Source: Solimonas flava DSM 18980 (lineage in GTDB: Bacteria; Pseudomonadota; Gammaproteobacteria; Nevskiales; Nevskiaceae). From it: a stretch of DNA of 64,000 bases. Numbering within the stretch: the first letter of the stretch is position 1; every line of letters begins with the position of its first letter. Under the pieces are notes generated by a model, which saw nothing but the letters and a program-made list of their open reading frames with translations, made no database searches and was not told the origin of the DNA. Shown piece after piece: positions 1-64,000 of the stretch. The stretch spans positions 1-64,000 of the forward strand of contig NZ_AUFV01000018.1 in NCBI RefSeq assembly GCF_000426685.1, given 5' to 3'. The translations under genes were made by a program, and so were the position numbers.

Positions 1-123
1 GAAGCTGGTGAATTGACTGCCCTGGTCGGTGTTGAAAATCTCCGGGCACCCGTGCCTGGCGATGGCTTCTTCAACGGCCTCGACACAGAAATCCGGCGTT
101 GGAATACGCTGCGCTATTCCGGT
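1..123 (-). mobile_element. IS3-family transposase fragment (rve/DDE core), truncated
   Basis: On the minus strand the frame open from 123 down to the window edge reads ...PDFCVEAVEEAIARHG followed by PEIFNTDQGSQFTSF. The NTDQGSQFTS block holds the second catalytic Asp of the DDE integrase core of IS3-type OrfB transposases. A TAG in the same frame (124-126) closes it on its N-terminal side, so the first half of the protein is missing here; the C-terminal side leaves the window. Nothing resembling an IS terminal inverted repeat could be placed at the junction. It sits about 20 bp behind the stop of the acetamidase-like gene, so that gene was not interrupted. I read it as the remnant of an old insertion; a sequence-assembly junction cannot be excluded from this window. 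Confidence 0.72.
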
Positions 124-145
124 CTACGAAGAAAGCGCGCACTCG

Positions 146-1447
146 TCACGATGCCGGCGCGGTGGCGCGCTCGAGCGTCGCCAGCCGCGCCTTGTCGATC
201 TTCGCCGCCACGCCCACGCTGCGCCCCGCCAGATTCGGCACGCTGTACTGCACGGAGGTGCCGAGCAGCTGCGCGCTTTCGGACAGGCTCAGGCCGTAAT
301 CCTGCTGCAGCCATAGCACGAGGCCGGCGGTGGCCTGACGCAGCGCTTCGTCGAGCGAGCCGGCCTGGCCGAGCGTCATGATCTGCGTCGGCGATTCGAC
401 GCGCGGCATCGGGATCGGTTTGCCCCTGATGAGGTCGACCGTCAGCTCGACGTCCATCGACGTCTCCAGCGCGTATTGCGTCGTTTCGCCGTCGCCCTGC
501 AGCGCGTGCGCGTCGCCGACGTAGAGCAGCGCGCCGGGCTGCTGCACCGGCAGGTAGACGGTGTTGCCTTCGACGATCTCGTTGAAGTCCATGTTGCCGC
601 CGAAGCTGCCGGTATCGCCGGTCGAGATCGGCGCGGAGCCGAAGCCGGGCGCGACGGCGAGTCCGCCGAGCATCGGCCTCAGCGGCACTTCGAAGTGCTT
701 CAGCTTGCCGTCGGCCTTTTGCGGATAGCCGACCCCGCGCTCGCGGTCGAGCGTCCAGCGGACCGGCTTGCCGAGTTCGGCGGTGCGGCCGGCAAGGCGC
801 ACGCTCTGCGCGCGGCCGACGATCATGTCGAGGCTGTCGGCGTAGTCGCGGTTGAGCTGCAGGCGCCGGATCGTCACCGCCAGCGTGTCGCCCGGCGCGG
901 CACCGGCGATATAGAACGGCCCGGTCTGCGGATTGCCGAACAGCGCGACGGTGACGCCGCGCTCGTCGACGCCGCCGGAGTCGATGGTCTTGGTGCGGAT
1001 GGTGTCGCCCGGCCACAGCGTCAGCGCCGGCGCGCGATGCGGCGAGAACTCGTTGGACCAGCTCGTCGGCGCGTAGTCGATCGTTCGCGGCGGGCCGGCC
1101 GGCCGCTCCGGCAGGCGGCGCGCGGTGAAGCGGTGCGTGACGCGGCGCTGCGCGTCGTTCGGGTCGGGCACCTCGGCACTGCCGCTGAACGTATCGCCCT
1201 GCAGTCTGGCCTCGAAGGTGTAGCGGGCGCCGTGCGCATCGGTGACGTGGTAGCGCAGCGTGCGGCCGTGGCGCTCGCCGCTCAGCGGGTCGCCGTCGAA
1301 GATGCCGGCCAGCTTGCCGTCCTGCTCTTCCAGATGCAGCGGCTGGTAGACGGGGTTGCCCCAGTAGTCGCTGACGACGAGCCAGTCCGTCGCGGCGGCG
1401 ACGGCGGGCAGCGGCAGCAGGCACAGCAGCAGGGCATGCAGGCGCAT
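146..1447 (-). CDS. Exported acetamidase/formamidase family protein
   Basis: 433 aa. The start at 1447 gives a clean signal peptide (MRLHALLLCLLPLPAVAA); a longer in-frame start would put 19 residues before it. The body has the acetamidase/formamidase (FmdA/AmdA) landmarks in order: WPGDTIRTKTID, GPFYIAGAAPGDTLAV, GGNMDFNEIVEGNTVYLPV and LLYVGDAHALQGDGE. Family members hydrolyse short amides to the acid and ammonia, with metal-binding His/Asp/Glu residues in these blocks. Most characterised members are cytoplasmic, so the signal peptide is unusual and suggests a periplasmic enzyme. Substrate not predictable. It is divergent from the DUF1415 gene and is followed by an IS3 remnant. Confidence 0.85.
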   Translation of the reverse strand: MRLHALLLCLLPLPAVAAATDWLVVSDYWGNPVYQPLHLEEQDGKLAGIFDGDPLSGERHGRTLRYHVTDAHGARYTFEARLQGDTFSGSAEVPDPNDAQRRVTHRFTARRLPERPAGPPRTIDYAPTSWSNEFSPHRAPALTLWPGDTIRTKTIDSGGVDERGVTVALFGNPQTGPFYIAGAAPGDTLAVTIRRLQLNRDYADSLDMIVGRAQSVRLAGRTAELGKPVRWTLDRERGVGYPQKADGKLKHFEVPLRPMLGGLAVAPGFGSAPISTGDTGSFGGNMDFNEIVEGNTVYLPVQQPGALLYVGDAHALQGDGETTQYALETSMDVELTVDLIRGKPIPMPRVESPTQIMTLGQAGSLDEALRQATAGLVLWLQQDYGLSLSESAQLLGTSVQYSVPNLAGRSVGVAAKIDKARLATLERATAPAS

Positions 1448-1569
1448 GGCGGATTCCCGAACGGATGGAGCCCCGAGCTTGCCCGCGCCGGGCGGCTGCG
1501 GCAACGCGCCCCGGGCACGCGCCGGGCAAAGCCATTACGCTACGCGCCCGTAACCGCCGTACCGCAGCC

Positions 1570-2121
1570 GTGCACCCGATCGAAGCCGAAGTTCGCCAGT
1601 GGCTCGATGACATCGTCATCGGCCTCAACCTCTGTCCTTTCGCCGCCCGTCCGGCCCGCGCCGGCCGCGTGCGCGTGGTCGTCAGCGAGTCGCGCGAGGA
1701 GCTGGACCTGCTCGCCGAGCTGCAGCTGGAGCTGGCCAAGCTCGATGACACGCCGACCGCCGAGATCGAGACGACGCTGATCGCGGTGCCGCACATGCTC
1801 GCCGACTTCGCCGAGTACAACGATTTCTTCGATCAGGTCGACGGCCTGCTCGACCAGTTCGAATGGAGCGGGCTCTATCAGGTCGCCAGCTTCCATCCGG
1901 ACTACCAGTTCGAGGGCACGCTGCCGGACGACGCGGAGAACCTGACGAACCGCGCGCCCTACCCGCTGCTGCACCTGCTGCGCGAGGACAGCGTCGAGGC
2001 GGCGATCGCCAGCCATCCGGACGTCGACGGCATCCCCGACGCCAACATCCGCAAGCTGCGCGAGATGGACGACGCCACGCGCACGCGCCTGTTCGCCTAC
2101 CTCGCCCGCGGAGCGCGCTGA
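1570..2121 (+). CDS. DUF1415 family protein
   Basis: 183 aa from a GTG start at 1570 (VHPIEAEVRQWLDDIVIGLNLCPF); the open frame extends upstream to 1465 but that part is low-complexity and lies in the divergent promoter region. The IGLNLCPFA block near the N-terminus, the central IETTLIAVPHML and the FHPDYQFEGT segment are typical of this uncharacterised family, which is common in gammaproteobacteria. No catalytic function is established. The stop codon overlaps the next start by one base (TGATG), so it is probably translationally coupled to the darP homologue. Confidence 0.88.
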   Translation: MHPIEAEVRQWLDDIVIGLNLCPFAARPARAGRVRVVVSESREELDLLAELQLELAKLDDTPTAEIETTLIAVPHMLADFAEYNDFFDQVDGLLDQFEWSGLYQVASFHPDYQFEGTLPDDAENLTNRAPYPLLHLLREDSVEAAIASHPDVDGIPDANIRKLREMDDATRTRLFAYLARGAR

Positions 2122-2714
2122 TGGCCAAGCGTCCGCCGCCGCTGGAGTTCGAGTTCGACGGCCCGAGCAAGTCGCAGCTCAAGCGCGAGGCGCACGAGCT
2201 GCAGGACGTCGGCAACGCGCTGCTCGAACTGCCGGACGACGTGATGGCGCGCATCGTCGCCGACGAGCGCCTGCTGGAAGCGCTGCGCACCCTGCGCACG
2301 ATCCGCTCGCACGAGGCCCGCCGCCGCCACGGCCAGTATGTCGGCAAGCTGCTGCGCGTCGCCGACGTGCAGCAGCTGCGCGACGGCATCGCCAGCTACT
2401 GGCGCGGCCGCGAGCGCGTGCAGCAGAACGCCGAGCGCTGGCGCGAGCGCCTGCTCGCGGACGACGCCGCCGTCACCGAATGGATCGCCGCCCATCCGGG
2501 CATCGAGGTGCAGCCGCTGCGCACGCTGATCCGCAACGCGCGCCGCGAGCAGGCACAGCTCGCCGAAGCCGCCGCGAAGCACGCCGCCGAGCACCCGGAC
2601 ACGCCGCCGCCGAAGGCGAACGCGCGGTTTGCAAAGGAACTGCTGGTGCTGGTGCGCGAGGCGCTGCGGAAAACGAAGGCGGCGGCGGACGCGGACGAAA
2701 ATCGCGTCGAATAA
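2121..2714 (+). CDS. darP: Ribosome-associated protein DarP/YjgA (DUF615)
   Basis: 197 aa. Starts MAKRPPPLEFEFDGPSKSQ; the conserved family core is seen as SKSQLKREAHELQDVG, ALLELPD and RSHEARRRHGQYVGKLLR. YjgA/DarP of E. coli associates with late 50S assembly particles. The C-terminus is Ala/Lys-rich with a further conserved LIRNARREQ segment. It overlaps the upstream DUF1415 gene by one base, implying co-transcription. The assignment is firm at the family level; the assembly role is by homology. Confidence 0.9.
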   Translation: MAKRPPPLEFEFDGPSKSQLKREAHELQDVGNALLELPDDVMARIVADERLLEALRTLRTIRSHEARRRHGQYVGKLLRVADVQQLRDGIASYWRGRERVQQNAERWRERLLADDAAVTEWIAAHPGIEVQPLRTLIRNARREQAQLAEAAAKHAAEHPDTPPPKANARFAKELLVLVREALRKTKAAADADENRVE

Positions 2715-2792
2715 GGCGTCGCCAAACGTATCATGCGAACCTGCGCCGAGCCGCCGAGCCCGGCACATGAGAGTCGACAAAAGGGTGCGCAG

Positions 2793-3419
2793 ATGGATCA
2801 GCCAGCGGGCAACACCTCCGGCGAGGGCAAAGCCGCGGCCGTTCCCACCGAAATACGCGGCTGGAACTGGGGCGCGTTCCTGCTCAACTGGATCTGGGGC
2901 ATCGGCAACGGCACGTTCATCGCGCTGCTGATGTTCGTCCCGTTCGTGAACTTCGTGATGCCGTTCGTCCTCGGCGCCAAGGGCAACGAATGGGCCTGGC
3001 GGAACCGCCGCTGGCAAAGCGTGGCCGAGTTCAAGTCCGCGCAGCGGAAGTGGGCCTGGGCAGGCCTGCTGGTGGCGCTGGTCGTTATCCCTTCGTGTAT
3101 CGCCTTCCCGCTGTCGGCATTACGACGCAACGACGCGTTCCGCGACAGTTTCGCGGCGATCCGCTCAGACCCGGAAGTGATCGCGGCGCTCGGCAGCCCG
3201 GTCGAAGCCGGCCTGCTCGTGACGGGACGCATTTCGACCGACGGCCCCGATGGCACGGCAGCGCTGCAGTATTCGGTGCACGGCCCCCAGGCCGAGGGCA
3301 CGGCTTACGTATACGCCGCGCGGCACGTCGGCCGGTGGGACATGAAACGGATCGTGGTCGAGGTGCCGAGCCTCGGCAAACGCATTTCGGTGGTCGCGGA
3401 CGACGGACCGGGCATTTAG
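2793..3419 (+). CDS. Coa1/Tim21-like membrane protein
   Basis: 208 aa from the ATG at 2793; an in-frame ATG at 2733 would add 20 unconserved residues. N-terminal part WNWGAFLLNWIWGIGN followed by hydrophobic segments (roughly residues 30-65 and 85-110), with an aromatic pattern seen in small bacterial membrane proteins. The C-terminal domain after the last membrane segment (VEAGLLVTGRIS ... AEGTAYVYAARH ... WDMKRIVVEV) resembles the cytochrome c oxidase assembly factor Coa1 fold. The soluble domain is likely periplasmic. Role in oxidase assembly is family inference only; no oxidase genes are nearby. Confidence 0.7.
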   Translation: MDQPAGNTSGEGKAAAVPTEIRGWNWGAFLLNWIWGIGNGTFIALLMFVPFVNFVMPFVLGAKGNEWAWRNRRWQSVAEFKSAQRKWAWAGLLVALVVIPSCIAFPLSALRRNDAFRDSFAAIRSDPEVIAALGSPVEAGLLVTGRISTDGPDGTAALQYSVHGPQAEGTAYVYAARHVGRWDMKRIVVEVPSLGKRISVVADDGPGI

Positions 3420-3420
3420 C

Positions 3421-4665
3421 TCAGGCGCTCTGTGCCTGGCTCCTTGCCCCGACCAGGAACGCTTCGATCTCGTCGATCCGCTGCGCCGCGTCGCGGTAGC
3501 CGAGCTGGATCAGCTCGCTGGTGAACGCCTTGTCGAACAGCAGGTAGCTGGTCAGGTCCGCGCTCTGCGCGTCGGGCGTGCCGAGGCCATCCATCACATA
3601 GCGGATCGCGCGCGGCATGCGGTGCGCGAGGGTCTTGGCGATGATCGCCAGATCGGCCGACGGCGAGACGATCAGCGGCTCGACGATGCGCATCGGCTCG
3701 CTGACGCTGTTCTGTACCGCTTCGTGCGTGTGCGCGGCATTGTGGAACGCGGTGACCAGCTCGTTCATGCGGCGCAGGTGGTCGACGTCGGCATCGAGAT
3801 GGTCGAGGAAGATGGCGTTGAGGAACACGCCGCAGATCTGCGACAGCGGCGGGCGCTGCAGCCTGGCGACCAGATCCGGATCGGCGGACAGCTCCGAGCG
3901 CAGCAGGCTGTCGGCGGCCTCCTGGCAGCGCACGCCGATCGCGAACACGCGATCGGCGCCGAGGCGGATCGCCGGTGACATCGGCGTCGTCAGGCGCAGC
4001 GCGCCATCGCCGAAGTACGCGGTCGAACCGGCGGCGGCGAGCGCGACCGGCGGAAACACCAGCGGGATCGACGACGAGGCGAGCACGTGGTCGAGCGTCA
4101 GCGTCGCCGGCAGCGCGACGCGCCGGCTTTTGTTCCAGACGGCATGGCCGGGCTGGCCCTGGATGAAGGTGAAGGCCTTGCCGGAGTGGTAGCCGGTGGC
4201 GGTGATGGCGACGGCGTGGAGATGGCCCCTGGCGATCGCCTCGGCGATGCCCTCGAAGCGCAGATGCCCGCCGAGGAAGCGGCGCAGCGGCGCGGCGTCG
4301 ACCAGTGCGTCGACGCGGCCGGCGCCGATCAGGCCGCCGAGCGCCATGTCGAGCGCGAGCTTGCCGCCGGTGCGCGCCAGCGCGCGCGCATCGGTGCGGA
4401 ACACGTCCTTGAACGTCAGCTGCGACCACAGCCGGGCGAGCAGCGCCGCGCCTTCGGCGAAGCTGGAGGCCGACGCCGCCAGCCCGGCGCCGTTGATCGC
4501 GCCGGCCGAGGCGCCGGCGATGATGCGGAACGGCGACGGACCGTCGCGCAGCGCCGGAATCTCGCTGATGCGCTTGATGACGCCGGCCTGGTAGGCGCCG
4601 CGCGCGCCGCCGGCGGTCAGCACCAGGCCGGTCATGCCCGGCGGCGGCATCGGGTTCGCGCTCAT
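3421..4665 (-). CDS. Patatin-like phospholipase
   Basis: 414 aa. The patatin Ser-Asp dyad is visible: oxyanion-hole GGARGAYQAGV near residue 20, nucleophile elbow GASAGAINGAG, and the Asp in FGDGAL at about residue 220. A GTG at 4674 is in frame, but the ATG at 4665 has a better spaced AAGG upstream. There is no signal peptide and no C-terminal outer-membrane barrel, so it is a cytoplasmic or membrane-associated lipid acyl hydrolase rather than a PlpD-type autotransporter. It converges on the Coa1-like gene with a single base between the stops. Confidence 0.88.
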   Translation of the reverse strand: MSANPMPPPGMTGLVLTAGGARGAYQAGVIKRISEIPALRDGPSPFRIIAGASAGAINGAGLAASASSFAEGAALLARLWSQLTFKDVFRTDARALARTGGKLALDMALGGLIGAGRVDALVDAAPLRRFLGGHLRFEGIAEAIARGHLHAVAITATGYHSGKAFTFIQGQPGHAVWNKSRRVALPATLTLDHVLASSSIPLVFPPVALAAAGSTAYFGDGALRLTTPMSPAIRLGADRVFAIGVRCQEAADSLLRSELSADPDLVARLQRPPLSQICGVFLNAIFLDHLDADVDHLRRMNELVTAFHNAAHTHEAVQNSVSEPMRIVEPLIVSPSADLAIIAKTLAHRMPRAIRYVMDGLGTPDAQSADLTSYLLFDKAFTSELIQLGYRDAAQRIDEIEAFLVGARSQAQSA

Positions 4666-4814
4666 GCCGTCCACCCTTCGGCGATGCAGGACGAGACAGT
4701 CATCGGCGGGCTCCGCGGCGCGGCCGGACGCCGCCGGTAATCCACGGCAAATCCGATGCCAGCTCGCGCCGCGACAGCGTCTTCGGCCATCATCGCGCGA
4801 CGAGAACCGCCCCC

Positions 4815-5228
4815 ATGCTGACCATCACGCCCACGCTTGCCGTTCCGCTCGCCGAAATCGAGTTCGCCGCGATGCGCTCGCAGGGCGCCGGCGGCCAGCA
4901 CGTCAACAAAACGGAAAGCGCGGTGCAGCTGCGTTTCGACGTGCATGCCTCGTCGCTGCCGGAAGCCGTCAAGGAGCGCCTGCTGGCGCGCCGCGACCGG
5001 CGCCTGACCGAGGACGGCGTGGTCGTCATCAAGGCCCAGCAGTTCCGCCGCCAGGACCAGAACCGCGCGGCCGCGCTCGAACGGCTGCGCGAACTGCTCG
5101 CCGCCGCCGCGGTCGTGCCGCGCGTGCGCCGGGCGACGAAGCCGAGCCGCGCGGCGAAACGGCAGCGCACCGACGACAAGACCCGGCGCGGCCGCGTCAA
5201 GGCGCTGCGCACCCGCGTCAAAGACTAA
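4815..5228 (+). CDS. arfB: Peptidyl-tRNA hydrolase ArfB (ribosome rescue)
   Basis: 137 aa, the normal size for ArfB/YaeJ. It carries the release-factor loop GAGGQHVNKTESAVQLRF, with the catalytic GGQ at about residues 26-28, and the basic C-terminal tail (KPSRAAKRQRTDDKTRRGR) that occupies the empty mRNA channel of stalled ribosomes. The codon-recognition domains of RF1/RF2 are absent. It releases peptides from non-stop ribosomes as a backup for tmRNA. Starts at ATG 4815. Confidence 0.93.
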   Translation: MLTITPTLAVPLAEIEFAAMRSQGAGGQHVNKTESAVQLRFDVHASSLPEAVKERLLARRDRRLTEDGVVVIKAQQFRRQDQNRAAALERLRELLAAAAVVPRVRRATKPSRAAKRQRTDDKTRRGRVKALRTRVKD

Positions 5229-5257
5229 GGCGGCGCTTTCCGCGCCGCGCCGGCACG

Positions 5258-6289
5258 CTACGCGGCGCGCGTGCAGCGGCCGAGCTGGGCGGGCTGCGGA
5301 TCGCGGTTCGGCGCGTCGCTGCGGTTGCCACGCCAGAGGTTCGGCTGCCACTGCGGCAGCGCGCAGTTGGCGGCGCGGTCGGCGCCGACATCATAGCCGT
5401 ACTGGTTGCGCTCGAAGCGGTTGTCCTCGAAGACGTTGGCCTGGCTCATGCTGTTGTCCCAGCACAGCACCGGCCCCGGATCGCGAAAGCGCACCGCACA
5501 GGTCAGGAACACGCCGGCGTGACGGTTGCGCTCGAAGCGGTTGCCTTCGAAGCGATTGCGCAGCGAATCCGACAGATAGATGCCATGCGAGCCGTTGGCG
5601 GCAATGGTGTTGTCGCGGATCTCGCTGTCTTCCAGATGTTCGGCGGTGATGCCGGCGGCGACGTTGCCGCGCACTTCGTTGCCGATCATCTTCACGCCGG
5701 CGGTGCGGTTGAACGAGACGCCGTCCCAGACCGCGCCGATCACGCGGCTGTCCTCGATGGTGACGTCGCGCGTGTCGCGCTCGGTGAGGATGCAGGCGCT
5801 GCGGCAGGCGTCCAGCTCCAGGCGGCGCAGCGTGACGCGCTCGCCGCGGCGCACGACGACGCCGCTGTTGCTGAGGTACGGATGCTCGGGCATGAACTCC
5901 TGCGGCGCCGGCGCGCCGATCAGGCGCATCTGCTCGATCGTCACGTCGCGGATCGCGCGCGAGGGCACTTCCTCGGCCGGCTCGCCGACGACGAGCAGCG
6001 GCTGGGCAACGCCGTCCTGCATGCGCAGCACCGTGCGCGGGCCGGCGCCGCGCAGGGTGACGCCGTCGCGGCGGATCGCGACCAGACCGTGCAGGCGATA
6101 CTCGCCGGCCGCCAGGCACACCGTTTTGGCGGCGCCGTCGGCCGGCAGCGCATCGAGCGCCTGCTGCAGATCGTCGCCGGGCCGCGGCCGCGCGTCGCAG
6201 CCGGCGTGCGCCGGCACAGTCACGAGCGCGCCGGCCAGCAGCGACAGCGCGGCCAGGCCGCGCAGGGTGCATCGCATCATCGAAGTCAT
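5258..6289 (-). CDS. Secreted right-handed parallel beta-helix protein
   Basis: 343 aa from ATG 6289; a TTG four codons upstream and ATGs at 6280 and 6277 are alternatives. A signal peptide (LAALSLLAGALVTVPAHA) is followed by a Cys-rich mature protein. The middle has repeated beta-helix coils of the pattern xGV.xxRxD..Tl.xn.i, e.g. VTLRRLELDACRSACIL, SRVIGAVWDGVSF, NTIAANGSHGIYLSD and NRFERNRHAGVFL, like pectate-lyase-type or NosD-type repeats. Family members bind or cleave polysaccharides, but no catalytic signature could be picked out. Convergent with arfB. Confidence 0.78.
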   Translation of the reverse strand: MTSMMRCTLRGLAALSLLAGALVTVPAHAGCDARPRPGDDLQQALDALPADGAAKTVCLAAGEYRLHGLVAIRRDGVTLRGAGPRTVLRMQDGVAQPLLVVGEPAEEVPSRAIRDVTIEQMRLIGAPAPQEFMPEHPYLSNSGVVVRRGERVTLRRLELDACRSACILTERDTRDVTIEDSRVIGAVWDGVSFNRTAGVKMIGNEVRGNVAAGITAEHLEDSEIRDNTIAANGSHGIYLSDSLRNRFEGNRFERNRHAGVFLTCAVRFRDPGPVLCWDNSMSQANVFEDNRFERNQYGYDVGADRAANCALPQWQPNLWRGNRSDAPNRDPQPAQLGRCTRAA

Positions 6290-6395
6290 GGATTCAGGCA
6301 AATCCGCGTTACAGTCGTCGCCGGTCCATCCGCGGCGTGGGCCGCGCTCCGGCGAGGGCGCGGATTCTGCGCCGCGACCGCAACGGAGTACAGCG

Positions 6396-6659
6396 ATGCC
6401 GATACGCTCCGCAGACGACGATGAACGCTTCCTGAAGGCGATCGAGGAACGCCTGGGCTGGACGCTCGGGCCGGGCCATCAGGCCGAGGCCCTGCGCCGG
6501 CGCCGGCGCGGTGAAACGGCCGAGGCGGTCGCCGACGAATTCGAGTCGCTGGCGCTCGCGCGGCGCGCGCTGAACGACCCGGACGCGCCGCTGCTGCCGC
6601 CGCCGACGCGCCCCGACGACGACGACCCGCAGCACTTCCCGAAGCCCGACCGGCGCTGA
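6396..6659 (+). CDS. Small acidic/basic hypothetical protein
   Basis: 87 aa, not recognised. The start at 6396 is preceded by a plausible ribosome-binding site (CGGAGT, 8-9 bp upstream). The sequence has an N-terminal helix-prone part (DDERFLKAIEERLGWTLG), a basic block RRRRRGE and a Pro/Asp-rich tail (LPPPTRPDDDDPQHFPK). No signal peptide or membrane segment. It lies between a divergent beta-helix gene and the heptamer repeat; codon use fits a real gene. Confidence 0.6.
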   Translation: MPIRSADDDERFLKAIEERLGWTLGPGHQAEALRRRRRGETAEAVADEFESLALARRALNDPDAPLLPPPTRPDDDDPQHFPKPDRR

Positions 6660-6711
6660 GCGCCGCGCAGGGGCGCACAGGGCCGCGACGAAGCGGCCCG
6701 ACCGAGCGCCG

Positions 6712-6779
6712 CGTCGGGCGTCGGGCGTCGGGCGTCGGGCGTCGGGCGTCGGGCGTCGGGCGTCGGGCGTCGGGCGTCG
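6712..6779. repeat. CGTCGGG heptamer tandem repeat (9.7 copies)
   Basis: Nine perfect head-to-tail copies of the 7-mer CGTCGGG (6712-6774) plus a partial tenth (CGTCG). It lies in the 232 bp between the small hypothetical gene and the ceramidase-like gene. Because 7 is not a multiple of 3, copy-number changes would shift any frame crossing it, but no credible gene does. A unit this short and perfect is a slipped-strand-mispairing candidate that could alter promoter spacing for the downstream operon. Confidence 0.95.
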
Positions 6780-6891
6780 ACAGGATCGTGACGGCTCGCG
6801 GCCGCGCGCAAGTGGCGCGTGGGGCGGATTTCTCGCTTGCCGCTGCCGGCGCGCTTGGCGATGCTGCGCGCGAACCAAGGAGAGGGGCGGC

Positions 6892-8604
6892 ATGGAAGCA
6901 GACCACTGGCAGGCCGGCGCCGGCAAGCGCGAGATCGTGTTCGAGGGCGAAGGCTTCGGCATGATGGGCTACGGCCGCGCCGAGCACGTGATCCGCGCCC
7001 GCTCGACGCCGCTCTACAGCCGCGCGTTCTGCTTCATCGGCCGCGACGGCGCGCCGCTGTTCTTCGCGCAGGCCGAGATCTGCATGGTGTTCCCGGAGCT
7101 CAAGCGCGCGCTGCTCGAACGGCTCGGCGCGAGCTATCCCGGCGTGTTCCGCGACGAGCGCCTGCTGCTGTGCTCGCAGCACACGCACTCGGCACCCGGC
7201 GGCTACTCGCATTTTCCGTTCTACAACATCTCGATCCCGGGCTTCCGGCCGCAGGTCTTCGAGGGCATCGTCGCCAGCCTCGCCGGGGCGCTCGAAGACG
7301 CCTGGCTGCGGCGCCAGCCGGCGCTGCTGAAGTTCGGCCACGGCGATTTTCCGGACGACGCCGACGTCGCCTTCAACCGCTCGATCGTCGCCTACAACCG
7401 CAACCCCGGCGTCGCCGCGCAGGCCGCGCGCGATGCGCATCGGGCGATCGAGCGCACGATGTGGCTGCTGTCGGCGCAGACGCCGGACGGCCGGCCGATC
7501 GGGCAGATCAACTGGTTCGGCGTGCATCCGACCAGCATCAGCAACAAGAACCGCTTCGTCTCCTACGACAACAAGGGCTACGCGGCCGACTACCTCGAAG
7601 CCGAGCTCGGCCACGGCGCGATCGCGATCTTCGCGCAGCAGTTCGCCGGCGACGTGTCGCCGAACGCGCAAAGCCCGGACAAGGGCTGGCCGCACGGCCG
7701 CTACGCGGACGATGTCGAGAGCGCCCAGTTCAACGGCCGCCTGCAGTGCGAGCAGGCGCAGCGCATCCTCGCCGAGCTGCAGACGGCGGCGCCGCTCGCG
7801 CCCGGCACGACCGACGCGCTGCTGGCGCGCCGCGACTTCGCCGACGTCGAGGTCGATGCCGATTTCGCCGGCGGCGTGCGCGGCGAGCGCACCTCGGCGC
7901 CGTGCCACGGCCTGGCGTTCTTCGCCGGCTCGCCGGTCGACGGCCCCGGCGCGCCGGCGCCGGTGGTCGCGCTGCTCGGCCAGTTCGCGCGGCTGGCGCG
8001 CTGGCGCGAGCTGCGCGCCGCACGCCAGGCCGGCGGCGCCGCGCTCGCCGCGGTCGAGGCCAAGTACCGCGCGCAGGCGCCGAAGCTGATCGTCGCCGAA
8101 ACCGCGCTCGGCAAGGTCGTCGGCATCACGCGCCTGCGCCGCCTGCCCGGCTTTCTCGACAAGATGGTCGCCGAGCTGCGCCGCCAGGAGGAAAGCGGCG
8201 CGCTCGACGAAAAACCGTGGGTGCCGAGCGTGCTGCCGCTGCAGGTCTGGCGGCTCGGGCCGCTGGCGCTGATCGGCTTTCCCGGCGAGATCACGACCGA
8301 AGCCGGACGCCAGCTGCGCGCGCTGGGCCGCGAACTGCTGGCGCCGCTCGGCGTCACCGACGTCGTGGTCTCGTCGTACGCGAATTCCTATTTCGGCTAC
8401 TGCACGACCTGGCACGAATACCAGGCCCAGCAGTACGAGGGCGGCCACACCACCTTCGGCAGCCGCACGCACGACGCCTTCCGCACCGAGTATCGCCGGC
8501 TGCTGCGCGAGTTCGCGCGCGCGCCGGCCGAGCGCCGGCCGGCGGACACCCCGGAGCAGACCTTCTCGGCGGCGACGCTGGCGCTGCGCACCGTCGGCAG
8601 CTGA
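6892..8604 (+). CDS. Neutral/alkaline ceramidase-like hydrolase
   Basis: 570 aa. Strong ribosome-binding site (AAGGAGAG) before ATG 6892. Family signatures: N-terminal GFGMMGYGRAEH, zinc-ligand segment LLLCSQHTHSAPGGY, INWFGVHPTS, and the nucleophile motif FAGDVSPN with Ser at about residue 256; near the C-terminus GEITTEAGRQLR and YANSYFGYCTT. Neutral ceramidases cleave the amide of ceramide to sphingosine plus fatty acid. Characterised bacterial enzymes are secreted, but this one has no signal peptide, so a cytoplasmic or different N-acyl substrate role is possible. The next genes on the same strand encode a TonB receptor and a PhyH dioxygenase. Confidence 0.85.
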   Translation: MEADHWQAGAGKREIVFEGEGFGMMGYGRAEHVIRARSTPLYSRAFCFIGRDGAPLFFAQAEICMVFPELKRALLERLGASYPGVFRDERLLLCSQHTHSAPGGYSHFPFYNISIPGFRPQVFEGIVASLAGALEDAWLRRQPALLKFGHGDFPDDADVAFNRSIVAYNRNPGVAAQAARDAHRAIERTMWLLSAQTPDGRPIGQINWFGVHPTSISNKNRFVSYDNKGYAADYLEAELGHGAIAIFAQQFAGDVSPNAQSPDKGWPHGRYADDVESAQFNGRLQCEQAQRILAELQTAAPLAPGTTDALLARRDFADVEVDADFAGGVRGERTSAPCHGLAFFAGSPVDGPGAPAPVVALLGQFARLARWRELRAARQAGGAALAAVEAKYRAQAPKLIVAETALGKVVGITRLRRLPGFLDKMVAELRRQEESGALDEKPWVPSVLPLQVWRLGPLALIGFPGEITTEAGRQLRALGRELLAPLGVTDVVVSSYANSYFGYCTTWHEYQAQQYEGGHTTFGSRTHDAFRTEYRRLLREFARAPAERRPADTPEQTFSAATLALRTVGS

Positions 8605-8789
8605 CACGCGGCGCGCCCCCGCGCCGGCATATGCATGAAACAAATGCGGGTGGCTTCTGGCCAGCGCCGGCGGCCTGCGTCATGCTTCGGCCTGAACGGC
8701 GCCGGTCCACACCACCCGCGCGCCGCGTGCCGGCCACTGGCTCGCCAGCGACCGGCAGTGGCACACAGCGAACGAAAGGGAATCGGGGA

Positions 8790-11252
8790 ATGAAGAGTTT
8801 TCGCCAGAGGGCGGGCGTCTGCCTGCTCGTTCTGTTGCCATGGCCGACGCTCACCGCCGCGCAGGCGGCGGACGAGGCCGACGGGCCGCTGCCGACGATC
8901 CCGCTGCCGCAGGCCGCCGCGCCGCTGCCGGCCACGGACCCCGCTGCCGACGACGACGTGCAGCTGCAAACCGTGGTCGTCACCGCGCGGCGGCGCGAGG
9001 AACGCGCGCTCGACGTACCGATCTCGATGTCGGTGCTCGACGGCGGCGCGCTCGGCGAAGCCGGCCTGACGCTGCCGACCGACATCCAGGAACGCGTGCC
9101 GGCGCTGGTGGTGATGTCGGCGAGCGCGCGCCTGACGCAGTACACGATCCGCGGCCTCGGCTCGACCTCGCAGAACGACGGCATGGAAAGCAGCGTCGGC
9201 CTGTTCCTCGACGGCGTCTATCTCGGCCGCCAGGGCCTGTCGATGTTCGACCTCGTCGATCTCGACCGCGTCGAGGTGCTGCGCGGTCCGCAGGGCACGC
9301 TGTTCGGCAAGAACACCACGGCCGGCGCCGTCAGCGTCGTCACCAAGGCGCCGCAGCACGCCTACGACTCGACGCTCGAAGGCACCTACGGCAACTACGA
9401 TCTGCGCCAGCTGCGCGGCACCGTCACCGGCGAGATCTTCGGCGACGAGACGCTCGCCGGCCGCCTGACCGGCTACTACACCGGCCGCGACGGCACCATC
9501 GAGAACCTCTACGACGGCAAGGATCTCAACAACCGCAACAAGTACGGCCTGCGCGGCCAGCTGCTGTGGACGCCGGCCGCATCAGTCAGCGGCCGCTTCA
9601 TCGCCGAATACGCGCACGCCCACGAGAACTGCTGCGTGTACCCGCTGGTGATCTACCGCGACAAGGTCCGTGCCCGCGACGAGTTCATGGAGTACACGCG
9701 CGCGCCGATCGATCCGTACCAGCGCAAGACCGACACCGACACGCGCACCGACAGCCTCGTCGAGCAGAGCGCGGTATCCGCCGAGTTCAACTGGGACCTC
9801 GGCGAGCGCCACCGCCTGACCAGCATCACCGCCTACCGCGACTGGTGGTTCACGCCGTACAGCGACGATGCGACCTCGCTCAAGCTGGTGCCCGAGACCG
9901 GCACCAGCAACGCCCAGCACCAGTTCAGCGAGGAGCTGCGCCTGAGCTCGAAGACCGATCTCTTCGATTCGGTGTTCGGCCTCTACTACCTGCGCCAGCG
10001 CATCAATTCCTTCGAGCGCAACATCCTCGGCCGCGACATGGTCGGCTGGACTTTCGGCGGCCTGATCCGCGAGAACCTGCTGCCGTTCGCCACCGAATCG
10101 AACTTCGGCCCGGTGCTGTATCTGGCGGTGCCGCCGGCGACGCTCGACGGCATGACGATCCGCACCAAGGCGCACCAGGTCTCCGACAGCGCCGCGACGT
10201 TCGGCTCGGTCGACTGGCATCTCACCGACAAGCTCGACCTCACCACCGGCTTGCGCTACACGCACGAGTGGAAGGACGCCGCCGTCGAGCGCCACCGCAG
10301 CGGCGGCTGCCCGAACTGCACGGTGCTGTCGCTGGTCAGCCCGATCTTCCAGGCGCTCGGCCTCGACGATCTGACGGTCGACGGTCTGCTCGACGCGGTC
10401 GCCGGCGGCGAATACCAGCGCACGACGCGCTACGACGAGGGCAACTGGTCCGGCCAGCTCGCGCTCAGCTACCGCTGGACGCCGAACCTGCTCGCCTACG
10501 CCTCGGCGGCGCGCGGCTACAAGAGCGGCGGCATCAATCTCGGCGTCACCGGCGACTCGGTGCAGCCGACCTTCGAACCGGAAGAGGCGACCTCGTACGA
10601 GATCGGCACCAAAGCCATGCTCGGCCGCCGCGCGCAGGTTTCGCTGGCGCTCTACCAGACCGACGTGCGCGACTACCAGGCGCTGACTTTCGACGAGGAG
10701 CAGACGCTGATTCCCAACCCGCGCCAGATCAATCTGCTGAACGTCGGCAAGGTGCGCCTGCGCGGCGCCGAGCTCGAAGCCCAGGCCCTGCTCGCGCGCG
10801 GGCTCGCGGCACGCGCCGGCGTCGCCTACAACCAGGCCATCTCCGAGGACTTCCCGGACGCGCCGAACGAGGACACCGGCCAGAACACCAAGGACCTCAG
10901 CGGCAAGGATCTCTACAACGCGCCGCGCTGGACGGCGACCGCCGGCCTCGAATACAGCCGGCCGATCGGCCCGCTCGAAGGCTACGGCGGCGTCGACTAC
11001 TCGTTCCGCAGTGGCTACTGGGCCACCGTCGAGCACGGCAAGGGCAGCTACATCCACAGCTACGATCTGACCAACCTGCGCCTCGGCGTGCGCGACGCCG
11101 CACAGGTCTGGGACGTCTCGGCCTGGGTCCGCAACGTGTTCGACGAGGACTATCTCGCCGCCGTCTACGCGCTGTATGGTGTCGGCGACTACGGCGCCAC
11201 CGCCGCCGATCCGCGTACCTACGGCGTGACGCTGCGCCTGAATTTCCGCTGA
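8790..11252 (+). CDS. TonB-dependent outer-membrane receptor
   Basis: 820 aa from ATG 8790; the open frame extends far upstream without a credible start. Signal peptide MKSFRQRAGVCLLVLLPWPT to about residue 28, TonB-box-like VQLQTVVVTARRREERALD, plug domain (IQERVPALVVMSASARL, YTIRGLGSTSQ, VEVLRGPQGTLFGKNTTAGAV), then a beta-barrel ending YGVTLRLNFR. It transports a large or scarce substrate across the outer membrane using TonB/ExbBD energy. The substrate is unknown; it is sandwiched between a ceramidase-like hydrolase and a PhyH dioxygenase, hinting at a lipid-like or complex organic ligand rather than iron. Upstream gap of 185 bp shows no obvious signal. Confidence 0.92.
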   Translation: MKSFRQRAGVCLLVLLPWPTLTAAQAADEADGPLPTIPLPQAAAPLPATDPAADDDVQLQTVVVTARRREERALDVPISMSVLDGGALGEAGLTLPTDIQERVPALVVMSASARLTQYTIRGLGSTSQNDGMESSVGLFLDGVYLGRQGLSMFDLVDLDRVEVLRGPQGTLFGKNTTAGAVSVVTKAPQHAYDSTLEGTYGNYDLRQLRGTVTGEIFGDETLAGRLTGYYTGRDGTIENLYDGKDLNNRNKYGLRGQLLWTPAASVSGRFIAEYAHAHENCCVYPLVIYRDKVRARDEFMEYTRAPIDPYQRKTDTDTRTDSLVEQSAVSAEFNWDLGERHRLTSITAYRDWWFTPYSDDATSLKLVPETGTSNAQHQFSEELRLSSKTDLFDSVFGLYYLRQRINSFERNILGRDMVGWTFGGLIRENLLPFATESNFGPVLYLAVPPATLDGMTIRTKAHQVSDSAATFGSVDWHLTDKLDLTTGLRYTHEWKDAAVERHRSGGCPNCTVLSLVSPIFQALGLDDLTVDGLLDAVAGGEYQRTTRYDEGNWSGQLALSYRWTPNLLAYASAARGYKSGGINLGVTGDSVQPTFEPEEATSYEIGTKAMLGRRAQVSLALYQTDVRDYQALTFDEEQTLIPNPRQINLLNVGKVRLRGAELEAQALLARGLAARAGVAYNQAISEDFPDAPNEDTGQNTKDLSGKDLYNAPRWTATAGLEYSRPIGPLEGYGGVDYSFRSGYWATVEHGKGSYIHSYDLTNLRLGVRDAAQVWDVSAWVRNVFDEDYLAAVYALYGVGDYGATAADPRTYGVTLRLNFR

Positions 11253-11271
11253 TGCCTTTCCGGAGGCTGCC

Positions 11272-12084
11272 ATGAACCCGCCCTACCAGACCTTCGTACT
11301 CGGCGACGAGCTGACGCGCGAGCAGATCGAGCATTTCGAGACCTTCGGCTTCCTGCACTTCCGCAACTTCATCGACGCCGCCCGCGTGCAGGCGCTGATC
11401 GACGCCTCCACCGAGGTGCAGCGGCGCTGGGTCGCCGACGGCGTCGACAAGGTCAACGGCGTGCCGATCAAGTACGGCAAGGATCTCGACGGCAGCCCGC
11501 TCGTGCAGCGCTTCGCGTTCGCCAATCTGCATCACCCGGAGCTGGCGCGCTTCCTCGACGATCCGCGCTTCAAGGTGCTGTTCCCGCTGATCGGCTCGGC
11601 GGACACCCGCATCGGCCATCACGAGAAGGACGGCATGGTGCTGAACCATTACGTGCACGCGCCGGGCAGCGCATACAGCCGCCTCGGCTGGCACACCGAC
11701 GGCCTGCGCGACATCTTCCTCGGCACGCGCCTGAACCCGCTGCTGAACGTCGGCGTGCACCTGTCGAATCTCGGGCCCGAGCACGGCGGCCTGCGCCTGC
11801 TGCCGGGCACGCACCGGCAGGGGCTGTGGAAGATGCTGTTCCGCAAGCGCTACTTCCTCGACCACGACACCGATCCGGACGAGATCGCGATCGTGCCGAA
11901 GGCCGGCGACCTCACCGTGCACGACGGCCGCCTCTGGCATCGCGTCGCGCAGTCGACGGTCAGCGGCGAGGCCAGCCGCCGCCGCGTCATCTACATTCCG
12001 GTGATTTCCGGCCCGTACGCGCCGAAGACCGACAAGAGTCCGACGCCGCTGTATCAGCGCTTCGCCGGCATCACCAACAAGTGA
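11272..12084 (+). CDS. Phytanoyl-CoA dioxygenase (PhyH) family protein
   Basis: 270 aa, 19 bp after the TonB receptor, with a CGGAGG ribosome-binding site. It is an Fe(II)/2-oxoglutarate oxygenase: the HxD pair is in LGWHTDGLRD at about residue 141, the distal His in VHDGRLWHRVAQS, and the 2-oxoglutarate-binding Arg in SRRRVIYIPV. Family members hydroxylate lipids, amino acids or secondary metabolites. Placement in the ceramidase-receptor operon suggests it modifies the imported or hydrolysed compound; the substrate cannot be read from sequence. Confidence 0.87.
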   Translation: MNPPYQTFVLGDELTREQIEHFETFGFLHFRNFIDAARVQALIDASTEVQRRWVADGVDKVNGVPIKYGKDLDGSPLVQRFAFANLHHPELARFLDDPRFKVLFPLIGSADTRIGHHEKDGMVLNHYVHAPGSAYSRLGWHTDGLRDIFLGTRLNPLLNVGVHLSNLGPEHGGLRLLPGTHRQGLWKMLFRKRYFLDHDTDPDEIAIVPKAGDLTVHDGRLWHRVAQSTVSGEASRRRVIYIPVISGPYAPKTDKSPTPLYQRFAGITNK

Positions 12085-12208
12085 ACGCGACGATCGGGCT
12101 GCGGCACGCGCCGCACCGGCGCGGCTGATGGGCGGCGCCCCGCAGCGGCGTGGTCGCGCCGGCCGGTGCGCGCCGGCCGTGCCTGCGGCGGGCGCCGGCG
12201 CAGGACGG

Positions 12209-13006
12209 CTAGTTCGCCGCCGGCCTGGCGACACCCTTGTAGAGCGAGCCGACGACCTTGCGCAGCAGCCAGCGCGGCCCGAGGCGCGGGCTGATCGCCA
12301 GCAGCTTGTTGTACCAGCGCGGCACGATGATCGCGACGTCGCGCTCGAGCGCGGCGACGGTGATCTTCGCGACCGCTTCCGGCGTCATCACCAGCGCTTC
12401 CTTCTCGAGCTTGGCGAGGTCGATGCCGGCGCGCTCGAAGAACGGGCTGCGCGTCGTACCCGGGCACAGCACCGACACCTTCACGCCGCGCGGCGCCAGC
12501 TCCTCGCGCAGGCCTTCGGACAGGTTCAGCACATAGGCCTTGGCGGCGGCGTAGTTGGCCATCCACGGGCCGGGCATCATCCCCGAGATCGACGAGACGT
12601 TGAGGATCTGGCCGTGGCCGGCCGCCGCCATGCGCCGGCCGACGACGTGGCACAGCTGCGCGAGCGCGGTGACGTTGACGCGGATCAGCTCGCGCTCGTC
12701 GTCCCAGTCGTTGTCGACGAAGGCGCCGCTGGTCGCGAAGCCGGCGTTGTTGACCAGCGTGCCGATCTCGTAGACGCCGCCGGCGAGTTCCTCGCAGAAA
12801 GCGTCGAGCTGCGCGGCGTCGGCGAGGTCGCAGGCCCGCGACTCGACCACGGCGTCGTAGCGGCGCTGCAGATCCTCGGCGACGCGGGCCAGCGCGTCGG
12901 CGCGGCGGGCGACCAGCAGCAGCGCGTCGCCGCGCGCGGCGAAGGCCTCGGCCAGCGCCAGACCGATGCCGCTGCTGGCGCCGGTGATCAGGGTATAGCG
13001 AAGCAT
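12209..13006 (-). CDS. Short-chain dehydrogenase/reductase
   Basis: 265 aa, start ATG 13006 with AAGGAAG upstream. Classical SDR: cofactor loop TGASSGIG at residues 8-15, NNAG at about 90, catalytic Ser in SSISGMM, and YAAAK active site. The Asp after beta-strand 3 (CDLADAAQ) and Arg-rich VARRADAL favour NADP(H). The C-terminus contains a hydrophobic patch similar to lipid-acting SDRs. The gene is alone, convergent with the PhyH gene and divergent from the BASS-type transporter. Confidence 0.9.
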   Translation of the reverse strand: MLRYTLITGASSGIGLALAEAFAARGDALLLVARRADALARVAEDLQRRYDAVVESRACDLADAAQLDAFCEELAGGVYEIGTLVNNAGFATSGAFVDNDWDDERELIRVNVTALAQLCHVVGRRMAAAGHGQILNVSSISGMMPGPWMANYAAAKAYVLNLSEGLREELAPRGVKVSVLCPGTTRSPFFERAGIDLAKLEKEALVMTPEAVAKITVAALERDVAIIVPRWYNKLLAISPRLGPRWLLRKVVGSLYKGVARPAAN

Positions 13007-13137
13007 GGTTCTTCCTTGGACTCGAAGCGGAGACGCCGGATGCGAAGGGTAGTCGAGGCGCGACGCCGCGACACTGGGAAATTCGCTCCCAGCTTCGCCG
13101 CCGTCGCTGACGCGGCGATGACGGCCGGGCGCGCCTG

Positions 13138-14097
13138 ATGTTCGAAGCGCTCGATCAGGCCGTCGTGCTGTTCAGTCCGGCGCAGCTGCGGCTGATGAAC
13201 ATCGCGCAGGCGCTGATGATGTTCGTCGTCAGCCTGCATCTCGATCTCGGCGGCCTGCGCCGCGTCGGCGAGCATCCGCGCGCGGTGCTGGCGGCGCTCG
13301 CCGCGCAATGGCTGCTGGTGCCGGCGCTCGCGCTGCTGGCGATCGTGCTGCTGCGCCTGCCGAGCGCGCCGGCGCTCGGCCTGTTGCTGATCGCCTGCTG
13401 TCCGGGCGGCAGCGCAGCGGCGTTCCTGAGCCTGTTCGCGCGCGGTCACGCCGCGGTCGCGGTCACGGCGACCACCGTCTCGACGCTGGCGACCGCGCTG
13501 CTGACGCCGCTGCTGTTCACGCTGACGCGCGCGCTGGCCGGGCTCGACGGCGCCGCCACCGGCCTCGAACTCGACACCGCGATGGTGGTGCGCACGGCGC
13601 TCGTCTATCTGCTGCTGCCGCTCGGCGCCGGCCTCGCGCTGCAGCGCTGGCGTCCGCGTCTGGCCACGCGCCTGCGCGGTCCGCTGAAGCTGGCGCTGGG
13701 CCTCATGCTCGGCGTATTCCTGCTCGGCGCCGTGCAGGCCAACGCCCGCTCGCTGCAGACCCTGGTGCTGACGCTGACGCCGCTGGTCGGCGGCTTTCAC
13801 GGCGCCGTGCTGCTCGGCAGCTGGCTGCTCGCCGCGGCGCTGCGCCTGCCGGCGCCGGAACGGCGCGCGATCACTCTGTCGGCCGGCATCAGCAATGCCG
13901 GCCTGTCGCTGTTGCTGGTGTTCAGCTTCTTCGGCGGCAACGGCGCGATGGCGGCGCTGGTCGCCTGGTGGGGCGTCTGGCGCCTGCTGGCGTGCGGCGC
14001 GCTGACGCTGGGATGGGCGCGGCGGGCGCCGGCCGCGGCTCAGGCGCCGAGCGGCGGCAGCGCGGCCGGCGCGTCGGCCGGCGGCCGCGCCGGATAG
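13138..14097 (+). CDS. Bile acid:sodium symporter (BASS) family transporter
   Basis: 319 aa, about nine to ten hydrophobic segments. BASS landmarks: LRLMNIAQALMMFVVSLHL near the N-terminus, LIACCPGGSAAAFLSLFARG around residue 85-105 (the discontinuous-helix motif), and NAGLSLLLVFSFFGGNGA near the C-terminus. Family members take up organic anions with sodium. The last 58 bp overlap the convergent downstream gene, so both C-termini are encoded by the same DNA. Confidence 0.85.
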   Translation: MFEALDQAVVLFSPAQLRLMNIAQALMMFVVSLHLDLGGLRRVGEHPRAVLAALAAQWLLVPALALLAIVLLRLPSAPALGLLLIACCPGGSAAAFLSLFARGHAAVAVTATTVSTLATALLTPLLFTLTRALAGLDGAATGLELDTAMVVRTALVYLLLPLGAGLALQRWRPRLATRLRGPLKLALGLMLGVFLLGAVQANARSLQTLVLTLTPLVGGFHGAVLLGSWLLAAALRLPAPERRAITLSAGISNAGLSLLLVFSFFGGNGAMAALVAWWGVWRLLACGALTLGWARRAPAAAQAPSGGSAAGASAGGRAG

Positions 14098-14798
14098 ATC
14101 ACGCGCACCGCGTACGGCTTGCCGGTACCGGGGTCGACGACGTTCGACGGCCCGCGGAATTCGACCAGCTCGCGCTCGCGCGGCTCGTAGACCATCTCGA
14201 CCGGTCCGGCGAACAGACGCAGCAGCGAATCCGGCTCGAAGCGGATCACCACCGCCGGCCGGCCGTCGAACTGCGTGTCGGCGACCTTGCTGGCGCGGAA
14301 GCGGTAGCGCTGCAGCCGCGCGGCGGCGACCAGGTTGAAGCGCAGCGTCTGACCGCCGAGCAGCGCGTCGAAATGATCGCGCAGATAGACGTGGAAGCCG
14401 GCGTCGGCACAGGTCGTCGCCGGCTTGTCGATGCGGCCGCTCTCGGTGCGGCCGTTCTCGGTCCGCGACGCGACGATGACGCCGCCGTCCTCGGCGATCG
14501 CCGAGCCGTAGCCGCCGGCCATTTCCATGCGATAGCGCGCCACGTACGGGTCGGCGCCGAACTCGATGCGCTTGTCGCCGAGCTTGCGGCCGTCCGGCGC
14601 GTAGTAGTCGATGCGGCCGCTGCGCCAGCGGCCGTCGACGATGCGCTGCGCATGCACCTCGGTATACGCGTAGCGGCCGCTGTCCATGTCGTAGGCGTAG
14701 CCGTAGAAGCGGCGCACCGCGTCCTCGGCGGCGCGCGCCGGCCACGACGGCAGCGTCGCCGCCAGCATCATCAGCGCCCAGCCCGCCATCCGCCGCAT
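14040..14798 (-). CDS. Exported hypothetical protein
   Basis: 252 aa with a signal peptide (MAGWALMMLAATLPSWPARA) and a good GGAG ribosome-binding site. The mature protein is beta-rich and repeatedly refers to patterns such as RRFYGYAYDMDSGRYAYTEVH, IDYYAPDGRKLGDKRIEF and YRFRASKVADTQFDGRPAVVIRFEPDS. I do not recognise the family; likely periplasmic. The final 58 bp overlap the tail of the BASS-type transporter gene on the other strand. Confidence 0.72.
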   Translation of the reverse strand: MRRMAGWALMMLAATLPSWPARAAEDAVRRFYGYAYDMDSGRYAYTEVHAQRIVDGRWRSGRIDYYAPDGRKLGDKRIEFGADPYVARYRMEMAGGYGSAIAEDGGVIVASRTENGRTESGRIDKPATTCADAGFHVYLRDHFDALLGGQTLRFNLVAAARLQRYRFRASKVADTQFDGRPAVVIRFEPDSLLRLFAGPVEMVYEPRERELVEFRGPSNVVDPGTGKPYAVRVIYPARPPADAPAALPPLGA

Positions 14799-14936
14799 CG
14801 CACCCGCTCCCCGTGATCGAGCGGCGATGGTCGCCCGCCCGGCGCCGTCGTCGCAAGCCGTCGCGACGCCGATAGCGTTCGCGGGGCCCAGCGCTTACAG
14901 TGGCCGCGACGTCACGCGCCTGCCCCCGGAGGCACG

Positions 14937-16406
14937 ATGTACCTGAAGCCGCTGAGCCCGGTCGATCAGATGTTCCTGTGGCTGGAGCGTCGCACGCAGC
15001 CGATGCACGTCGGCGGACTGGAGCTGCTGAAGCTGCCGCCGGGCCAGGGCCCGGAGTGGATCGCCACGCAGGTCGAGCGCCTGCGCCAGGCAGTCGTCGC
15101 GCAGCCGCCGTTCAACCAGCGTCTGGTGCGCCGCCTCGGCAGCTGGTTCTGGACCGAGGACAGCGACTTCGACCTCGAAGCGCATTTCCGCTATCTGGCG
15201 CTGCCGGCGCCCGGCCGCATCCGCGAGCTGCTGGCGCTGGTCTCGCAGCTGCATGCCGCGCATCTCGATCGCGCCCGCCCGCTGTGGGAGTTCTACATCA
15301 TCAGCGGCCTCGAGGACGGCCGCTTCGCGATCTACGCCAAGGTCCACCACGCGATGGTCGACGGCGTCGCGGCGATGCGCCTGCTGCGCCGCTCGATGAG
15401 CGAGGACGCGCAGGTCGAGGCGATTCCGCCGTGGACCATGCAGCGCCGCGCCGGCCGCGACGGCGCGCCGTATCCGCCGGGCGCGCTGTCGAATACCGCG
15501 CAGCTGCTCGCCAGCGTACGCGAGCAGGCGTCGAGCCTGCCGGCGGTGGCGCGCGAGCTGATCCGCTCGATTCGCGAAGCGCGCGACAACCCCGATCACG
15601 TATCCGCGTTCCAGGCGCCGCGCAGCATCCTCAACCAGCGCATCAGCGGCTCGCGCCGCTTCGCCGCGCAGTCGTACCCGCTGGCGCGCATCCGCGCCGT
15701 CGTACGCCGCCATCACGCCACGGTCAACGACATCGTGCTGGCGATGTGCGCCTCGGCGCTGCGCCGCTACCTGCTCGAACTCGACGCGCTGCCGGCACGG
15801 CCGCTGATCGCGATGGTGCCGCTGTCGCTGCGCCGCGACGAATCCGAGGAAGGCAACCGCATCGCCCTGATCCTCGCCAATCTCGGCACGCATCTCGCCG
15901 ATCCGCTGGCGCGGCTGACGACCATCCAGGGCTCGGTGCTCGACGCCAAGCGCCGCTACGCGCGCATGGGCGCGACGGCGATGCTGAACTACGTCGCCGC
16001 GGTGATGGCGCCGGCCGGGCTCAACATCGCGACCGGGCTGGCGCCGCGCTGGCAGTCGTTCAACGTCATCATTTCCAACGTGCCCGGCCCGAAGCGCCCG
16101 CTGTACTGGAGCGGCGCGCCGCTCGACGGCATGTATCCGGTGTCGGTCGTCACCGACGGCCTGGCGCTGAACATCACGCTGACCAGCTACGTCGACCGCG
16201 TCGAGTTCGGCGTCATCGCCTGCCGGCGTACACTGCCGCGCGTGCAGCGCCTGCTCGACTACTTCGAGGAGGGGCTCGCCGAACTCGAAGACACGCCGGC
16301 GGCGGTGCCGGCGGCGGCGACGGACGAGGCCGGCGTTGCCGCCGGCGCAGCGGAACCGGCAACGCGCCGTCCGCACCGCCGCGCGCCGCCGCGGACACGG
16401 CCCTGA
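14937..16406 (+). CDS. WS/DGAT: wax ester synthase/diacylglycerol acyltransferase
   Basis: 489 aa. Contains the acyltransferase catalytic motif HHAMVDG at residues 137-143 and the conserved second block NVIISNVPGPKRPLYWSGAPL, followed by YPVSVVTDGLALNITLTSY; N-terminus MYLKPLSPVDQMFL is typical. The enzyme joins an acyl-CoA to a fatty alcohol or diacylglycerol to make storage wax ester or triacylglycerol at the membrane/lipid-body surface. The Ala/Pro-rich tail after residue 450 is outside the family core. Two small genes follow closely and may be co-transcribed: an AhpD-like protein and an acyl-CoA thioesterase. Confidence 0.92.
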   Translation: MYLKPLSPVDQMFLWLERRTQPMHVGGLELLKLPPGQGPEWIATQVERLRQAVVAQPPFNQRLVRRLGSWFWTEDSDFDLEAHFRYLALPAPGRIRELLALVSQLHAAHLDRARPLWEFYIISGLEDGRFAIYAKVHHAMVDGVAAMRLLRRSMSEDAQVEAIPPWTMQRRAGRDGAPYPPGALSNTAQLLASVREQASSLPAVARELIRSIREARDNPDHVSAFQAPRSILNQRISGSRRFAAQSYPLARIRAVVRRHHATVNDIVLAMCASALRRYLLELDALPARPLIAMVPLSLRRDESEEGNRIALILANLGTHLADPLARLTTIQGSVLDAKRRYARMGATAMLNYVAAVMAPAGLNIATGLAPRWQSFNVIISNVPGPKRPLYWSGAPLDGMYPVSVVTDGLALNITLTSYVDRVEFGVIACRRTLPRVQRLLDYFEEGLAELEDTPAAVPAAATDEAGVAAGAAEPATRRPHRRAPPRTRP

Positions 16407-16443
16407 GCTTTTCGCATCTTCCCTAGCCGGAGCTTTCTCACCG

Positions 16444-16791
16444 ATGAGCAGTCACTATCACGATCCGGGCGATCTCGCCCAGCTGCGCCGCATGCGCGAA
16501 CTGGCCCCCGTCGAACACGACGCCTGGCTCGGCCTCGACCGGATCGTCGGCCGCAGCGACGGCGCGATCCCGCAGAAATACCGCGAGCTGATGGCGATCG
16601 CCGTGGCGCTGACCACGCAGTGCCCGTACTGCATCGAGGTGCACACGCGCGCCGCCAAGCGCGCCGGCGCCACCGCGACCGAACTGGCCGAAACCTCGTT
16701 CATCGCCGCCGCGCTGCGCGCCGGCGCCGCGGCGACGCACGGCGCCATGGCGATGAAGCTCTACGGCGACGACGCCGCGCCGGGCGCGTGA
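16444..16791 (+). CDS. Carboxymuconolactone decarboxylase/AhpD-like protein
   Basis: 115 aa from ATG 16444. AhpD-type redox motif QCPYCIEVHTRAA with CxxC and the following His, and the family's AIAVALTTQ helix. Such small proteins act as alkylhydroperoxidase partners or peroxide scavengers. The stop codon is separated by 8 bp from the next start. Being next to acyl-lipid genes, it may deal with peroxidised lipids, which is inference. Confidence 0.88.
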   Translation: MSSHYHDPGDLAQLRRMRELAPVEHDAWLGLDRIVGRSDGAIPQKYRELMAIAVALTTQCPYCIEVHTRAAKRAGATATELAETSFIAAALRAGAAATHGAMAMKLYGDDAAPGA

Positions 16792-16799
16792 GCACACCG

Positions 16800-17342
16800 A
16801 TGAGCGAAACCTCCTTGCTGCCGGCGCGCAGCGTCTCGTACTCGGCCGTGCGCGAGCAGGTCTACATGGTGTTTCCGAACGACCTGAACTCGAACGACAC
16901 GGTGTTCGGCGGCCTGATCATGGCGCAGATGGACCGCTTCGCGGCGGTCGTCGCCGACCGTCACGCCGGCGGCGTCTGCGTCACCGCCAGCGTCGACGCC
17001 GTGCACTTCATCGCCCCGGCCGGGCGCGGCGACGTGCTGCTGTTCAACGCCTCGGTGAACCGCGCCTGGCATACCTCGATGGAAGTCGGCGTGAAAGTCG
17101 AGGCGCAGAGCTACGACGGCAACAACCGCCGCCACATCCTGTCCGCATACCTGACCTTCGTCGCGCTCGACAGCAGCGGCAAGCCGCGCCCGGTGCCGCC
17201 GCTGCGGCCCGAGACCGACACCGAGCACTACCGCTACGAGGAAGCGCAGCTGCGCCGCGAAATGCGCCTGCAGCACGCCGAAGCGCTGAAGAAGCTGCGC
17301 GGCCAGCGCCCGGCGCGCGCGCTGCCCGATACCGAGCGCTAA
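16800..17342 (+). CDS. Acyl-CoA thioesterase (hotdog fold)
   Basis: 180 aa from ATG 16800; a GTG at 16788 overlapping the previous stop is possible. Typical YciA/acyl-CoA hydrolase features: VFPNDLNSNDTVFGGLIMAQMD with the catalytic Asn/Asp region, VTASVDAVHFIAPAGRGDVL, and VGVKVEAQSY. It hydrolyses acyl-CoA to free fatty acid and CoA. Probably in one transcript with the WS/DGAT and AhpD-like genes, so the cluster could balance acyl-CoA between storage and release. Confidence 0.88.
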   Translation: MSETSLLPARSVSYSAVREQVYMVFPNDLNSNDTVFGGLIMAQMDRFAAVVADRHAGGVCVTASVDAVHFIAPAGRGDVLLFNASVNRAWHTSMEVGVKVEAQSYDGNNRRHILSAYLTFVALDSSGKPRPVPPLRPETDTEHYRYEEAQLRREMRLQHAEALKKLRGQRPARALPDTER

Positions 17343-17368
17343 GGACGATTCGATCCGGTCCAGACGCC

Positions 17369-17403
17369 GTCATTGCGAGGCGCCGCCGGCGACGAAGCAA
17401 TCC
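17369..17403. repeat. REP-like palindromic element (CATTGCGAGG...GAAGCAATCC)
   Basis: The stretch GTCATTGCGAGG at 17369-17380 and GACGAAGCAATCC at 17391-17403 flank a GC-rich core. The outer ATTGC/GCAAT bases are complementary. From memory, close variants of this sequence occur as dispersed intergenic repeats in many unrelated bacteria. It sits in the 157-bp gap between the convergent thioesterase and maiA genes. Only one copy was noticed in this window. Confidence 0.6.
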
Positions 17404-17499
17404 GGCGGCGTGCGACTTCAACGGCGCAACCGGACCGCTGCTGCGCGACGCGACACGACGGATTTTTTCGGAGCTTCCCCGGAACGCAGCGGCGGCGCG

Positions 17500-18144
17500 C
17501 TATTCGGCGTCCGGCTGCTGCGCCGGATGCGCGCGCTGAAACGCCGGCAGCGTCTCACAGTGCGCGGCGACGCGGGCCAGCGCCGGGTAGCGCGCCGGAT
17601 CGCAGCCGAAGCGCGCCGCCGCATACAGCTGCGGCACCAGCACGCAGTCGGCGAGCGTCGGCGCGTCGCCGAACAGGAACGGCGTGCGCGGCCGCGCGGC
17701 GGCCTCGGCTTCGAGCCGGCTCAGCACGCGGTCGATGAAGTGGCGCAGCCAGGCGCCGCGCCCGGCGTCGTCGAGGCCGAGCGTGTCGCGCAGATAGTTC
17801 AGCGTGCCGGTGTTCTGCAGCGGCTGGATGTCGGCAACGATCGCCTGCGCGAAGGCCAGCACCGGCGCGCGCTGCAAGGGCTCGGCCGGGATCAGGCGCG
17901 GCGCCGGGTAGCGCGCATCGAGGTAGTCGATGATCGCCAGCGACTGCGCGCAGCGCAGCTCGCCGTCGACCAGCAGCGGCACGCGGCCCTGCGGATTCAG
18001 CGCGCGATAGGCCGGCGCGTTCTGCTCGCCGCCGGCGCGCAGCAGATGAATCGGCACGATGCGGTAGTCGAGGCCCTTGAGATTGAGGGCGATGCGCACG
18101 CGGTAGCTCGCCGACGAGCGCCAGTACGAGTAGAGGGTCAGCAT
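17500..18144 (-). CDS. maiA: Maleylacetoacetate isomerase (GST zeta)
   Basis: 214 aa. N-terminal thioredoxin-like domain begins LTLYSYWRSSASYRVRIAL with the zeta-class SSAS active-site motif, followed by LNPQGRVPLLVDG and the glutathione-binding QSLAIIDYLD. The C-terminal helical GST domain is complete. It converts maleylacetoacetate to fumarylacetoacetate in tyrosine/homogentisate degradation. Last gene of a phhA-hppD-maiA operon on the minus strand (44 bp after hppD). Its upstream partner homogentisate dioxygenase is not in the window. Confidence 0.92.
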   Translation of the reverse strand: MLTLYSYWRSSASYRVRIALNLKGLDYRIVPIHLLRAGGEQNAPAYRALNPQGRVPLLVDGELRCAQSLAIIDYLDARYPAPRLIPAEPLQRAPVLAFAQAIVADIQPLQNTGTLNYLRDTLGLDDAGRGAWLRHFIDRVLSRLEAEAAARPRTPFLFGDAPTLADCVLVPQLYAAARFGCDPARYPALARVAAHCETLPAFQRAHPAQQPDAE

Positions 18145-18188
18145 CGGGCCGATCCGGTCAGTGGCGGGCGCGCCAGCTTAAAGATTGT

Positions 18189-19289
18189 TTACGCTGCGAG
18201 CACACCGCGGCGGATCTGGTCTTCCTCGATGCTCTCGAACAGCGCCTTGAAATTGCCTTCGCCGAAGCCCTCGTTGCCCTTGCGCTGGATGATCTCGAAG
18301 AAGATCGGGCCGATCACCGTGCTCGTGAAGATCTGCAGCAGGATGCCGTCGACCGGCGCGCCGTCGATGAGGATGCTGAGCTCGCGCAGGCGCGCCAGCG
18401 GCTCGCCGTGCCCCGGCACGCGCGCGTCGACGCGCGCGTAGTAGGTATCCGGCGTGTCCATGAACTGCACGCCGCGCGCGCGCAGCGCGGCGACCGTGGC
18501 GTAGATGTCGTCGGTCGCCAGCGCGATGTGCTGGATGCCCTCGCCGCGGTATTCGCGGATGAACTCCTCGATCTGCGACTTGTCGTCGGACGACTCGTTG
18601 ATCGGGATGCGGATCTTGCCGCAGGGCGAGGTCATCGCCCGCGACACCAGGCCGGTCTGCTTGCCCTCGATGTCGAAGTAGCGAATCTCGCGGAAGTTGG
18701 CGATGCGCTCGTAGAAGCCGGCCCAGGTGTTCATGTTGCCGCGCGAGACGTTGTGCGTCAGATGGTCGATGCCGGTGAGGCCGACGCCTTGCGGCCAGCG
18801 CTCGACGCCGTCGAAGAAAAGGAAGTCGACGTCGTAGATCGTATGCTCGCCGTCGCCGCGCGCGCCGCCGCCGGCCTCGTAGCGGTCGACCAGGTAGAGC
18901 ACGCTGTTGCCGATGCCGTAGACCGCCGGCAGGTTCAGCTCCATCGGCCCCGGCCGCGTGTCGAAGGCGACCGCGCCGTGCGCCAGCGCGTAGTCCTGCG
19001 CGGCCGCGGCGTCGCGCACGCGCCAGCCCATCGCGCAGGCCGAAGGCCCGTGCGTGCGCGCGAACTGCTCGAAGTGCGTGTACGGCGTGCCGTTGACGAG
19101 AAAGTTGATGTCGCCCTGCCGGAACAGTGTCACGTCCTTGCGGCGATGCCGGGCGACCGCGGTGAAGCCCATCATCTCGAACAGGGCATGCAGCTGGCGG
19201 ATGCCGTCGACGCTCGGCGCGGTGAACTCGACGAACTCGAAACCGTCGGTCGCGAGCGGATTGGCGGTGGCGGGCGTGGCGTCGTTCAT
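18189..19289 (-). CDS. hppD: 4-hydroxyphenylpyruvate dioxygenase
   Basis: 366 aa, full length. Two vicinal-oxygen-chelate domains; the Fe(II) ligands are the His in GIDHLTHNV, the His in GIQHIALATDD and the Glu in GPIFFEIIQRKGN. Converts 4-hydroxyphenylpyruvate to homogentisate. The gene lies between phhA and maiA on the same strand, 38 bp downstream of phhA, so it is part of a phenylalanine/tyrosine catabolic operon likely controlled by the divergent Lrp/AsnC gene. Confidence 0.95.
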   Translation of the reverse strand: MNDATPATANPLATDGFEFVEFTAPSVDGIRQLHALFEMMGFTAVARHRRKDVTLFRQGDINFLVNGTPYTHFEQFARTHGPSACAMGWRVRDAAAAQDYALAHGAVAFDTRPGPMELNLPAVYGIGNSVLYLVDRYEAGGGARGDGEHTIYDVDFLFFDGVERWPQGVGLTGIDHLTHNVSRGNMNTWAGFYERIANFREIRYFDIEGKQTGLVSRAMTSPCGKIRIPINESSDDKSQIEEFIREYRGEGIQHIALATDDIYATVAALRARGVQFMDTPDTYYARVDARVPGHGEPLARLRELSILIDGAPVDGILLQIFTSTVIGPIFFEIIQRKGNEGFGEGNFKALFESIEEDQIRRGVLAA

Positions 19290-19327
19290 GGCAGTCGCTC
19301 GTTCAGGGACAAGGCGGGAAAAGGCAC

Positions 19328-20185
19328 TCAGGCGGCGAGGCGCCGGCCGCGCGGCGGCACCGGCTCGTCGCCGTCGTAGAGGCGATCCGGGCTCAGCGCC
19401 GGCTGCGCCTGCAGCGTCTCGACGAGCGCCGACAGATCGCGCGTCATGACGTCGGCCAGCGCGGCGAGCGAGCGGATCACGAAGTAGGTCTTCTGGTAGC
19501 TGTCGATGCGATACGCCGTGCGCAGGCAGCGCGACAGCTCGAAGCGCAGGCGCCGCGGCTCGTCGCTGTCGACCGCGTACGGCGTCTCGCCGCCCGACGA
19601 CAGGATGCCGGCGCCGTAGACGCGCAGGCCCTCGTCGCCGTCGATCAGGCCGAACTCAACCGTGTACCAGTACAGGCGCGCCAGCAGCGGCAGCGCGCCG
19701 TGCGGCAGCAGGCGCAAGGCCTGCTCGCCGTAACGCTGCACGTAATCGCCGAAGCGACGATCGAACAGCATCGGCACGTGGCCGAAGAAGTCATGGAAGA
19801 TGTCCGGCTCGACGAGGTAGTCGAACTCCTCCGGCCGGCGCAGCCAGACGGTGACCGGAAAGCGGCGCGCCGCCAGGTGACGGAAGAACTGTTCGTCCGG
19901 AATGAAGCCCGGCACCGCGACCAGCCGCCAGCCGCTGGCCGGCACCAGGCGCGCGTTGACGGCATCCAGATCGGGCACGCCGTCGGCGGCCGCCATGCGC
20001 GCGAGCCCGTCGCGGAACTCGCGGCAGGCATAGGTCTGCAGCAGCTGCGCCTGGCGCGCGTACAGCCGCCGCCAGAGCGCGTGGTCGGCCTCGCCGTAGA
20101 CGTGATCGCGCTGCTCGACCGTGAAGTCGGCCTTCGCCTTCGTGTAATCGCCGCGCAGCTCGTTGTCGGTGTGGGCGCCGTACAT
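19328..20185 (-). CDS. phhA: Phenylalanine 4-monooxygenase
   Basis: 285 aa from ATG 20185, which has GGAGGAG upstream; the open frame continues far upstream without reason. Catalytic core: iron ligands in PDIFHDFFGHVPML (two His) and the Glu of YTVEFGLID; pterin-site residues in the same region. Hydroxylates phenylalanine to tyrosine using tetrahydropterin. Bacterial single-domain form without regulatory ACT domain. First gene of the operon; no phhB (pterin carbinolamine dehydratase) is seen nearby. Confidence 0.95.
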   Translation of the reverse strand: MYGAHTDNELRGDYTKAKADFTVEQRDHVYGEADHALWRRLYARQAQLLQTYACREFRDGLARMAAADGVPDLDAVNARLVPASGWRLVAVPGFIPDEQFFRHLAARRFPVTVWLRRPEEFDYLVEPDIFHDFFGHVPMLFDRRFGDYVQRYGEQALRLLPHGALPLLARLYWYTVEFGLIDGDEGLRVYGAGILSSGGETPYAVDSDEPRRLRFELSRCLRTAYRIDSYQKTYFVIRSLAALADVMTRDLSALVETLQAQPALSPDRLYDGDEPVPPRGRRLAA

Positions 20186-20292
20186 GGGTTCTCCTCCGGC
20201 GGGCGTTTTCGCCCTCGCCGCTGCCGCCCACTTTACGCGTCGTTCCGGCGGGAATGGCGGCGATCGATGCGCATTGAAGCGCCCGACAAGCA

Positions 20293-20329
20293 CATAATCT
20301 CCACGAATCGAAAGAATCATGGTGAATTC
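20293..20329 (+). promoter_or_regulatory. Candidate control region of divergent phhA / lrp-like genes
   Basis: The 144 bp between the divergent phhA and Lrp-type genes is AT-richer than its surroundings. It holds a CATAAT box (20293-20298) on the plus strand and three GAAT elements at 20305, 20314 and 20324, spaced 9-10 bp so that they face the same side of the helix, just before the regulator's ATG. Such phasing is expected for a multimeric Lrp/AsnC protein. The assignment as an operator is inference. Confidence 0.4.
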
Positions 20330-20797
20330 ATGCGAAACGACCTCGACCGCACCGACCTGCGCATCCTGCGCGAGCTGCAGAAGGACGGGCGCCTGCCGAT
20401 CGTCGAGCTGGCCGAGCGCGTGTCGCTGTCGGCCACCGCCTGCCAGCGCCGCGTGCGCAAGCTCGAGGACAGCGGCGTCATCGCCCGCTACGCCGCGGTG
20501 CTCGACCCGGTCGCGCTCGGCCAGCAGGTACAGGCCTTCGTACGCGTCAACATCGAGCGCCAGTCCAAGGACACCACGCTGGCATTCCAGGACGCCGTGC
20601 GGCAGCGGCCGGAAGTGCGCGCCTGCTACGTGATGACCGGCGAACTCGATTACCTGCTGCACGTCGCCGTCGCCGACCTGCAGGCCTTCGCCGAGTTCTC
20701 GATGCAGGTGCTGATCGCCCTGCCCGGCGTCAAGGACGTGCGCTCCAGCCTGGTGCTCGACGCGATCAAGAAGGATGAGGGCGTGCGCCTGCCGTGA
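20330..20797 (+). CDS. Lrp/AsnC family transcriptional regulator
   Basis: 155 aa. N-terminal winged helix-turn-helix (LDRTDLRILRELQKDGRLP, LSATACQRRVRKLEDSGVI) and C-terminal RAM/ACT-like ligand domain with VRACYVMTGELDYLLHVAV and LPGVKDVRSSLVL. Start ATG 20330. Divergent from phhA-hppD-maiA, so the probable target is that operon, with an aromatic amino acid as effector; family members often also autoregulate. Confidence 0.92.
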   Translation: MRNDLDRTDLRILRELQKDGRLPIVELAERVSLSATACQRRVRKLEDSGVIARYAAVLDPVALGQQVQAFVRVNIERQSKDTTLAFQDAVRQRPEVRACYVMTGELDYLLHVAVADLQAFAEFSMQVLIALPGVKDVRSSLVLDAIKKDEGVRLP

Positions 20798-20815
20798 AGC
20801 CGAGCGGCGCCGGCT

Positions 20816-20837
20816 TTACTATGCCTGCTAATAGTAA
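20816..20837. promoter_or_regulatory. Inverted-repeat operator candidate for MarR/EmrAB
   Basis: Perfect 7-bp inverted repeat TTACTAT-N8-ATAGTAA, 76 bp upstream of the MarR-type gene, in the only AT-rich patch of this intergenic region (20798-20913). The size and symmetry suit a MarR dimer. It overlaps or precedes plausible promoter sequence (TAGACTTATCAAAT lies just downstream). Most likely the autoregulatory operator of the marR-emrA-emrB operon. Confidence 0.6.
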
Positions 20838-20913
20838 GTAGACTTATCAAATCCGGACGCGGGGGTCGGGGGACCGTCGTCGATCCGTTTTTTGTCCTGC
20901 AGGTTCTTTATCG

Positions 20914-21369
20914 ATGAAGACTCCGCCCCCGTGGAACACGACCAGCGGCCTGTTGCTCGAAGTCGGCCGCCTGTATCGCGAGGATTTCCGCCGCCGCGCC
21001 AAGCATCTGAAGCTGACGCAGTCGCAGACTGCGGCGCTGGCCTGCCTCGCCAAGCAGCCGGGCCTGACGCAGATCGGCCTCGCCGCCAAGATGGAAATCC
21101 ATCCGGTCACGGTCACGCAGCTGATCGACCGCCTGCAGCGTGCCGGCTGGGTGCGCCGCGAAGTGCACGAGGACGACCGCCGCGCGTTCCGCCTCTACGT
21201 CACCGACAAGGCCGACCCGATCCTGTCGGAAGTCTGGAAGATCGCCGCCGACGCGCGCGAGCACGCGTTCCGCGGTCTCAGCGTCGACGAGCGCGAGCAG
21301 CTGCACGCGCTGCTGAATCAGGTCAAGAGCAACCTCGCCGGCCCCGATGCGGCCTGCCACCGTGGATGA
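20914..21369 (+). CDS. MarR family transcriptional regulator
   Basis: 151 aa. Typical winged helix-turn-helix core: LTQSQTAALACLAKQPGLTQ, recognition helix HPVTVTQLIDRLQRAGWV and wing VHEDDRRAFRLYVTDKA. It directly precedes an EmrA/EmrB-type pump, the classic emrRAB arrangement, so it probably represses the pump and releases DNA on binding a lipophilic toxic compound. Dyad at 20816-20837 is the likely target. Its end lies 4 bp before the emrA start. Confidence 0.92.
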   Translation: MKTPPPWNTTSGLLLEVGRLYREDFRRRAKHLKLTQSQTAALACLAKQPGLTQIGLAAKMEIHPVTVTQLIDRLQRAGWVRREVHEDDRRAFRLYVTDKADPILSEVWKIAADAREHAFRGLSVDEREQLHALLNQVKSNLAGPDAACHRG

Positions 21370-21373
21370 ACGC

Positions 21374-22471
21374 ATGAACACCGATCCCGAAACCCCCCCC
21401 GACGCGCCGCGTCGCGAGCGCATGCGGCGCCTGCTGTTCAGCGCCGGCATCGCCGCGGCCGCGGCCGTCGCCGTCTACGTCTATGTGTTCGGCGGCCGTT
21501 ACGTGTCGACCGACAACGCCTACGTGAAGGCCAACCTCGTCAACGTCAGCGCCGACGTCAGCGGCAAGGTCGACACGATCTACGTGCACGAGAACGAGCC
21601 GGTCAAGCACGGCGCGCCGCTGTTCCGCATCGACCCGGCGCCGTACGCCGTCGCCGTGCAGCAGGCCGAGGCGGCGCTGACGCAGACGCGGCTGCAGATC
21701 GGCGCGCTGAAGGCGACCTACGCGCAGAAGCAGGCGGCGCTGCGCTCGGCGCAGGCCGATCTGCGCTTCCGCGAAGTCGACCACCAGCGCGCCAAGGAAC
21801 TGCAGGCGCTCGGCGCCAGCTCGACCTCGACGCTCGACGCGGCCACGCACGCGCTGCAGGTCGCGCAGAGCAGCATCAACGAGTCCGAGCACGAAGTCGG
21901 CGAAGTGCGCGCGCAGCTCGACGGCAATCCGGACATCGCCGTCGAGGATCATCCCGCGTACAAGGCCGCGCTCGCGGCGCTCGACAAGGCGCGCCTCGAT
22001 CTGGCACGCACCGAAGTGCGCGCGCCGATCGACGGCATCGCCAGCAAGGTTCCCGAAGTCGGCGGCTACGTGCTGCCGGGCCTGCCGGTGCTGAGCGTGG
22101 TCGACGCGCAGGGACCGTGGGTCGAGGCCAACCTCAAGGAATCGCAGCTCGAACGCGTGCGCGCGGGCCAGAAGGTGGAGATCGACGTCGACGCCTATTC
22201 GCAGACGCGCTGGCACGGCACCGTCGACAGCATCGGCCAGGCGACCGGCGCCGAGTTCTCGCTGCTGCCGCCACAGAACGCCAGCGGCAACTGGGTCAAG
22301 GTCGTGCAGCGCGTGCCGGTGCGCATCCGCATCGAGCATCAGGACGGCGAGCCGCCGCTGCGCGCCGGCATGAGCACCGAGATCAGCATCGATACCGGCA
22401 GCGCGCGCGCCGGCGGCGTGCATCGCATGCTGTCGTGGCTCGGCCTCGAGGACGCGCAGGCGGGACAGTGA
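21374..22471 (+). CDS. HlyD/EmrA-type membrane fusion protein
   Basis: 365 aa from ATG 21374; ATG 21347 in the same frame overlaps marR and is less likely. One N-terminal membrane anchor (LLFSAGIAAAAAVAVYVYVF), then GGRYVSTDNAYVKANLVNVS typical of EmrA, a biotinyl-lipoyl half-motif, a helical hairpin with coiled-coil character (residues about 100-190), and the second lipoyl half TEVRAPIDGIASKVPEVGGYV. It links an inner-membrane MFS pump to an outer-membrane channel. No TolC homologue is adjacent. Confidence 0.9.
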   Translation: MNTDPETPPDAPRRERMRRLLFSAGIAAAAAVAVYVYVFGGRYVSTDNAYVKANLVNVSADVSGKVDTIYVHENEPVKHGAPLFRIDPAPYAVAVQQAEAALTQTRLQIGALKATYAQKQAALRSAQADLRFREVDHQRAKELQALGASSTSTLDAATHALQVAQSSINESEHEVGEVRAQLDGNPDIAVEDHPAYKAALAALDKARLDLARTEVRAPIDGIASKVPEVGGYVLPGLPVLSVVDAQGPWVEANLKESQLERVRAGQKVEIDVDAYSQTRWHGTVDSIGQATGAEFSLLPPQNASGNWVKVVQRVPVRIRIEHQDGEPPLRAGMSTEISIDTGSARAGGVHRMLSWLGLEDAQAGQ

Positions 22472-22481
22472 GCGGCCGGTC

Positions 22482-24008
22482 ATGAGCACGACGATGTCGG
22501 CCGCGCAGCGCAGCCTGCTGACCGTCTCGGTGATGGCGGCGACGCTGATGCAGGCGCTCGATTCGACGATCGCCAACGTCGCGCTGCCGCACATGCAGGG
22601 TTCGCTCGGCGCGGCGTCCGACCAGATCTCCTGGGTGCTGACCTCGTACATGGTCGCGGCGGCGATCGCCACCGCGCCGACCGGCTACCTCGCCGCGCGC
22701 TTCGGCCTCAAGCGCCTGTTCCTGGTCGCGATCACCGGCTTCACGATCACCTCGATGCTGTGCGGCGTCGCCGCGACGCTGCCGCAGATGGTGCTGTTCC
22801 GCCTGCTGCAGGGCCTGTGCGGCGCGGCGCTGGTGCCACTGTCGCAGGTCGTGCTGCTCAACAGCTATCCCAAGGAGCAGCACGGCTCGGCGATGGCGCT
22901 GTGGGGCATGGGCGTGATGCTCGGCCCGATCCTCGGCCCGACGCTCGGCGGCTGGCTGACCGAGGTCTACAACTGGCGCTGGGTGTTCTACATCAACGTG
23001 CCGTTCGGCGTCCTCGCCTTCCTCGGCCTGTCGGCCGGACTGCCGAACGACCAGGAAGCGCCGCAGCCGAGGCTCGACCTGTTCGGCTTCGCGCTGCTGT
23101 CGCTGACGATCGCCGCGCTGCAGCTGATGCTCGACCGCGGCGAGACCAAGGACTGGTTCGAGTCGACCGAGATCCTGATCTACGCCGGCCTGACGCTGCT
23201 GGCGCTGTACCTGTTCCTCGTGCACACGGTGACGACGCCGCATCCGTTCATGCCGCTGCGCCTGTTCGCCGATCGCAACTTCGTCTCCGGCCTGGTCATG
23301 GTCGCGGTGATGGGCGTGGTGCTGTTCGCGACCTCGGCGCTGCTGCCGCCGTTCCTGCAGAACCTGCGCGGCTTTCCGGTCATCACCACCGGCCTCGCGG
23401 TCGCGCCGCGCGGCGCCGGCACGATGCTGGCGATGTTCGCCGTCGGCCGCCTGATCCGCTACGTCGATTCACGCTGGCTGATGTTCGTCGGCATGCTGCT
23501 GACCGCCTACTCGCTGTACTGGATGGCCGGCTACACGCTCGACGTGCCGATCTCCGGGCTGGTCGGCGCCTGCGTGCTGCAGGGACTCGGCATCGGCCTG
23601 GTGTTCGTGCCGCTGTCGACGATCACCTTCGCGACGCTGATCGCGCAGGACCGCGCCGACGGCGCCGCGCTGTTCAGCCTGGTGCGCAACGTCGGCAGCA
23701 GCATCGGCATCGCCGCGGCGTTCGCGTACCAGACGCGGATGACGACGACCAACCACGCCTATCTCGCCGAGCACGTCACGCCGTTCAATCCGGCGCTGGC
23801 GCAGTACGTCAACGCCAGCGGCGGGATCGAGTCGTCGCTCGGGCTCGTCGACGTCGCCGCCGAGCTGCAGCGTCAGGCCGGCATGCTCGGCACGATCGCC
23901 GACTTCAAAGTGATGATGTGGGGCGTGCTGATCGCCGCGCCGCTGCTGTTCCTGTTCCGCCGGCCGCTGGAGCTGACGACGTCGAGCGAACCGGCGGCGC
24001 TGGACTGA
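22482..24008 (+). CDS. DHA2 family MFS multidrug efflux transporter (EmrB-like)
   Basis: 508 aa with about 14 membrane segments. Signatures: QALDSTIANVALPHMQGSLG in helix 1, motif A-like LAARFGLKRLF, and the DHA2 motif LGGWLTEVYNWRWVFYINVP. Proton-coupled efflux of lipophilic drugs across the inner membrane, working with the EmrA-like protein encoded 10 bp upstream. Ends the marR-emrA-emrB operon. Confidence 0.92.
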   Translation: MSTTMSAAQRSLLTVSVMAATLMQALDSTIANVALPHMQGSLGAASDQISWVLTSYMVAAAIATAPTGYLAARFGLKRLFLVAITGFTITSMLCGVAATLPQMVLFRLLQGLCGAALVPLSQVVLLNSYPKEQHGSAMALWGMGVMLGPILGPTLGGWLTEVYNWRWVFYINVPFGVLAFLGLSAGLPNDQEAPQPRLDLFGFALLSLTIAALQLMLDRGETKDWFESTEILIYAGLTLLALYLFLVHTVTTPHPFMPLRLFADRNFVSGLVMVAVMGVVLFATSALLPPFLQNLRGFPVITTGLAVAPRGAGTMLAMFAVGRLIRYVDSRWLMFVGMLLTAYSLYWMAGYTLDVPISGLVGACVLQGLGIGLVFVPLSTITFATLIAQDRADGAALFSLVRNVGSSIGIAAAFAYQTRMTTTNHAYLAEHVTPFNPALAQYVNASGGIESSLGLVDVAAELQRQAGMLGTIADFKVMMWGVLIAAPLLFLFRRPLELTTSSEPAALD

Positions 24009-24062
24009 CGCCGGCAGAGCGCGCGGCGCGCGGCGCCACCGCGCCGCGCGCCGCGAACGCGA

Positions 24063-25484
24063 TCAGGACGCGAAGCCGCTGATCGGCGGCGCCTGCTGCG
24101 CGAGCTCGCGGTGCAGCACCTCGGCGAGCGCGGCGACGTGCTGGCGCAGCTCGGGCACCGCCGTCGCTTCCCAGTCGCGGTACTTCAGGAACGGACCGAC
24201 GTAGTGCAGCCACGACGCGGCGACGCCGTCGTGGTCGCGCAGCGCGTAGTGCGCGTCGACCTCGAAGCCGAGGCCGAGGCGGTCGGCGCGCACCAGGCCG
24301 TCGTCACGCAGACCGGTGATCAGCGGATCGCGCAGGCGGCGCGTGTCGCCGTCCGGACCGGTGCAGTTGATGACGGTGCCGACGCTCAGCGCTTCGCTCG
24401 CGGCACGGCCGCGGCGGCGGAAACGCACGCGCACCGCCTCCGGCCGCTCGTCGTAAGCGCCGAGCCGGCCGGCGATCAGCGTCAGGCCGCCGCTGTCGAC
24501 TTCGGCCTGCAGGCGCCGGCCCAGCTCCGGCGCGCAGCGATGCCGGTGGATTTCCCAGTACGGCCGCACGTGGCGCAGGAAGCGCTGGCGCTCGGCGAGC
24601 GGCAGCGCCTGCCAGAGCTGCGGCGTCAGCGCGCGCAGCGCGCCGATCACGTCGCGCCAGTCGCCGCCGGCGCGCGCGTGCACGGCGACCGCCGTGCGCA
24701 CGGCGCGCAGATAGTTGCGCGCCGTCGGCCGCGCGAACATGCGCCGCGGCAGCTGCTCGTCGTAGACCGGCGGCGTTTCCAGATCGCGGTGCGCCTGCGG
24801 CATCAGGCCGCGGCGCGACAGCGCGTAGATCGGCGCCGTATGGCCGCGATCGCGCAGGTCGAGCACGACGTCGAGCATGGTCAGGCCGGTGCCGACCAGC
24901 AGCACCGGCTGGTCCGGCTTGACGACCCACAGCGCGTCCGGGTTCCAGGGATTGCGCACGTAGCGCGGGCTCGAATAGAACGCGCGCTGCTCGTCGGCGA
25001 GCGGCGGATCGGCCGGCGCGTAGTTGCCCATGCTCAGCACGACCTTGTCGGCCAGCAGCGCGTCGCCGTTGTTCAGCATCACGCGGGCGCCGCCGGCGGC
25101 CAGCGGCTGGATGCGATTGACGTCGCCGACCACGGCGCGGAAGCGACAGCCGCTCGGCGCGTGCACTGCGGCGTCGGCCAGCAGGCTTTCGAGGTAATCG
25201 CCGTAGGTGCGGCGCGCGACGAAGCTGCCGGCGCCGACCTTCGGATCGTGCCGCTGCGCGAAGCGCAGGAAGCCGTCCTCCTCGCCGGGCAGCGCGCCCA
25301 TGCGGCCGGCCGGCACGTTGAGGACGTGGCTCGCGGTGCGCGTGCCGTAGGCGACGCCGCGCGCGAGCAGGCCGGAACGATTGACCAGCACCACGTCGAG
25401 CGGCGTGACCGGCGGCCGGCGCAGCAGCTGCACGGCCAGCGTGGTGCCGCAGAAACCGGCGCCGATGATGACGATCGTGGTCAT
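24063..25484 (-). CDS. FAD/NAD(P)-binding oxidoreductase (NAD_binding_9 type)
   Basis: 473 aa from ATG 25484; the open frame extends further upstream into the iminopeptidase gene. N-terminal dinucleotide fold TTIVIIGAGFCGTTLAVQLL, then SHVLNVPAGRMGAL, and a second nucleotide-binding stretch LLVGTGLTMLDVVLDLRDRG. This architecture is that of HydN/AlgD-unrelated FAD-NAD(P)-binding proteins often found with siderophore or nitrogen genes; the reaction is unknown. Separated by 10 bp from the iminopeptidase on the same strand, so probably co-transcribed. Confidence 0.8.
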   Translation of the reverse strand: MTTIVIIGAGFCGTTLAVQLLRRPPVTPLDVVLVNRSGLLARGVAYGTRTASHVLNVPAGRMGALPGEEDGFLRFAQRHDPKVGAGSFVARRTYGDYLESLLADAAVHAPSGCRFRAVVGDVNRIQPLAAGGARVMLNNGDALLADKVVLSMGNYAPADPPLADEQRAFYSSPRYVRNPWNPDALWVVKPDQPVLLVGTGLTMLDVVLDLRDRGHTAPIYALSRRGLMPQAHRDLETPPVYDEQLPRRMFARPTARNYLRAVRTAVAVHARAGGDWRDVIGALRALTPQLWQALPLAERQRFLRHVRPYWEIHRHRCAPELGRRLQAEVDSGGLTLIAGRLGAYDERPEAVRVRFRRRGRAASEALSVGTVINCTGPDGDTRRLRDPLITGLRDDGLVRADRLGLGFEVDAHYALRDHDGVAASWLHYVGPFLKYRDWEATAVPELRQHVAALAEVLHRELAQQAPPISGFAS

Positions 25485-25494
25485 GAAGATGCCC

Positions 25495-26442
25495 TCAGAC
25501 GGAAGCGAAGCGGTCGGTCCACTCGACCAGCTTCGACAGGGTGCCCGGCTCGCTGGCGGCATGGCCGGCGTCGCCGACGACCTCGAACGCCGCTTCCGGC
25601 CAGGCCCGATGCAGGTCCCAGGCCGAGCGCATCGGACAGACGACGTCGTAGCGCCCCTGCACGATCACGCCCGGGATATGGCGGATGCGGTCGATGTTGG
25701 CGAGCAGCTGGTCGTCGCGCTCGAAGAAGCCGCGGTTGGTGAAGTAGTGACACTCGATGCGCGCGAACGCCTCGGCGAAGCGGCTTTCGCCGAAGCGCGT
25801 CACCATGTCGGTGTTCTGGAACAGCTTGCTTGTCGAACCCTCCCAGACGCTCCAGGCCCGCGCCGCGGCCGTGCGCACCGCCGGATCGTCGCTGGTCAGG
25901 CGGCGATGGAACGCGGACAGGTAATCGCCGCGCTCCGCCGGCGGAATCGCCGACTCGTAGGCTTCCCAGGCGTCGGGATAGATCCAGCTCGCGCCCTGCT
26001 GGTAGAACCAGTCGATCTCGGCGCGCCGCAGCAGGAAGATGCCGCGCAGCACCAGCGCGCGCACCGCCTGCGGATGTGTCTGGGCATAGGCGAGCCCCAG
26101 CGTCGAGCCCCAGGAGCCGCCGAACACGACCCAGCGGTCAATGCCGAGCTGCTGGCGGATGCGCTCCATGTCGGCGACCAGATCCCAGGTCGTGTTCTCG
26201 CGCAGCTCGGCGTGCGGCGTCGAGCGGCCGCAGCCGCGCTGATCGAACAGCACGATGCGGTACTTCTGCGGATTGAAGAACTGCCGGTGCCAGGGCTCCG
26301 AACCGCCGCCCGGCCCGCCGTGCACGAAGATGACCGGCGTGCCGGCGCGGTTGCCGCTTTCCTCGAAGTAGATCTCGTGCAGCTCCGAGACGCGCAGGCG
26401 GTGGGTCTGGTAGGGCTCGATCGGCGGATACGGCTGCGGCAT
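25495..26442 (-). CDS. pip: Proline iminopeptidase
   Basis: 315 aa. Alpha/beta hydrolase of the S33 family: oxyanion-region HGGPGGGSEPWH, DQRGCGRSTPH, nucleophile elbow GGSWGSTLGLAYAQ, catalytic Asp in VQGRYDVVCP and His in GDAGHAASE. Removes N-terminal proline from peptides in the cytoplasm. Length and motifs match the family. It is divergent from the MltD-type gene. Confidence 0.94.
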   Translation of the reverse strand: MPQPYPPIEPYQTHRLRVSELHEIYFEESGNRAGTPVIFVHGGPGGGSEPWHRQFFNPQKYRIVLFDQRGCGRSTPHAELRENTTWDLVADMERIRQQLGIDRWVVFGGSWGSTLGLAYAQTHPQAVRALVLRGIFLLRRAEIDWFYQQGASWIYPDAWEAYESAIPPAERGDYLSAFHRRLTSDDPAVRTAAARAWSVWEGSTSKLFQNTDMVTRFGESRFAEAFARIECHYFTNRGFFERDDQLLANIDRIRHIPGVIVQGRYDVVCPMRSAWDLHRAWPEAAFEVVGDAGHAASEPGTLSKLVEWTDRFASV

Positions 26443-26578
26443 GGCGTCGCTTCTTGCATTGCGTTGCGTGGGGATATGCGTAGCTTAACGTCTCCGTCGA
26501 TTGCTGCCTGTAGGCGCCGGCAGTAACATCGCACCCAGGGCCACGTCGCATTCAGACGACCAGTTTCTCGGAGTGCAG

Positions 26579-28351
26579 GTGTACAGATTCAGGACCGCTT
26601 GGTTCGCGTTCGGCATGCTCGCAGCCGGCGTCGCGGTCGCCGCCGCGCAGGACGATGTCAAAGCCCCCCCGGAGACGGCCGCCCCCTTGCACAGCGAGGC
26701 CGCGGCGCCCGCCTCGAGCGCTGCTGCCGCCTTGCCAAGCTCGGTGCCCGGCTTCGCGACGCCCGGGCTCGGTACGCCGGCGATCGGCCGGGACTTCCCC
26801 CGCTATGACGCGCTCAAGCCGGCGGTGCAGTTCTGGACCAAGGTCTTCAGCCAGTACTCCGATCTGCAGAGCGTCGTGCACTCGTCGGTCTATCCGAACA
26901 AGGTCTTCACGGTGCTCGACTACCGCGACGCCGCGACCGTCACCGACCGCTTCGTGCTCGACAAGCGCCGGCGCGCCGAAGAGCAGGCCGCCAAGGACCG
27001 CGTCGACGAACTGCTCAAGCAGGTGCAGGCCAAGCAGTACGCGCCCGAGACGATGACGATCGAGGAGCGGCGCCTCTACGACCTGTTCGCCGACGTGCCG
27101 GGCGCCGACAAGTTCAAGCAGCAGATCGGCACGGCGCGCGTCCAGCGCGGCCTCAAGGAACGCACCGAGAACGCGCTCGAGGTCTCGAACCGTTACCTGC
27201 CGTCGATGGAGCAGACCTTCCGCGGCTACAACCTGCCGGCCCAGCTGACGCGGCTGCCGCTGGTCGAATCGAGCTTCAATCTCGACGCCTACTCGAAGTC
27301 CGGCGCCGCCGGCATCTGGCAGTTCATCCCGTCGTCGGCGCGCATCTACATGCGCCTCAACGACGTCGTCGATGACCGCCGCGATCCATGGACCTCGACC
27401 GACGGCGCCGCGCGCCATCTGCGCGACGACTACGCCCGCCTGCAGGACTGGCCGCTGGCGATCACCGCGTACAACCACGGCCGCAACGGCATCGCGCGCG
27501 CGCTCGACGCGGTCAACGGCCGCACGCTGATCGACCTGATCGAGCGCTACGACGGCCCGCGCTTCGGCTTCGCGTCGCGCAACTACTATGCGGAGTTCCT
27601 CGCCGCGGTCGACGTCGAGCGCGCCTACCGCGAGCGCGCCGGCCAGGCGCGCAACGCCAATCCGCTGGAGTTCGAGATCGTCGAAACCCAGCACTACGTC
27701 CCGTACGAAACGCTGCGGCGGCTCTGCGGCGCCAGCGACGAGACCTTCCAGCGCCTTAACCCGGCGTACCGGCCGGAAGTGATCGAAGGCAAGCTCTACG
27801 TGCCGCCCGGTCATCTGATCCGCGTCCCGTACGGCAGCGCGCGCACCTTCGAAGTCGGCTACGCCAAGCTCGGCAACCACGAGCGCTTCGACAACCAGCG
27901 GGCGATGTTCCTGCTGCATCGCGTCGCCAGCGGCGACAGCCTCGGCAAGATCGCGCGCCGCTACGGCATCGCGCAGAGCGCGATCCTCAAGGTCAACGAT
28001 CTGAAGTCGGCGCACAAGCTGCGCGTCGGCGAGGTGCTGAAGATTCCGCCGAAGACCGAATCGCGGCCCGGACCGATCACCGTCGCCGTCGGCGATTCGA
28101 CGCCGCAGCAGACGCTGCAGCAGAAGCTGAGCGAAGCACGCAAGGAACAGAGCGACAACGCCAGCGCGCGCACCAAGGCCCGCAGCCGCAGCAAGCCGTC
28201 GTACCGCACGCATCAGGTCCGCTCCGGACAGACGCTCAGCGGCATCGCCGACCGCTACAACGTCAGCGTCGCCGACCTGCGTGCCGCCAACAATCTGAAG
28301 GGCTCGACGATCCGCGTCGGTCAGAAGCTGCGCGTGCCGCTCGACAGCTGA
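26579..28351 (+). CDS. mltD: MltD-type lytic transglycosylase with LysM domains
   Basis: 590 aa from a GTG at 26579 with GGAG 5 bp upstream; this start gives a signal peptide (FRTAWFAFGMLAAGVAVAAA). An ATG at 26501 is in frame but lacks those merits. Domains: Pro/Ala-rich spacer, SLT lysozyme-like domain about residues 200-340 (catalytic Glu in LPLVESSFNLDAYSKSGAAG, then GIWQFIP and ITAYNHG), a degenerate LysM near VPYETLRRLCGAS, and two clear LysM repeats (HRVASGDSLGKIARRYG; HQVRSGQTLSGIADRYN). Cleaves peptidoglycan to 1,6-anhydro products in the periplasm. Confidence 0.92.
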   Translation: MYRFRTAWFAFGMLAAGVAVAAAQDDVKAPPETAAPLHSEAAAPASSAAAALPSSVPGFATPGLGTPAIGRDFPRYDALKPAVQFWTKVFSQYSDLQSVVHSSVYPNKVFTVLDYRDAATVTDRFVLDKRRRAEEQAAKDRVDELLKQVQAKQYAPETMTIEERRLYDLFADVPGADKFKQQIGTARVQRGLKERTENALEVSNRYLPSMEQTFRGYNLPAQLTRLPLVESSFNLDAYSKSGAAGIWQFIPSSARIYMRLNDVVDDRRDPWTSTDGAARHLRDDYARLQDWPLAITAYNHGRNGIARALDAVNGRTLIDLIERYDGPRFGFASRNYYAEFLAAVDVERAYRERAGQARNANPLEFEIVETQHYVPYETLRRLCGASDETFQRLNPAYRPEVIEGKLYVPPGHLIRVPYGSARTFEVGYAKLGNHERFDNQRAMFLLHRVASGDSLGKIARRYGIAQSAILKVNDLKSAHKLRVGEVLKIPPKTESRPGPITVAVGDSTPQQTLQQKLSEARKEQSDNASARTKARSRSKPSYRTHQVRSGQTLSGIADRYNVSVADLRAANNLKGSTIRVGQKLRVPLDS

Positions 28352-28366
28352 AGCGCGGCCGCGCGC

Positions 28367-28858
28367 TCACAGCCACCAGGCAAAACCGAACACCAGCAGC
28401 ATCGTCAGGCACAGCGCGAGCTTGGCGATGCTGCCGGCGAGCAGGCCGAGCCAGGTCGCGATGCCGACGCGCGCCGCATGCTCGACGCGGCTCTGCGCGA
28501 CCAGCTCGCCGATCACGGCGCCGACGAAAGGCCCGAGCAGCAGGCCGGGCAATCCGAAGAACAGGCCGATGATGCTGCCGAGCAGCGCGCCGCTCACCGC
28601 CTGCCGGCTGGCGCCGACCTTGCGGGCGCCGAGCGCCGAGGCGACGAAGTCGATCACCACCGTCAGCACGACGATCAGCCCGAGCAGCGTCAGCGTCGGC
28701 CAGCCGACATGGCGATAGCCGTCGATCAGCGCGATCAGCCACAGGCCGAAGAACACCAGCGGCGCGCCGGGCAGGATCGGCAGCAGCGTGCCGATCAGGC
28801 CAGCGACGATGAGCACGAGCGCGAGGGTCCAGCCGAGGATCGGCCACAAGCTTTCCAT
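28367..28858 (-). CDS. DUF456 family membrane protein
   Basis: 163 aa from ATG 28858; extra in-frame residues upstream run into the divergent gene's leader. Three to four hydrophobic segments with the family's Gly-rich motifs (GTLLPILPGAPLVFFG, GLFFGLPGLLLGPFVGA). Function unknown. Convergent with the transglycosylase and divergent from the DUF3336-patatin with only 65 bp between start codons. Confidence 0.85.
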   Translation of the reverse strand: MESLWPILGWTLALVLIVAGLIGTLLPILPGAPLVFFGLWLIALIDGYRHVGWPTLTLLGLIVVLTVVIDFVASALGARKVGASRQAVSGALLGSIIGLFFGLPGLLLGPFVGAVIGELVAQSRVEHAARVGIATWLGLLAGSIAKLALCLTMLLVFGFAWWL

Positions 28859-28923
28859 CGGTGCGATTTTCCCAGTTGAACGGCGCTGCACTGTGCGCGG
28901 CTTTGGTCCTACACTCAAGCCAA

Positions 28924-30408
28924 ATGAAGAACCCGCCCCGCCTCGCCCGCCGCGTTGTTCGCGATCGTCTGCGCGATCTGGCTGCCGCACCGGACTATCG
29001 CAGCTGGCGGGAAATCGCCACCGAGCTGGACCACCTCGAAGGCGGCGACGCCTGGAAGCAGGACGACACCAGCGACGACTACGACTACCTGCTGATCCAG
29101 GAACGCCTGCGGCAGATGCGCGCGCTGCGCAAGCGCGGCGACGCGCGCCAGCTGGCCTTCGACCTGTACGAAGGCCTGCATGGCAATCTCGGCAATATCT
29201 CCAATCCGGCGCTGTACGGCGTCGCCCGCCTCGGCACCAAGCGCCTGATCGAGGAGTACATCGCCGAGGTCGCGCGCTGCCTCGATTTCCTCTGCGCCGG
29301 CGACTTCCCCGACTTCGGCTTCGAGGACAAGATCCAGTTCTTCAAGCGCACGGCGACGACGTTCGGCCGCTCGGCGCTGATGCTGTCCGGCGGCGGCACG
29401 CTCGGCATGTTCCACCTCGGCGTCATCAAGGCCCTGCACGGCGAGCGCCTGCTGCCACGCGTGCTGTCCGGCGCCTCGGCCGGCTCGATCATCGCCAGCG
29501 CGGTCGCGGTGCGCAGCGACGACGAGATCAGCGCGATGTTGGCGCCGGGCGGCCTCAACCTTGAGGCCTTCCAGGCACTCGGCTGGCGCGAAATGATGCG
29601 CAAGGGTTTCGTGATGGACGGCGCCCAGCTCGAACGCTGCCTCGCCGCCAACATCGGCGACGACAGCTTCGTCGACGCCTTCGAGCGCACGCGCCGCATC
29701 GTCAGCATCACCGTGTCGCCGGCCGAGGCGCACCAGCAGGGCCGCCTGCTGAATTACCTGACGGCGCCGCACGTGCTGATGCGCAAGGCGGTGCTCGCAT
29801 CCTGCGCCGTGCCGGGCATCTTCCCGCCGGTGCAGCTGGAGGCGCGCGACTACGAGCGGCGCATCGTGCCGTACCTGCCGAGCAAGCGCTGGATCGACGG
29901 CACGCTGTCCTCGGACCTGCCGATGCTGCGCCTCGCGCGCCTGCACAACGTCAATCACTACATCGCCAGTCAGACCAACCCGCACATCGTGCCGCTGCTG
30001 GCGAAGGCCGAACTCGAGCGCCGCGGCCTCGCGCCGCTGGCGGCGGATCTGATCAAGCAGGGCGGCAGCGGTGCCCTGCGCCTGGCACGAAAGCATCTGG
30101 ACCCGTACGGCGGCGGCCGCCTGCTCGGCCAGATCGACAACATCGTGCAGCAGCGCTACTCGGGCGACGTCAACATCTTCCCGGTGCCGTCGCACCGCCG
30201 CATCCTGCGCCTGTTCAGCAACCCCAGCCACGACGACATCCAGCATTACATCGTCGAGGGCGAGCGCGCGACCTGGCCGAAGCTGGAGCGCATCCGCCTG
30301 CAGACGCGGATCTCGCGCACCTTCGAGGACTGCATCCGTCTGCTCAAGGAACGCGAGCACGCGCGGGTCAAGCCGCGGCCGCGCAAGCCGCTGCGCGCAG
30401 CCGGCTGA
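28924..30408 (+). CDS. DUF3336-patatin phospholipase/triacylglycerol lipase
   Basis: 494 aa from ATG 28924. N-terminal DUF3336 (YRSWREIATELDHLEGGDAWK) precedes a patatin domain: oxyanion GGGTLGMFHLGVIKAL, nucleophile elbow SGASAGSIIAS, catalytic Asp in RWIDGTL. This is the architecture of the yeast Tgl3/4/5 and plant SDP1 neutral lipases; bacterial homologues are probably storage-lipid or phospholipid hydrolases. No signal peptide, so cytoplasmic or membrane-associated. With the WS/DGAT at 14.9 kb it suggests a storage-lipid cycle, which is inference. Confidence 0.88.
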   Translation: MKNPPRLARRVVRDRLRDLAAAPDYRSWREIATELDHLEGGDAWKQDDTSDDYDYLLIQERLRQMRALRKRGDARQLAFDLYEGLHGNLGNISNPALYGVARLGTKRLIEEYIAEVARCLDFLCAGDFPDFGFEDKIQFFKRTATTFGRSALMLSGGGTLGMFHLGVIKALHGERLLPRVLSGASAGSIIASAVAVRSDDEISAMLAPGGLNLEAFQALGWREMMRKGFVMDGAQLERCLAANIGDDSFVDAFERTRRIVSITVSPAEAHQQGRLLNYLTAPHVLMRKAVLASCAVPGIFPPVQLEARDYERRIVPYLPSKRWIDGTLSSDLPMLRLARLHNVNHYIASQTNPHIVPLLAKAELERRGLAPLAADLIKQGGSGALRLARKHLDPYGGGRLLGQIDNIVQQRYSGDVNIFPVPSHRRILRLFSNPSHDDIQHYIVEGERATWPKLERIRLQTRISRTFEDCIRLLKEREHARVKPRPRKPLRAAG

Positions 30409-30545
30409 GCGCCGCCGACCGAAGCCGCCGATCGCCGCACGGCGATTGTTGCATCCGCGGCACGAAGGTTTTGCCGCCGCAGCGGCTGTCCGCCGCGTGA
30501 TGGCAACGGCATGCTGCCGCCCGCCATCCGCCGTGGAGAAACCCC

Positions 30546-31784
30546 GTGCCGCGCCAGCTGCTCGTCGTGCTGCTCGCCTGTCTGCTGCTGCCCTTGCGCG
30601 CCCTCGCCGGCGACACGGCCTGGCTGGTGACCTGGACCGCCAGCCCGCAGGCCCCCTGGACCGGTGATTTTCCGCTGCCGCTCGGCGTACCCGAACGGCT
30701 ATGGCAACAGACGATCCGCCAGAAGGCCCGCATCAGCATCGGCGGTCATCGCGTCCGCGTGCTGCTGTCGAACGAGTACGGCACGCAGCCGCTGCTGATC
30801 GGCGCCGCGCATCTGGCGCTCGCCGGCCCCGGTGCGGCGATCGTCGCCGGCAGCGATCGCGTGCTGACCTTCGGCGGCCAGCCGACGGCGCTCATCCCGC
30901 CGGGCGCGCCGCTGCTCAGCGACGCGGTCGATCTCGACGTCGGCGCGCTCGCGACCGTCAGCGTCAGCCTCTACCTGCCGCAGCCGACACCCGTGTCGAC
31001 TTTCCACTGGGACGCACGGCAGACCGCCTTTGTCGGCAACGGCGACCAGACCGGCGCAGCGCTGCTGAGCACCGATGCGCAGCTGCAGTCGCGCCTGTTC
31101 GTGCGCGACATCATCGTCGAAGCGCCGGCCACCGCGCGCACCGTCGTCGCGTTCGGCGATTCGATCACCGACGGCAACGGCTCGACGCCGGATGCCCAGC
31201 ACCGCTGGCCGGATTTCCTCGCGGCAAGGCTCGCCGGCGACCAGGTCGCCGTGCTCAACGCCGGCATCTCGGGCGCGCGGCTGCTGCGCGACCGCATGGG
31301 CGCCAGCGCGCTCGCACGCTTCGATCGCGACGTGCTGAGCCAGCCGCATCTGCGCACGGTCATCGTGCTGATGGGCATCAACGACATCGCCTGGCCCGGC
31401 CATGTGTTCGCGCCGACGGACGCGCCGGTCACGGCCGACGCGATCATCGATGCCTACCGCCAGCTGATCGCCCGCGCGCATTTGCGCGGCGTTCGCATCG
31501 TCGGCGCGACTCTGACGCCGTTCGAAGGCGCGCTCGCCGGCACGCCGTTCGCCGGCTATTACCGCGCCGAGCGCGATGCGCTGCGCCGGGACGTCAATCG
31601 CTGGATACGCGACGGCGGCGAGTTCGACGCAGTCGTCGACTTCGATGCGCTGCTGCGCGACCCGCAGCGTCCGCAACGGATGCTGCCGCGCTACGACTCC
31701 GGCGATCATCTGCATCCGGGCGACGCCGGCTATCGGGCGATGGCCGACGCGCTCGATGCCGGCCGGCTGTTCGGCGGCGGCTGA
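30546..31784 (+). CDS. Secreted GDSL/SGNH esterase
   Basis: 412 aa, GTG start at 30546 behind GGAG. Signal peptide PRQLLVVLLACLLLPLRALA. SGNH blocks: VVAFGDSITDGNGS (Ser nucleophile), NAGISGARLL (Gly), MGINDIAWPG (Asn) and SGDHLHPGDAGY (Asp-His). An N-terminal beta-rich domain of about 170 residues precedes it, as in the large SGNH family resembling DUF459-free plant-type esterases. Probably acts on carbohydrate esters or lipids in the periplasm or outside. Monocistronic. Confidence 0.9.
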   Translation: MPRQLLVVLLACLLLPLRALAGDTAWLVTWTASPQAPWTGDFPLPLGVPERLWQQTIRQKARISIGGHRVRVLLSNEYGTQPLLIGAAHLALAGPGAAIVAGSDRVLTFGGQPTALIPPGAPLLSDAVDLDVGALATVSVSLYLPQPTPVSTFHWDARQTAFVGNGDQTGAALLSTDAQLQSRLFVRDIIVEAPATARTVVAFGDSITDGNGSTPDAQHRWPDFLAARLAGDQVAVLNAGISGARLLRDRMGASALARFDRDVLSQPHLRTVIVLMGINDIAWPGHVFAPTDAPVTADAIIDAYRQLIARAHLRGVRIVGATLTPFEGALAGTPFAGYYRAERDALRRDVNRWIRDGGEFDAVVDFDALLRDPQRPQRMLPRYDSGDHLHPGDAGYRAMADALDAGRLFGGG

Positions 31785-31804
31785 ACCCTTGCCGCCGCGG
31801 CGCG

Positions 31805-32212
31805 TCAGCCGCGCTGCTGCTTGAGCAGATCGCGGATCTCGGTCAGCAGCACTTCCTGCGCCGGCGGCGGCGCCGGCGGCGCGGGCTCGGCAGCCTTCTT
31901 CTGGTGCAGCTTGTTCATCAGCTTGACGAACAGGAAGATCGCGAAGGCGATGATGATGAAGTCGAAGATGGTCTGCAGGAACTTGCCGTAGCTGAGCAGC
32001 ACCGCGGCCTGCTCGCCGGCGGCCGGCTTGAGCGTGATCGCCAGATCGGAGAAGTCGACCCCGCCGACCAGCACGCCGATCGCCGGCGTGATGACGTCGG
32101 CGACCAGCGAGGAGACGATCTTGCCGAACGCGGCACCGATCACGACGCCGACCGCGAGGTCGACGACGTTGCCGCGCATCGCGAAATCCCTGAACTCCTG
32201 GATCATGCCCAT
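31805..32212 (-). CDS. mscL: Large-conductance mechanosensitive channel MscL
   Basis: 135 aa, normal length. N-terminal [22 protein letters not shown]1 with the pore-lining pattern [20 protein letters not shown], periplasmic loop, TM2 [19 protein letters not shown] and a C-terminal helix [11 protein letters not shown] after a Pro/Ala linker. Opens under membrane tension to release solutes in osmotic downshock. The start overlaps the stop of the upstream epimerase gene by one base (TGATG) and its GGAG lies inside that gene, so it is translationally coupled to it. Confidence 0.96.
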
Positions 32213-33120
32213 CACGCCACTCCTTTCGTGCGTATCGTATCTTCGGCTGCCAGGCAGGCCGGCAAGCCGTGCTCGAGATCGGGGTAGCGCGGCGAAAAAT
32301 GCAGCTCCTCGCGCAGGCGCTCCGTCCGCAGCCGCTTCGATTCTTCCATAAACGACCACATCGCGGGAGTCAGCGCCCGGCGCGCGTCCTCGAGGCCGAG
32401 CTGCGGCGGTTCCGGCAAACCGAGCAGACGCGCGCAGCGGATGAAGTAGTCGGCCATCGTCGTCGGCGTCCCGTCGGCGACGTGGTACGCGCGGCCGGCA
32501 CGACCGAACGCGGCGGCGTGCAGCGCCGCTTCGGCGAGATCGTCGGCGTGAATGCGATTGCTGTACGGAGATTCCGCTGCGCGCAGCACCGGCAGGCCGC
32601 GGCGCAGGCGCTCGACCGGCAGACGCCCGGGACCGTAGATGCCCGGCACACGCAGGATCACGGCCGCGGCGCCGCCCTGCGCCTGCGCATCGAGCAGCGC
32701 GCGTTCGGCGTCGGCGCGGCGCAGGCCGCGCGCGCTGCGCGGCGCCAGCGGCTCGTCCTCGTCGATCCAGCGGCCGCCGCAATCGCCGTAGACCGCCGAG
32801 GTCGAGATGTAGACGATGCGGTCGATGCGACCGCGCTGCGCGGCGAGCCAGCCACGCAGGCGCGCGTCCCGCTCGCCGCCGTCGGGCGGCGGCGCGAACC
32901 AGAACAGCAGCGGCACATCGCCGACGTCGCCCGGCGCGTCGAGATCCTCGATGCGCGGCCGCACGCCGAGCGCGGCGAGCGGCGCCGCCTTTTGCCGGTC
33001 GCGGACGATTGCCGTAACCTCGCGGCCCAGCGCGCGCAGCCGCCGGGCGACGCGCAGACCGACGTCGCCGCATCCGGCAATCAGCGCCGACGGCGGCAGC
33101 TTCGCTTGCAGGGTATCCAT
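32212..33120 (-). CDS. NAD-dependent epimerase/dehydratase-like protein (YeeZ type)
   Basis: 302 aa. Atypical extended SDR: Rossmann start [18 protein letters not shown], then [13 protein letters not shown] and a C-terminal half with [16 protein letters not shown]. Similar proteins are annotated as NAD-dependent epimerase or YeeZ-like; no reaction is established and the YxxxK is not obvious. Its ATG (33118-33120) overlaps the ATG of the divergent reductase at 33119, leaving no room for promoters between them. Co-transcribed with mscL. Confidence 0.82.
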
Positions 33121-34138
33121 GAGTCACAGAGTTTACCTGGCCGACCGGCCGCAGCATTTCGACGTCGCCGAAGGCGAGCCCCTGCTGACGGCGGGTCTGC
33201 GCCATGGCTTCGCGCTGCCGTTCGGCTGCCAGTCGGGCGGCTGCGGCTCCTGCCGCGTGCGGCTGGTGTCCGGCACGATCGACTATCCGTTTCCGCCGCC
33301 GGCGCTGTCGCAGGCCGAGCGCGACGCCGGCTACATCCTGATGTGCCTGACGCGCGCCACCTCGGACCTGACGATCGCGCTGCACCAGCCGCCGCAGATC
33401 GACAGCCTGCGGCCGCGCCAGCTGCCGGTGCGCGCCGTGAAGAAGGAATGGCTCGCGCACGACGTGCTCGGCCTGACGCTGAAGCTGCCGAAGGGCGACG
33501 GCTTCCAGTATCTGCCCGGCCAGTACATCGACCTGCTGCTCGATGATGGCCGCCGGCGCAGCTTCTCGGTCGCCAATCGACCGAACGGCGAGACGCTGGA
33601 GCTGCACGTGCGCGTGACACCGAACGGCCGCTTCGCGAACTGGGCCGCCAACGAAATGCCGGAGCGCGCGATCCTGCGTCTCGAAGGTCCGCTTGGCGCG
33701 TTCTATCTGCGCGAGGATTCGTCACGCCCGATCGTCATGGTCGCCGGCGGCACCGGCATCGCGCCGATCCACGCCATGCTCGGCGAACTGCTGTCGGGCG
33801 GCCGGCCGCGCAGCGTGCACCTGTTCTGGGGCGTGCGCGGCGAGCGCGATCTTTATCTCGACGCGCGCCTGCGCGGCTGGGCGGCGGCGCACCCGCAATT
33901 CCGCTACACGCCGGTGCTGTCGGATGCCGACGCCGCATGGACCGGCGCGCGCGGCCTGGTGCACGAAGCCGTGCTCGCCGCATATCCGGTGCTGAGCGGC
34001 TATGAAGCCTACCTGTCCGGACCGCCGGTCATGGTGCGCGCCGGCAAGGAGGCTTTCGTGCGCGCCGGCCTCGATGCCGACCACCTCTACTACGACTCCT
34101 TCGATTACGCCTTCGAGACCTGGCCGCAGCTCGGCTGA
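33119..34138 (+). CDS. 2Fe-2S/FAD oxidoreductase (CDP-6-deoxy-glucoseen reductase-like)
   Basis: 339 aa. N-terminal plant-type 2Fe-2S ferredoxin with the Cys pattern [11 protein letters not shown]...LMC (about residues 36-76), then a ferredoxin-reductase module: FAD motif [11 protein letters not shown] and NAD(P) motif [14 protein letters not shown]. Such proteins feed electrons from NAD(P)H to an oxygenase or dehydrase; also found as AscD-like or phenol-hydroxylase reductases. No oxygenase partner lies nearby. Start ATG 33119 is firm because the ferredoxin fold begins at once. Confidence 0.87.
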
Positions 34139-34193
34139 GCGCGGCCGGCATCCGCATCGCGAAAAAGGCGCGCGGCCGCGGCCGGCGCCTCGT

Positions 34194-34880
34194 TCACTCT
34201 CCGATCAGCTGCACCGCGTCGATCTCGTTCCAGCCTTCGACCGCACTGGTCGCCAGCGTCAGTCGCGCGCCCCTGGTCTTGTATGCGGTCGGCGCGAAGC
34301 TGCGCACGAACCACTGGATCTCGCCGCTCTCGTAGACGGTGTCGTCGGTGCCTTCCCAGACCGTGTGCCGGCCGCCGGCCTCGTCGATCAATTCGACCTT
34401 GATGATCGCGCCCGGCGCCGAGTTCTGGCGTACGCGCAGTTCGCGCGCGCTGACCGGCGTCGCGAACGAGGCCTCCAGCCACTCGATGCCGCCGTCGGCG
34501 CGCGCCGCCGCCCACGCGCGCGCATCGTCGCCGTAGTGTTCGACGTCGGGCTTGCCGGTCGCCTGCATCGGCGCATAGCCGTCGGTCGATGTCGCATCCT
34601 TCTCGGCGGAATAGGTCGAGCTCGCGCTTGCCGCCACGGCCCACTGGCCCTTGGCCTCGTCGAGGATCGCCTGCTCGGCCAGCGCCCGCTCGATGGCACG
34701 CTTTTTCTGCAGCGCCTCGCGCATGGCCGGATCGGCGGCCTCCGTGCCGGCGGCAGCGGCGGACTCGGCGCTCGGCGCCGCCGCGCTGGCGTCCGGCACG
34801 GCATCCTGCGATTTCTTGCCACAGGCGACGGTGGCGGCCAGACCGAGCAGCAGACCGCCGCGCAGGATTTCCTTGAACAT
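34194..34880 (-). CDS. Lipoprotein with discoidin (F5/8 type C)-like domain
   Basis: 228 aa. Lipobox LLGLAATVAC at residues 11-20 marks it as a lipoprotein; a low-complexity Ala/Ser linker follows. The C-terminal part has ATGKPDVEHYGDDARAWA, IEWLEASFATPVSARELRVRQ and a final strand NEIDAVQLIG, resembling F5/8 type C-like carbohydrate or ligand-binding beta-sandwiches. Anchored in the periplasm. Downstream of a LytTR two-component operon on the same strand but 108 bp away. Confidence 0.75.
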   Translation of the reverse strand: MFKEILRGGLLLGLAATVACGKKSQDAVPDASAAAPSAESAAAAGTEAADPAMREALQKKRAIERALAEQAILDEAKGQWAVAASASSTYSAEKDATSTDGYAPMQATGKPDVEHYGDDARAWAAARADGGIEWLEASFATPVSARELRVRQNSAPGAIIKVELIDEAGGRHTVWEGTDDTVYESGEIQWFVRSFAPTAYKTRGARLTLATSAVEGWNEIDAVQLIGE

Positions 34881-34988
34881 GAGCCACGCTCCCTGTGTAT
34901 GACGGCGCGCAGTCTAGGTAGCCATCACCGGCCTTGTTGCGCGGCAGTCCTCAGTTGTCGCGCAAGTGTGCGAATGGCCACACATCGC

Positions 34989-35744
34989 TCAGTCGGTCTC
35001 GCCGGCGGAACCGGCGACCGGCGTGACCAGCAGCGCCTGCACGCGCGCGCGGAAATTGCGCCCGGTATGGACCCGCCGCTCGCCACGCAGCTCCAGGCGA
35101 AAGCGCCCGGAGCCCTGCGGCCGGATCGCTCGGATCGCGCCGACGCGCACCACCGCCGAACGGTGCAGCTGCACAAAGCGCGCCGGATCGAGGCCGGCGA
35201 GAAATTCGCGCAGCGTGCGCCGCACGACGTAGGTCCGGTCGATCGCGTGAATGTCGAGATAGTTACCGCGCGCGACGATCAGATCGATGTCGTCAAGCGC
35301 GACCAGATGCGTGCTGGGGCCGAGCGGCAAGGCGATGCGCGCGTGCGGCGCATCCGCCGCCGGCGGTGAGCGTCCGTCCAGCGCCCGCAGGCGCGCAACG
35401 GTGTCGCGCAGACGGTCCTCGGCGACCGGCTTGACGAGGTAGTCGAGCGCGCGCGCGTCGAAGGCGCGCACGGCATGTTCCGAGTAGGCGGTCACGAAGA
35501 CCACCACCGGCGGCGTCCCGGGCCAGCGCTGCAGCGCGCCGAAACCGCCGCCGCCCGGCATCTCGATATCGAGGAACAATGCGTCGAGCGGCACGCGGCC
35601 GGCCTCGTGCAGCAATTCCTCGGCATCGACGCATTCCAGCGCGATGCGAATCCGCTCGCCGTCGATCTTCTGCAGCAGGCGGCGCAGGCGCGCGCGCGCC
35701 AGCGGCTCGTCGTCGACGATCGCCACCTGCAGCGGCGCGCTCAT
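34989..35744 (-). CDS. LytTR response regulator
   Basis: 251 aa. Receiver domain: VAIVDDEPLARARLRRLL, phosphoacceptor in LFLDIEMPG, TAYSEHAV and YLVKPVAEDRL. C-terminal LytTR DNA-binding domain: LIVARGNYLDIHAIDRTY, VRRTLREFLAG and FVQLHRSAVVRVGAI. Its start overlaps the histidine kinase end by 4 bp (ATGA). Homologous in architecture to the AlgR at 43.5 kb but a separate pair. Confidence 0.93.
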   Translation of the reverse strand: MSAPLQVAIVDDEPLARARLRRLLQKIDGERIRIALECVDAEELLHEAGRVPLDALFLDIEMPGGGGFGALQRWPGTPPVVVFVTAYSEHAVRAFDARALDYLVKPVAEDRLRDTVARLRALDGRSPPAADAPHARIALPLGPSTHLVALDDIDLIVARGNYLDIHAIDRTYVVRRTLREFLAGLDPARFVQLHRSAVVRVGAIRAIRPQGSGRFRLELRGERRVHTGRNFRARVQALLVTPVAGSAGETD

Positions 35745-36832
35745 GCCGCCAGGCCCGCCACGCCCGGCGCCGCCACCGGCAGCGGAATGCCGATCGCCAC
35801 GACATGGCGCTCGTGCCCGATTTTCCGCCGCTCGAAGCGGGCGCGGCCGCCGTATAGCAATTGCAGCCGCGATTCGACGCTGCGCAAACCGACGCCGAAG
35901 CCCGGCGCCGGCGGTTCGCCCGGCGCCAGGCTGTTCTCGACACGCAGCTGCAGCAGACCGTCGCATCGCGCCGCCGACAAGGACAGCACGCCCGGCTCGC
36001 GGCGGCGCGCGAGCGCATGAACGATCGCGTTCTCGACCAGCGGTTGCAGGATCAGCGCCGGCACCGGCACGTCGAGGCATTCCTCGGGCACCGACCAGTC
36101 GATGCGCAGACGCTCGCCGAGGCGGATCTTCTCGATCGTCAGGTAGTGGCGCAGCAGTTCGAGCTCGCGGCGCAGCGGACGCTCCTGCTCCCGTTCGAGC
36201 GACAGCGCATCGCGCAGCAGCGCCGACAGCGAGACCAGCATGCGATCGGCGAGCTCGACATCCTCGTGCACCATCTCGGCGACCGAGTTCAGCGCGTTGA
36301 ACAGAAAGTGCGGATGCAATTGCGCACGCAGGGCTTCGAGGCGCGCCGTGGTCAGGCCGCGCTCGAGATCTGCGACGCGCTGTTCCCGCTCGCGCGCCTG
36401 CTCGTAAAAAAGCAGCGCGTGCGCCGCGCCGATGACGGTCCAGGCCATCATGAAATTCTTGCTGAGACTGGCCGCGAGCACGCTGCCGAAATCGGGCAGC
36501 TGCGCATACCAGCCGAAGATCGGGTTCGTGCAGTAGACATGTACGGCGCGCAGCACGACCACCAGCAGCGCCGCCAGCGCCAGCGCCGCGGCCGACGCAA
36601 AAAAACGGCCGCGTTCGAGCGGGAAGCGGCGCACCGCCAGATACAGCCCCAGGCTCAGCGGCACCCAGGTCATCCAGCCACCGAAGCTGTAGCGCAGCGC
36701 CTCGCGCCACGACACCGGCGCGCCCTGCTCCTCGCCCATGCCGACGACCTGACTCGCGAACATCAGCGCATACGCCGTCCACCAGAGCAGGACGATCCCC
36801 AGCACGAAGAGCAGGCGTTTGGACATCGGCAT
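35741..36832 (-). CDS. LytS/YehU-type sensor histidine kinase
   Basis: 363 aa. N-terminal half has four hydrophobic segments (to about residue 140); kinase core has the His box LHPHFLFNALNSV, then IEKIRLGERLRIDW, LILQPLVENAIVHA (N-box) and GFGVGLRSVESRL. Likely phosphorylates the adjacent LytTR regulator, with which it overlaps 4 bp. Signal unknown. Confidence 0.92.
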   Translation of the reverse strand: MPMSKRLLFVLGIVLLWWTAYALMFASQVVGMGEEQGAPVSWREALRYSFGGWMTWVPLSLGLYLAVRRFPLERGRFFASAAALALAALLVVVLRAVHVYCTNPIFGWYAQLPDFGSVLAASLSKNFMMAWTVIGAAHALLFYEQAREREQRVADLERGLTTARLEALRAQLHPHFLFNALNSVAEMVHEDVELADRMLVSLSALLRDALSLEREQERPLRRELELLRHYLTIEKIRLGERLRIDWSVPEECLDVPVPALILQPLVENAIVHALARRREPGVLSLSAARCDGLLQLRVENSLAPGEPPAPGFGVGLRSVESRLQLLYGGRARFERRKIGHERHVVAIGIPLPVAAPGVAGLAA

Positions 36833-36904
36833 CGGTCTTGGAGCGCAGGCCGCACTATCCCGCAGCGGCGGCCGGACGCCAACTCTCGGCCACCGCAGGA
36901 CCGC

Positions 36905-37312
36905 TCATGCCGGCGCCGCAGGCCGCTCGGCACGATCGGCGGCGGCGACGACCAGCAAGCTGGCCAGCAGCAGCACGCTGTACTCCATGCCGCCGACGCC
37001 GTGCTCGCCGACGAACCAGCCGAGGTGCACGTGAATGATGACGATGCCCATCAGGACAATGAACGCCAGCCCGGCACAAACCCAGGTGACGCCGAGGCCG
37101 AGCGCGAGCAGCAAGCCGCCGCCGATTTCATAGACCGTGATCAGCAGCACCCAGACCAGACCTTGCGCGAAACCGTGCGCCTCCATGAAGGCCCCGAACT
37201 GGGCAATGCTGCCGCTGACGACGCGCACCACGGCGTGCGCGAGGAACATCAGCGCAACGGTGCCGCGCAACATCAACAGGGCGTGCGACAGCGTCGGTAC
37301 GGGTAACGGCAT
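36905..37312 (-). CDS. DoxX family membrane protein
   Basis: 135 aa from ATG 37312. Four hydrophobic helices; the conserved DoxX features are HALLMLRGTVALMFLAHAVVR, a Gly-rich second helix and HVHLGWFVGEHGVGGMEYS. Role in the family is unsettled (quinone/thiosulphate oxidation or membrane protection). It precedes the LytS gene on the same strand, 72 bp upstream, so it might be co-transcribed with or sensed by that system. Confidence 0.86.
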   Translation of the reverse strand: MPLPVPTLSHALLMLRGTVALMFLAHAVVRVVSGSIAQFGAFMEAHGFAQGLVWVLLITVYEIGGGLLLALGLGVTWVCAGLAFIVLMGIVIIHVHLGWFVGEHGVGGMEYSVLLLASLLVVAAADRAERPAAPA

Positions 37313-37626
37313 CGTCGGGTCCGGACAGGGTCTGCACCGAGCAAATACGCGGAGACGCCACGCCCGGCAAGCCGAACGTGACCAACAGCACGTTTGCGCA
37401 TGCCGGCACCCTGCGCCGCAGGACGTTCGCCCATCTCCGCGTGCGGTTCGTCCCGGCGCGGCCGCGGCGAACTGCACAACAAAAGCAGACTGATCCGCCC
37501 GAACAACCCGCATGGAATTTCGCCACTGCGCCGACGCGCGCCTCGCAGCGCCGCTCATGGCGCCAGCGGAAAGGCACGGGTGAATGGGCCGATTCTGAAA
37601 CGGCGAAAAGTTCAAGGAGCCAGAAA
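37313..37626. other. Divergent intergenic region, no gene seen
   Basis: 314 bp between the divergent DoxX gene and a hypothetical protein gene. No RNA gene, repeat or convincing promoter was recognised. Base composition begins to drop here and stays lower through 39427. The two genes must each have promoters in it. Confidence 0.5.
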
Positions 37627-38538
37627 ATGAGGAAAGTGATCGGCGCGCTCTGCTTGCTGACGGCATCGATCTGCGCGGAAGCCGGCACCTGCGAGGAGAG
37701 TTTTCAGGCGATCGGCGACGCGCGCAACGGCCTGCTCTTCACCGGGCAAGTCCGGCTGCCTGGACTGCGTGCCGCAAGCGCGCTGGGCCAGCTCCAGCAG
37801 CTGGCCCTCGACGGCGGCTATGAGGTCGGCGGCGAGCTGATCAGGGGCAACGCGGGGGAGTTGTCCTTCCTGCAAACCAGCAACCATCCCGCCGTCGTCG
37901 TGCGCGCGACCGCCAGTGACGTCGGCCAAGTGTCGCTGGCCATGAAACTAGCCGCCGGGCAAACGGTCAAAGAAGAAGCCGTGAGGACGGAATTCTGCTC
38001 CATGCTGGGCAAGCTAAAAACCGGACCGGAGGGCGAAGCGATTGCATCCGCAGCCCGCGCAAAAACCCACACCGACCAGTTCATCGACGTCAAAGCCGAG
38101 AAACTTTCGGCTGACGTGGGCGGCGACGTGAAAAAAACGCTGGCACCGGTCGCCAGCATCGGCCGTTTCAGCAAGTTTCTCATCGGCACCGGCCCGTCGG
38201 CGACCAGCAAGGACTACGAAGATGCTTTCGCGCCGATACGCGCCAAGTACATCGGCAGAAATTATCGCATCGACGGTCAGATCTATACGGTGTCGCAAGA
38301 TCGCATCACCGGCGAGATGCAGCTCGCTTATCTGGTGACGAAAACGAGAGGCTTGCTCGGCATTCGCCAGGAGTCGTCCTACAACGATCTCAATTTCGCC
38401 GTCACATGCGTGCTCGCCGCAGACCAGGCCAAGCTGTTCGCGACCTTGAATGACGGAAACTGGATCAAGCTCATGGGCACCGTCACCGCGATATATCCGG
38501 GCAGCATGAAGCTCGCCGACTGCCGGCAAGCCCCTTGA
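37627..38538 (+). CDS. Exported hypothetical protein
   Basis: 303 aa from ATG 37627 with AAGGAG 8 bp before. Signal peptide MRKVIGALCLLTASICAEA; the mature protein has four Cys (CEES, FCSML, VTCVL, DCRQ), which could form disulphides. Conserved-looking pieces: FTGQVRLPGLRAASALGQL and LYRIDGQIYTVSQDRITGE-like strands. Unrecognised family; likely periplasmic. Codon use is visibly less GC-rich (AAA, GAA, TAT, TTG) than the flanking hem and kinase genes, so recent acquisition is possible. Confidence 0.7.
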   Translation: MRKVIGALCLLTASICAEAGTCEESFQAIGDARNGLLFTGQVRLPGLRAASALGQLQQLALDGGYEVGGELIRGNAGELSFLQTSNHPAVVVRATASDVGQVSLAMKLAAGQTVKEEAVRTEFCSMLGKLKTGPEGEAIASAARAKTHTDQFIDVKAEKLSADVGGDVKKTLAPVASIGRFSKFLIGTGPSATSKDYEDAFAPIRAKYIGRNYRIDGQIYTVSQDRITGEMQLAYLVTKTRGLLGIRQESSYNDLNFAVTCVLAADQAKLFATLNDGNWIKLMGTVTAIYPGSMKLADCRQAP

Positions 38539-38611
38539 GCACCCGCGATCAGGCGCTCGGCGACCGGGGAACACTCCCGCGCCGGCCTTTCGTCAGCAAC
38601 CGCCTGCAACC

Positions 38612-39427
38612 ATGAGAAACAGATTTCCCGTCGCCCATGTCGCTGTCTTTCTGGTGGCGCTGCTGTCCGGTTGCGCGTCGCTGCCGGAAGCGACGACCGG
38701 GAAAGTCGGCGATCGCCGTGTCGAGTTCGCGCTGACCCGTCACCCCACCATCGCAGTCGTCTTCGAAAACGGGCTTGGCGGCAGAATGGAATGGTGGAAG
38801 AAAGTCATCCCCGAGATCTCGAAAGACACCACGACCTTCGCCTACAACCGCCCCGGCTACGGCAAAAGCGATCCGGTTTCGTCGCCGCGTGACGGCGTCC
38901 ATATCGTCGACGAGCTTCGAGCGTTGCTGCGCAGCGAAGGGCTGAAGCCTCCGTACGTTCTGGTCGGACACTCGCTCGGCGGTCTCTACATGCAGCTTTA
39001 TGCTCGCCGCTATCCGGACGAGGTCGCCGCACTCGTTCTCGTCGACTCCACGCACCCCCGGCAGCTCGACGGCGACGGCGCCCTGAACCGGCAGTCGTTC
39101 CTGGTCCGTGCCGTGCTGGACGTGTCGCTGTCGGGGGCAGCCGAGCAGGAGCTCGCCTTGCTGCCGCAAACCGGGCAGCAGGTTCTTGACCTGCCCACCT
39201 TCGCCGGCAGGCCGGTATTCGTTCTGAGCGCGGCCGAGCCGCTGAAACAGACATCGCGGCAAGCCGCCGATGCGAACGCGAAGCGCGAAGACATCCAGCG
39301 GCTTTATCCGGGCGCCAGGCAGATATGGGTGGACAGCGGGCACGGCATTCCGCTGGAAAAGCCCGACGCGGTGATTTCGGCGATACGCGAAGCGCTGGCG
39401 GAATCAGCGGCCGCGCCGAGCGAATGA
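38612..39427 (+). CDS. Lipoprotein alpha/beta hydrolase
   Basis: 271 aa. Lipobox FLVALLSGC makes it a lipoprotein, unusual for this fold. Hydrolase markers: VFENGLGGRMEWW (oxyanion), YNRPGYGKSD, nucleophile VGHSLGGLYMQLYA, VDSTHPRQ, and His in VDSGHGIPLEKP. Substrate unknown. It shares the lower GC of the preceding gene, 73 bp upstream on the same strand. Confidence 0.85.
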   Translation: MRNRFPVAHVAVFLVALLSGCASLPEATTGKVGDRRVEFALTRHPTIAVVFENGLGGRMEWWKKVIPEISKDTTTFAYNRPGYGKSDPVSSPRDGVHIVDELRALLRSEGLKPPYVLVGHSLGGLYMQLYARRYPDEVAALVLVDSTHPRQLDGDGALNRQSFLVRAVLDVSLSGAAEQELALLPQTGQQVLDLPTFAGRPVFVLSAAEPLKQTSRQAADANAKREDIQRLYPGARQIWVDSGHGIPLEKPDAVISAIREALAESAAAPSE

Positions 39428-39555
39428 GCGCGGCGTCTCCGACAGCTGCGCCTGGCTACCCGTCGGCGCCGGACGTGACGGGGCCGCCGTCGCGCTGAAC
39501 GTCGATCGCCGGCGCGACGGGCAGGAAATGCCGATCGCGAGGCATCCGCCGAGTG

Positions 39556-40743
39556 TCAAAGGCCCGCGGAGAATTCCAGGCCCTGCTTATAGAAGCGCTG
39601 CGCTTCCTCGCCGTTCTGCGTCATCTCGCACAGCCGCGCCAGCTCCAGATAGGCACCGGCCGAGGGCGCGACGCGAACGACCGCATCGAGGTAGCTGCGC
39701 GCCTTGCCCCACAGGCGATTGCGCAGACAGACGCGGCCGGCGGTGATCAGCAGCTCCGGCCGCTCGCCGTACTGCTTGAGCCATTCCTCGATCGCCGCCA
39801 GCTGCGTCAGCGGATCGCTCGCATGCAGTTCGCCGTACAGCTCTGCAAGCTGCGGATCCCAGTTCCTGGCCAGCACGTCGGCGACGAAGGCCAGCGCCTC
39901 GGCATGCGCGTTGAGACGCGCCAGGCCCCGCACATACTCGTTGCGAACCTCCGGCACGAGACGGAAATCCTTGGGCGCCGCATCCCACACCGTCTTCAGG
40001 CGATCGAGGCGCGCCAGGCGCTGCGCCTCCAGCAGACATTCGCGCAGGGTGCGCGTCATCAGCTCGCGGTAGCGTTCCTCGCCGAGCGCCTCGCGGGTAC
40101 CGGCGTCGAGCAGCAGCTGGCGCAACGACTCCCAGGCCTGCAGGCCGTCGTAGCTCGACGCCAGCAGCTCGATCACGTACGGGTGGTGCGCGTTGATGCC
40201 GCGCAGCTTCAGGGCCGTATCGCGCGCGGCGGCGAACTCGCCGCGCTCGATCTGCAGCTCGGTCTGCGTCAGCAAGGTCACGAACTCCATCTCCGGCGCG
40301 ATCTCGCCGGCCAGCCGCAGGTAGTGGTCGCGGCGGTCGCCGGCGCCGAGCCGCTGCGCGGCGCGGGCCGCGGCCAGATAGTTGAGATGGCCGGCGTGAT
40401 GATCGGCGGCACGGCGCACGAGCTCGATCTCGGCGCGTTTCCAGTTGCCCTCGAGCAGCCGCAGCAGACCGGTCTCGAACGAGGCCTGCGCCTTTTCCTC
40501 GCGGCGGCGCTGCAGAACGCGGCGCACCGTGAGCGGCAGGCTGACGCCGGCGACCAGCAGGCGCAGCAGCGCATAGGCGCCGAACAGCGCGGCGACGATC
40601 GCCGTCATCAGGCCGAGCAGCGAGGTCTCGACGATCCAGTGATGAAAGCTGATCAGCACGTAGCCGGTTTCGGCACGCAGGTAGAACGCCGCGGCGGCGC
40701 CGCAGGCGAGCACGGCGAGCGCAACGAGCAGCAGGCGGATCAT
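39556..40743 (-). CDS. hemY: HemY-like membrane protein (heme operon)
   Basis: 395 aa. Two N-terminal hydrophobic segments (MIRLLLVALAVLACGAAAAFYL; SLLGLMTAIVAALFGAYALLRLL) with the family signature GYVLISFHHWIVETS, followed by TPR-like helical repeats such as GDRRDHYLRLAGEI and YLDAVVRVAPSAGAYLELARL. This is the gammaproteobacterial HemY, not the protoporphyrinogen oxidase of the same name; role unclear, in heme supply. Overlaps hemX by 4 bp as the last gene of hemCDXY. Confidence 0.9.
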   Translation of the reverse strand: MIRLLLVALAVLACGAAAAFYLRAETGYVLISFHHWIVETSLLGLMTAIVAALFGAYALLRLLVAGVSLPLTVRRVLQRRREEKAQASFETGLLRLLEGNWKRAEIELVRRAADHHAGHLNYLAAARAAQRLGAGDRRDHYLRLAGEIAPEMEFVTLLTQTELQIERGEFAAARDTALKLRGINAHHPYVIELLASSYDGLQAWESLRQLLLDAGTREALGEERYRELMTRTLRECLLEAQRLARLDRLKTVWDAAPKDFRLVPEVRNEYVRGLARLNAHAEALAFVADVLARNWDPQLAELYGELHASDPLTQLAAIEEWLKQYGERPELLITAGRVCLRNRLWGKARSYLDAVVRVAPSAGAYLELARLCEMTQNGEEAQRFYKQGLEFSAGL

Positions 40744-41786
40744 GGCGTCTCGGCCGGCCGCATGAAGGCGCGCAGCAGGCTCAGGCTGCGGCTGATGTCG
40801 GGCAGCGGCGGCGACAGCTCCAGCGGCCGCAGCCGTTCGAGCTCGGCGCGCGCCGCGGCGACGCTCGGGTCGTCGCGCTGGAAGTAGGTATCGAGCCAGC
40901 TGGCGGCCGACTCGCAGAGATCGCGGAAGCTGGTGGTGTCGCCGCGCAGCAGCGCCACGCGCGCGCCTTCGAGCTTGAGCGCCAGCACCTGCACGACCAG
41001 GGCTTCCTGCTCGGCATCGAGCAGGCGCGGCGACGGACCGGCGTCGCGACGCACGCTGAACACGCCGGACAGCGCTTCGCGGATGGACGCGGCGGCACGC
41101 TGATACCAGCGCGCGTCGTCCGGCAGCAGCACATGCTCCGGCGTCGCCTCGAAATGCGAGGGCACGCGCGCCACCAGCGGCAGGCGCGGCGCACGCTCGA
41201 TCAGGCTCGACAGCGTCAGCGCGGCGCCGGCGTAGTCCGGCAGCGGTACCGCCTGCAGTGCCGCCTTCTCCTGCGCCAGCGCCTGGCGCACCGGGAACAG
41301 GCGCGGCTCCTTGAGCGCGACCAGGCGCGTGTCGGCCTCGTCGATCGCGACGATCGCCGCCGGCACGTCGCGCGCCAGTTGCAGGCGGTCGTTGGCGAGC
41401 AGCAGCAGCTGTTCGACCGCGGCCAGCTGGAAGTGGCCGCGCCCGCCGGCGAGCTGCTCCTTGAGCTGGCCGACGATCTGGTCGTGCGCGTCGATGCGGC
41501 TCGCGAACTCGGCGATTTCCGCGGCGTTGCGCTGATTGGCGGCGGCCAGATCGGTCTGCCGCGACTCGAGCCGGTCGGCCTGCACTTCGAGCGCATTGAG
41601 GTCGCGCCCGGTGCGGCGCAGCGCTTCTTCCTGCGCGGCGAACAGACTGCCGACGCGCGCGTAGAGCCAGGCGCCGCCGCCGGCCAGCAGCGCCGCGGCG
41701 ACGATCAGCAGCAACCAGCGGCCGTACGCCCGCGAAGCGGGCGCAGGTTCGACGGAGAACGGCTTGGAGACTTCCGGTTCGGTCAT
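40740..41786 (-). CDS. hemX: HemX family membrane protein
   Basis: 348 aa. One N-terminal membrane segment (WLLLIVAAALLAGGGAWLYA), a coiled-coil region (LRRTGRDLNALEVQADRLES), then helical repeats with AAVEQLLLLANDRLQLARDV and RLLDAEQEALVVQVLALKLEGAR. Often mislabelled uroporphyrinogen-III methyltransferase, but it has no SAM-methylase domain. Probably a scaffold in the heme pathway. Overlaps hemD and hemY by 4 bp on each side. Confidence 0.92.
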   Translation of the reverse strand: MTEPEVSKPFSVEPAPASRAYGRWLLLIVAAALLAGGGAWLYARVGSLFAAQEEALRRTGRDLNALEVQADRLESRQTDLAAANQRNAAEIAEFASRIDAHDQIVGQLKEQLAGGRGHFQLAAVEQLLLLANDRLQLARDVPAAIVAIDEADTRLVALKEPRLFPVRQALAQEKAALQAVPLPDYAGAALTLSSLIERAPRLPLVARVPSHFEATPEHVLLPDDARWYQRAAASIREALSGVFSVRRDAGPSPRLLDAEQEALVVQVLALKLEGARVALLRGDTTSFRDLCESAASWLDTYFQRDDPSVAAARAELERLRPLELSPPLPDISRSLSLLRAFMRPAETP

Positions 41787-42556
41787 TGCATGAACTTGTT
41801 GTCGGCGCGACGCCAGGCTTCGAGGCAGCGCACGAAAGCCGCGTCGGCAACCTGATCCGGCACCAGCGGCTCGCGCCCGAAGCCGAGCTGCCGGGCCTGT
41901 TCTACCACACGCCGGCTCGGCACAACCAGTTGCAGGCCGAGCAGGTGCGGGCGCTCCGCGGCCGGCGCCAGTTGCAGCAGTTGGGCGAGCGCCTCGCCGC
42001 CGGTGACGACCAGCGCGTCGGCCTGGGCCAGTGCGCGGGCGACGGCGTCCGCGTCGTGCGGCAGCGGCACGCGGCGATAGACGGCGATCCGTTCGACCTC
42101 GGCGCCGCGCGCGCGCAGCGCCGGCGCCAGCGCCTCGCGGCCGCCCTCGCCGCTGATCACGGCGACGCGGCGGCCGGCCAGATCCTGCAGCTCCGGCATT
42201 TCGAGCAAGCCTTCGGTGCTGAAGTCCTGGGCCGGCACCAGCGGCGCGTGGCCGAGTCTTTCGAGCGCCGCGGCGGTCGCGGCGCCGACGGCGACGGTCG
42301 CCGGCCAGACGCCGGCATCGAGCTGCTGCGCGTAGCGCACGGCGTTGGCGCTGGTGAAGATCCAGGCGACCGCATCGCGCATGCCGGCCAGCGCGCGCGC
42401 CGCAAGCGCCGGCTGGCGCACCGGCTCGATCGCCTGCAGCGGCAGGCGCTGCACCTGCGCGCCGCGCGCCTCGAGCAGACGGCACAGCGCATCCGCCTGC
42501 GCGGCCGGACGCGTCACCAGCACGCGCAGGCCTTGCAGCGGCGCGCTCGCGTTCAC
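41783..42556 (-). CDS. hemD: Uroporphyrinogen-III synthase
   Basis: 257 aa from a GTG at 42556 that overlaps the hemC stop (GTGA). HemD hallmarks: [47 protein letters not shown], and [25 protein letters not shown]. Closes hydroxymethylbilane into uroporphyrinogen III. Second gene of the hem cluster. Confidence 0.94.
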
Positions 42557-43479
42557 GCCAGCGCGATACCCAGTGCGGTGAGGATGGCACGTGCGCCGCG
42601 TGCCAGCAGGCGCTCGGCCAGCTCGCCGCCGAGCGCGGCGGCATCGGCGACCGCGCCTTCGACGGCGTCGCGAATCAGCTGCGAGCCGTCGGGCGCGCCC
42701 ACCAGACCGGTCAGGCGCAGGCGCCCGCCGTCGATCACGGCATGACCGGCCACCGGAACCTGACAGGCGCCGCCGAGCCTGGCGTTCATCGCCCGCTCGG
42801 CCGCCAGCCGCGCTGCCGAAGCCGCGCTGGCGAGCGGCGCGAGCAGCGCCTGCGTGGGCGCGTCGCCGGCGCGGCATTCGATGCCGATGATGCCCTGGCC
42901 GATCGCCGGCACGAAGCGCGTCACCGCGAAGCTTTCGCGAATGCGCTCGCCGAGCCCGAGCCGGGCGAGACCGGCGTGCGCGAGCAGGATCGCGTCGTAC
43001 TGGTTCTCGTCGAGCTTGCGCAGCCGCGTGCCGACGTTGCCGCGCAGATCGCGCACCGTCAGATCCGGACGCTGCGCGCGCAGCTGCGCCTGCCGGCGCA
43101 GGCTCGACGTGCCGACGACGGCGCCTTGCGGCAGCGCGTCGAGCGTCGCGAAACGGTTCGAGACGAAGGCATCGCGCGGGTCCTCGCCGTCGAGATAGGC
43201 GCTGAGCGCGAGGCCCTCCGGCTGCTGCACCGGCACGTCCTTCATCGAGTGCACGGCGATGTCGGCGCGATCCTCGAGCATGGCCTGCTCGAGTTCCTTG
43301 ACGAACAGCCCCTTGCCGCCGGCGGCGGCGAGCGGGCTGCCGAGCAGCTGGTCGCCGCGCGTGGTCATCGGCACGAGGCTGACCTCGAGCCCCGGATGGG
43401 CAGCCTCGAGGCGGGCTTTGACGTGCTGGGCCTGCCAGAGCGCCAGCGGCGATTCGCGGGTCGCGATGCGGAGATTCAT
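42553..43479 (-). CDS. hemC: Porphobilinogen deaminase (hydroxymethylbilane synthase)
   Basis: 308 aa, full length. Motifs: [68 protein letters not shown], and the dipyrromethane-binding Cys in [10 protein letters not shown]. Condenses four porphobilinogens. Lies 81 bp downstream of algR on the same strand, as in Pseudomonas and relatives. Confidence 0.96.
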
Positions 43480-43560
43480 CGGGCTCGGGGAACGTGACGA
43501 TGCGGGGCGCGCATTGTCACACGATTCCGCCGCCGCGGAACCGCGGTCGCGCCGGTCGGC

Positions 43561-44304
43561 TCAGGTCTCGGTGAGGAAGCGGCGCACCTCGGCCAGACGG
43601 CGGCGCGACACCGGCAGCGACTGCGAGGCGTGCTTCATCTTCAGCCAGTGATGCTGCTCACCGTGGCGGTCGCGTTCGAGGCTGGCGATGAAGTTGGTGT
43701 TGACCAGCGCCTTGCGATGAATGCGCAGGAACTGCGGCTGCAGGTCTTCCTCCAGCGTCTTCAGCGACTCCTCGATCAGCACCTCGCCGTGCAGGTGGGC
43801 GACCGTCGTGTACTTCTGGTCGGCGAGGAAGTAGACGACTTCGTGGGTCGGCACGCGGATCAGGCCGTCGCGCGTCGTCGCCAGAATGAACTCGCGCTTC
43901 AGCGGCTTGGTCTCGGCCCCGGGCTGGGCCTGCGGCTTGTGCGCGCGCGTCGGCTTGCGCACGCGCTGCAGCGCGTCGCGCAGCTTCTCGATGCGGATCG
44001 GCTTGAGCAGATAGGCCGAGGCATTGGCGTCGAAGGCCGACAGCGCATGCTCGGAGTAGGCGGTGGTGAAGATCACCGCCGGCGGCACGTCCATCTCGGC
44101 GAGCTGGCGGCCGACCTGCAGGCCGTCGATGCCGCCCATGCGGATGTCGAGCAGGACCAGATCCGGCTCTTCGTCATCGATGACGTCGAGGGCGGCTTCG
44201 CCGTTGTCGGCCTCGCCCACCACCTCGTAGCCCGGAAATTCCTGCAGCAGCCGTTTCAGGCGCTCCCGCGCCAGCGGTTCGTCATCGACGATTACGACGC
44301 GCAT
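43561..44304 (-). CDS. algR: LytTR response regulator AlgR
   Basis: 247 aa. Receiver: VVIVDDEPLARERLKRLL, phosphoacceptor in LVLLDIRMGGIDG, TTAYSEHALSAFDA, YLLKPIRIEKL. LytTR domain: FILATTRDGLIRVPTHEVVYF, ESLKTLEEDLQPQFLRIHRKALVN and VSRRRLAEVRRFL. In Pseudomonas AlgR controls alginate and type IV pili. The algZ-algR-hemC order supports orthology. 41 bp separate it from algZ. Confidence 0.92.
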   Translation of the reverse strand: MRVVIVDDEPLARERLKRLLQEFPGYEVVGEADNGEAALDVIDDEEPDLVLLDIRMGGIDGLQVGRQLAEMDVPPAVIFTTAYSEHALSAFDANASAYLLKPIRIEKLRDALQRVRKPTRAHKPQAQPGAETKPLKREFILATTRDGLIRVPTHEVVYFLADQKYTTVAHLHGEVLIEESLKTLEEDLQPQFLRIHRKALVNTNFIASLERDRHGEQHHWLKMKHASQSLPVSRRRLAEVRRFLTET

Positions 44305-44345
44305 TGGTTCTTGCCTCTCCCCTGTCCCGCTTCCCTGGTTCGAAT

Positions 44346-45431
44346 TCAGACCGGCACCGGCTCCGGCATGCTGATGCGCGGCAGTACCAGCCGCGCCCGG
44401 AACACGCCGCCTTCCAGGCGCAGGTCGCGGCCCAGTTCGAGCCGCGCACCGCCACCGTAAATCAGCTTGAGGCGTTGGGCAATATTGTCGGTGGCGACAC
44501 GGTTGCCGTGCACCATCGGTTCGTTCTGCGGCGGCATCGGGTTGCTGACCTCGATGACGAGCCGCCCGAAGATCTCGCGCGCGGCGATACGGATGGTGCC
44601 GCGCCCGGCGAGCCGCGAAATGCCGTGATGGATCGCATTCTCGATGACCGGCTGCAGGATCAGCTTCGGCACCGGCCACTCGAGCACTTCCTCGGGAATG
44701 TCCCACTCGACCACCAGCTTGTCGCCGAGCCGCAGCTTCTCGATGCGCAGATAGGCGTGGCAGAGGCCGATCTCCTCGAGCAGCTGGGCGATCTGCAGGC
44801 CCTTCTGCAGGCTGGCGCGGAACAGGTCGGAAAGATCCTCGACCATCATTTCCGCTTCGTCCGGACGCACCTGGATCAGCGCCGCGAGGCTGTTCAGCGA
44901 GTTGAACAGAAAGTGCGGCCGGATGCGCGCGTTGAGCGCCTGGTAGCGCGCCTCACCCTCGGCGCGGACCTGCATCGTCCACTGGTGGCGGACCCAGAAG
45001 TAGCGCAGCAGCATCAGCGCGACGATCGCGGCGATCACTGCGTGGCGCAGGATGAAGATCAGCCGCGACTCGCCGATGGCGGCGAAATCCCAGTGCATGT
45101 ACGCGCTGAGTCGGTAGGCGATGTCCGAAATCAGCGTGACGATGACGACCAGCAGCCCCCAGCAGACGAAGAACACGACGCCGGGCCGCGCGTAGCGCAG
45201 CCAGCGCCGCGCCCAGCACAGCGTCGCCGCCGCGCAGAAGCCGATCCATTGCAGGTACAGCGTGATCAGCAGCCAGCGCTGCAGCGCCAGCTCGCCCGAG
45301 GCGCCGTTCGCCAGCGTCAGCACGGCCGCCACCAGCGCCATGATGAAGGCCAGCGACAGGACCGGTCGCGCCTCGCAGAAGTTCGGAATCAGGTCGAGGC
45401 GATGGCGGGGCGACGGCGCGATCTGCTGCAC
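44346..45431 (-). CDS. algZ: Sensor histidine kinase AlgZ/FimS
   Basis: 361 aa; first codon is GTG at 45431 with no strong ribosome-binding site, so the exact start is uncertain. Membrane segments occupy about residues 25-155; His box RIRPHFLFNSLNSL, LILQPVIENAIHHG N-box and NIAQRLKLIYGGGARLE. Gives phosphate to AlgR, although AlgZ-type kinases lack some usual catalytic residues. Divergent from argH. Confidence 0.92.
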   Translation of the reverse strand: MQQIAPSPRHRLDLIPNFCEARPVLSLAFIMALVAAVLTLANGASGELALQRWLLITLYLQWIGFCAAATLCWARRWLRYARPGVVFFVCWGLLVVIVTLISDIAYRLSAYMHWDFAAIGESRLIFILRHAVIAAIVALMLLRYFWVRHQWTMQVRAEGEARYQALNARIRPHFLFNSLNSLAALIQVRPDEAEMMVEDLSDLFRASLQKGLQIAQLLEEIGLCHAYLRIEKLRLGDKLVVEWDIPEEVLEWPVPKLILQPVIENAIHHGISRLAGRGTIRIAAREIFGRLVIEVSNPMPPQNEPMVHGNRVATDNIAQRLKLIYGGGARLELGRDLRLEGGVFRARLVLPRISMPEPVPV

Positions 45432-45509
45432 GGGGTCTGGCGGGTCACCGGCACCTGCCGGCGGACGCCACTTTGCAGTGCCGCGCGGGCTACCGGCAAG
45501 CGTCGCGCC

Positions 45510-45515
45510 TATAAT
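45510..45515 (+). promoter_or_regulatory. Predicted -10 box of argH
   Basis: Perfect TATAAT at 45510-45515, 33 bp before the argH ATG, in the 116-bp divergent region. No good -35 sits 17 bp upstream, so activation or an imperfect -35 is expected. Confidence 0.55.
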
Positions 45516-45547
45516 CGGCCCCCTTTTCCATCACCGATCCTGCGTCC

Positions 45548-46933
45548 ATGTCCGGGAACCAGAAACTCTGGGGCGGCCGCTTCGCCGAATCCACGTCCGC
45601 GCTCGTCGAGAAGTTCTCCGAATCCGTCAGCTTCGATGCGCGCCTCTACCGCCAGGACATTCGCGGCTCGCAGGCGCACGCGAAGATGCTCGGCAAGGTC
45701 GGCGTGCTGTCGGCCGACGACGTGAGCCAGATCGTCGCCGGGCTCGATGCCATCCTCGCCGACATCGAAGCCGGCCGCTTCGAATGGAGCGAGAAGCTCG
45801 AAGACGTGCACATGAACATCGAGGCGCGGCTGACGGCGGCGATCGGCGACGCCGGCAAGCGCCTGCACACCGGCCGCTCGCGCAACGACCAGGTCGCCAC
45901 CGACCTGCGCCTCTACGTGCGCGACGTCATCGACGAGCTGCTGGCGCTGCTCGACCGCGTTGCCGACGGCCTGCTCGACCTCGCCGAGCGCGAGGCCGAC
46001 ACCGTGATGCCCGGCTTCACGCATCTGCAGATCGCCCAGCCGGTGACCTTCGGCCACCACATGCTGGCCTGGCGCGAGCAGATGCTGCGCGACCGTTCGC
46101 GCCTGGTGGACTGCCGCAAGCGGATGAACCTGCTGCCGCTCGGCGCGGCGGCGCTGGCCGGCACGGTCTACCCGATCGACCGCCACTACGTCGCCGAGCT
46201 GCTCGGCTTCGACGGCGTCACCGAGAACTCGCTGGACACCGTCTCCGATCGCGACTTCGCGATCGAGTTCTGCGCCGCCGCGAGCCTGATCCTCGTGCAC
46301 CTGTCGCGCTGGAGCGAGGAGCTGATCCTGTGGTCGACGCCGATGTTCGGCTTCGTCAACCTGCCGGACCGCTTCTGCACCGGCAGCTCGATCATGCCGC
46401 AGAAGAAGAACCCGGACGTGCCGGAGCTGGTGCGCGGCAAGACCGGCCGCGTGATCGGCAACCTCAACGCGCTGCTGGTGCTGATGAAAGGCCAGCCGCT
46501 CGCGTACAACCGCGACAACCAGGAAGACAAGCCGCCGCTGTTCGACACCGTCGATACCGTCTCGATCTGCCTGTCGGTGTACGCCGAGATGATCCCGGCG
46601 ATCGAAGTCCGCCGCGACAACTGCCGCGCCGCCGCCGCCAAGGGCTACTCGACGGCGACCGACCTCGCCGACTATCTGGTGATGAAGGGCCTGCCGTTCC
46701 GCGATGCGCACCACGCCGTCGGCAGCACGGTCGCCTACGCGCAGCAGAAGGGTTGCGACATCGCCGAGCTGACGCTCGCCGAGCTGCAGCAGTTCTCGCC
46801 GCTGGTCGAGGCCGATGTCTACGCGCGCATCACGCTCGAAGGCTCGCTCAACGCACGCAATCACTACGGCGCCACCGCGCCGGCCCAGGTGCGCGCCGCG
46901 ATCGCCCGCGCGCGCGCCGCGAAGAAGGCTTAA
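45548..46933 (+). CDS. argH: Argininosuccinate lyase
   Basis: 461 aa, full length. Fumarase-superfamily signature [21 protein letters not shown]-terminal [40 protein letters not shown] and [19 protein letters not shown]. Splits argininosuccinate to arginine and fumarate, the last step of arginine synthesis. Converges with the DUF72 gene, overlapping by 4 bp. Confidence 0.96.
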
Positions 46934-47958
46934 GGCAAGGCCACGACCGCCTCGGCGAGCGCCAGCGCCGACAGCGGCGCCGAGCCCTCGGCCTTGTTGC
47001 CGATCGTCACGTACGCCGGCCAGCCGGCGGCGGTCGTGCCCTTGATGACGCGCGCCAGCGTCTCGCGCGTCTGCGGATCGGCGTCGACGATGCGGTCGAA
47101 GGTGCCGTAGAGCCGCTTCGCTTCTTCATAGCCGTAGGCGCCGTGGCGCCGGTGCAGGTTCCAGCGGCAGACCAGCGGCCCCGGCCACAGCGCGCGCAGG
47201 GTCGGCAGCTGCTCGGCGATCGGTGGCATCTTGGCGTGCAGGCCCAGGCAGTAGGTCGCACCGCACTCGCGCAGCACGGCGACGAAATCGGGACCGAGCC
47301 AGGCGGCGTTGCGCACCTCGACGGCCAGGACCGCATCCGGCGCCGTCGCGCGCAGATCCGGCAGCGCCCGCAGCATCGCCGCCAGACGCCGCAGCAGCGC
47401 GTCGCGATCGTGCAGCAGCGTGTCCGGCAGCGGGCTGAGCTGGAACACCAACGCGCCGAGCTTGTGGCCCAGGCCCTCGAGCGCAGGCGCGGCGCAGGCG
47501 TGCACCGCCAGCTTCGGATCGAGAAAGTTCGGGTTGGCCTCCAGGCCACGACCGTCCTCGCCGCGGATCAGCGCGTCGGTCACCACGCTCGGCGCCTTGA
47601 CGACGAAGCGGAAGTCATCGGGGACCTGCGCCGCGTAGGCGGCGTAGCGCCCGGCGTCGAGCGGGCGATAGAACGCGCGGTCGAGACTGACCGTGCGCAG
47701 CAGCGGATGGCGCGCATAGGCACGCAGCCCCTTCTTCGACAGCGTCGCCTCGGCGTAATCCTGCGCCCAGACGCTGCCGACCCAGCCCGGATAGTTCCAC
47801 GACGAGGTCCCGAGGCGCAGCGTCGCCGGCAGCGCCTCGCGCAGGGCGAGTAAACGGGCCGACGGGGTCGCCGCTTCGACGCCGCCGACGCGGCGGCGCG
47901 ACGGCAAAACGCTGGCAAGCGGCGCGGGCGCGGTGTCGGGAAACAGGGAGTCCTGCAT
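46930..47958 (-). CDS. DUF72 family protein (YecE-like)
   Basis: 342 aa. TIM-barrel-like DUF72 markers: [44 protein letters not shown] and [12 protein letters not shown], then [17 protein letters not shown] at the end. Function unknown; widespread and suspected to be a nuclease-like or sugar-related enzyme. The tail overlaps the argH tail by 4 bp. Confidence 0.88.
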
Positions 47959-48003
47959 GCGCCGATTGTGCGGGGCCGGCCGGGCGCCGGCAAAGCGCGA
48001 TGC

Positions 48004-48453
48004 CTAAGCCGGCTGCAGGAGCGGCGCCTCGATCCGCCGGCGCAGGCGACGCAGGTCGGCGAAGGCCTGCAGACGGAACAGCAGCGCCAGCAGCGGCTCC
48101 AGTACGCGCCAGCTGCCCTGCGGGCGCAGATGCAACTGGTAGGTCACGCGGGTGCCGTCCGGGGTCGGCTCGAACAGGCGGCGCCCCTCGCAGGGCACCG
48201 GGCCGCTGATCGAGCGGAACGCGGTACGCCGGCCCGGTTCCCAGGCGATGATCTCGGCGAGCGTCTCGGCGCGCAGGCCGAACATCTGCATGGTCTCGTG
48301 CGTCTGCACACCAAGCGCCGGCTCGACGTCCGGCTCGCAACGCATCGCCTTCACCCCGGAGCGCCAGCGGGCATCGTTGCGATAGTCACCGGCGTAAGCG
48401 AAGACCTCGTCGGCCGGACGGTGAATGCGGATGGAGCAGGCGACGGTAATCAT
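48004..48453 (-). CDS. SRPBCC family protein (polyketide cyclase-like)
   Basis: 149 aa from ATG 48453 (a TTG at 48462 is in frame). Starts MITVACSIRIHRPADEVFAY, with the helix-grip pattern DYRNDARWRSGVKAM and RVTYQLHLRPQGSWRVLEPLL at the C-terminus. SRPBCC proteins hold hydrophobic ligands; this one is uncharacterised. It sits between the DUF72 gene and speA, all on the same strand. Confidence 0.82.
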   Translation of the reverse strand: MITVACSIRIHRPADEVFAYAGDYRNDARWRSGVKAMRCEPDVEPALGVQTHETMQMFGLRAETLAEIIAWEPGRRTAFRSISGPVPCEGRRLFEPTPDGTRVTYQLHLRPQGSWRVLEPLLALLFRLQAFADLRRLRRRIEAPLLQPA

Positions 48454-48555
48454 CGGCGTCAACGCAACGAAAGCGTGGAATCAGTGTCGCCCGAACGAGG
48501 CGACAACGCCGCGAACTACACCACACTCCAGCCGACGCCTCGCTGAACGAAACGC

Positions 48556-50460
48556 TCAGGACAGATAGGTATAGCCGCTGAGACCGGCTTCGAGTTCGGC
48601 GTAAAGCGCATCCTTCTGCGCATCCGGCAGGGCCAGCGCGTCGAGCTTGGCGCGATAGGCGGCCGCCAGCTTCTCCGGCTCCAGATGCACGTAGCGCAAC
48701 AGCTCGTCGGTGCGGTCGCCCTGCTCGGCGCCTTCGAGGTGCCAGCCGCCGTCGCCATCGAGCGCGACGTTGACGGCGTTGGTATCGCCGAACAGGTTGT
48801 GCATGTCGCCGAGGATTTCCTGATAGGCGCCGACCATGAAGAAACCGATCAGGTACGGCTCGCCGGCGCGCAGCGGATGCAGCGCCAGCGTCGGCATCAG
48901 GCCCTCGCGATCGACGTACTGGTCGAGCCGGCCGTCGGAGTCGCAGGTCAGATCGCAGAGCCGCGCGCGGATCTGCGGCCGCTCGTCGAGCCGGTGGATC
49001 GGCATGATCGGGAAGACCTGATCGATCGCCCAGGCGTCCGGCACCGACTGGAACACCGAGAAGTTGCAGAAATATTTCGCGGCGAGCTTCTCGCGCAGTT
49101 CGTCGTAGGCCTCGCGCTGCGCGCGAATCGTCGGATCGAGCTGCGGCAGCACCGCCCGCGCCAGCGCGTAGTAGACGCGCTCGGCGTAGGCACGCTCCGG
49201 CAGCGTCAGCAGGCCCTGCGCGTACTGGGCCTGGGCGTCGGCGAAGTACTGCGCGGCATCGTGCAGGCTCTCGATCGGCCCCTGCACGTCGATCTCGCGG
49301 AACAGCGCGTAAAGCTCCTGCAGGACCGCCGCCGCGTCCGCGGCCGGGGCCTCGACGCGCTGCGTCGGCGCCTCGTCGTGTTCGACGACGTCGGCGATCA
49401 GCACCGCGTGGTGCGCGGTCAGGGCGCGCCCCGACTCGGAAATCACGTTCGGTTGCGGCAACCCTTCGGCGAGGCAGACTTCCTGCAGCGTACGCAGGAT
49501 GTTGCGCGCGTACTCGCGCAGCGAGTAATTCATCGAGCAGAACGAGCGCGAGCGCGTGCCCTCGTAGTCGACGCCCAGCCCGCCGCCGACGTCGACGACC
49601 TCCACCGGCGCGCCGAGCCGGCGCAGCTCGACGTAGAAGCGCGAGGCCTCGCGCAGGCCGCGCGCGACGTCCTGGACGTTGGCGACCTGCGAGCCGAGGT
49701 GGAAGTGGATCATCTGCACGGCGTCGAGGCGGCCGGCGGCGCGCAGCATTTCGACCGCCTCGAGAATCTGCGGCGCCGACAGGCCGAACTTGGCCTTCTC
49801 GCCGCCGGTGTTCTGCTGCGTGCTGGTGAAGTTCGACGACAGGCGCACACGCAGACCGATCAGCGGCGCCACGTCGAGCGCACGCGCCTCCTCGAGCACG
49901 ATCGGCAGCTCGGAGAGCTTCTCGACGACGATGTAGACGCGGTGGCCGAGCTTGCTGCCGATCAGCGCGCGGCGGATGTAGGCGCGGTCCTTGTAGCCGT
50001 TGCAGACGATGATGCTGCCCGGCCGCGCCAGGCCGAGCACGGCGGCGAGCTCGGGCTTGCTGCCGGCTTCGATGCCGACGCGCGCGCCGCCGTGGCGGAC
50101 GATCTCCTCGACGACATCGCCCTGCTGGTTGACCTTGATCGGGTAGACGGCCGTGTAGCGCCCTTCGTAGCCGAGTTCCTCGATGACCGAGGCGAAGGCG
50201 CCGGTCAGCTGGTCGACGCGGTCGTGCAGGATGTCGACGAAGCGGACCAGCACCGGCAGCGGCAGGCCTTCGCCGGGCAGGCGCCTGGCCAGTTCGTAGA
50301 GGTCGATCTCGACACCCGAACGATCGCGGTAGGGGCGCACACGCATACGGCCGTCGGCCGCCACGTCGAAATAGCCTTCGCCCCACTGCGGAACGTTGTA
50401 CAGCTCGCAGGCCTGTGCCGCGTCCCACGCCGGCGTGCCGGCCACCCGTTCGTCATTCAT
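48556..50460 (-). CDS. speA: Biosynthetic arginine decarboxylase
   Basis: 634 aa from ATG 50460 (a GTG at 50472 is possible). PLP-binding Lys109 in AVYPIKVNQQG, VDVGGGLGVDYEGTRS, substrate-site region LVEPVG-free SESGRALTAHHA, and FFMVGAYQEILGDMHNLFG near the end. Makes agmatine from arginine, the entry to putrescine and spermidine. Divergent from speE, which uses the downstream product. Confidence 0.94.
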   Translation of the reverse strand: MNDERVAGTPAWDAAQACELYNVPQWGEGYFDVAADGRMRVRPYRDRSGVEIDLYELARRLPGEGLPLPVLVRFVDILHDRVDQLTGAFASVIEELGYEGRYTAVYPIKVNQQGDVVEEIVRHGGARVGIEAGSKPELAAVLGLARPGSIIVCNGYKDRAYIRRALIGSKLGHRVYIVVEKLSELPIVLEEARALDVAPLIGLRVRLSSNFTSTQQNTGGEKAKFGLSAPQILEAVEMLRAAGRLDAVQMIHFHLGSQVANVQDVARGLREASRFYVELRRLGAPVEVVDVGGGLGVDYEGTRSRSFCSMNYSLREYARNILRTLQEVCLAEGLPQPNVISESGRALTAHHAVLIADVVEHDEAPTQRVEAPAADAAAVLQELYALFREIDVQGPIESLHDAAQYFADAQAQYAQGLLTLPERAYAERVYYALARAVLPQLDPTIRAQREAYDELREKLAAKYFCNFSVFQSVPDAWAIDQVFPIMPIHRLDERPQIRARLCDLTCDSDGRLDQYVDREGLMPTLALHPLRAGEPYLIGFFMVGAYQEILGDMHNLFGDTNAVNVALDGDGGWHLEGAEQGDRTDELLRYVHLEPEKLAAAYRAKLDALALPDAQKDALYAELEAGLSGYTYLS

Positions 50461-50493
50461 CTCGCGCGTCACCCACCGGCCTCATTCACTCGA

Positions 50494-50499
50494 TATACT
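50494..50499 (+). promoter_or_regulatory. Predicted -10 box of speE
   Basis: TATACT at 50494-50499, about 100 bp upstream of the speE ATG, in the divergent region shared with speA. No convincing -35 was found at the usual spacing, so this is tentative. Confidence 0.4.
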
Positions 50500-50600
50500 C
50501 GCGCCGCCTCGCAGCGGAGGGCGGCCATTGTAGGAGCGACGGGCCCCACCCGCGAGCGCCCGTCCACCCTGTTCCCGAATCTGCAGCCTACGAGGTCGTC

Positions 50601-51452
50601 ATGACGCTGGATCGCACCTGGTTTACCGAGCCGATGGAAAGCACCGGCACGGCGTTTTCGCTGAAGGGCGAGAAAGTCCACGAGGAGCAGACCCCGTACC
50701 AGAAGATCGAAATCTGGAAGACCGAGACCTTCGGCTGGCTGATGACGATCGACGGCTGCACCATGGTCTCGACCCGCGACAACTTCCTCTATCACGAGAT
50801 GATGTCGCACCCGGCGCTGAACTCGCACCCGAATCCCGAGACCGTCGTCATCGTCGGCGGCGGCGACTGCGGCACGCTGCGCGAGGTGCTCAAACACCCG
50901 GAAGTGAAGTCGGCGACGCAGGTCGAGATCGACGAGCGCGTCACGCGCCTGTCCGAGCAGTATTTCCCGGAACTGTGCGATCGCAACGACGATCCGCGCG
51001 CGACGCTGTTCTTCGGCGACGGCATCCAGTGGATGAAGGATGTGGCGCCGGGCTCGGTCGACCTGATCATCATCGACTCGACCGACCCGGTCGGCCCGGC
51101 CGAGGGCCTGTTCGGCAAGCGCTTCTATCTCGACTGCATCAAGGCCCTGAAGCCGGACGGCATGCTGGTCCAGCAGTCCGAGTCGCCGCTACTGCATCTG
51201 GAACTGATCCAGGAAATGCACGCCGCGATGCGCGAAGCCGGCTTCGCGCAGACGCATCTGCTGCACTTCCCGCAGGTGATCTATCCGTCCGGCTGGTGGT
51301 CGGGTTCGATCGCCTGCAAGAAGGCCGGCCCGCTCGCCGCCCGCCTCGACGCCCAGGCGATCGACGCGCTCGACTGCCGTTTCTACAACGCCGACACGCA
51401 CCACGGCGCGTTCGCGCTGCCGACCTACGTCAAGCGCGCGTTGCAGCGCTGA
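50601..51452 (+). CDS. speE: Spermidine synthase
   Basis: 283 aa. Aminopropyltransferase motifs: TFGWLMTIDGCTMVSTRDNF, VVIVGGGDCGTLREVLKHPE (decarboxylated SAM site), FFGDGIQWM and IIIDSTDPVGPAEGLFGKRF. Transfers aminopropyl to putrescine. Followed by a very strong intrinsic terminator. Together with speA it encodes polyamine synthesis; agmatine-to-putrescine enzymes are not in the window. Confidence 0.95.
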   Translation: MTLDRTWFTEPMESTGTAFSLKGEKVHEEQTPYQKIEIWKTETFGWLMTIDGCTMVSTRDNFLYHEMMSHPALNSHPNPETVVIVGGGDCGTLREVLKHPEVKSATQVEIDERVTRLSEQYFPELCDRNDDPRATLFFGDGIQWMKDVAPGSVDLIIIDSTDPVGPAEGLFGKRFYLDCIKALKPDGMLVQQSESPLLHLELIQEMHAAMREAGFAQTHLLHFPQVIYPSGWWSGSIACKKAGPLAARLDAQAIDALDCRFYNADTHHGAFALPTYVKRALQR

Positions 51453-51466
51453 ACCGGCCGGCACGG

Positions 51467-51506
51467 AAAAGGCCGCCGTCTCCCCGGGAGACGGCGGCCT
51501 TTTTTA
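51467..51506 (+). terminator. speE: Rho-independent terminator after speE
   Basis: GC-rich near-perfect hairpin (GGCCGCCGTCTCC / GGAGACGGCGGCC arms) followed by a T run at 51500-51505. An A run before the hairpin means it could also act for transcription from the opposite side. Confidence 0.93.
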
Positions 51507-51527
51507 TAGCATCCCGCTGGCGCCGGC

Positions 51528-51896
51528 TCAGGGTTCGCCGCAGGCCTCGCGCACCTGCCGCTCGGTCTGCTCGATCAGCTTCTGCCGCTGCTCCGGCGTG
51601 TACTCGCGTTCGTTGCCCAGCGCATCGCGCTCGATCACCTTGGACGAGTTTCGGAAGCTCGCCAGCGTGTCCTGCTTCTGCTTGCACTGCGCGGCACGCT
51701 CGGCCTCGCCCTGGCTCTCATCCGCGGGCACCTCGGCGGTGACGGTGTTGACGCGCCCGGCCTCGACACGCGTCCAGCCCGGCTGCGGCGTGTCGCTGAA
51801 GTGAAAGCGCCCCGCGGCATCGACCCACTTGTATACCGGCCCCGCCAGCGCCGACGCGCTGAACAGGATGCCCATCGCCACTGCCGCTATGCGCAC
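51528..51896 (-). CDS. DUF4124 domain exported protein
   Basis: 122 aa from a GTG at 51896 with GGGGAGG 6 bp upstream; this gives a signal peptide (RIAAVAMGILFSASALA). The DUF4124 signature VYKWVDAAGRFHFSDTPQPG follows at once, then a charged tail with two Cys. Such proteins are periplasmic with unknown roles. It lies on the far side of the PII gene's terminator. Confidence 0.82.
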   Translation of the reverse strand: MRIAAVAMGILFSASALAGPVYKWVDAAGRFHFSDTPQPGWTRVEAGRVNTVTAEVPADESQGEAERAAQCKQKQDTLASFRNSSKVIERDALGNEREYTPEQRQKLIEQTERQVREACGEP

Positions 51897-51955
51897 TGCC
51901 CGCCTCCCCCGCAAGATCGATGACTCACAGTCTCGCCGCTCGCCGCGGCGGACGC

Positions 51956-51989
51956 AAAAAACCCGCGGCGCCGACGGGCACCGCGGGCT
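51956..51989 (-). terminator. Intrinsic terminator after second PII gene
   Basis: On the minus strand a hairpin with arms CCCGCGGTGCC and GGCGCCGCGGG (one T-G wobble) and a CGTC loop is followed by TTTTTT. Lies 12 bp past the PII stop codon, between it and the DUF4124 gene. Confidence 0.88.
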
Positions 51990-52001
51990 GACGGAAGGCC
52001 T

Positions 52002-52373
<372 letters not shown>

Positions 52374-52448
52374 TTAGCGCACGCTCGCGCCTGCCGGCAG
52401 TTCCGCAAGAATCATGCGCATCCGCGACAGACGCGCACGACATCGCGC

Positions 52449-52482
52449 AAAGAAAAGGGGCGAGTCCCGAAGGACCCGCCCC
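52449..52482 (-). terminator. amtB: Intrinsic terminator after amtB
   Basis: On the minus strand the arms GGGGCGGGTCC and GGACTCGCCCC (one G-T pair) close a stable TTCG tetraloop, followed by TTTTCTTT. 29 bp past the amtB stop. Separates glnK-amtB from the downstream PII gene. Confidence 0.9.
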
Positions 52483-52511
52483 AACCCACCGGAGATGAAT
52501 CGTCTAACCGC

Positions 52512-53957
52512 TTACGAAAGAATGTAGCCGCGCTCGTTGTGCTGGCTGATATCGAGGCCTTCGCTCTCTTCCTCGTCCGTCGCGCGCAGCTTGGTGAACA
52601 GGCCGACGACCTTGAGGATGACGAAGGTCAGAACGCCGGTGTAGATCAGGGTGAACAACACACCCTTGGTCTGGATCCAGAGCTGACTACCGATCGTCGC
52701 ACCCTCGGTCGGCGACCACACGCCGCCCATCGACGGGAAGCAGAACACGCCGGTCAGGATCGCGCCGACGATGCCGCCCACGCAGTGCACGCCGAAGACG
52801 TCGAGCGAGTCGTCATAGCCAATCGCCTTCTTGAGCTTGGTCGAAGCCAGGAAGCAGATCACGCCAGCGGCGAGGCCGATGGCCAGCGCGCCGGCCGGGC
52901 CGACCGTGCCGGACGCCGGGGTGATGGCGACGAGGCCCGCAACCGCACCCGACGCGATGCCTAGCACCGACGGCTTACCGTGCGAGATCCATTCGGCGAA
53001 CATCCAGGACAGCGCGGCCATCGCCGTCGCCACCTGCGTCACGAACATGGCCATGCCGGCCGCACCGTTGGCGGCGACCGCCGAACCGGCGTTGAAGCCG
53101 AACCAGCCGACCCACAGCATGCTGGCACCCATGACGGTGTAGCCCATGTTGTTGGGCGCCATCGCGTCCTTGCCGTAGCCCTTGCGCTTGCCGAGGACCA
53201 ACGCGGCGACGAGGCCAGCGATACCGGCGTTGATGTGCACGACAGTGCCGCCGGCGAAGTCGAGCACGCCCCAGTCCCACAGCAGGCCGCCGTTGCCGCT
53301 CCACACCATGTGAGCCATCGGGAAGTAGCAAATCGTCACCCAGAGGGCGATGAATACCAGCATCGCGGCGAAGCGCATGCGCTCGGCGAAGGCGCCGACG
53401 ATCAGCGCCGGGGTGATGATCGCGAAGGTCATCTGGAAGGTCGCGAACACCGACTCCGGAACCGCCGCGGTCAGGCTCTCAAGCGTCGTTCCGGACAGGA
53501 ACGCCTTGCCCAAGCCGCCGACGAAGCTGTTGAGGTTGACGACGCCGGCTTCCATGCCCGTGGTGTCGAAGGCCAAGCTATAGCCATAGACCACCCACAG
53601 CACCGACACGAGCGACGTGATCGCGAAGCACTGCATCATCAGCGACAGCACGTTCTTGGCCCGCACCATGCCGGCGTAGAACAGCGCCAGACCCGGGATC
53701 GTCATGAACAGCACGAGCGCCGTCGAGGTCAGCATCCAGGCGGTGTCGCCGGAATTCAGCGTCGGCGTCGGAGCGGCTTCCTCGGCAGCCGGAGCTTCAG
53801 CGGCCGGAGCTTCGGCCGCAGGCGCCTCGGCGGCCGGCGCTTCCGCAGCCGGAGCCTCGGCCGCAGGCGGCGGCGTTTCATCCTGCGCCCACGCCGTGGG
53901 CGCGAGGCCGAACATGGCCGCAAGCAGCGCGGCACCCAAAATTTTGCGCATCGTCAT
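52512..53957 (-). CDS. amtB: Ammonium transporter AmtB with leader and Ala/Glu/Pro linker
   Basis: 481 aa from ATG 53957. Signal-peptide-like MTMRKILGAALLAAMFGLAP to about residue 24, then a low-complexity (AAEAP)n linker of five repeats before the first membrane helix, and 11 helices. Amt landmarks: WMLTSTALVLFMTIPGLALFY, AFAERMRF, WDWGVLDFAGGTVVHINAG with pore His, and FGVHCVGGIVGAILTGVF with the twin His. Takes up ammonium. 13 bp after glnK, so glnK gates it. Confidence 0.95.
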   Translation of the reverse strand: MTMRKILGAALLAAMFGLAPTAWAQDETPPPAAEAPAAEAPAAEAPAAEAPAAEAPAAEEAAPTPTLNSGDTAWMLTSTALVLFMTIPGLALFYAGMVRAKNVLSLMMQCFAITSLVSVLWVVYGYSLAFDTTGMEAGVVNLNSFVGGLGKAFLSGTTLESLTAAVPESVFATFQMTFAIITPALIVGAFAERMRFAAMLVFIALWVTICYFPMAHMVWSGNGGLLWDWGVLDFAGGTVVHINAGIAGLVAALVLGKRKGYGKDAMAPNNMGYTVMGASMLWVGWFGFNAGSAVAANGAAGMAMFVTQVATAMAALSWMFAEWISHGKPSVLGIASGAVAGLVAITPASGTVGPAGALAIGLAAGVICFLASTKLKKAIGYDDSLDVFGVHCVGGIVGAILTGVFCFPSMGGVWSPTEGATIGSQLWIQTKGVLFTLIYTGVLTFVILKVVGLFTKLRATDEEESEGLDISQHNERGYILS

Positions 53958-53970
53958 TGCTGGTTCCCCC

Positions 53971-54405
<435 letters not shown>

Positions 54406-54537
54406 TCACTGCGCCGATTTGCGCACCGGGCCTCCGTGCCGCCCCATTATGGTGCGCAGCCTTCGGCAGGGAAGTCGGTGGCGCGAAGGCCGAGGCATAA
54501 TCCGGGACTCCCGCGTTCGCCCGGATTCGCCCCCGCC

Positions 54538-54804
54538 ATGGAAAGTCGCCGCATCGAAGACCTCGCCGCCAAGCTCGCTGGCATCCTGCCGCCCGGACTG
54601 CGCGCGCTACGCAGCGAGCTCGAGGACAATTTCCGGGCGGTGCTGCGCGCGAATCTGGAAAAGTGGGATCTGGTCTCGCGCGAGCGCTTCGATACCCAGG
54701 CCGAACTGCTGGCCCGCACGCAGAAGAAGCTGGCCCTGCTGGAAAAGCGCATCAAGGCGCTCGAACAGCGTGAAACACCGCACCCCGATCACGACGCCGG
54801 CTGA
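54538..54804 (+). CDS. ubiK: Ubiquinone biosynthesis accessory factor UbiK (BMFP)
   Basis: 88 aa from ATG 54538. The membrane-fusogenic BMFP coiled coil: IEDLAAKLAGILPPGLRAL, then FDTQAELLARTQKKLALLEKRIKALE. UbiK is an accessory protein of the aerobic Ubi complex that helps ubiquinone synthesis. Divergent from glnK and followed 13 bp later by yifB. Confidence 0.9.
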   Translation: MESRRIEDLAAKLAGILPPGLRALRSELEDNFRAVLRANLEKWDLVSRERFDTQAELLARTQKKLALLEKRIKALEQRETPHPDHDAG

Positions 54805-54817
54805 CTAGCATGCCGGC

Positions 54818-56323
54818 ATGTCGCTCGCCACGGTTCATGCCCGCGCCCAGAACGGCCTTGCCGCCGATTCGGTCGGTGTCGAGGTCCATCTCGCCCCCGG
54901 CCTGCCGGGCCTGAGCATCGTCGGCCTGCCGGAAGCCTCGGTTCGCGAAGCCAAGGACCGGGTCCGCGCCGCGATCGTCAACAGCGGCTATCGCTTCCCG
55001 CTGCAGCGCATCACCTGCAACCTGACGCCCGCCGATCTGCCGAAGGAAGGTTCGCGCTTCGATCTGGCGATCGCCCTCGGCATCCTCGCCGCGTCAGGCC
55101 AGATTCCGGCCGAGCCGCTGGCGGCGCTCGAAGCGCTCGGTGAACTGTCACTGTCCGGCGAGATCCGCCCGATCCGTGGCGCCCTGCCCGCCGCGCTGAA
55201 GGCCACCGGCGCCGGCCGCGCGCTGCTGGTGCCCGAAGCCAACGGTGCCGAAGCGAGCCTGGCACGCGGTGCGCGCGTCTTCGTCGCCGACCGCCTCGGC
55301 ACCCTCTGCGCCGAACTGCACGAGAACCGGCTGCGCACCGCTGACGCAACGCCGCCGGCCGCCGCCCCCGCCGAGCCCGCGGCCGATCTCGCCGACGTAC
55401 GCGGTCAGGCGCAGGCCAAGCGCGCGCTCGAAATCGCCGCGGCCGGAGCGCATTCGCTGTTGATGAGCGGCCCGCCGGGCGGCGGCAAGTCGATGCTCGC
55501 GCAACGCCTGCCCGGCATCCTGCCGCCGCTCGGCGACGACGAAGCGCTCGAAGTCGCCGCGGTCGCCTCGATCGGCAAGGGCTTCGACCCGCGTGACTGG
55601 GGCCGCCGGCCGTACCGCGCCCCGCACCACACCGCCTCGGGCGCCGCGCTGGTCGGCGGCGGCACACAACCGCGCCCCGGCGAGATCACCCTGGCTCACC
55701 ATGGCGTGCTGTTCCTCGACGAACTGCCGGAGTTCGATCGCGACGTGCTCGAAGTCCTGCGCGAGCCGCTGGAGCGCGGCGCGATCACGATCTCGCGCGC
55801 CGCACGGCAGGCGGATTTCCCGGCGCGCTTCCAGCTGGTCGCGGCGATGAATCCCTGCCCTTGCGGCTATCTCGGCGACACGGACGGCGAATGTCGCTGC
55901 ACGCCGGACCAGGTGGCGCGCTATCGCGCGCGCATCTCGGGGCCGCTGCTCGACCGCATCGACCTGCAGCTGTTCGTGCCCCGCGTCGCGCGTGAGGAAC
56001 TGCTCGGCGGGGCCGCGCGCACCCCGGAAGAGCCGAGCGTCGCGGTCCGGCAACGCGTCTGCGCCGCGCGACAGCGCCAGCTCGACCGCCAGGGCGTGCC
56101 GAACGCGCAGCTGGGCCTGCAGGAACTGGAGCGCTGGGCCCGGCCGGACGCGGACGGAGCGGCGCTGCTGCAGCAGGCCCTGCAGCGCCTCCACCTGTCG
56201 GCGCGCGCCTACCATCGCACGCTCAAGGTCGCACGCACGATCGCCGACCTTGCCGCGCAATCCGCGGTCAGCGCCGGGCACATCGGCGAAGCCTTGCGCT
56301 ACCGCAGCATGGCCACGCGCTGA
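54818..56323 (+). CDS. comM: YifB/ComM-family Mg-chelatase-like AAA+ ATPase
   Basis: 501 aa. N-terminal Lon-protease-like domain, LAPGLPGLSIVGLPEASVREA, Walker A SGPPGGGKSMLAQ (about residues 216-224), Walker B LFLDELPEF, zinc-like CPCGYLGD...CRCTPDQ segment, and C-terminal domain HLSARAYHRTLKVARTIADL. Homologues include ComM, a hexameric helicase promoting branch migration in natural transformation. Converges on the TorF-type porin. Confidence 0.9.
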   Translation: MSLATVHARAQNGLAADSVGVEVHLAPGLPGLSIVGLPEASVREAKDRVRAAIVNSGYRFPLQRITCNLTPADLPKEGSRFDLAIALGILAASGQIPAEPLAALEALGELSLSGEIRPIRGALPAALKATGAGRALLVPEANGAEASLARGARVFVADRLGTLCAELHENRLRTADATPPAAAPAEPAADLADVRGQAQAKRALEIAAAGAHSLLMSGPPGGGKSMLAQRLPGILPPLGDDEALEVAAVASIGKGFDPRDWGRRPYRAPHHTASGAALVGGGTQPRPGEITLAHHGVLFLDELPEFDRDVLEVLREPLERGAITISRAARQADFPARFQLVAAMNPCPCGYLGDTDGECRCTPDQVARYRARISGPLLDRIDLQLFVPRVAREELLGGAARTPEEPSVAVRQRVCAARQRQLDRQGVPNAQLGLQELERWARPDADGAALLQQALQRLHLSARAYHRTLKVARTIADLAAQSAVSAGHIGEALRYRSMATR

Positions 56324-56326
56324 AAC

Positions 56327-56357
56327 GAAGAAGGGCCGCGCAAGGCGGCCCTTCTTC
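56327..56357. terminator. Bidirectional hairpin terminator between comM and torF
   Basis: 13-bp perfect stem GAAGAAGGGCCGC / GCGGCCCTTCTTC with a GCAAG loop; A/T-rich stem ends on both sides give each direction a TTCTTC tail. Lies between the stops of two convergent genes. Confidence 0.8.
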
Positions 56358-56378
56358 ACGCTGGAAAGACTCGCTTGC

Positions 56379-57143
56379 TTACAGTGCGAAGGTCTTCTTG
56401 ATGCCGATGACGAACTTCGGCTTGTCGCTCTCGAGCTTGTTCGTCGGATCAGTCTCGTCATTGTCGAACTTGAGCGTGCTGCCGATGACCGAGAAGCTCG
56501 CCGTGAGCGTCTCATCGATCGTCTTGCTGACGCCCAGGCTGTAGTCGACGTACGACTTCTTGGCCGAGCCATCGCTCTTGGTCACCCAGACGTCGTCGCT
56601 GCTGATCGTGTCGCCAACGCTGACGTTCAGGTTCACCGAATCGGTGATCGGGAAAGCGCCGACCAGCGCGATGTAGGAGTCGCTCAGGTTGTCGCCGTTC
56701 GCTTCCTCGCCGCCGAAATAGTGCGGGCTGTAGTAGTACTGCAGGGCGAGCGGGCCGTACGAAACCTTCACGTAGGCTTCGAAGGTGTTCGGGTTGATGC
56801 CGTCCGCGCCGTAGGTGTCTTCCTTGTATTCCGCGTAGTAGTAGTAGATACCGCCGATATCGAGGCCGACGTCGCCGAACTTGGTCGCATAGCCGGCGTA
56901 GACGTCGGTTTCCGCGCCGCCGACACCCCAGTCGACATTCGAACCCCAGAGGCCGACGTAGACGCCGGAATCATGTGCGTAGTCGATACCGCCCTGAATG
57001 GCGGCGCCGCTGCCCTGCGACACGCCGCGGAACATGTATTCGCTGACCGCACCGACGTTCCCCGTCACGCCGGCGAACGCGCTGCCCGAGAACGCCGCCG
57101 CGCCGACAAGAACGGCGCCCAACACTGAACGCTTGAATTCCAT
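56379..57143 (-). CDS. TorF-family putative outer-membrane porin
   Basis: 254 aa from ATG 57143. Signal peptide RSVLGAVLVGAAAFSGSAFA, then the TIGR02001-type start VTGNVGAVSEYMFRGVSQGSG, a beta-barrel with aromatic-rich strands (GGIYYYYAEYKEDTYGADG) and C-terminal FVIGIKKTFAL ending in a hydrophobic residue. Such porins are often found beside glnK-amtB and may pass nitrogen compounds. Three genes away here, on the same strand as glnK-amtB. Confidence 0.85.
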   Translation of the reverse strand: MEFKRSVLGAVLVGAAAFSGSAFAGVTGNVGAVSEYMFRGVSQGSGAAIQGGIDYAHDSGVYVGLWGSNVDWGVGGAETDVYAGYATKFGDVGLDIGGIYYYYAEYKEDTYGADGINPNTFEAYVKVSYGPLALQYYYSPHYFGGEEANGDNLSDSYIALVGAFPITDSVNLNVSVGDTISSDDVWVTKSDGSAKKSYVDYSLGVSKTIDETLTASFSVIGSTLKFDNDETDPTNKLESDKPKFVIGIKKTFAL

Positions 57144-57392
57144 GTAAAGCCTCTTCCCAAGTGGATAGATGTTCCGCAGCAGCGTTGCTGCGGCCCCATG
57201 GCAGCAACGCAAAGCCCATGCCACGCACCTTTTTGGCCGGACGTCAATTGTCAATTTCCCCCATGACAACATTCATCTAGCCGCAATACTGAGGTCCGAA
57301 ATGGGGACATCCGGCGCGAACCTGGGGAATATTACCCAGATGGCACGCACCGTATCGGTGCATTCACCGGCGCCATTCGCCCCACCCCGCCA
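57144..57392. other. Long upstream region of porin gene with 5' hairpin
   Basis: About 250 bp between the porin start and the terminator of the cytochrome gene. At 57174-57193 there is an 8-bp hairpin CCGCAGCA-GCGT-TGCTGCGG in the likely 5' untranslated region, 31 bp before the porin ATG. No gene or strong promoter was recognised in the rest. Confidence 0.5.
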
Positions 57393-57423
57393 CAAACGAA
57401 AACGCCGCCCGAAGGCGGCGTTT
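57391..57423 (-). terminator. Intrinsic terminator after cytochrome c gene
   Basis: On the minus strand a 10-bp stem AAACGCCGCC / GGCGGCGTTT with a TTCG loop is followed by TTCGTTTG. Lies 30 bp past the cytochrome stop. Confidence 0.85.
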
Positions 57424-57452
57424 CGATTCCCGATCACTCAGGCCCCGGCACT

Positions 57453-57941
57453 TCACAGGCCGGTCTGCTTCAGCATGAATTCGACAGCGCTCTTGATTTC
57501 GTCGTCGCTGAGCGAGGTATCACCGCCGCGCGGCGGCATCTGGTTCAGACCGGAGATCGCTTTCTGCACGATGCCGTCGACCCCACCCTGCGCCTTGAGC
57601 CGCTCGCCCCAGGCCAGCTTGTCGCCGACCTTGGGCGCGTTGAGCACGCCGGCGGCGTGGCAACCGGTACAGACCCTGGCGTAGATCTGCTCGCCGCTCA
57701 TCGGCGCGCGTTCCGCCTGCGCGGCGGCGGCGACCTTGAGCAGCGCCGCCGGATCGGTGACCACGGTGGCAACCGGCTTGATCTGCTCCTCGATGCGCGC
57801 CTGCGCAGCGGGATCGGCATGCTCGTCGCCCTTGTCGAGCAGGCGGGCGGCGAAGATGCAGATGAAGAAGATGCCGAACAGGGCACCGAGCACTTTGCCG
57901 AAGTTGATGAAGAACACCTGGTCGTGGTTCTTGTGCGCCAC
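57453..57941 (-). CDS. Membrane-anchored cytochrome c5-like protein
   Basis: 162 aa from a GTG at 57941 behind AAGGAG. One N-terminal anchor (VLGALFGIFFICIFAARL), a spacer, then class I c-type heme site CTGCH at residues 91-95 and the sixth ligand Met135 in NQMPPRGG. Carries electrons in the periplasm, probably to a terminal oxidase. Divergent from the antiporter gene. Confidence 0.92.
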   Translation of the reverse strand: MAHKNHDQVFFINFGKVLGALFGIFFICIFAARLLDKGDEHADPAAQARIEEQIKPVATVVTDPAALLKVAAAAQAERAPMSGEQIYARVCTGCHAAGVLNAPKVGDKLAWGERLKAQGGVDGIVQKAISGLNQMPPRGGDTSLSDDEIKSAVEFMLKQTGL

Positions 57942-58105
57942 TGACGTCTCCTTATCTTGTGTCGACCGGGATTTTGACGCCGGAGTATAGCGGTGCGCCG
58001 AGTGCAGCGGCCAGCGGGTCGCCGCCCCGTCTTATCGCGCCGCGCCTGCCATGGCCGACACAGCGCACGTACCGAAGGCATCGGCGATGCTTACACTTCG
58101 CGATC

Positions 58106-59827
58106 ATGGGCTTCGACACTTCCAGCCATCTCATCCTGCTGGCCGCGCTGCTGTTCCTCGTCAGCATCCTGGCGACGGTCATCACGCCGCGACTGGGCAT
58201 GCCCTTGCTGCTGGTCTTCCTGATCGTCGGCATGCTGGCCGGCGAAGACGGTCCGGGCGGCATCCAGTTCCAGAACTACGCGCTCGCCAACCTCGCCGCG
58301 ACAGCGGCATTGGCGGTCGTTCTGTTCGACGGCGGATTGCGCACGCGCCTCGACAGCTTTCGCACCGGCCTGCGGCCGGCACTGACACTGGCCAGCGTCG
58401 GCGTGCTGCTGACGGCCGGCATCACCGCCGCGGTCTGTCACTGGCTGCTGCGACTCTCGCCTGCCGAAGGTTTTCTGATCGGCGCAATCGTCGCCTCGAC
58501 CGACGCTGCCGCAGTGTTCTCGCTGCTCGGCTCGAGCGCGCTCGCGCTCAACGAGCGCGTCGCCTCGGCGCTCGAAATCGAATCCGGCACCAACGACCCG
58601 ATGGCGATCTTCCTGACGCTGGCGACGATCGCCTATCTGCAATCGCCGGAGAGCTTCGGCTTCATCGACGCCCTGCGCATGCTGGCCTGGCAGATGCTGG
58701 CCGGCGCCGCCTGCGGCTACGCCGGCGGCTGGCTGCTGATCCGCGGACTCAACCGTCTGCGCCTCGGCGATTCGATGTATCCGCTGCTGGCGCTGTTCGG
58801 TGGCCTGACCATCTTCGGCCTCACCGGCCTGATCGGCGGCAGCGGCTTTCTCGCGGTCTACCTCGCCGGCATTTTCCTCGGCAACCGCTCGCTGCGCGCC
58901 GCCGCCAGCATTCGCCGTTTCCATGACGGCATCGCCTGGATGGCGCAGATCGGCATGTTCGTGATCCTCGGCCTGCTCGCCTCGCCGCGGCAACTGGCCG
59001 AGGTCGCGCTACCCGGCTTGCTGGTATCGGCGGCGCTGCTGCTGGTCGCGCGCCCGGCCGCCGTCTTCATCAGTCTGGCGCCGTTCCGCTTTCCGTGGCG
59101 CGAGCAGCTGTATATCGCCTGGGTCGGCCTGCGCGGCTCGGTCCCGATCGTGCTGGCGACCTACCCGTGGCTCGCCGGCCTTCAGAACGCACAACTGTTC
59201 TTCAACATCGCCTTCTTCATCGTGCTGGTGTCGCTGATCGTGCAGGGCGCGAGCGTTGCCCCGATCGCGCGCCTGCTCGGGCTGCAGGTGCCGAAAACCG
59301 CGGCGCGCGTGCACCGCGTCGACATCGACCTGCCCGGCCAGCGCGGCTACGAGGTGGTCAGCTACCGGATTCCCGAGCACAGCAAGCTGATCGGCATGCG
59401 CCACAAAGATCTGCCGATCCCGGACGTCTCGCGCATCATTTGCATCGCCCGCGGCGGGCGCGTCCTGCACTATCGCGAGTGGGGTGCGCTGCAGGCGCAT
59501 GACTACGTGTCGCTGCTCACGGCGCAGAGCCAGCTCGACGCTCTCGACCGCCTGTTCGAGGCGCTGCACAAACCGGCCGAACCGCTCACGCGCCGATACT
59601 TCGGCGAGTTCACCGTCAACGCCGACGCGCCGGTCGAGGCACTGTGCCAGAGCTACGGCCTGCCGATTCCGGAGCATGCCGCCGACAAGACCGTCTCGGA
59701 ACTCCTGCAAATGCATCTGCCGCATCCGGTCGTCGGCGATCGCCTGCGACTCGGCGAAGTCCAGCTCGTCATCAAGGCCGTCGACGGCGATCGTCCGACG
59801 CTGATCGGATTGCGCCTGCCGAGCTGA
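58106..59827 (+). CDS. K+/H+ antiporter (NhaP2/CvrA family)
   Basis: 573 aa from ATG 58106; 49 extra in-frame residues upstream lie in the divergent promoter region. CPA1 antiporter with about 12 helices: LLAALLFLVSILATVITPRLG, LFDGGLRTRLDSF, GAIVASTDAAAVFSLLGSS and GLRGSVPIVLATYPW. C-terminal RCK/TrkA-C regulatory domain (HKDLPIPDVSRIICIARGG) and CorC-HlyC-like end. Exports potassium for protons to control pH and turgor. Followed by a strong terminator. Confidence 0.92.
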   Translation: MGFDTSSHLILLAALLFLVSILATVITPRLGMPLLLVFLIVGMLAGEDGPGGIQFQNYALANLAATAALAVVLFDGGLRTRLDSFRTGLRPALTLASVGVLLTAGITAAVCHWLLRLSPAEGFLIGAIVASTDAAAVFSLLGSSALALNERVASALEIESGTNDPMAIFLTLATIAYLQSPESFGFIDALRMLAWQMLAGAACGYAGGWLLIRGLNRLRLGDSMYPLLALFGGLTIFGLTGLIGGSGFLAVYLAGIFLGNRSLRAAASIRRFHDGIAWMAQIGMFVILGLLASPRQLAEVALPGLLVSAALLLVARPAAVFISLAPFRFPWREQLYIAWVGLRGSVPIVLATYPWLAGLQNAQLFFNIAFFIVLVSLIVQGASVAPIARLLGLQVPKTAARVHRVDIDLPGQRGYEVVSYRIPEHSKLIGMRHKDLPIPDVSRIICIARGGRVLHYREWGALQAHDYVSLLTAQSQLDALDRLFEALHKPAEPLTRRYFGEFTVNADAPVEALCQSYGLPIPEHAADKTVSELLQMHLPHPVVGDRLRLGEVQLVIKAVDGDRPTLIGLRLPS

Positions 59828-59949
59828 GCCGGTGCATTGCGCGAGAACGACGCATTGTTAGCGCTATCGCGACTCACAATGGGGCGCCAGCGCTTGTAAT
59901 CAAGCCGAAACCTTTGCACAATCGGCCCAAGCTAATGAACTTAGGGCCT

Positions 59950-59980
59950 GTGGCGCACCATCGTGCGCCACTGGTTTTTC
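59950..59980 (+). terminator. Intrinsic terminator after K+/H+ antiporter
   Basis: Perfect 9-bp stem GTGGCGCAC / GTGCGCCAC with a CATC loop, then CTGG and a TTTTT run. Lies 122 bp past the stop; the 120 bp between show no gene. Confidence 0.8.
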
Positions 59981-60042
59981 TGGGGAGAGAGCGCCGGGAG
60001 ACACGCATATAGCGGCCCTGGCAATGCGGTAAAGGCTGCGCC

Positions 60043-60167
60043 AAAAAAGAAGCCCCCCGGGGTACCGGAGGGCAAAGTGCGAGAAAGGCGCATGGCCTTT
60101 CTGGAGGAGACTGATCTGACCCGGCAATGCTCCCGGCTTGCCGGGTTTTTCATTGCTGAATCATGTT
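60043..60167 (-). ncRNA. Candidate trans-acting small RNA, about 125 nt
   Basis: Minus-strand transcript predicted from a start near 60167, 7-8 nt after the promoter at 60175-60203, to the terminator. Structure in 5'-3' order: hairpin 1 with arms ACCCGGCA and TGCCGGGT (60119-60146); an unpaired segment with UCUCCUCC (60103-60110), complementary to Shine-Dalgarno AGGAGG; hairpin 2 AGAAAGGC / GCCTTTCT (60082-60102); and an intrinsic terminator with stem GCCCTCCGG / CCGGGGGGC, TACC loop and TTCTTTTTT tail (60043-60073). The only short ORFs inside lack ribosome-binding sites. Looks like an RNA that pairs with translation starts, in the manner of sX13- or cuckoo-type C/U-rich sRNAs, though I see no clear sequence relation. 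Confidence 0.65.
60119..60150 (+). terminator. Hairpin plus T run on the plus strand, antisense to the sRNA 5' end
   Basis: Arms ACCCGGCA and TGCCGGGT with a 12-nt loop, followed by TTTTTC. It would stop a plus-strand transcript of this region; the same hairpin forms stem 1 of the minus-strand sRNA. No plus-strand promoter for it was found. Confidence 0.55.
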
Positions 60168-60174
60168 GCGGTGC

Positions 60175-60203
60175 AGTATAGAGTTGACTGACGTCTAAGT
60201 CAA
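60175..60203 (-). promoter_or_regulatory. Sigma-70 promoter for the candidate sRNA, with dyad
   Basis: Minus-strand -35 TTGACT (60203-60198) and -10 TATACT (60180-60175) separated by exactly 17 bp; five of six matches each to consensus. The -35 forms one arm of a perfect dyad TTGACT-N8-AGTCAA (60184-60203) with a central GACGTC, so a regulator may bind there. Best promoter in the window. Confidence 0.78.
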
Positions 60204-60381
60204 TAATGCGATCGGACGAATTTTCAGGCCGTCCCCATCGCCCCCTGCTGCATCGCCGACAGGCAAGCAAAGCCGTTTTGGGTAACGAAAAGAGCAGATT
60301 CCATGCCATTGGCAGGCGCTTACGCCCCCTATTGCCGCCGCTAGAATGCCGCGACTGCCAACCCGATCACGGAAATCCGCC

Positions 60382-60888
60382 ATGACGCTCTCGATGTACC
60401 AGGCTTCGGTCCCGGTCTTCATCCGCATGCTCGGCAATCTGCGTCTTCTCCTCGAGAAAGGCGCGGCCTACGCCGAAGCCCGCAAGTTCGACGGCACGGC
60501 GCTGCCCGACAGCCGCCTGTTCCCGGACATGTTCCCGCTGTCCCGGCAGGTACAGATCGCCACCGACAACGCCAAGGGCTGTGCCGCGCGGCTGGCCGGT
60601 ATCGAGCCGCCGAAGTTCGAGGACAGCGAACGCACGATCCCGGAGCTGATCGGCCGCATCGACAAGACGCTGACCTTCCTGCAGACGCTGCAGCCGTCGC
60701 AGATCGACGGCAGCGAAGAGCGGCCGATCACGCTGCAGCTGCGCAGCGGCGCGCTGAATTTCGACGGCCGCGCCTACCTGCTGCATTTCGCGCTGCCCAA
60801 CTTCTACTTTCACGTAACGACGGCGTACAACCTGCTGCGCCACAACGGCGTCGAGATCGGCAAGCCCGACTTCCTCGGCCGCAGCTAG
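60382..60888 (+). CDS. DUF1993 family protein
   Basis: 168 aa from ATG 60382; the open frame begins at 60346 but MTLSMYQASVPVFIRMLGNL is the family start. DinB/YfiT-like four-helix fold expected; conserved FPLSRQVQIATDNAKG and C-terminal FHVTTAYNLLRHNGVEIGK with a possible metal-binding His. Function unknown. Convergent with the allophanate-hydrolase operon; the 10-bp gap plus a GAGGCCGG/CCGGCCTC stem lie between. Confidence 0.88.
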   Translation: MTLSMYQASVPVFIRMLGNLRLLLEKGAAYAEARKFDGTALPDSRLFPDMFPLSRQVQIATDNAKGCAARLAGIEPPKFEDSERTIPELIGRIDKTLTFLQTLQPSQIDGSEERPITLQLRSGALNFDGRAYLLHFALPNFYFHVTTAYNLLRHNGVEIGKPDFLGRS

Positions 60889-60924
60889 GCTCTCCGACGA
60901 GGCCGGTCGCGCCGCGCGCCGGCC

Positions 60925-61338
60925 TCAGCCGGCCGCGGCACGGTAGGCGCGCCAGCCGCCGTAGACGGTGATGTCGCGCGCGTCGGCGAGCGCCCAGGCT
61001 TCGCAGATGAAGCCCTTGACCTGACGCCCGTCGGCCAGCGTCAGCGTACCGATACCGAGCGGCGGTGGAATGCCGGCCACGAACGAGCCGAAGGTCGCGA
61101 GCGGCACATCCCACAGCTCGACCTCGATCGGCGCGCCGTCGCCGGTCCGGGCCAGTCCTGGCTTCGGCGGCTGCGTCCCGGCGAGCGCATACAGGCGGTA
61201 GTCGGCCGACGTCGTCACGGTTTCGACGAACGTCGCGCCGCGCTCCGTCAGCTCGCAATTCAGCGGCATGCCGCGCAGGTGCGCGCCGACCACGGCCAGG
61301 CGCACGCAGTCGGCAGGGACCGCAGCAACATCGTTCAT
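60925..61338 (-). CDS. Allophanate hydrolase C-terminal-like protein, separate gene
   Basis: 137 aa. Matches the C-terminal domain normally fused to allophanate hydrolase: VRLAVVGAHLRGMPLNCEL, YRLYALAGTQPPKPGL, VELWDVPLATFGSFVAGIPPPLGIG and GFICEAWALADARDIT. This domain finishes the breakdown to ammonia and CO2 by decarboxylating the carbamate product. Its ATG overlaps the amidase gene's stop by 4 bp (ATGA), so the two are made together. Not a frameshift remnant: it has its own start. Confidence 0.88.
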   Translation of the reverse strand: MNDVAAVPADCVRLAVVGAHLRGMPLNCELTERGATFVETVTTSADYRLYALAGTQPPKPGLARTGDGAPIEVELWDVPLATFGSFVAGIPPPLGIGTLTLADGRQVKGFICEAWALADARDITVYGGWRAYRAAAG

Positions 61339-62684
61339 GCAGCAATCTCCGCGAAGCTCGCCTGCCAGCGCCGTCCGAACGCCGCCAGCGCGCGATCGGC
61401 CCAGGCCGGACCGATCAGCGTGACGCCGAACGGCAGGCCGTCCTCGCGCCGCGCGGCCGGCAGGGCCAGCGCCGACCAGTCGAGCAGGTTGACGAAATTG
61501 GTATAGGTGCCGAGCCGGCTGTTCAGCCGGATCGGATCGGCTTCCAGCTCGGCAACGGTGTAGATCGATGGCGCGCTCGGCACCAGCAGCGCGTCGACGC
61601 CGGCCATCAAGACATCGGCCCGCAGCTGCAAGGCGCGGCGCCGGTACTCGGCGCGGAACACGTCAACCGCGCTGAAGCCGCGCCCCTGCTCGACGATCGC
61701 GCGCACCACCGGATGCAGGGCCTCGGCGTGATCGCGCAGGAAATCCTCGATCGCCGCCAACCGCTCGGCGACCCAGGGGCCGTCGTAGAGCAGCGCGGCG
61801 ACTTCGTGCAGCGGCGCGAAATCGAGCGGCAGCAGCGTCGCGCCCAGCTGCTGCGCACGCGCGCAGGCGCGGGCGTAGGCCGCGGCGGCGGCGCGATCGC
61901 CGAAGAACTGCGGCTCGCGCGGCACACCGATGCGCGGCGCCTCCGGCATCGCCGCCGCAAATGCCGCCGGCCGCGAGTACGCATCGCGCGCATCGAAGCC
62001 GCCGGCGATCGCGGCGACCGTCCAGGCGTCGTCGACCTCGTGCGCAAACACCGACACGCAGTCGAGACTGCGGCAGGCCGGCACGACGCCCTGCGTGCTG
62101 AGCCAGCCGCGTGTCGGCTTGAGGCCGACGAGACCGTTGAACGCCGCCGGCACGCGCCCCGAGCCGGCGGTGTCGGTACCGAGCGCGAAGCTGACGAGCC
62201 CCGCCGCGACGGCAACCGCCGAGCCGGAACTGGAGCCGCCGGAAACGTAGCGGCGATCGAACACCGAACGCGGCGCGCCGTACGGCGAGCGCGTGCCGTT
62301 GAGGCCGGTCGCGAACTGATCGAGATTGGTCTTGCCGACCACCAGCGCGCCGGCGGCGCGCAGGCGCGCGACGACGGTCGCGTCCTCGTCCGGCCGGTAA
62401 GCGTAGGCCGGGCAGGCCGCCGTGGTGTCGAGACCGGCGCAGTCGATGTTGTCCTTGACGGCGAACGGAATGCCCCAGAGCGGCTGGTCGTCGCGCGGAC
62501 CGTTCGCCATCAGCGCCCGCGCCTGCGCGCGCAGCTCCTCCGGCGCAGTGCGGCTGATCCACACCGCCGGGTCGTCATAGGCCGCGCAGCGCCGCAGCAC
62601 CTCGTCGACGAGGTCGAGCGGCGTCGCGGCGCCGCCCGCGTAGCGGTGCTGCAGGCCGGCGATATCGAGTCGTACGTCGAACAT
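61335..62684 (-). CDS. atzF: Allophanate hydrolase, amidase domain
   Basis: 449 aa. Amidase-signature enzyme with Ser-cisSer-Lys triad: Lys in WGIPFAVKDNIDCAG, Ser in YVSGGSSSGSAVAVAAG, nucleophile Ser in LGTDTAGSGRVPAAF. Hydrolyses allophanate made from urea by urea carboxylase. At 449 aa it lacks the about 150-aa C-terminal domain found in most homologues, which is encoded by the next gene. Overlaps the upstream carboxylase by one base. Confidence 0.93.
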   Translation of the reverse strand: MFDVRLDIAGLQHRYAGGAATPLDLVDEVLRRCAAYDDPAVWISRTAPEELRAQARALMANGPRDDQPLWGIPFAVKDNIDCAGLDTTAACPAYAYRPDEDATVVARLRAAGALVVGKTNLDQFATGLNGTRSPYGAPRSVFDRRYVSGGSSSGSAVAVAAGLVSFALGTDTAGSGRVPAAFNGLVGLKPTRGWLSTQGVVPACRSLDCVSVFAHEVDDAWTVAAIAGGFDARDAYSRPAAFAAAMPEAPRIGVPREPQFFGDRAAAAAYARACARAQQLGATLLPLDFAPLHEVAALLYDGPWVAERLAAIEDFLRDHAEALHPVVRAIVEQGRGFSAVDVFRAEYRRRALQLRADVLMAGVDALLVPSAPSIYTVAELEADPIRLNSRLGTYTNFVNLLDWSALALPAARREDGLPFGVTLIGPAWADRALAAFGRRWQASFAEIAA

Positions 62685-64000
62685 CAGACGGCCTCGATGA
62701 CGGCGACCAGCTGGCCGGATTGCACCGTGCGACCGGTCTGGCAGCGCAGTTCGCGCACGCGGCCGCCCTCAACCGCGCAGATTTCCATTTCCATTTTCAT
62801 CGACTCGACGATCAGCAGCGGCTGGCCGGGCTCGACGCGATCGCCGGCTGCCGCGAGCAGTTTCCAGACGCTGCCGGTGACGTGCGAGGCGACGCCGACG
62901 CAGCCCTGCGGCAGCGCCTCCTCGGCGACGGCCGGCGCGCCATCGTCGACCGCGAAGCTGTCGAGCCCGCGTGCCTTCCAGTCGGCGCGCTCGGCTTCGA
63001 ACGCGGCCTGCTGGCGCGTCTTGAAAGTCGCGATGCCGTCGGCATGCTCGGCCAGAAAGCGCGCGTACTCGGCGTAGGAGAACTGCGTCGGCTCGATGCG
63101 CAGCGGATAACGACCGTGCGGGAACGCCTCGCGCGCCTCGGCCAGCTCCGCCTCGCTGACCGGATGGAAGCGGATCTGGTCGAAGAAGCGCAGCAGCCAC
63201 GGCTGCTCGAACGCCTCGGTCTTCTTCCAGCGGTTCCACATCTGCAAGGTGCGGCCGAACAGCTGGTAGCCACCTGGCCCCTCCATGCCGTAGACGCACA
63301 GATAGGCGCCGCCGATGCCGACCGCGTTCTCCGGCGTCCAGGTGCGCGCCGGGTTGTACTTGGTCGTCACCAGGCGATGCCGCGGATCGACCGGCGTCGC
63401 CACCGGCGCGCCGAGGTAAACGTCGCCGAGCCCCAGCACCAGATAGCTCGCATCGAAGACGATGCGCTGCACGTCGTCGCGCGCATCGAGGCCGTTGATG
63501 CGGCGGATGAATTCGATGTTGTCCGGGCACCATGGCGCGTTCGGCCGCACCAGCTCCTGGTACTTGCGCATCGCCAGGCGTACCGAGGGATCGTTCCACG
63601 ACAGCGGCAGGTGCACGATGCGGCTCGGCACGACGACCGCTTCGGCCGCCGGCAGCGCACCCTCGATCTCGGCCAGCACGCCGAGCAGCGTCGCGCGCTT
63701 CAGCACGCGGCTGTCGTAGTGAATCTGCAGCGAGCGGATACCCGGCGTCAGATCGATCAGGCCCGGCAGCCTGCGCTCGCGCACCGCCTGCATCAGCAGG
63801 TGCACGCGCAGGCGCAGCGCGATATCGAGCACCATCGGGCCGTATTCGACCAGCAGATTGTCGTCGCCGGCGCGGCGATACACGACCGGCACCGGCCCAT
63901 CGTCGCGACGGCCGACGATCGGCGAGCCGGGCGCGCGCAGCGCGCCGGGCGACGCAGCCGCGATCATCGGCGATGCATCGCCCGCAGGCTCGTCGGCCGG
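62684..64000 (-). CDS. uca: Urea carboxylase (C-terminal part, runs off window)
   Basis: At least 439 aa visible; the frame stays open to the right edge so this is the C-terminal third of a protein of about 1200 aa. KipI-like start RRAGDDNLLVEYGPMVLDIALRLR, then KipA-like carboxyltransferase region KYQELVRPNAPWCPDNIEFI and GIGGAYLCVYGMEGPGGYQLFG, and a biotin carrier with VESMKMEMEICAVEGG, biotinyl Lys in MKM. Makes allophanate from urea with ATP and bicarbonate. First gene of the visible operon. Confidence 0.93.
   Translation of the reverse strand, partial: PADEPAGDASPMIAAASPGALRAPGSPIVGRRDDGPVPVVYRRAGDDNLLVEYGPMVLDIALRLRVHLLMQAVRERRLPGLIDLTPGIRSLQIHYDSRVLKRATLLGVLAEIEGALPAAEAVVVPSRIVHLPLSWNDPSVRLAMRKYQELVRPNAPWCPDNIEFIRRINGLDARDDVQRIVFDASYLVLGLGDVYLGAPVATPVDPRHRLVTTKYNPARTWTPENAVGIGGAYLCVYGMEGPGGYQLFGRTLQMWNRWKKTEAFEQPWLLRFFDQIRFHPVSEAELAEAREAFPHGRYPLRIEPTQFSYAEYARFLAEHADGIATFKTRQQAAFEAERADWKARGLDSFAVDDGAPAVAEEALPQGCVGVASHVTGSVWKLLAAAGDRVEPGQPLLIVESMKMEMEICAVEGGRVRELRCQTGRTVQSGQLVAVIEAV

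Follow-up and report, generated by a model that had tools for sequence, protein, structure and literature searches.

MmgR of Sinorhizobium meliloti (alpha-r8, RF00519) has features in common with the RNA described here: both are short, leave a CU-rich segment unpaired and end in an intrinsic terminator. MmgR is tied to PHB storage: PhaR (AniA) represses it through a PhaR site in its promoter, EMSA of PhaR have included an mmgR promoter fragment, PHB titrates PhaR, and MmgR lowers phasins (PMC8401924, PMC12542648). Published PhaR sites read CTGCNNNGCAG in R. sphaeroides and YGCRNYGCR in S. meliloti (PMC12542648). The double-hairpin or 'toxic' RF02278 sRNAs of Burkholderia (ncS03, ncS05, NcS27 and ncS62) and S17 of Bordetella target the ribosome-binding sites (RBS) of genes for carbon and amino-acid use; NcS27 acts on phenylalanine, tyrosine and carbohydrate use, and S17, which is higher in the Bvg+ mode, has had its RBS pairing supported by compensatory mutations, and the papers cited here describe no PhaR control (PMC5688073, PMC10987360, PMC11722255). 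Among the gammaproteobacteria, sX13 of Xanthomonas is a C-rich sRNA whose targets are start regions rich in G; the available part of its description gives three stems with apical C-rich loops, a position near polA and a restriction to Xanthomonadaceae, and reports no PhaR operator (PMC3771888). The siblings NgncR_162/163 of Neisseria, compared here by description, are duplicated metabolic sRNAs whose action on mRNAs for uptake and catabolism is mostly negative, and the accessible portion of that source names no PhaR link (PMC9973317).

The DNA analysed here (the window, 64,000 nucleotides of Solimonas flava) carries on its minus strand what is, judged by comparative sequence, a real and previously undescribed small regulatory RNA, spread across a whole bacterial order. 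A sequence-only reading of the window had proposed a TTGACT-17-TATACT promoter, two hairpins flanking an unpaired UCUCCUCC, and a terminator, and all of these are present on that strand. The -35 element TTGACT (60198..60203) and the -10 element TATACT (60175..60180; 10/12 consensus matches) are separated by a 17 bp spacer; nearly all operator-bearing homologues have a TTGACA-like element at 17 or 18 bp, and TATA never varies in the 48 copies that were picked for the motif. Promoter, fold and conservation together predict a transcript of ~125 nt (60043..60168), its start placed near 60167, where the sequence downstream of TATACT reads GCACCGCAACAT, and its end in the U-run. The RNA opens with a 5' hairpin (hairpin 1, 60117..60163), followed by the stretch AGUCUCCUCC with the unpaired anti-Shine-Dalgarno segment UCUCCUCC (60103..60110), the proposed target-binding site. 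Hairpin 2 (60082..60102), AGAAAGGC-CATGC-GCCTTTCT (arms also given as AGAAAGGC/GCCUUUCU), is 100% paired in 56 sequences, and the single-stranded linker after it, CGCACTTT (60074..60081; also given as CGCACUUU), is a possible second contact. An intrinsic terminator with a U-rich tail (60043..60073) closes the gene, with a 9-bp GC-rich stem at 60073-60052 and U6 at 60048-60043.

The folded window RNA reaches -51.8 kcal/mol (z = -4.2; 0/200 shuffles equally good), UCUCCUCC is unpaired in the MFE and centroid structures alike, and ten homologues fold similarly, with z from -2.0 to -5.0. By sequence alone, the promoter/terminator layout is only moderately above chance: a consensus scan of 4 kb gave one promoter-like site vs 0.5 expected, and the number of terminators in the same 4 kb was no higher than the chance expectation. 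Conservation is what establishes the gene as real. On the plus strand, hairpin 1 is itself terminator-like (60132-60150, a stem and then T5), as it is in 31/48 operator-bearing homologues, and in this orientation it perhaps shields the sRNA promoter from convergent transcription (of the antiporter gene here, of pnp at the phaR locus).

BLASTN matches were found in 57/61 related genomes (own genome counted), many of them running from the -35 box to the U-run, and a pattern scan of named genomes returned matches in Solimonas, Sinimarinibacterium, Nevskia, Hydrocarboniphaga, Stagnimonas, Stenotrophobium, Panacagrimonas, Polycyclovorans and relatives, a range that puts the window in Nevskiales. 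We collected 59 distinct copies and aligned 56 distinct 3' cores, nearly all from Nevskiales. Poor conservation of the stems and of UCUCCUCC in relatives had been named beforehand as what would speak against an sRNA; the core, roughly 70 nt, proved strongly conserved, with UCUCCUCC identical in 56/56 copies. Neither UCUCCUCCAG nor the GCA of the linker varies, and the hairpin 2 stem is for the most part invariant too. The 5' hairpin is retained in most copies despite a complete change of sequence. Hairpin 2 contains one compensatory pair, A-U to G-C, among the 56 sequences; covariation support is thin since only one of eight pairs varies, the rest of the stem being too invariant to be judged in this way. 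Tandem copies exist, each with its own promoter, and a covariance model built from the core (R1) detected further members beyond Nevskiales, some with phaR upstream. Among the papers listed by literature searches on Solimonas sRNAs and on sRNAs adjoining phaR, none described the family. In the best explanation, the window copy belongs to a multicopy family of sRNAs of roughly 105-145 nt that probably act in trans.

Rfam assigned no family at gathering threshold to the window or to 20 homologous loci. The RF00519 (suhB) score was 19.1 bits, under its threshold of 41 (E = 0.16), and the RF02278 score was 16.4 bits, under its threshold of 50 (E = 1), with 0/20 homologous loci passing. The RF02278 and S17 layout, UCUCCUCC with a small hairpin and a terminator, does recur here, as does the presence of several copies per genome, but the hairpin sequence is unrelated and layout alone does not amount to membership. 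The best Rfam match, ncS54 of Burkholderia cenocepacia (RF02871), has a similar CAGUCUC start, hairpin and terminator, and stayed at 27.6 bits, below its threshold of 43 (E = 0.0003); we made no use of homology through RF02871, which is unproven, the class-wide search having returned mostly the ordinary terminators of genes, as at L101, where the match follows a PQQ-dehydrogenase gene. The sequence-only reading had likened the RNA to sX13. That parallel holds for the mechanism, but does not extend to the apical C-rich loops, the polA locus or the Xanthomonadaceae restriction given in the available part of the sX13 account (PMC3771888): the CU-rich segment here lies between hairpins, and the neighbours are an antiporter gene and DUF1993 in the window and phaR at other loci. 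On comparative grounds, the RNA family is a separate one, resembling MmgR in its putative control and NcS27 and S17 in anatomy and likely targets.

Two features absent from the sequence-only reading, a PhaR-type operator and linkage to phaR, suggest what the RNA is for. The operator, CTGCANYGCAACA, lies over -10/+1 in 48/59 copies (motif TATAnTGCAnYGCAACA; CTGCACCGCAACAT at 60163..60176, minus strand, in the window), and 48/59 is the fair figure because those 48 copies were picked for the motif. Within this motif-selected set, conservation of the operator is on a par with that of the -10 element, with 1.9 bits per column for GCAnYGCAACA, 1.8 for the -10 and 1.6 for the -35, and with 0.2 bits in the columns upstream of the promoter and 0.45 just after the operator; 39/48 copies have the complete TTGACA hexamer with a spacing of 17 or 18 bp. 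The sequence CTGCANNGCA matches both published PhaR sites, CTGCNNNGCAG and YGCRNYGCR (PMC12542648). In an independent scan, the full palindrome TGTTGCANTGCAACA was found in 17/61 genomes vs 1 for a control pattern, and in nine genomes (L143-L146, L155-L159) proteins judged by eye from their sequences to be phasin-like start 49 to 220 nt downstream of it, while in other places the palindromic form is rare; the phasin-like protein of this genome matches Pfam Phasin_2 just below the cut-off (E = 1.7e-4). The phaR leader of this genome also has a CTGCATCGCAGCA box just upstream of phaR. A looser operator scan, allowing one mismatch, was discarded as noisy (195 vs 85 control hits). A PhaR-type operator shared with phasin, the mark of a PhaR regulon member, is present in the promoter, and its position over -10/+1 fits repression. 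Such putative control would parallel that of MmgR.

Three paralogues in the Hydrocarboniphaga group (L028:1178-1245 +, L077:508-574 - and L086:4680-4748 -) keep the core without a clean -10 operator, which suggests that some copies are regulated differently. The palindrome TGTTGCATTGCAACA also occurs, in three genomes, upstream of a small protein of ~68-84 aa (MEILPFVSFILWATGLL...; L038 from 1593 +, L150, L151), which is a new candidate for the PhaR regulon.

A TBLASTN search over all loci placed phaR 143-627 nt upstream of the sRNA, on the same strand, for 50/59 copies, and the phaR locus sometimes carries two sRNA copies in tandem. For its part, mmgR is not known to be linked to phaR. The second copy of this genome, on contig C5, is directly downstream of a gene identified as phaR by TIGR01848 (142 bits, E = 8e-42). 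The window copy is a dispersed paralogue that has kept the operator with no phaR nearby; its neighbours, a K+/H+ antiporter gene and DUF1993, showed no functional link to the sRNA, and the antiporter protein also adjoins the sRNA in genomes assigned to S. variicoloris, S. soli, S. terrae and S. marina. Two other copies (L012 and L023) adjoin a pnp-like gene with no phaR within the locus, which suggests that phaR was lost or moved while sRNA and operator stayed.

This genome has a third locus, at C4:392666, recognized by a weak R1 match of 26 bits. There UCUCCUCCAG is combined with another hairpin (AGAUCCC/GGGGUCU) and a terminator, and the palindrome TTGTTGCGACGCAGCAA lies upstream. The locus belongs to a second anti-Shine-Dalgarno family (L170:1420-1575, corresponding to G000:C4:392585-392740 +), which has the form TCTCCTCCAGATCCC-loop-GGGRTCT followed by a terminator, is preceded at L170:1420-1575 by the PhaR-like palindrome TTGTTGCGACGCARCAA, and is retained by five related genomes, one of which has it three times in tandem (L374, L377, L379). 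Since the C4 locus shares the operator type, the three anti-Shine-Dalgarno RNA genes of this genome appear to be under one type of operator.

As the sequence-only reading had it, the RNA is best understood as an sRNA that acts in trans through an exposed anti-Shine-Dalgarno segment, given the constancy of UCUCCUCC and the frequency of leaders that could pair with it: the 8-nt complement GGAGGAGA lies 2-12 nt before an ATG at 34 places in this genome vs 3 for the reversed pattern. Products of genes with GGAGGAGA leaders include a sugar transporter, phenol hydroxylase subunits, homogentisate dioxygenase, phenylalanine hydroxylase, an AlkB-like hydroxylase (our naming from the sequence; FA_desaturase in Pfam), a flavin monooxygenase, a PQQ alcohol dehydrogenase, outer-membrane proteins of the DcaP and alginate-export types, and DUF1302 and DUF1329 proteins. 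In four genomes whose products were named by eye, TonB-receptor-like and DUF1302 proteins were in every GGAGGAGA list, and Rieske-type oxygenases and acyl-CoA dehydrogenases in two of the four each. Uptake and catabolic genes made up 20/29 of the GGAGGAGA leaders vs 5/23 of AAGGAGA leaders (Fisher p = 0.0009; 13 vs 3 on a strict count, p = 0.017), an enrichment that is suggestive only, because the classification was non-blind, the numbers are small and the control Shine-Dalgarno sequence is partly complementary; strong Shine-Dalgarno sequences match any anti-Shine-Dalgarno RNA. With that proviso, the predicted targets may be mostly genes of carbon uptake and catabolism.

Comparative sequence establishes the gene and its structure, along with the operator sequence and the linkage to phaR. 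From these we propose, with moderate confidence, a PhaR-repressed anti-Shine-Dalgarno sRNA that would be released when PHA granules titrate PhaR and would lower carbon acquisition. When stored PHA is low, PhaR would bind CTGCANYGCAACA over -10/+1 and hold the promoter off, as the conserved sites suggest. Forming granules would titrate PhaR away, so that the sRNA would rise together with phasin. The anatomy suggests that UCUCCUCC, left unpaired between two hairpins, would then pair with GGAGGAGA-type RBS and block initiation. The main targets are predicted to be outer-membrane uptake proteins and enzymes for the breakdown of alkanes, aromatics and amino acids, and the RNA would thus act as a storage-satiety feedback on carbon acquisition, probably telling the cell to stop carbon uptake and breakdown as PHA stores fill.

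PhaR control could also serve a different end, the homeostasis of the PHA granules themselves, with phasin or depolymerase mRNAs as the main targets in place of carbon uptake. The linkage to phaR and the operator common to phasin would suit such a role, for which MmgR, repressed by PhaR and lowering phasins, is the precedent (PMC8401924, PMC12542648). The leaders, however, point away from it: that of the phasin gene in this genome offers only GGAG in place of GGAGGAGA, with weak predicted pairing at the Shine-Dalgarno sequence, the GGAGGAGA leaders examined in four genomes include none of phasins, and the leaders predicted to pair well are catabolic ones. Phasin mRNA as the main target is thus unsupported, and we consider granule homeostasis unlikely to be the main role. 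A real anti-Shine-Dalgarno sRNA might instead answer to another regulator or be constitutive, the palindrome and the phaR neighbourhood being incidental, as four members without a clear operator and the distance of the window copy from phaR could suggest; this seems less likely still, given an operator conserved like the -10 element in 48/59 copies, a palindrome that marks phasin genes, and 50/59 copies downstream of phaR.

It is very improbable that the element is untranscribed or acts in cis, as the 5' leader of a neighbour, a terminator, an attenuator or a phaR 3'UTR without independent function. It has a conserved promoter and a terminator of its own, it exists in the window and at the antiporter locus, where phaR is absent, and its tandem copies are each promoter-bearing, all of which tell against a cis role, even though the region 3' of phaR holds most of the copies and, in 31/48, hairpin 1 looks like a terminator when read on the opposite strand. 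We give almost no credence to a chance arrangement or a small protein gene, to which near-chance promoter and terminator counts in the region and the existence of overlapping ORFs might otherwise lend some colour: order-wide conservation bounded by promoter and terminator excludes chance, and coding is argued against by three copies (L014, L023, L027) in which an indel of one base in the conserved loop breaks any frame, and by the lack of a conserved frame in the 5' part.

Should the proposed PhaR-repressed feedback on carbon acquisition be true, PHA storage would be joined to post-transcriptional control of carbon acquisition by one defined module, and PhaR-repressed CU-rich sRNAs would exist outside the alphaproteobacteria; the RNA having no detectable relationship to MmgR, this would suggest a repeated origin. 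More tentatively, at somewhat short of even odds, phaR and the downstream sRNA may form an ancient two-gene module in Nevskiales and some other gammaproteobacteria, in which a granule-binding repressor senses stored carbon and anti-Shine-Dalgarno sRNAs of two families, tandem or dispersed, relay a 'stores are full' message to the mRNAs of uptake and catabolism. These bacteria include hydrocarbon and aromatic degraders carrying PHA genes, which would give the module relevance to bioremediation and to the production of bioplastics.

A separate sRNA-like element, CTCCTCCATCCTCCTTTGGTGG with a terminator, was seen in various gammaproteobacteria (L102, L105, L115-L142). It was found by the RF02278 class search, in which it gave sub-threshold matches in 63/274 class genomes, and was kept apart from the phaR-linked family. 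At L102 and L105 the next gene downstream, close by, encodes a protein that begins MKTFSA (probably rplM), and the element looks like a double-hairpin sRNA family broader than Rfam holds.
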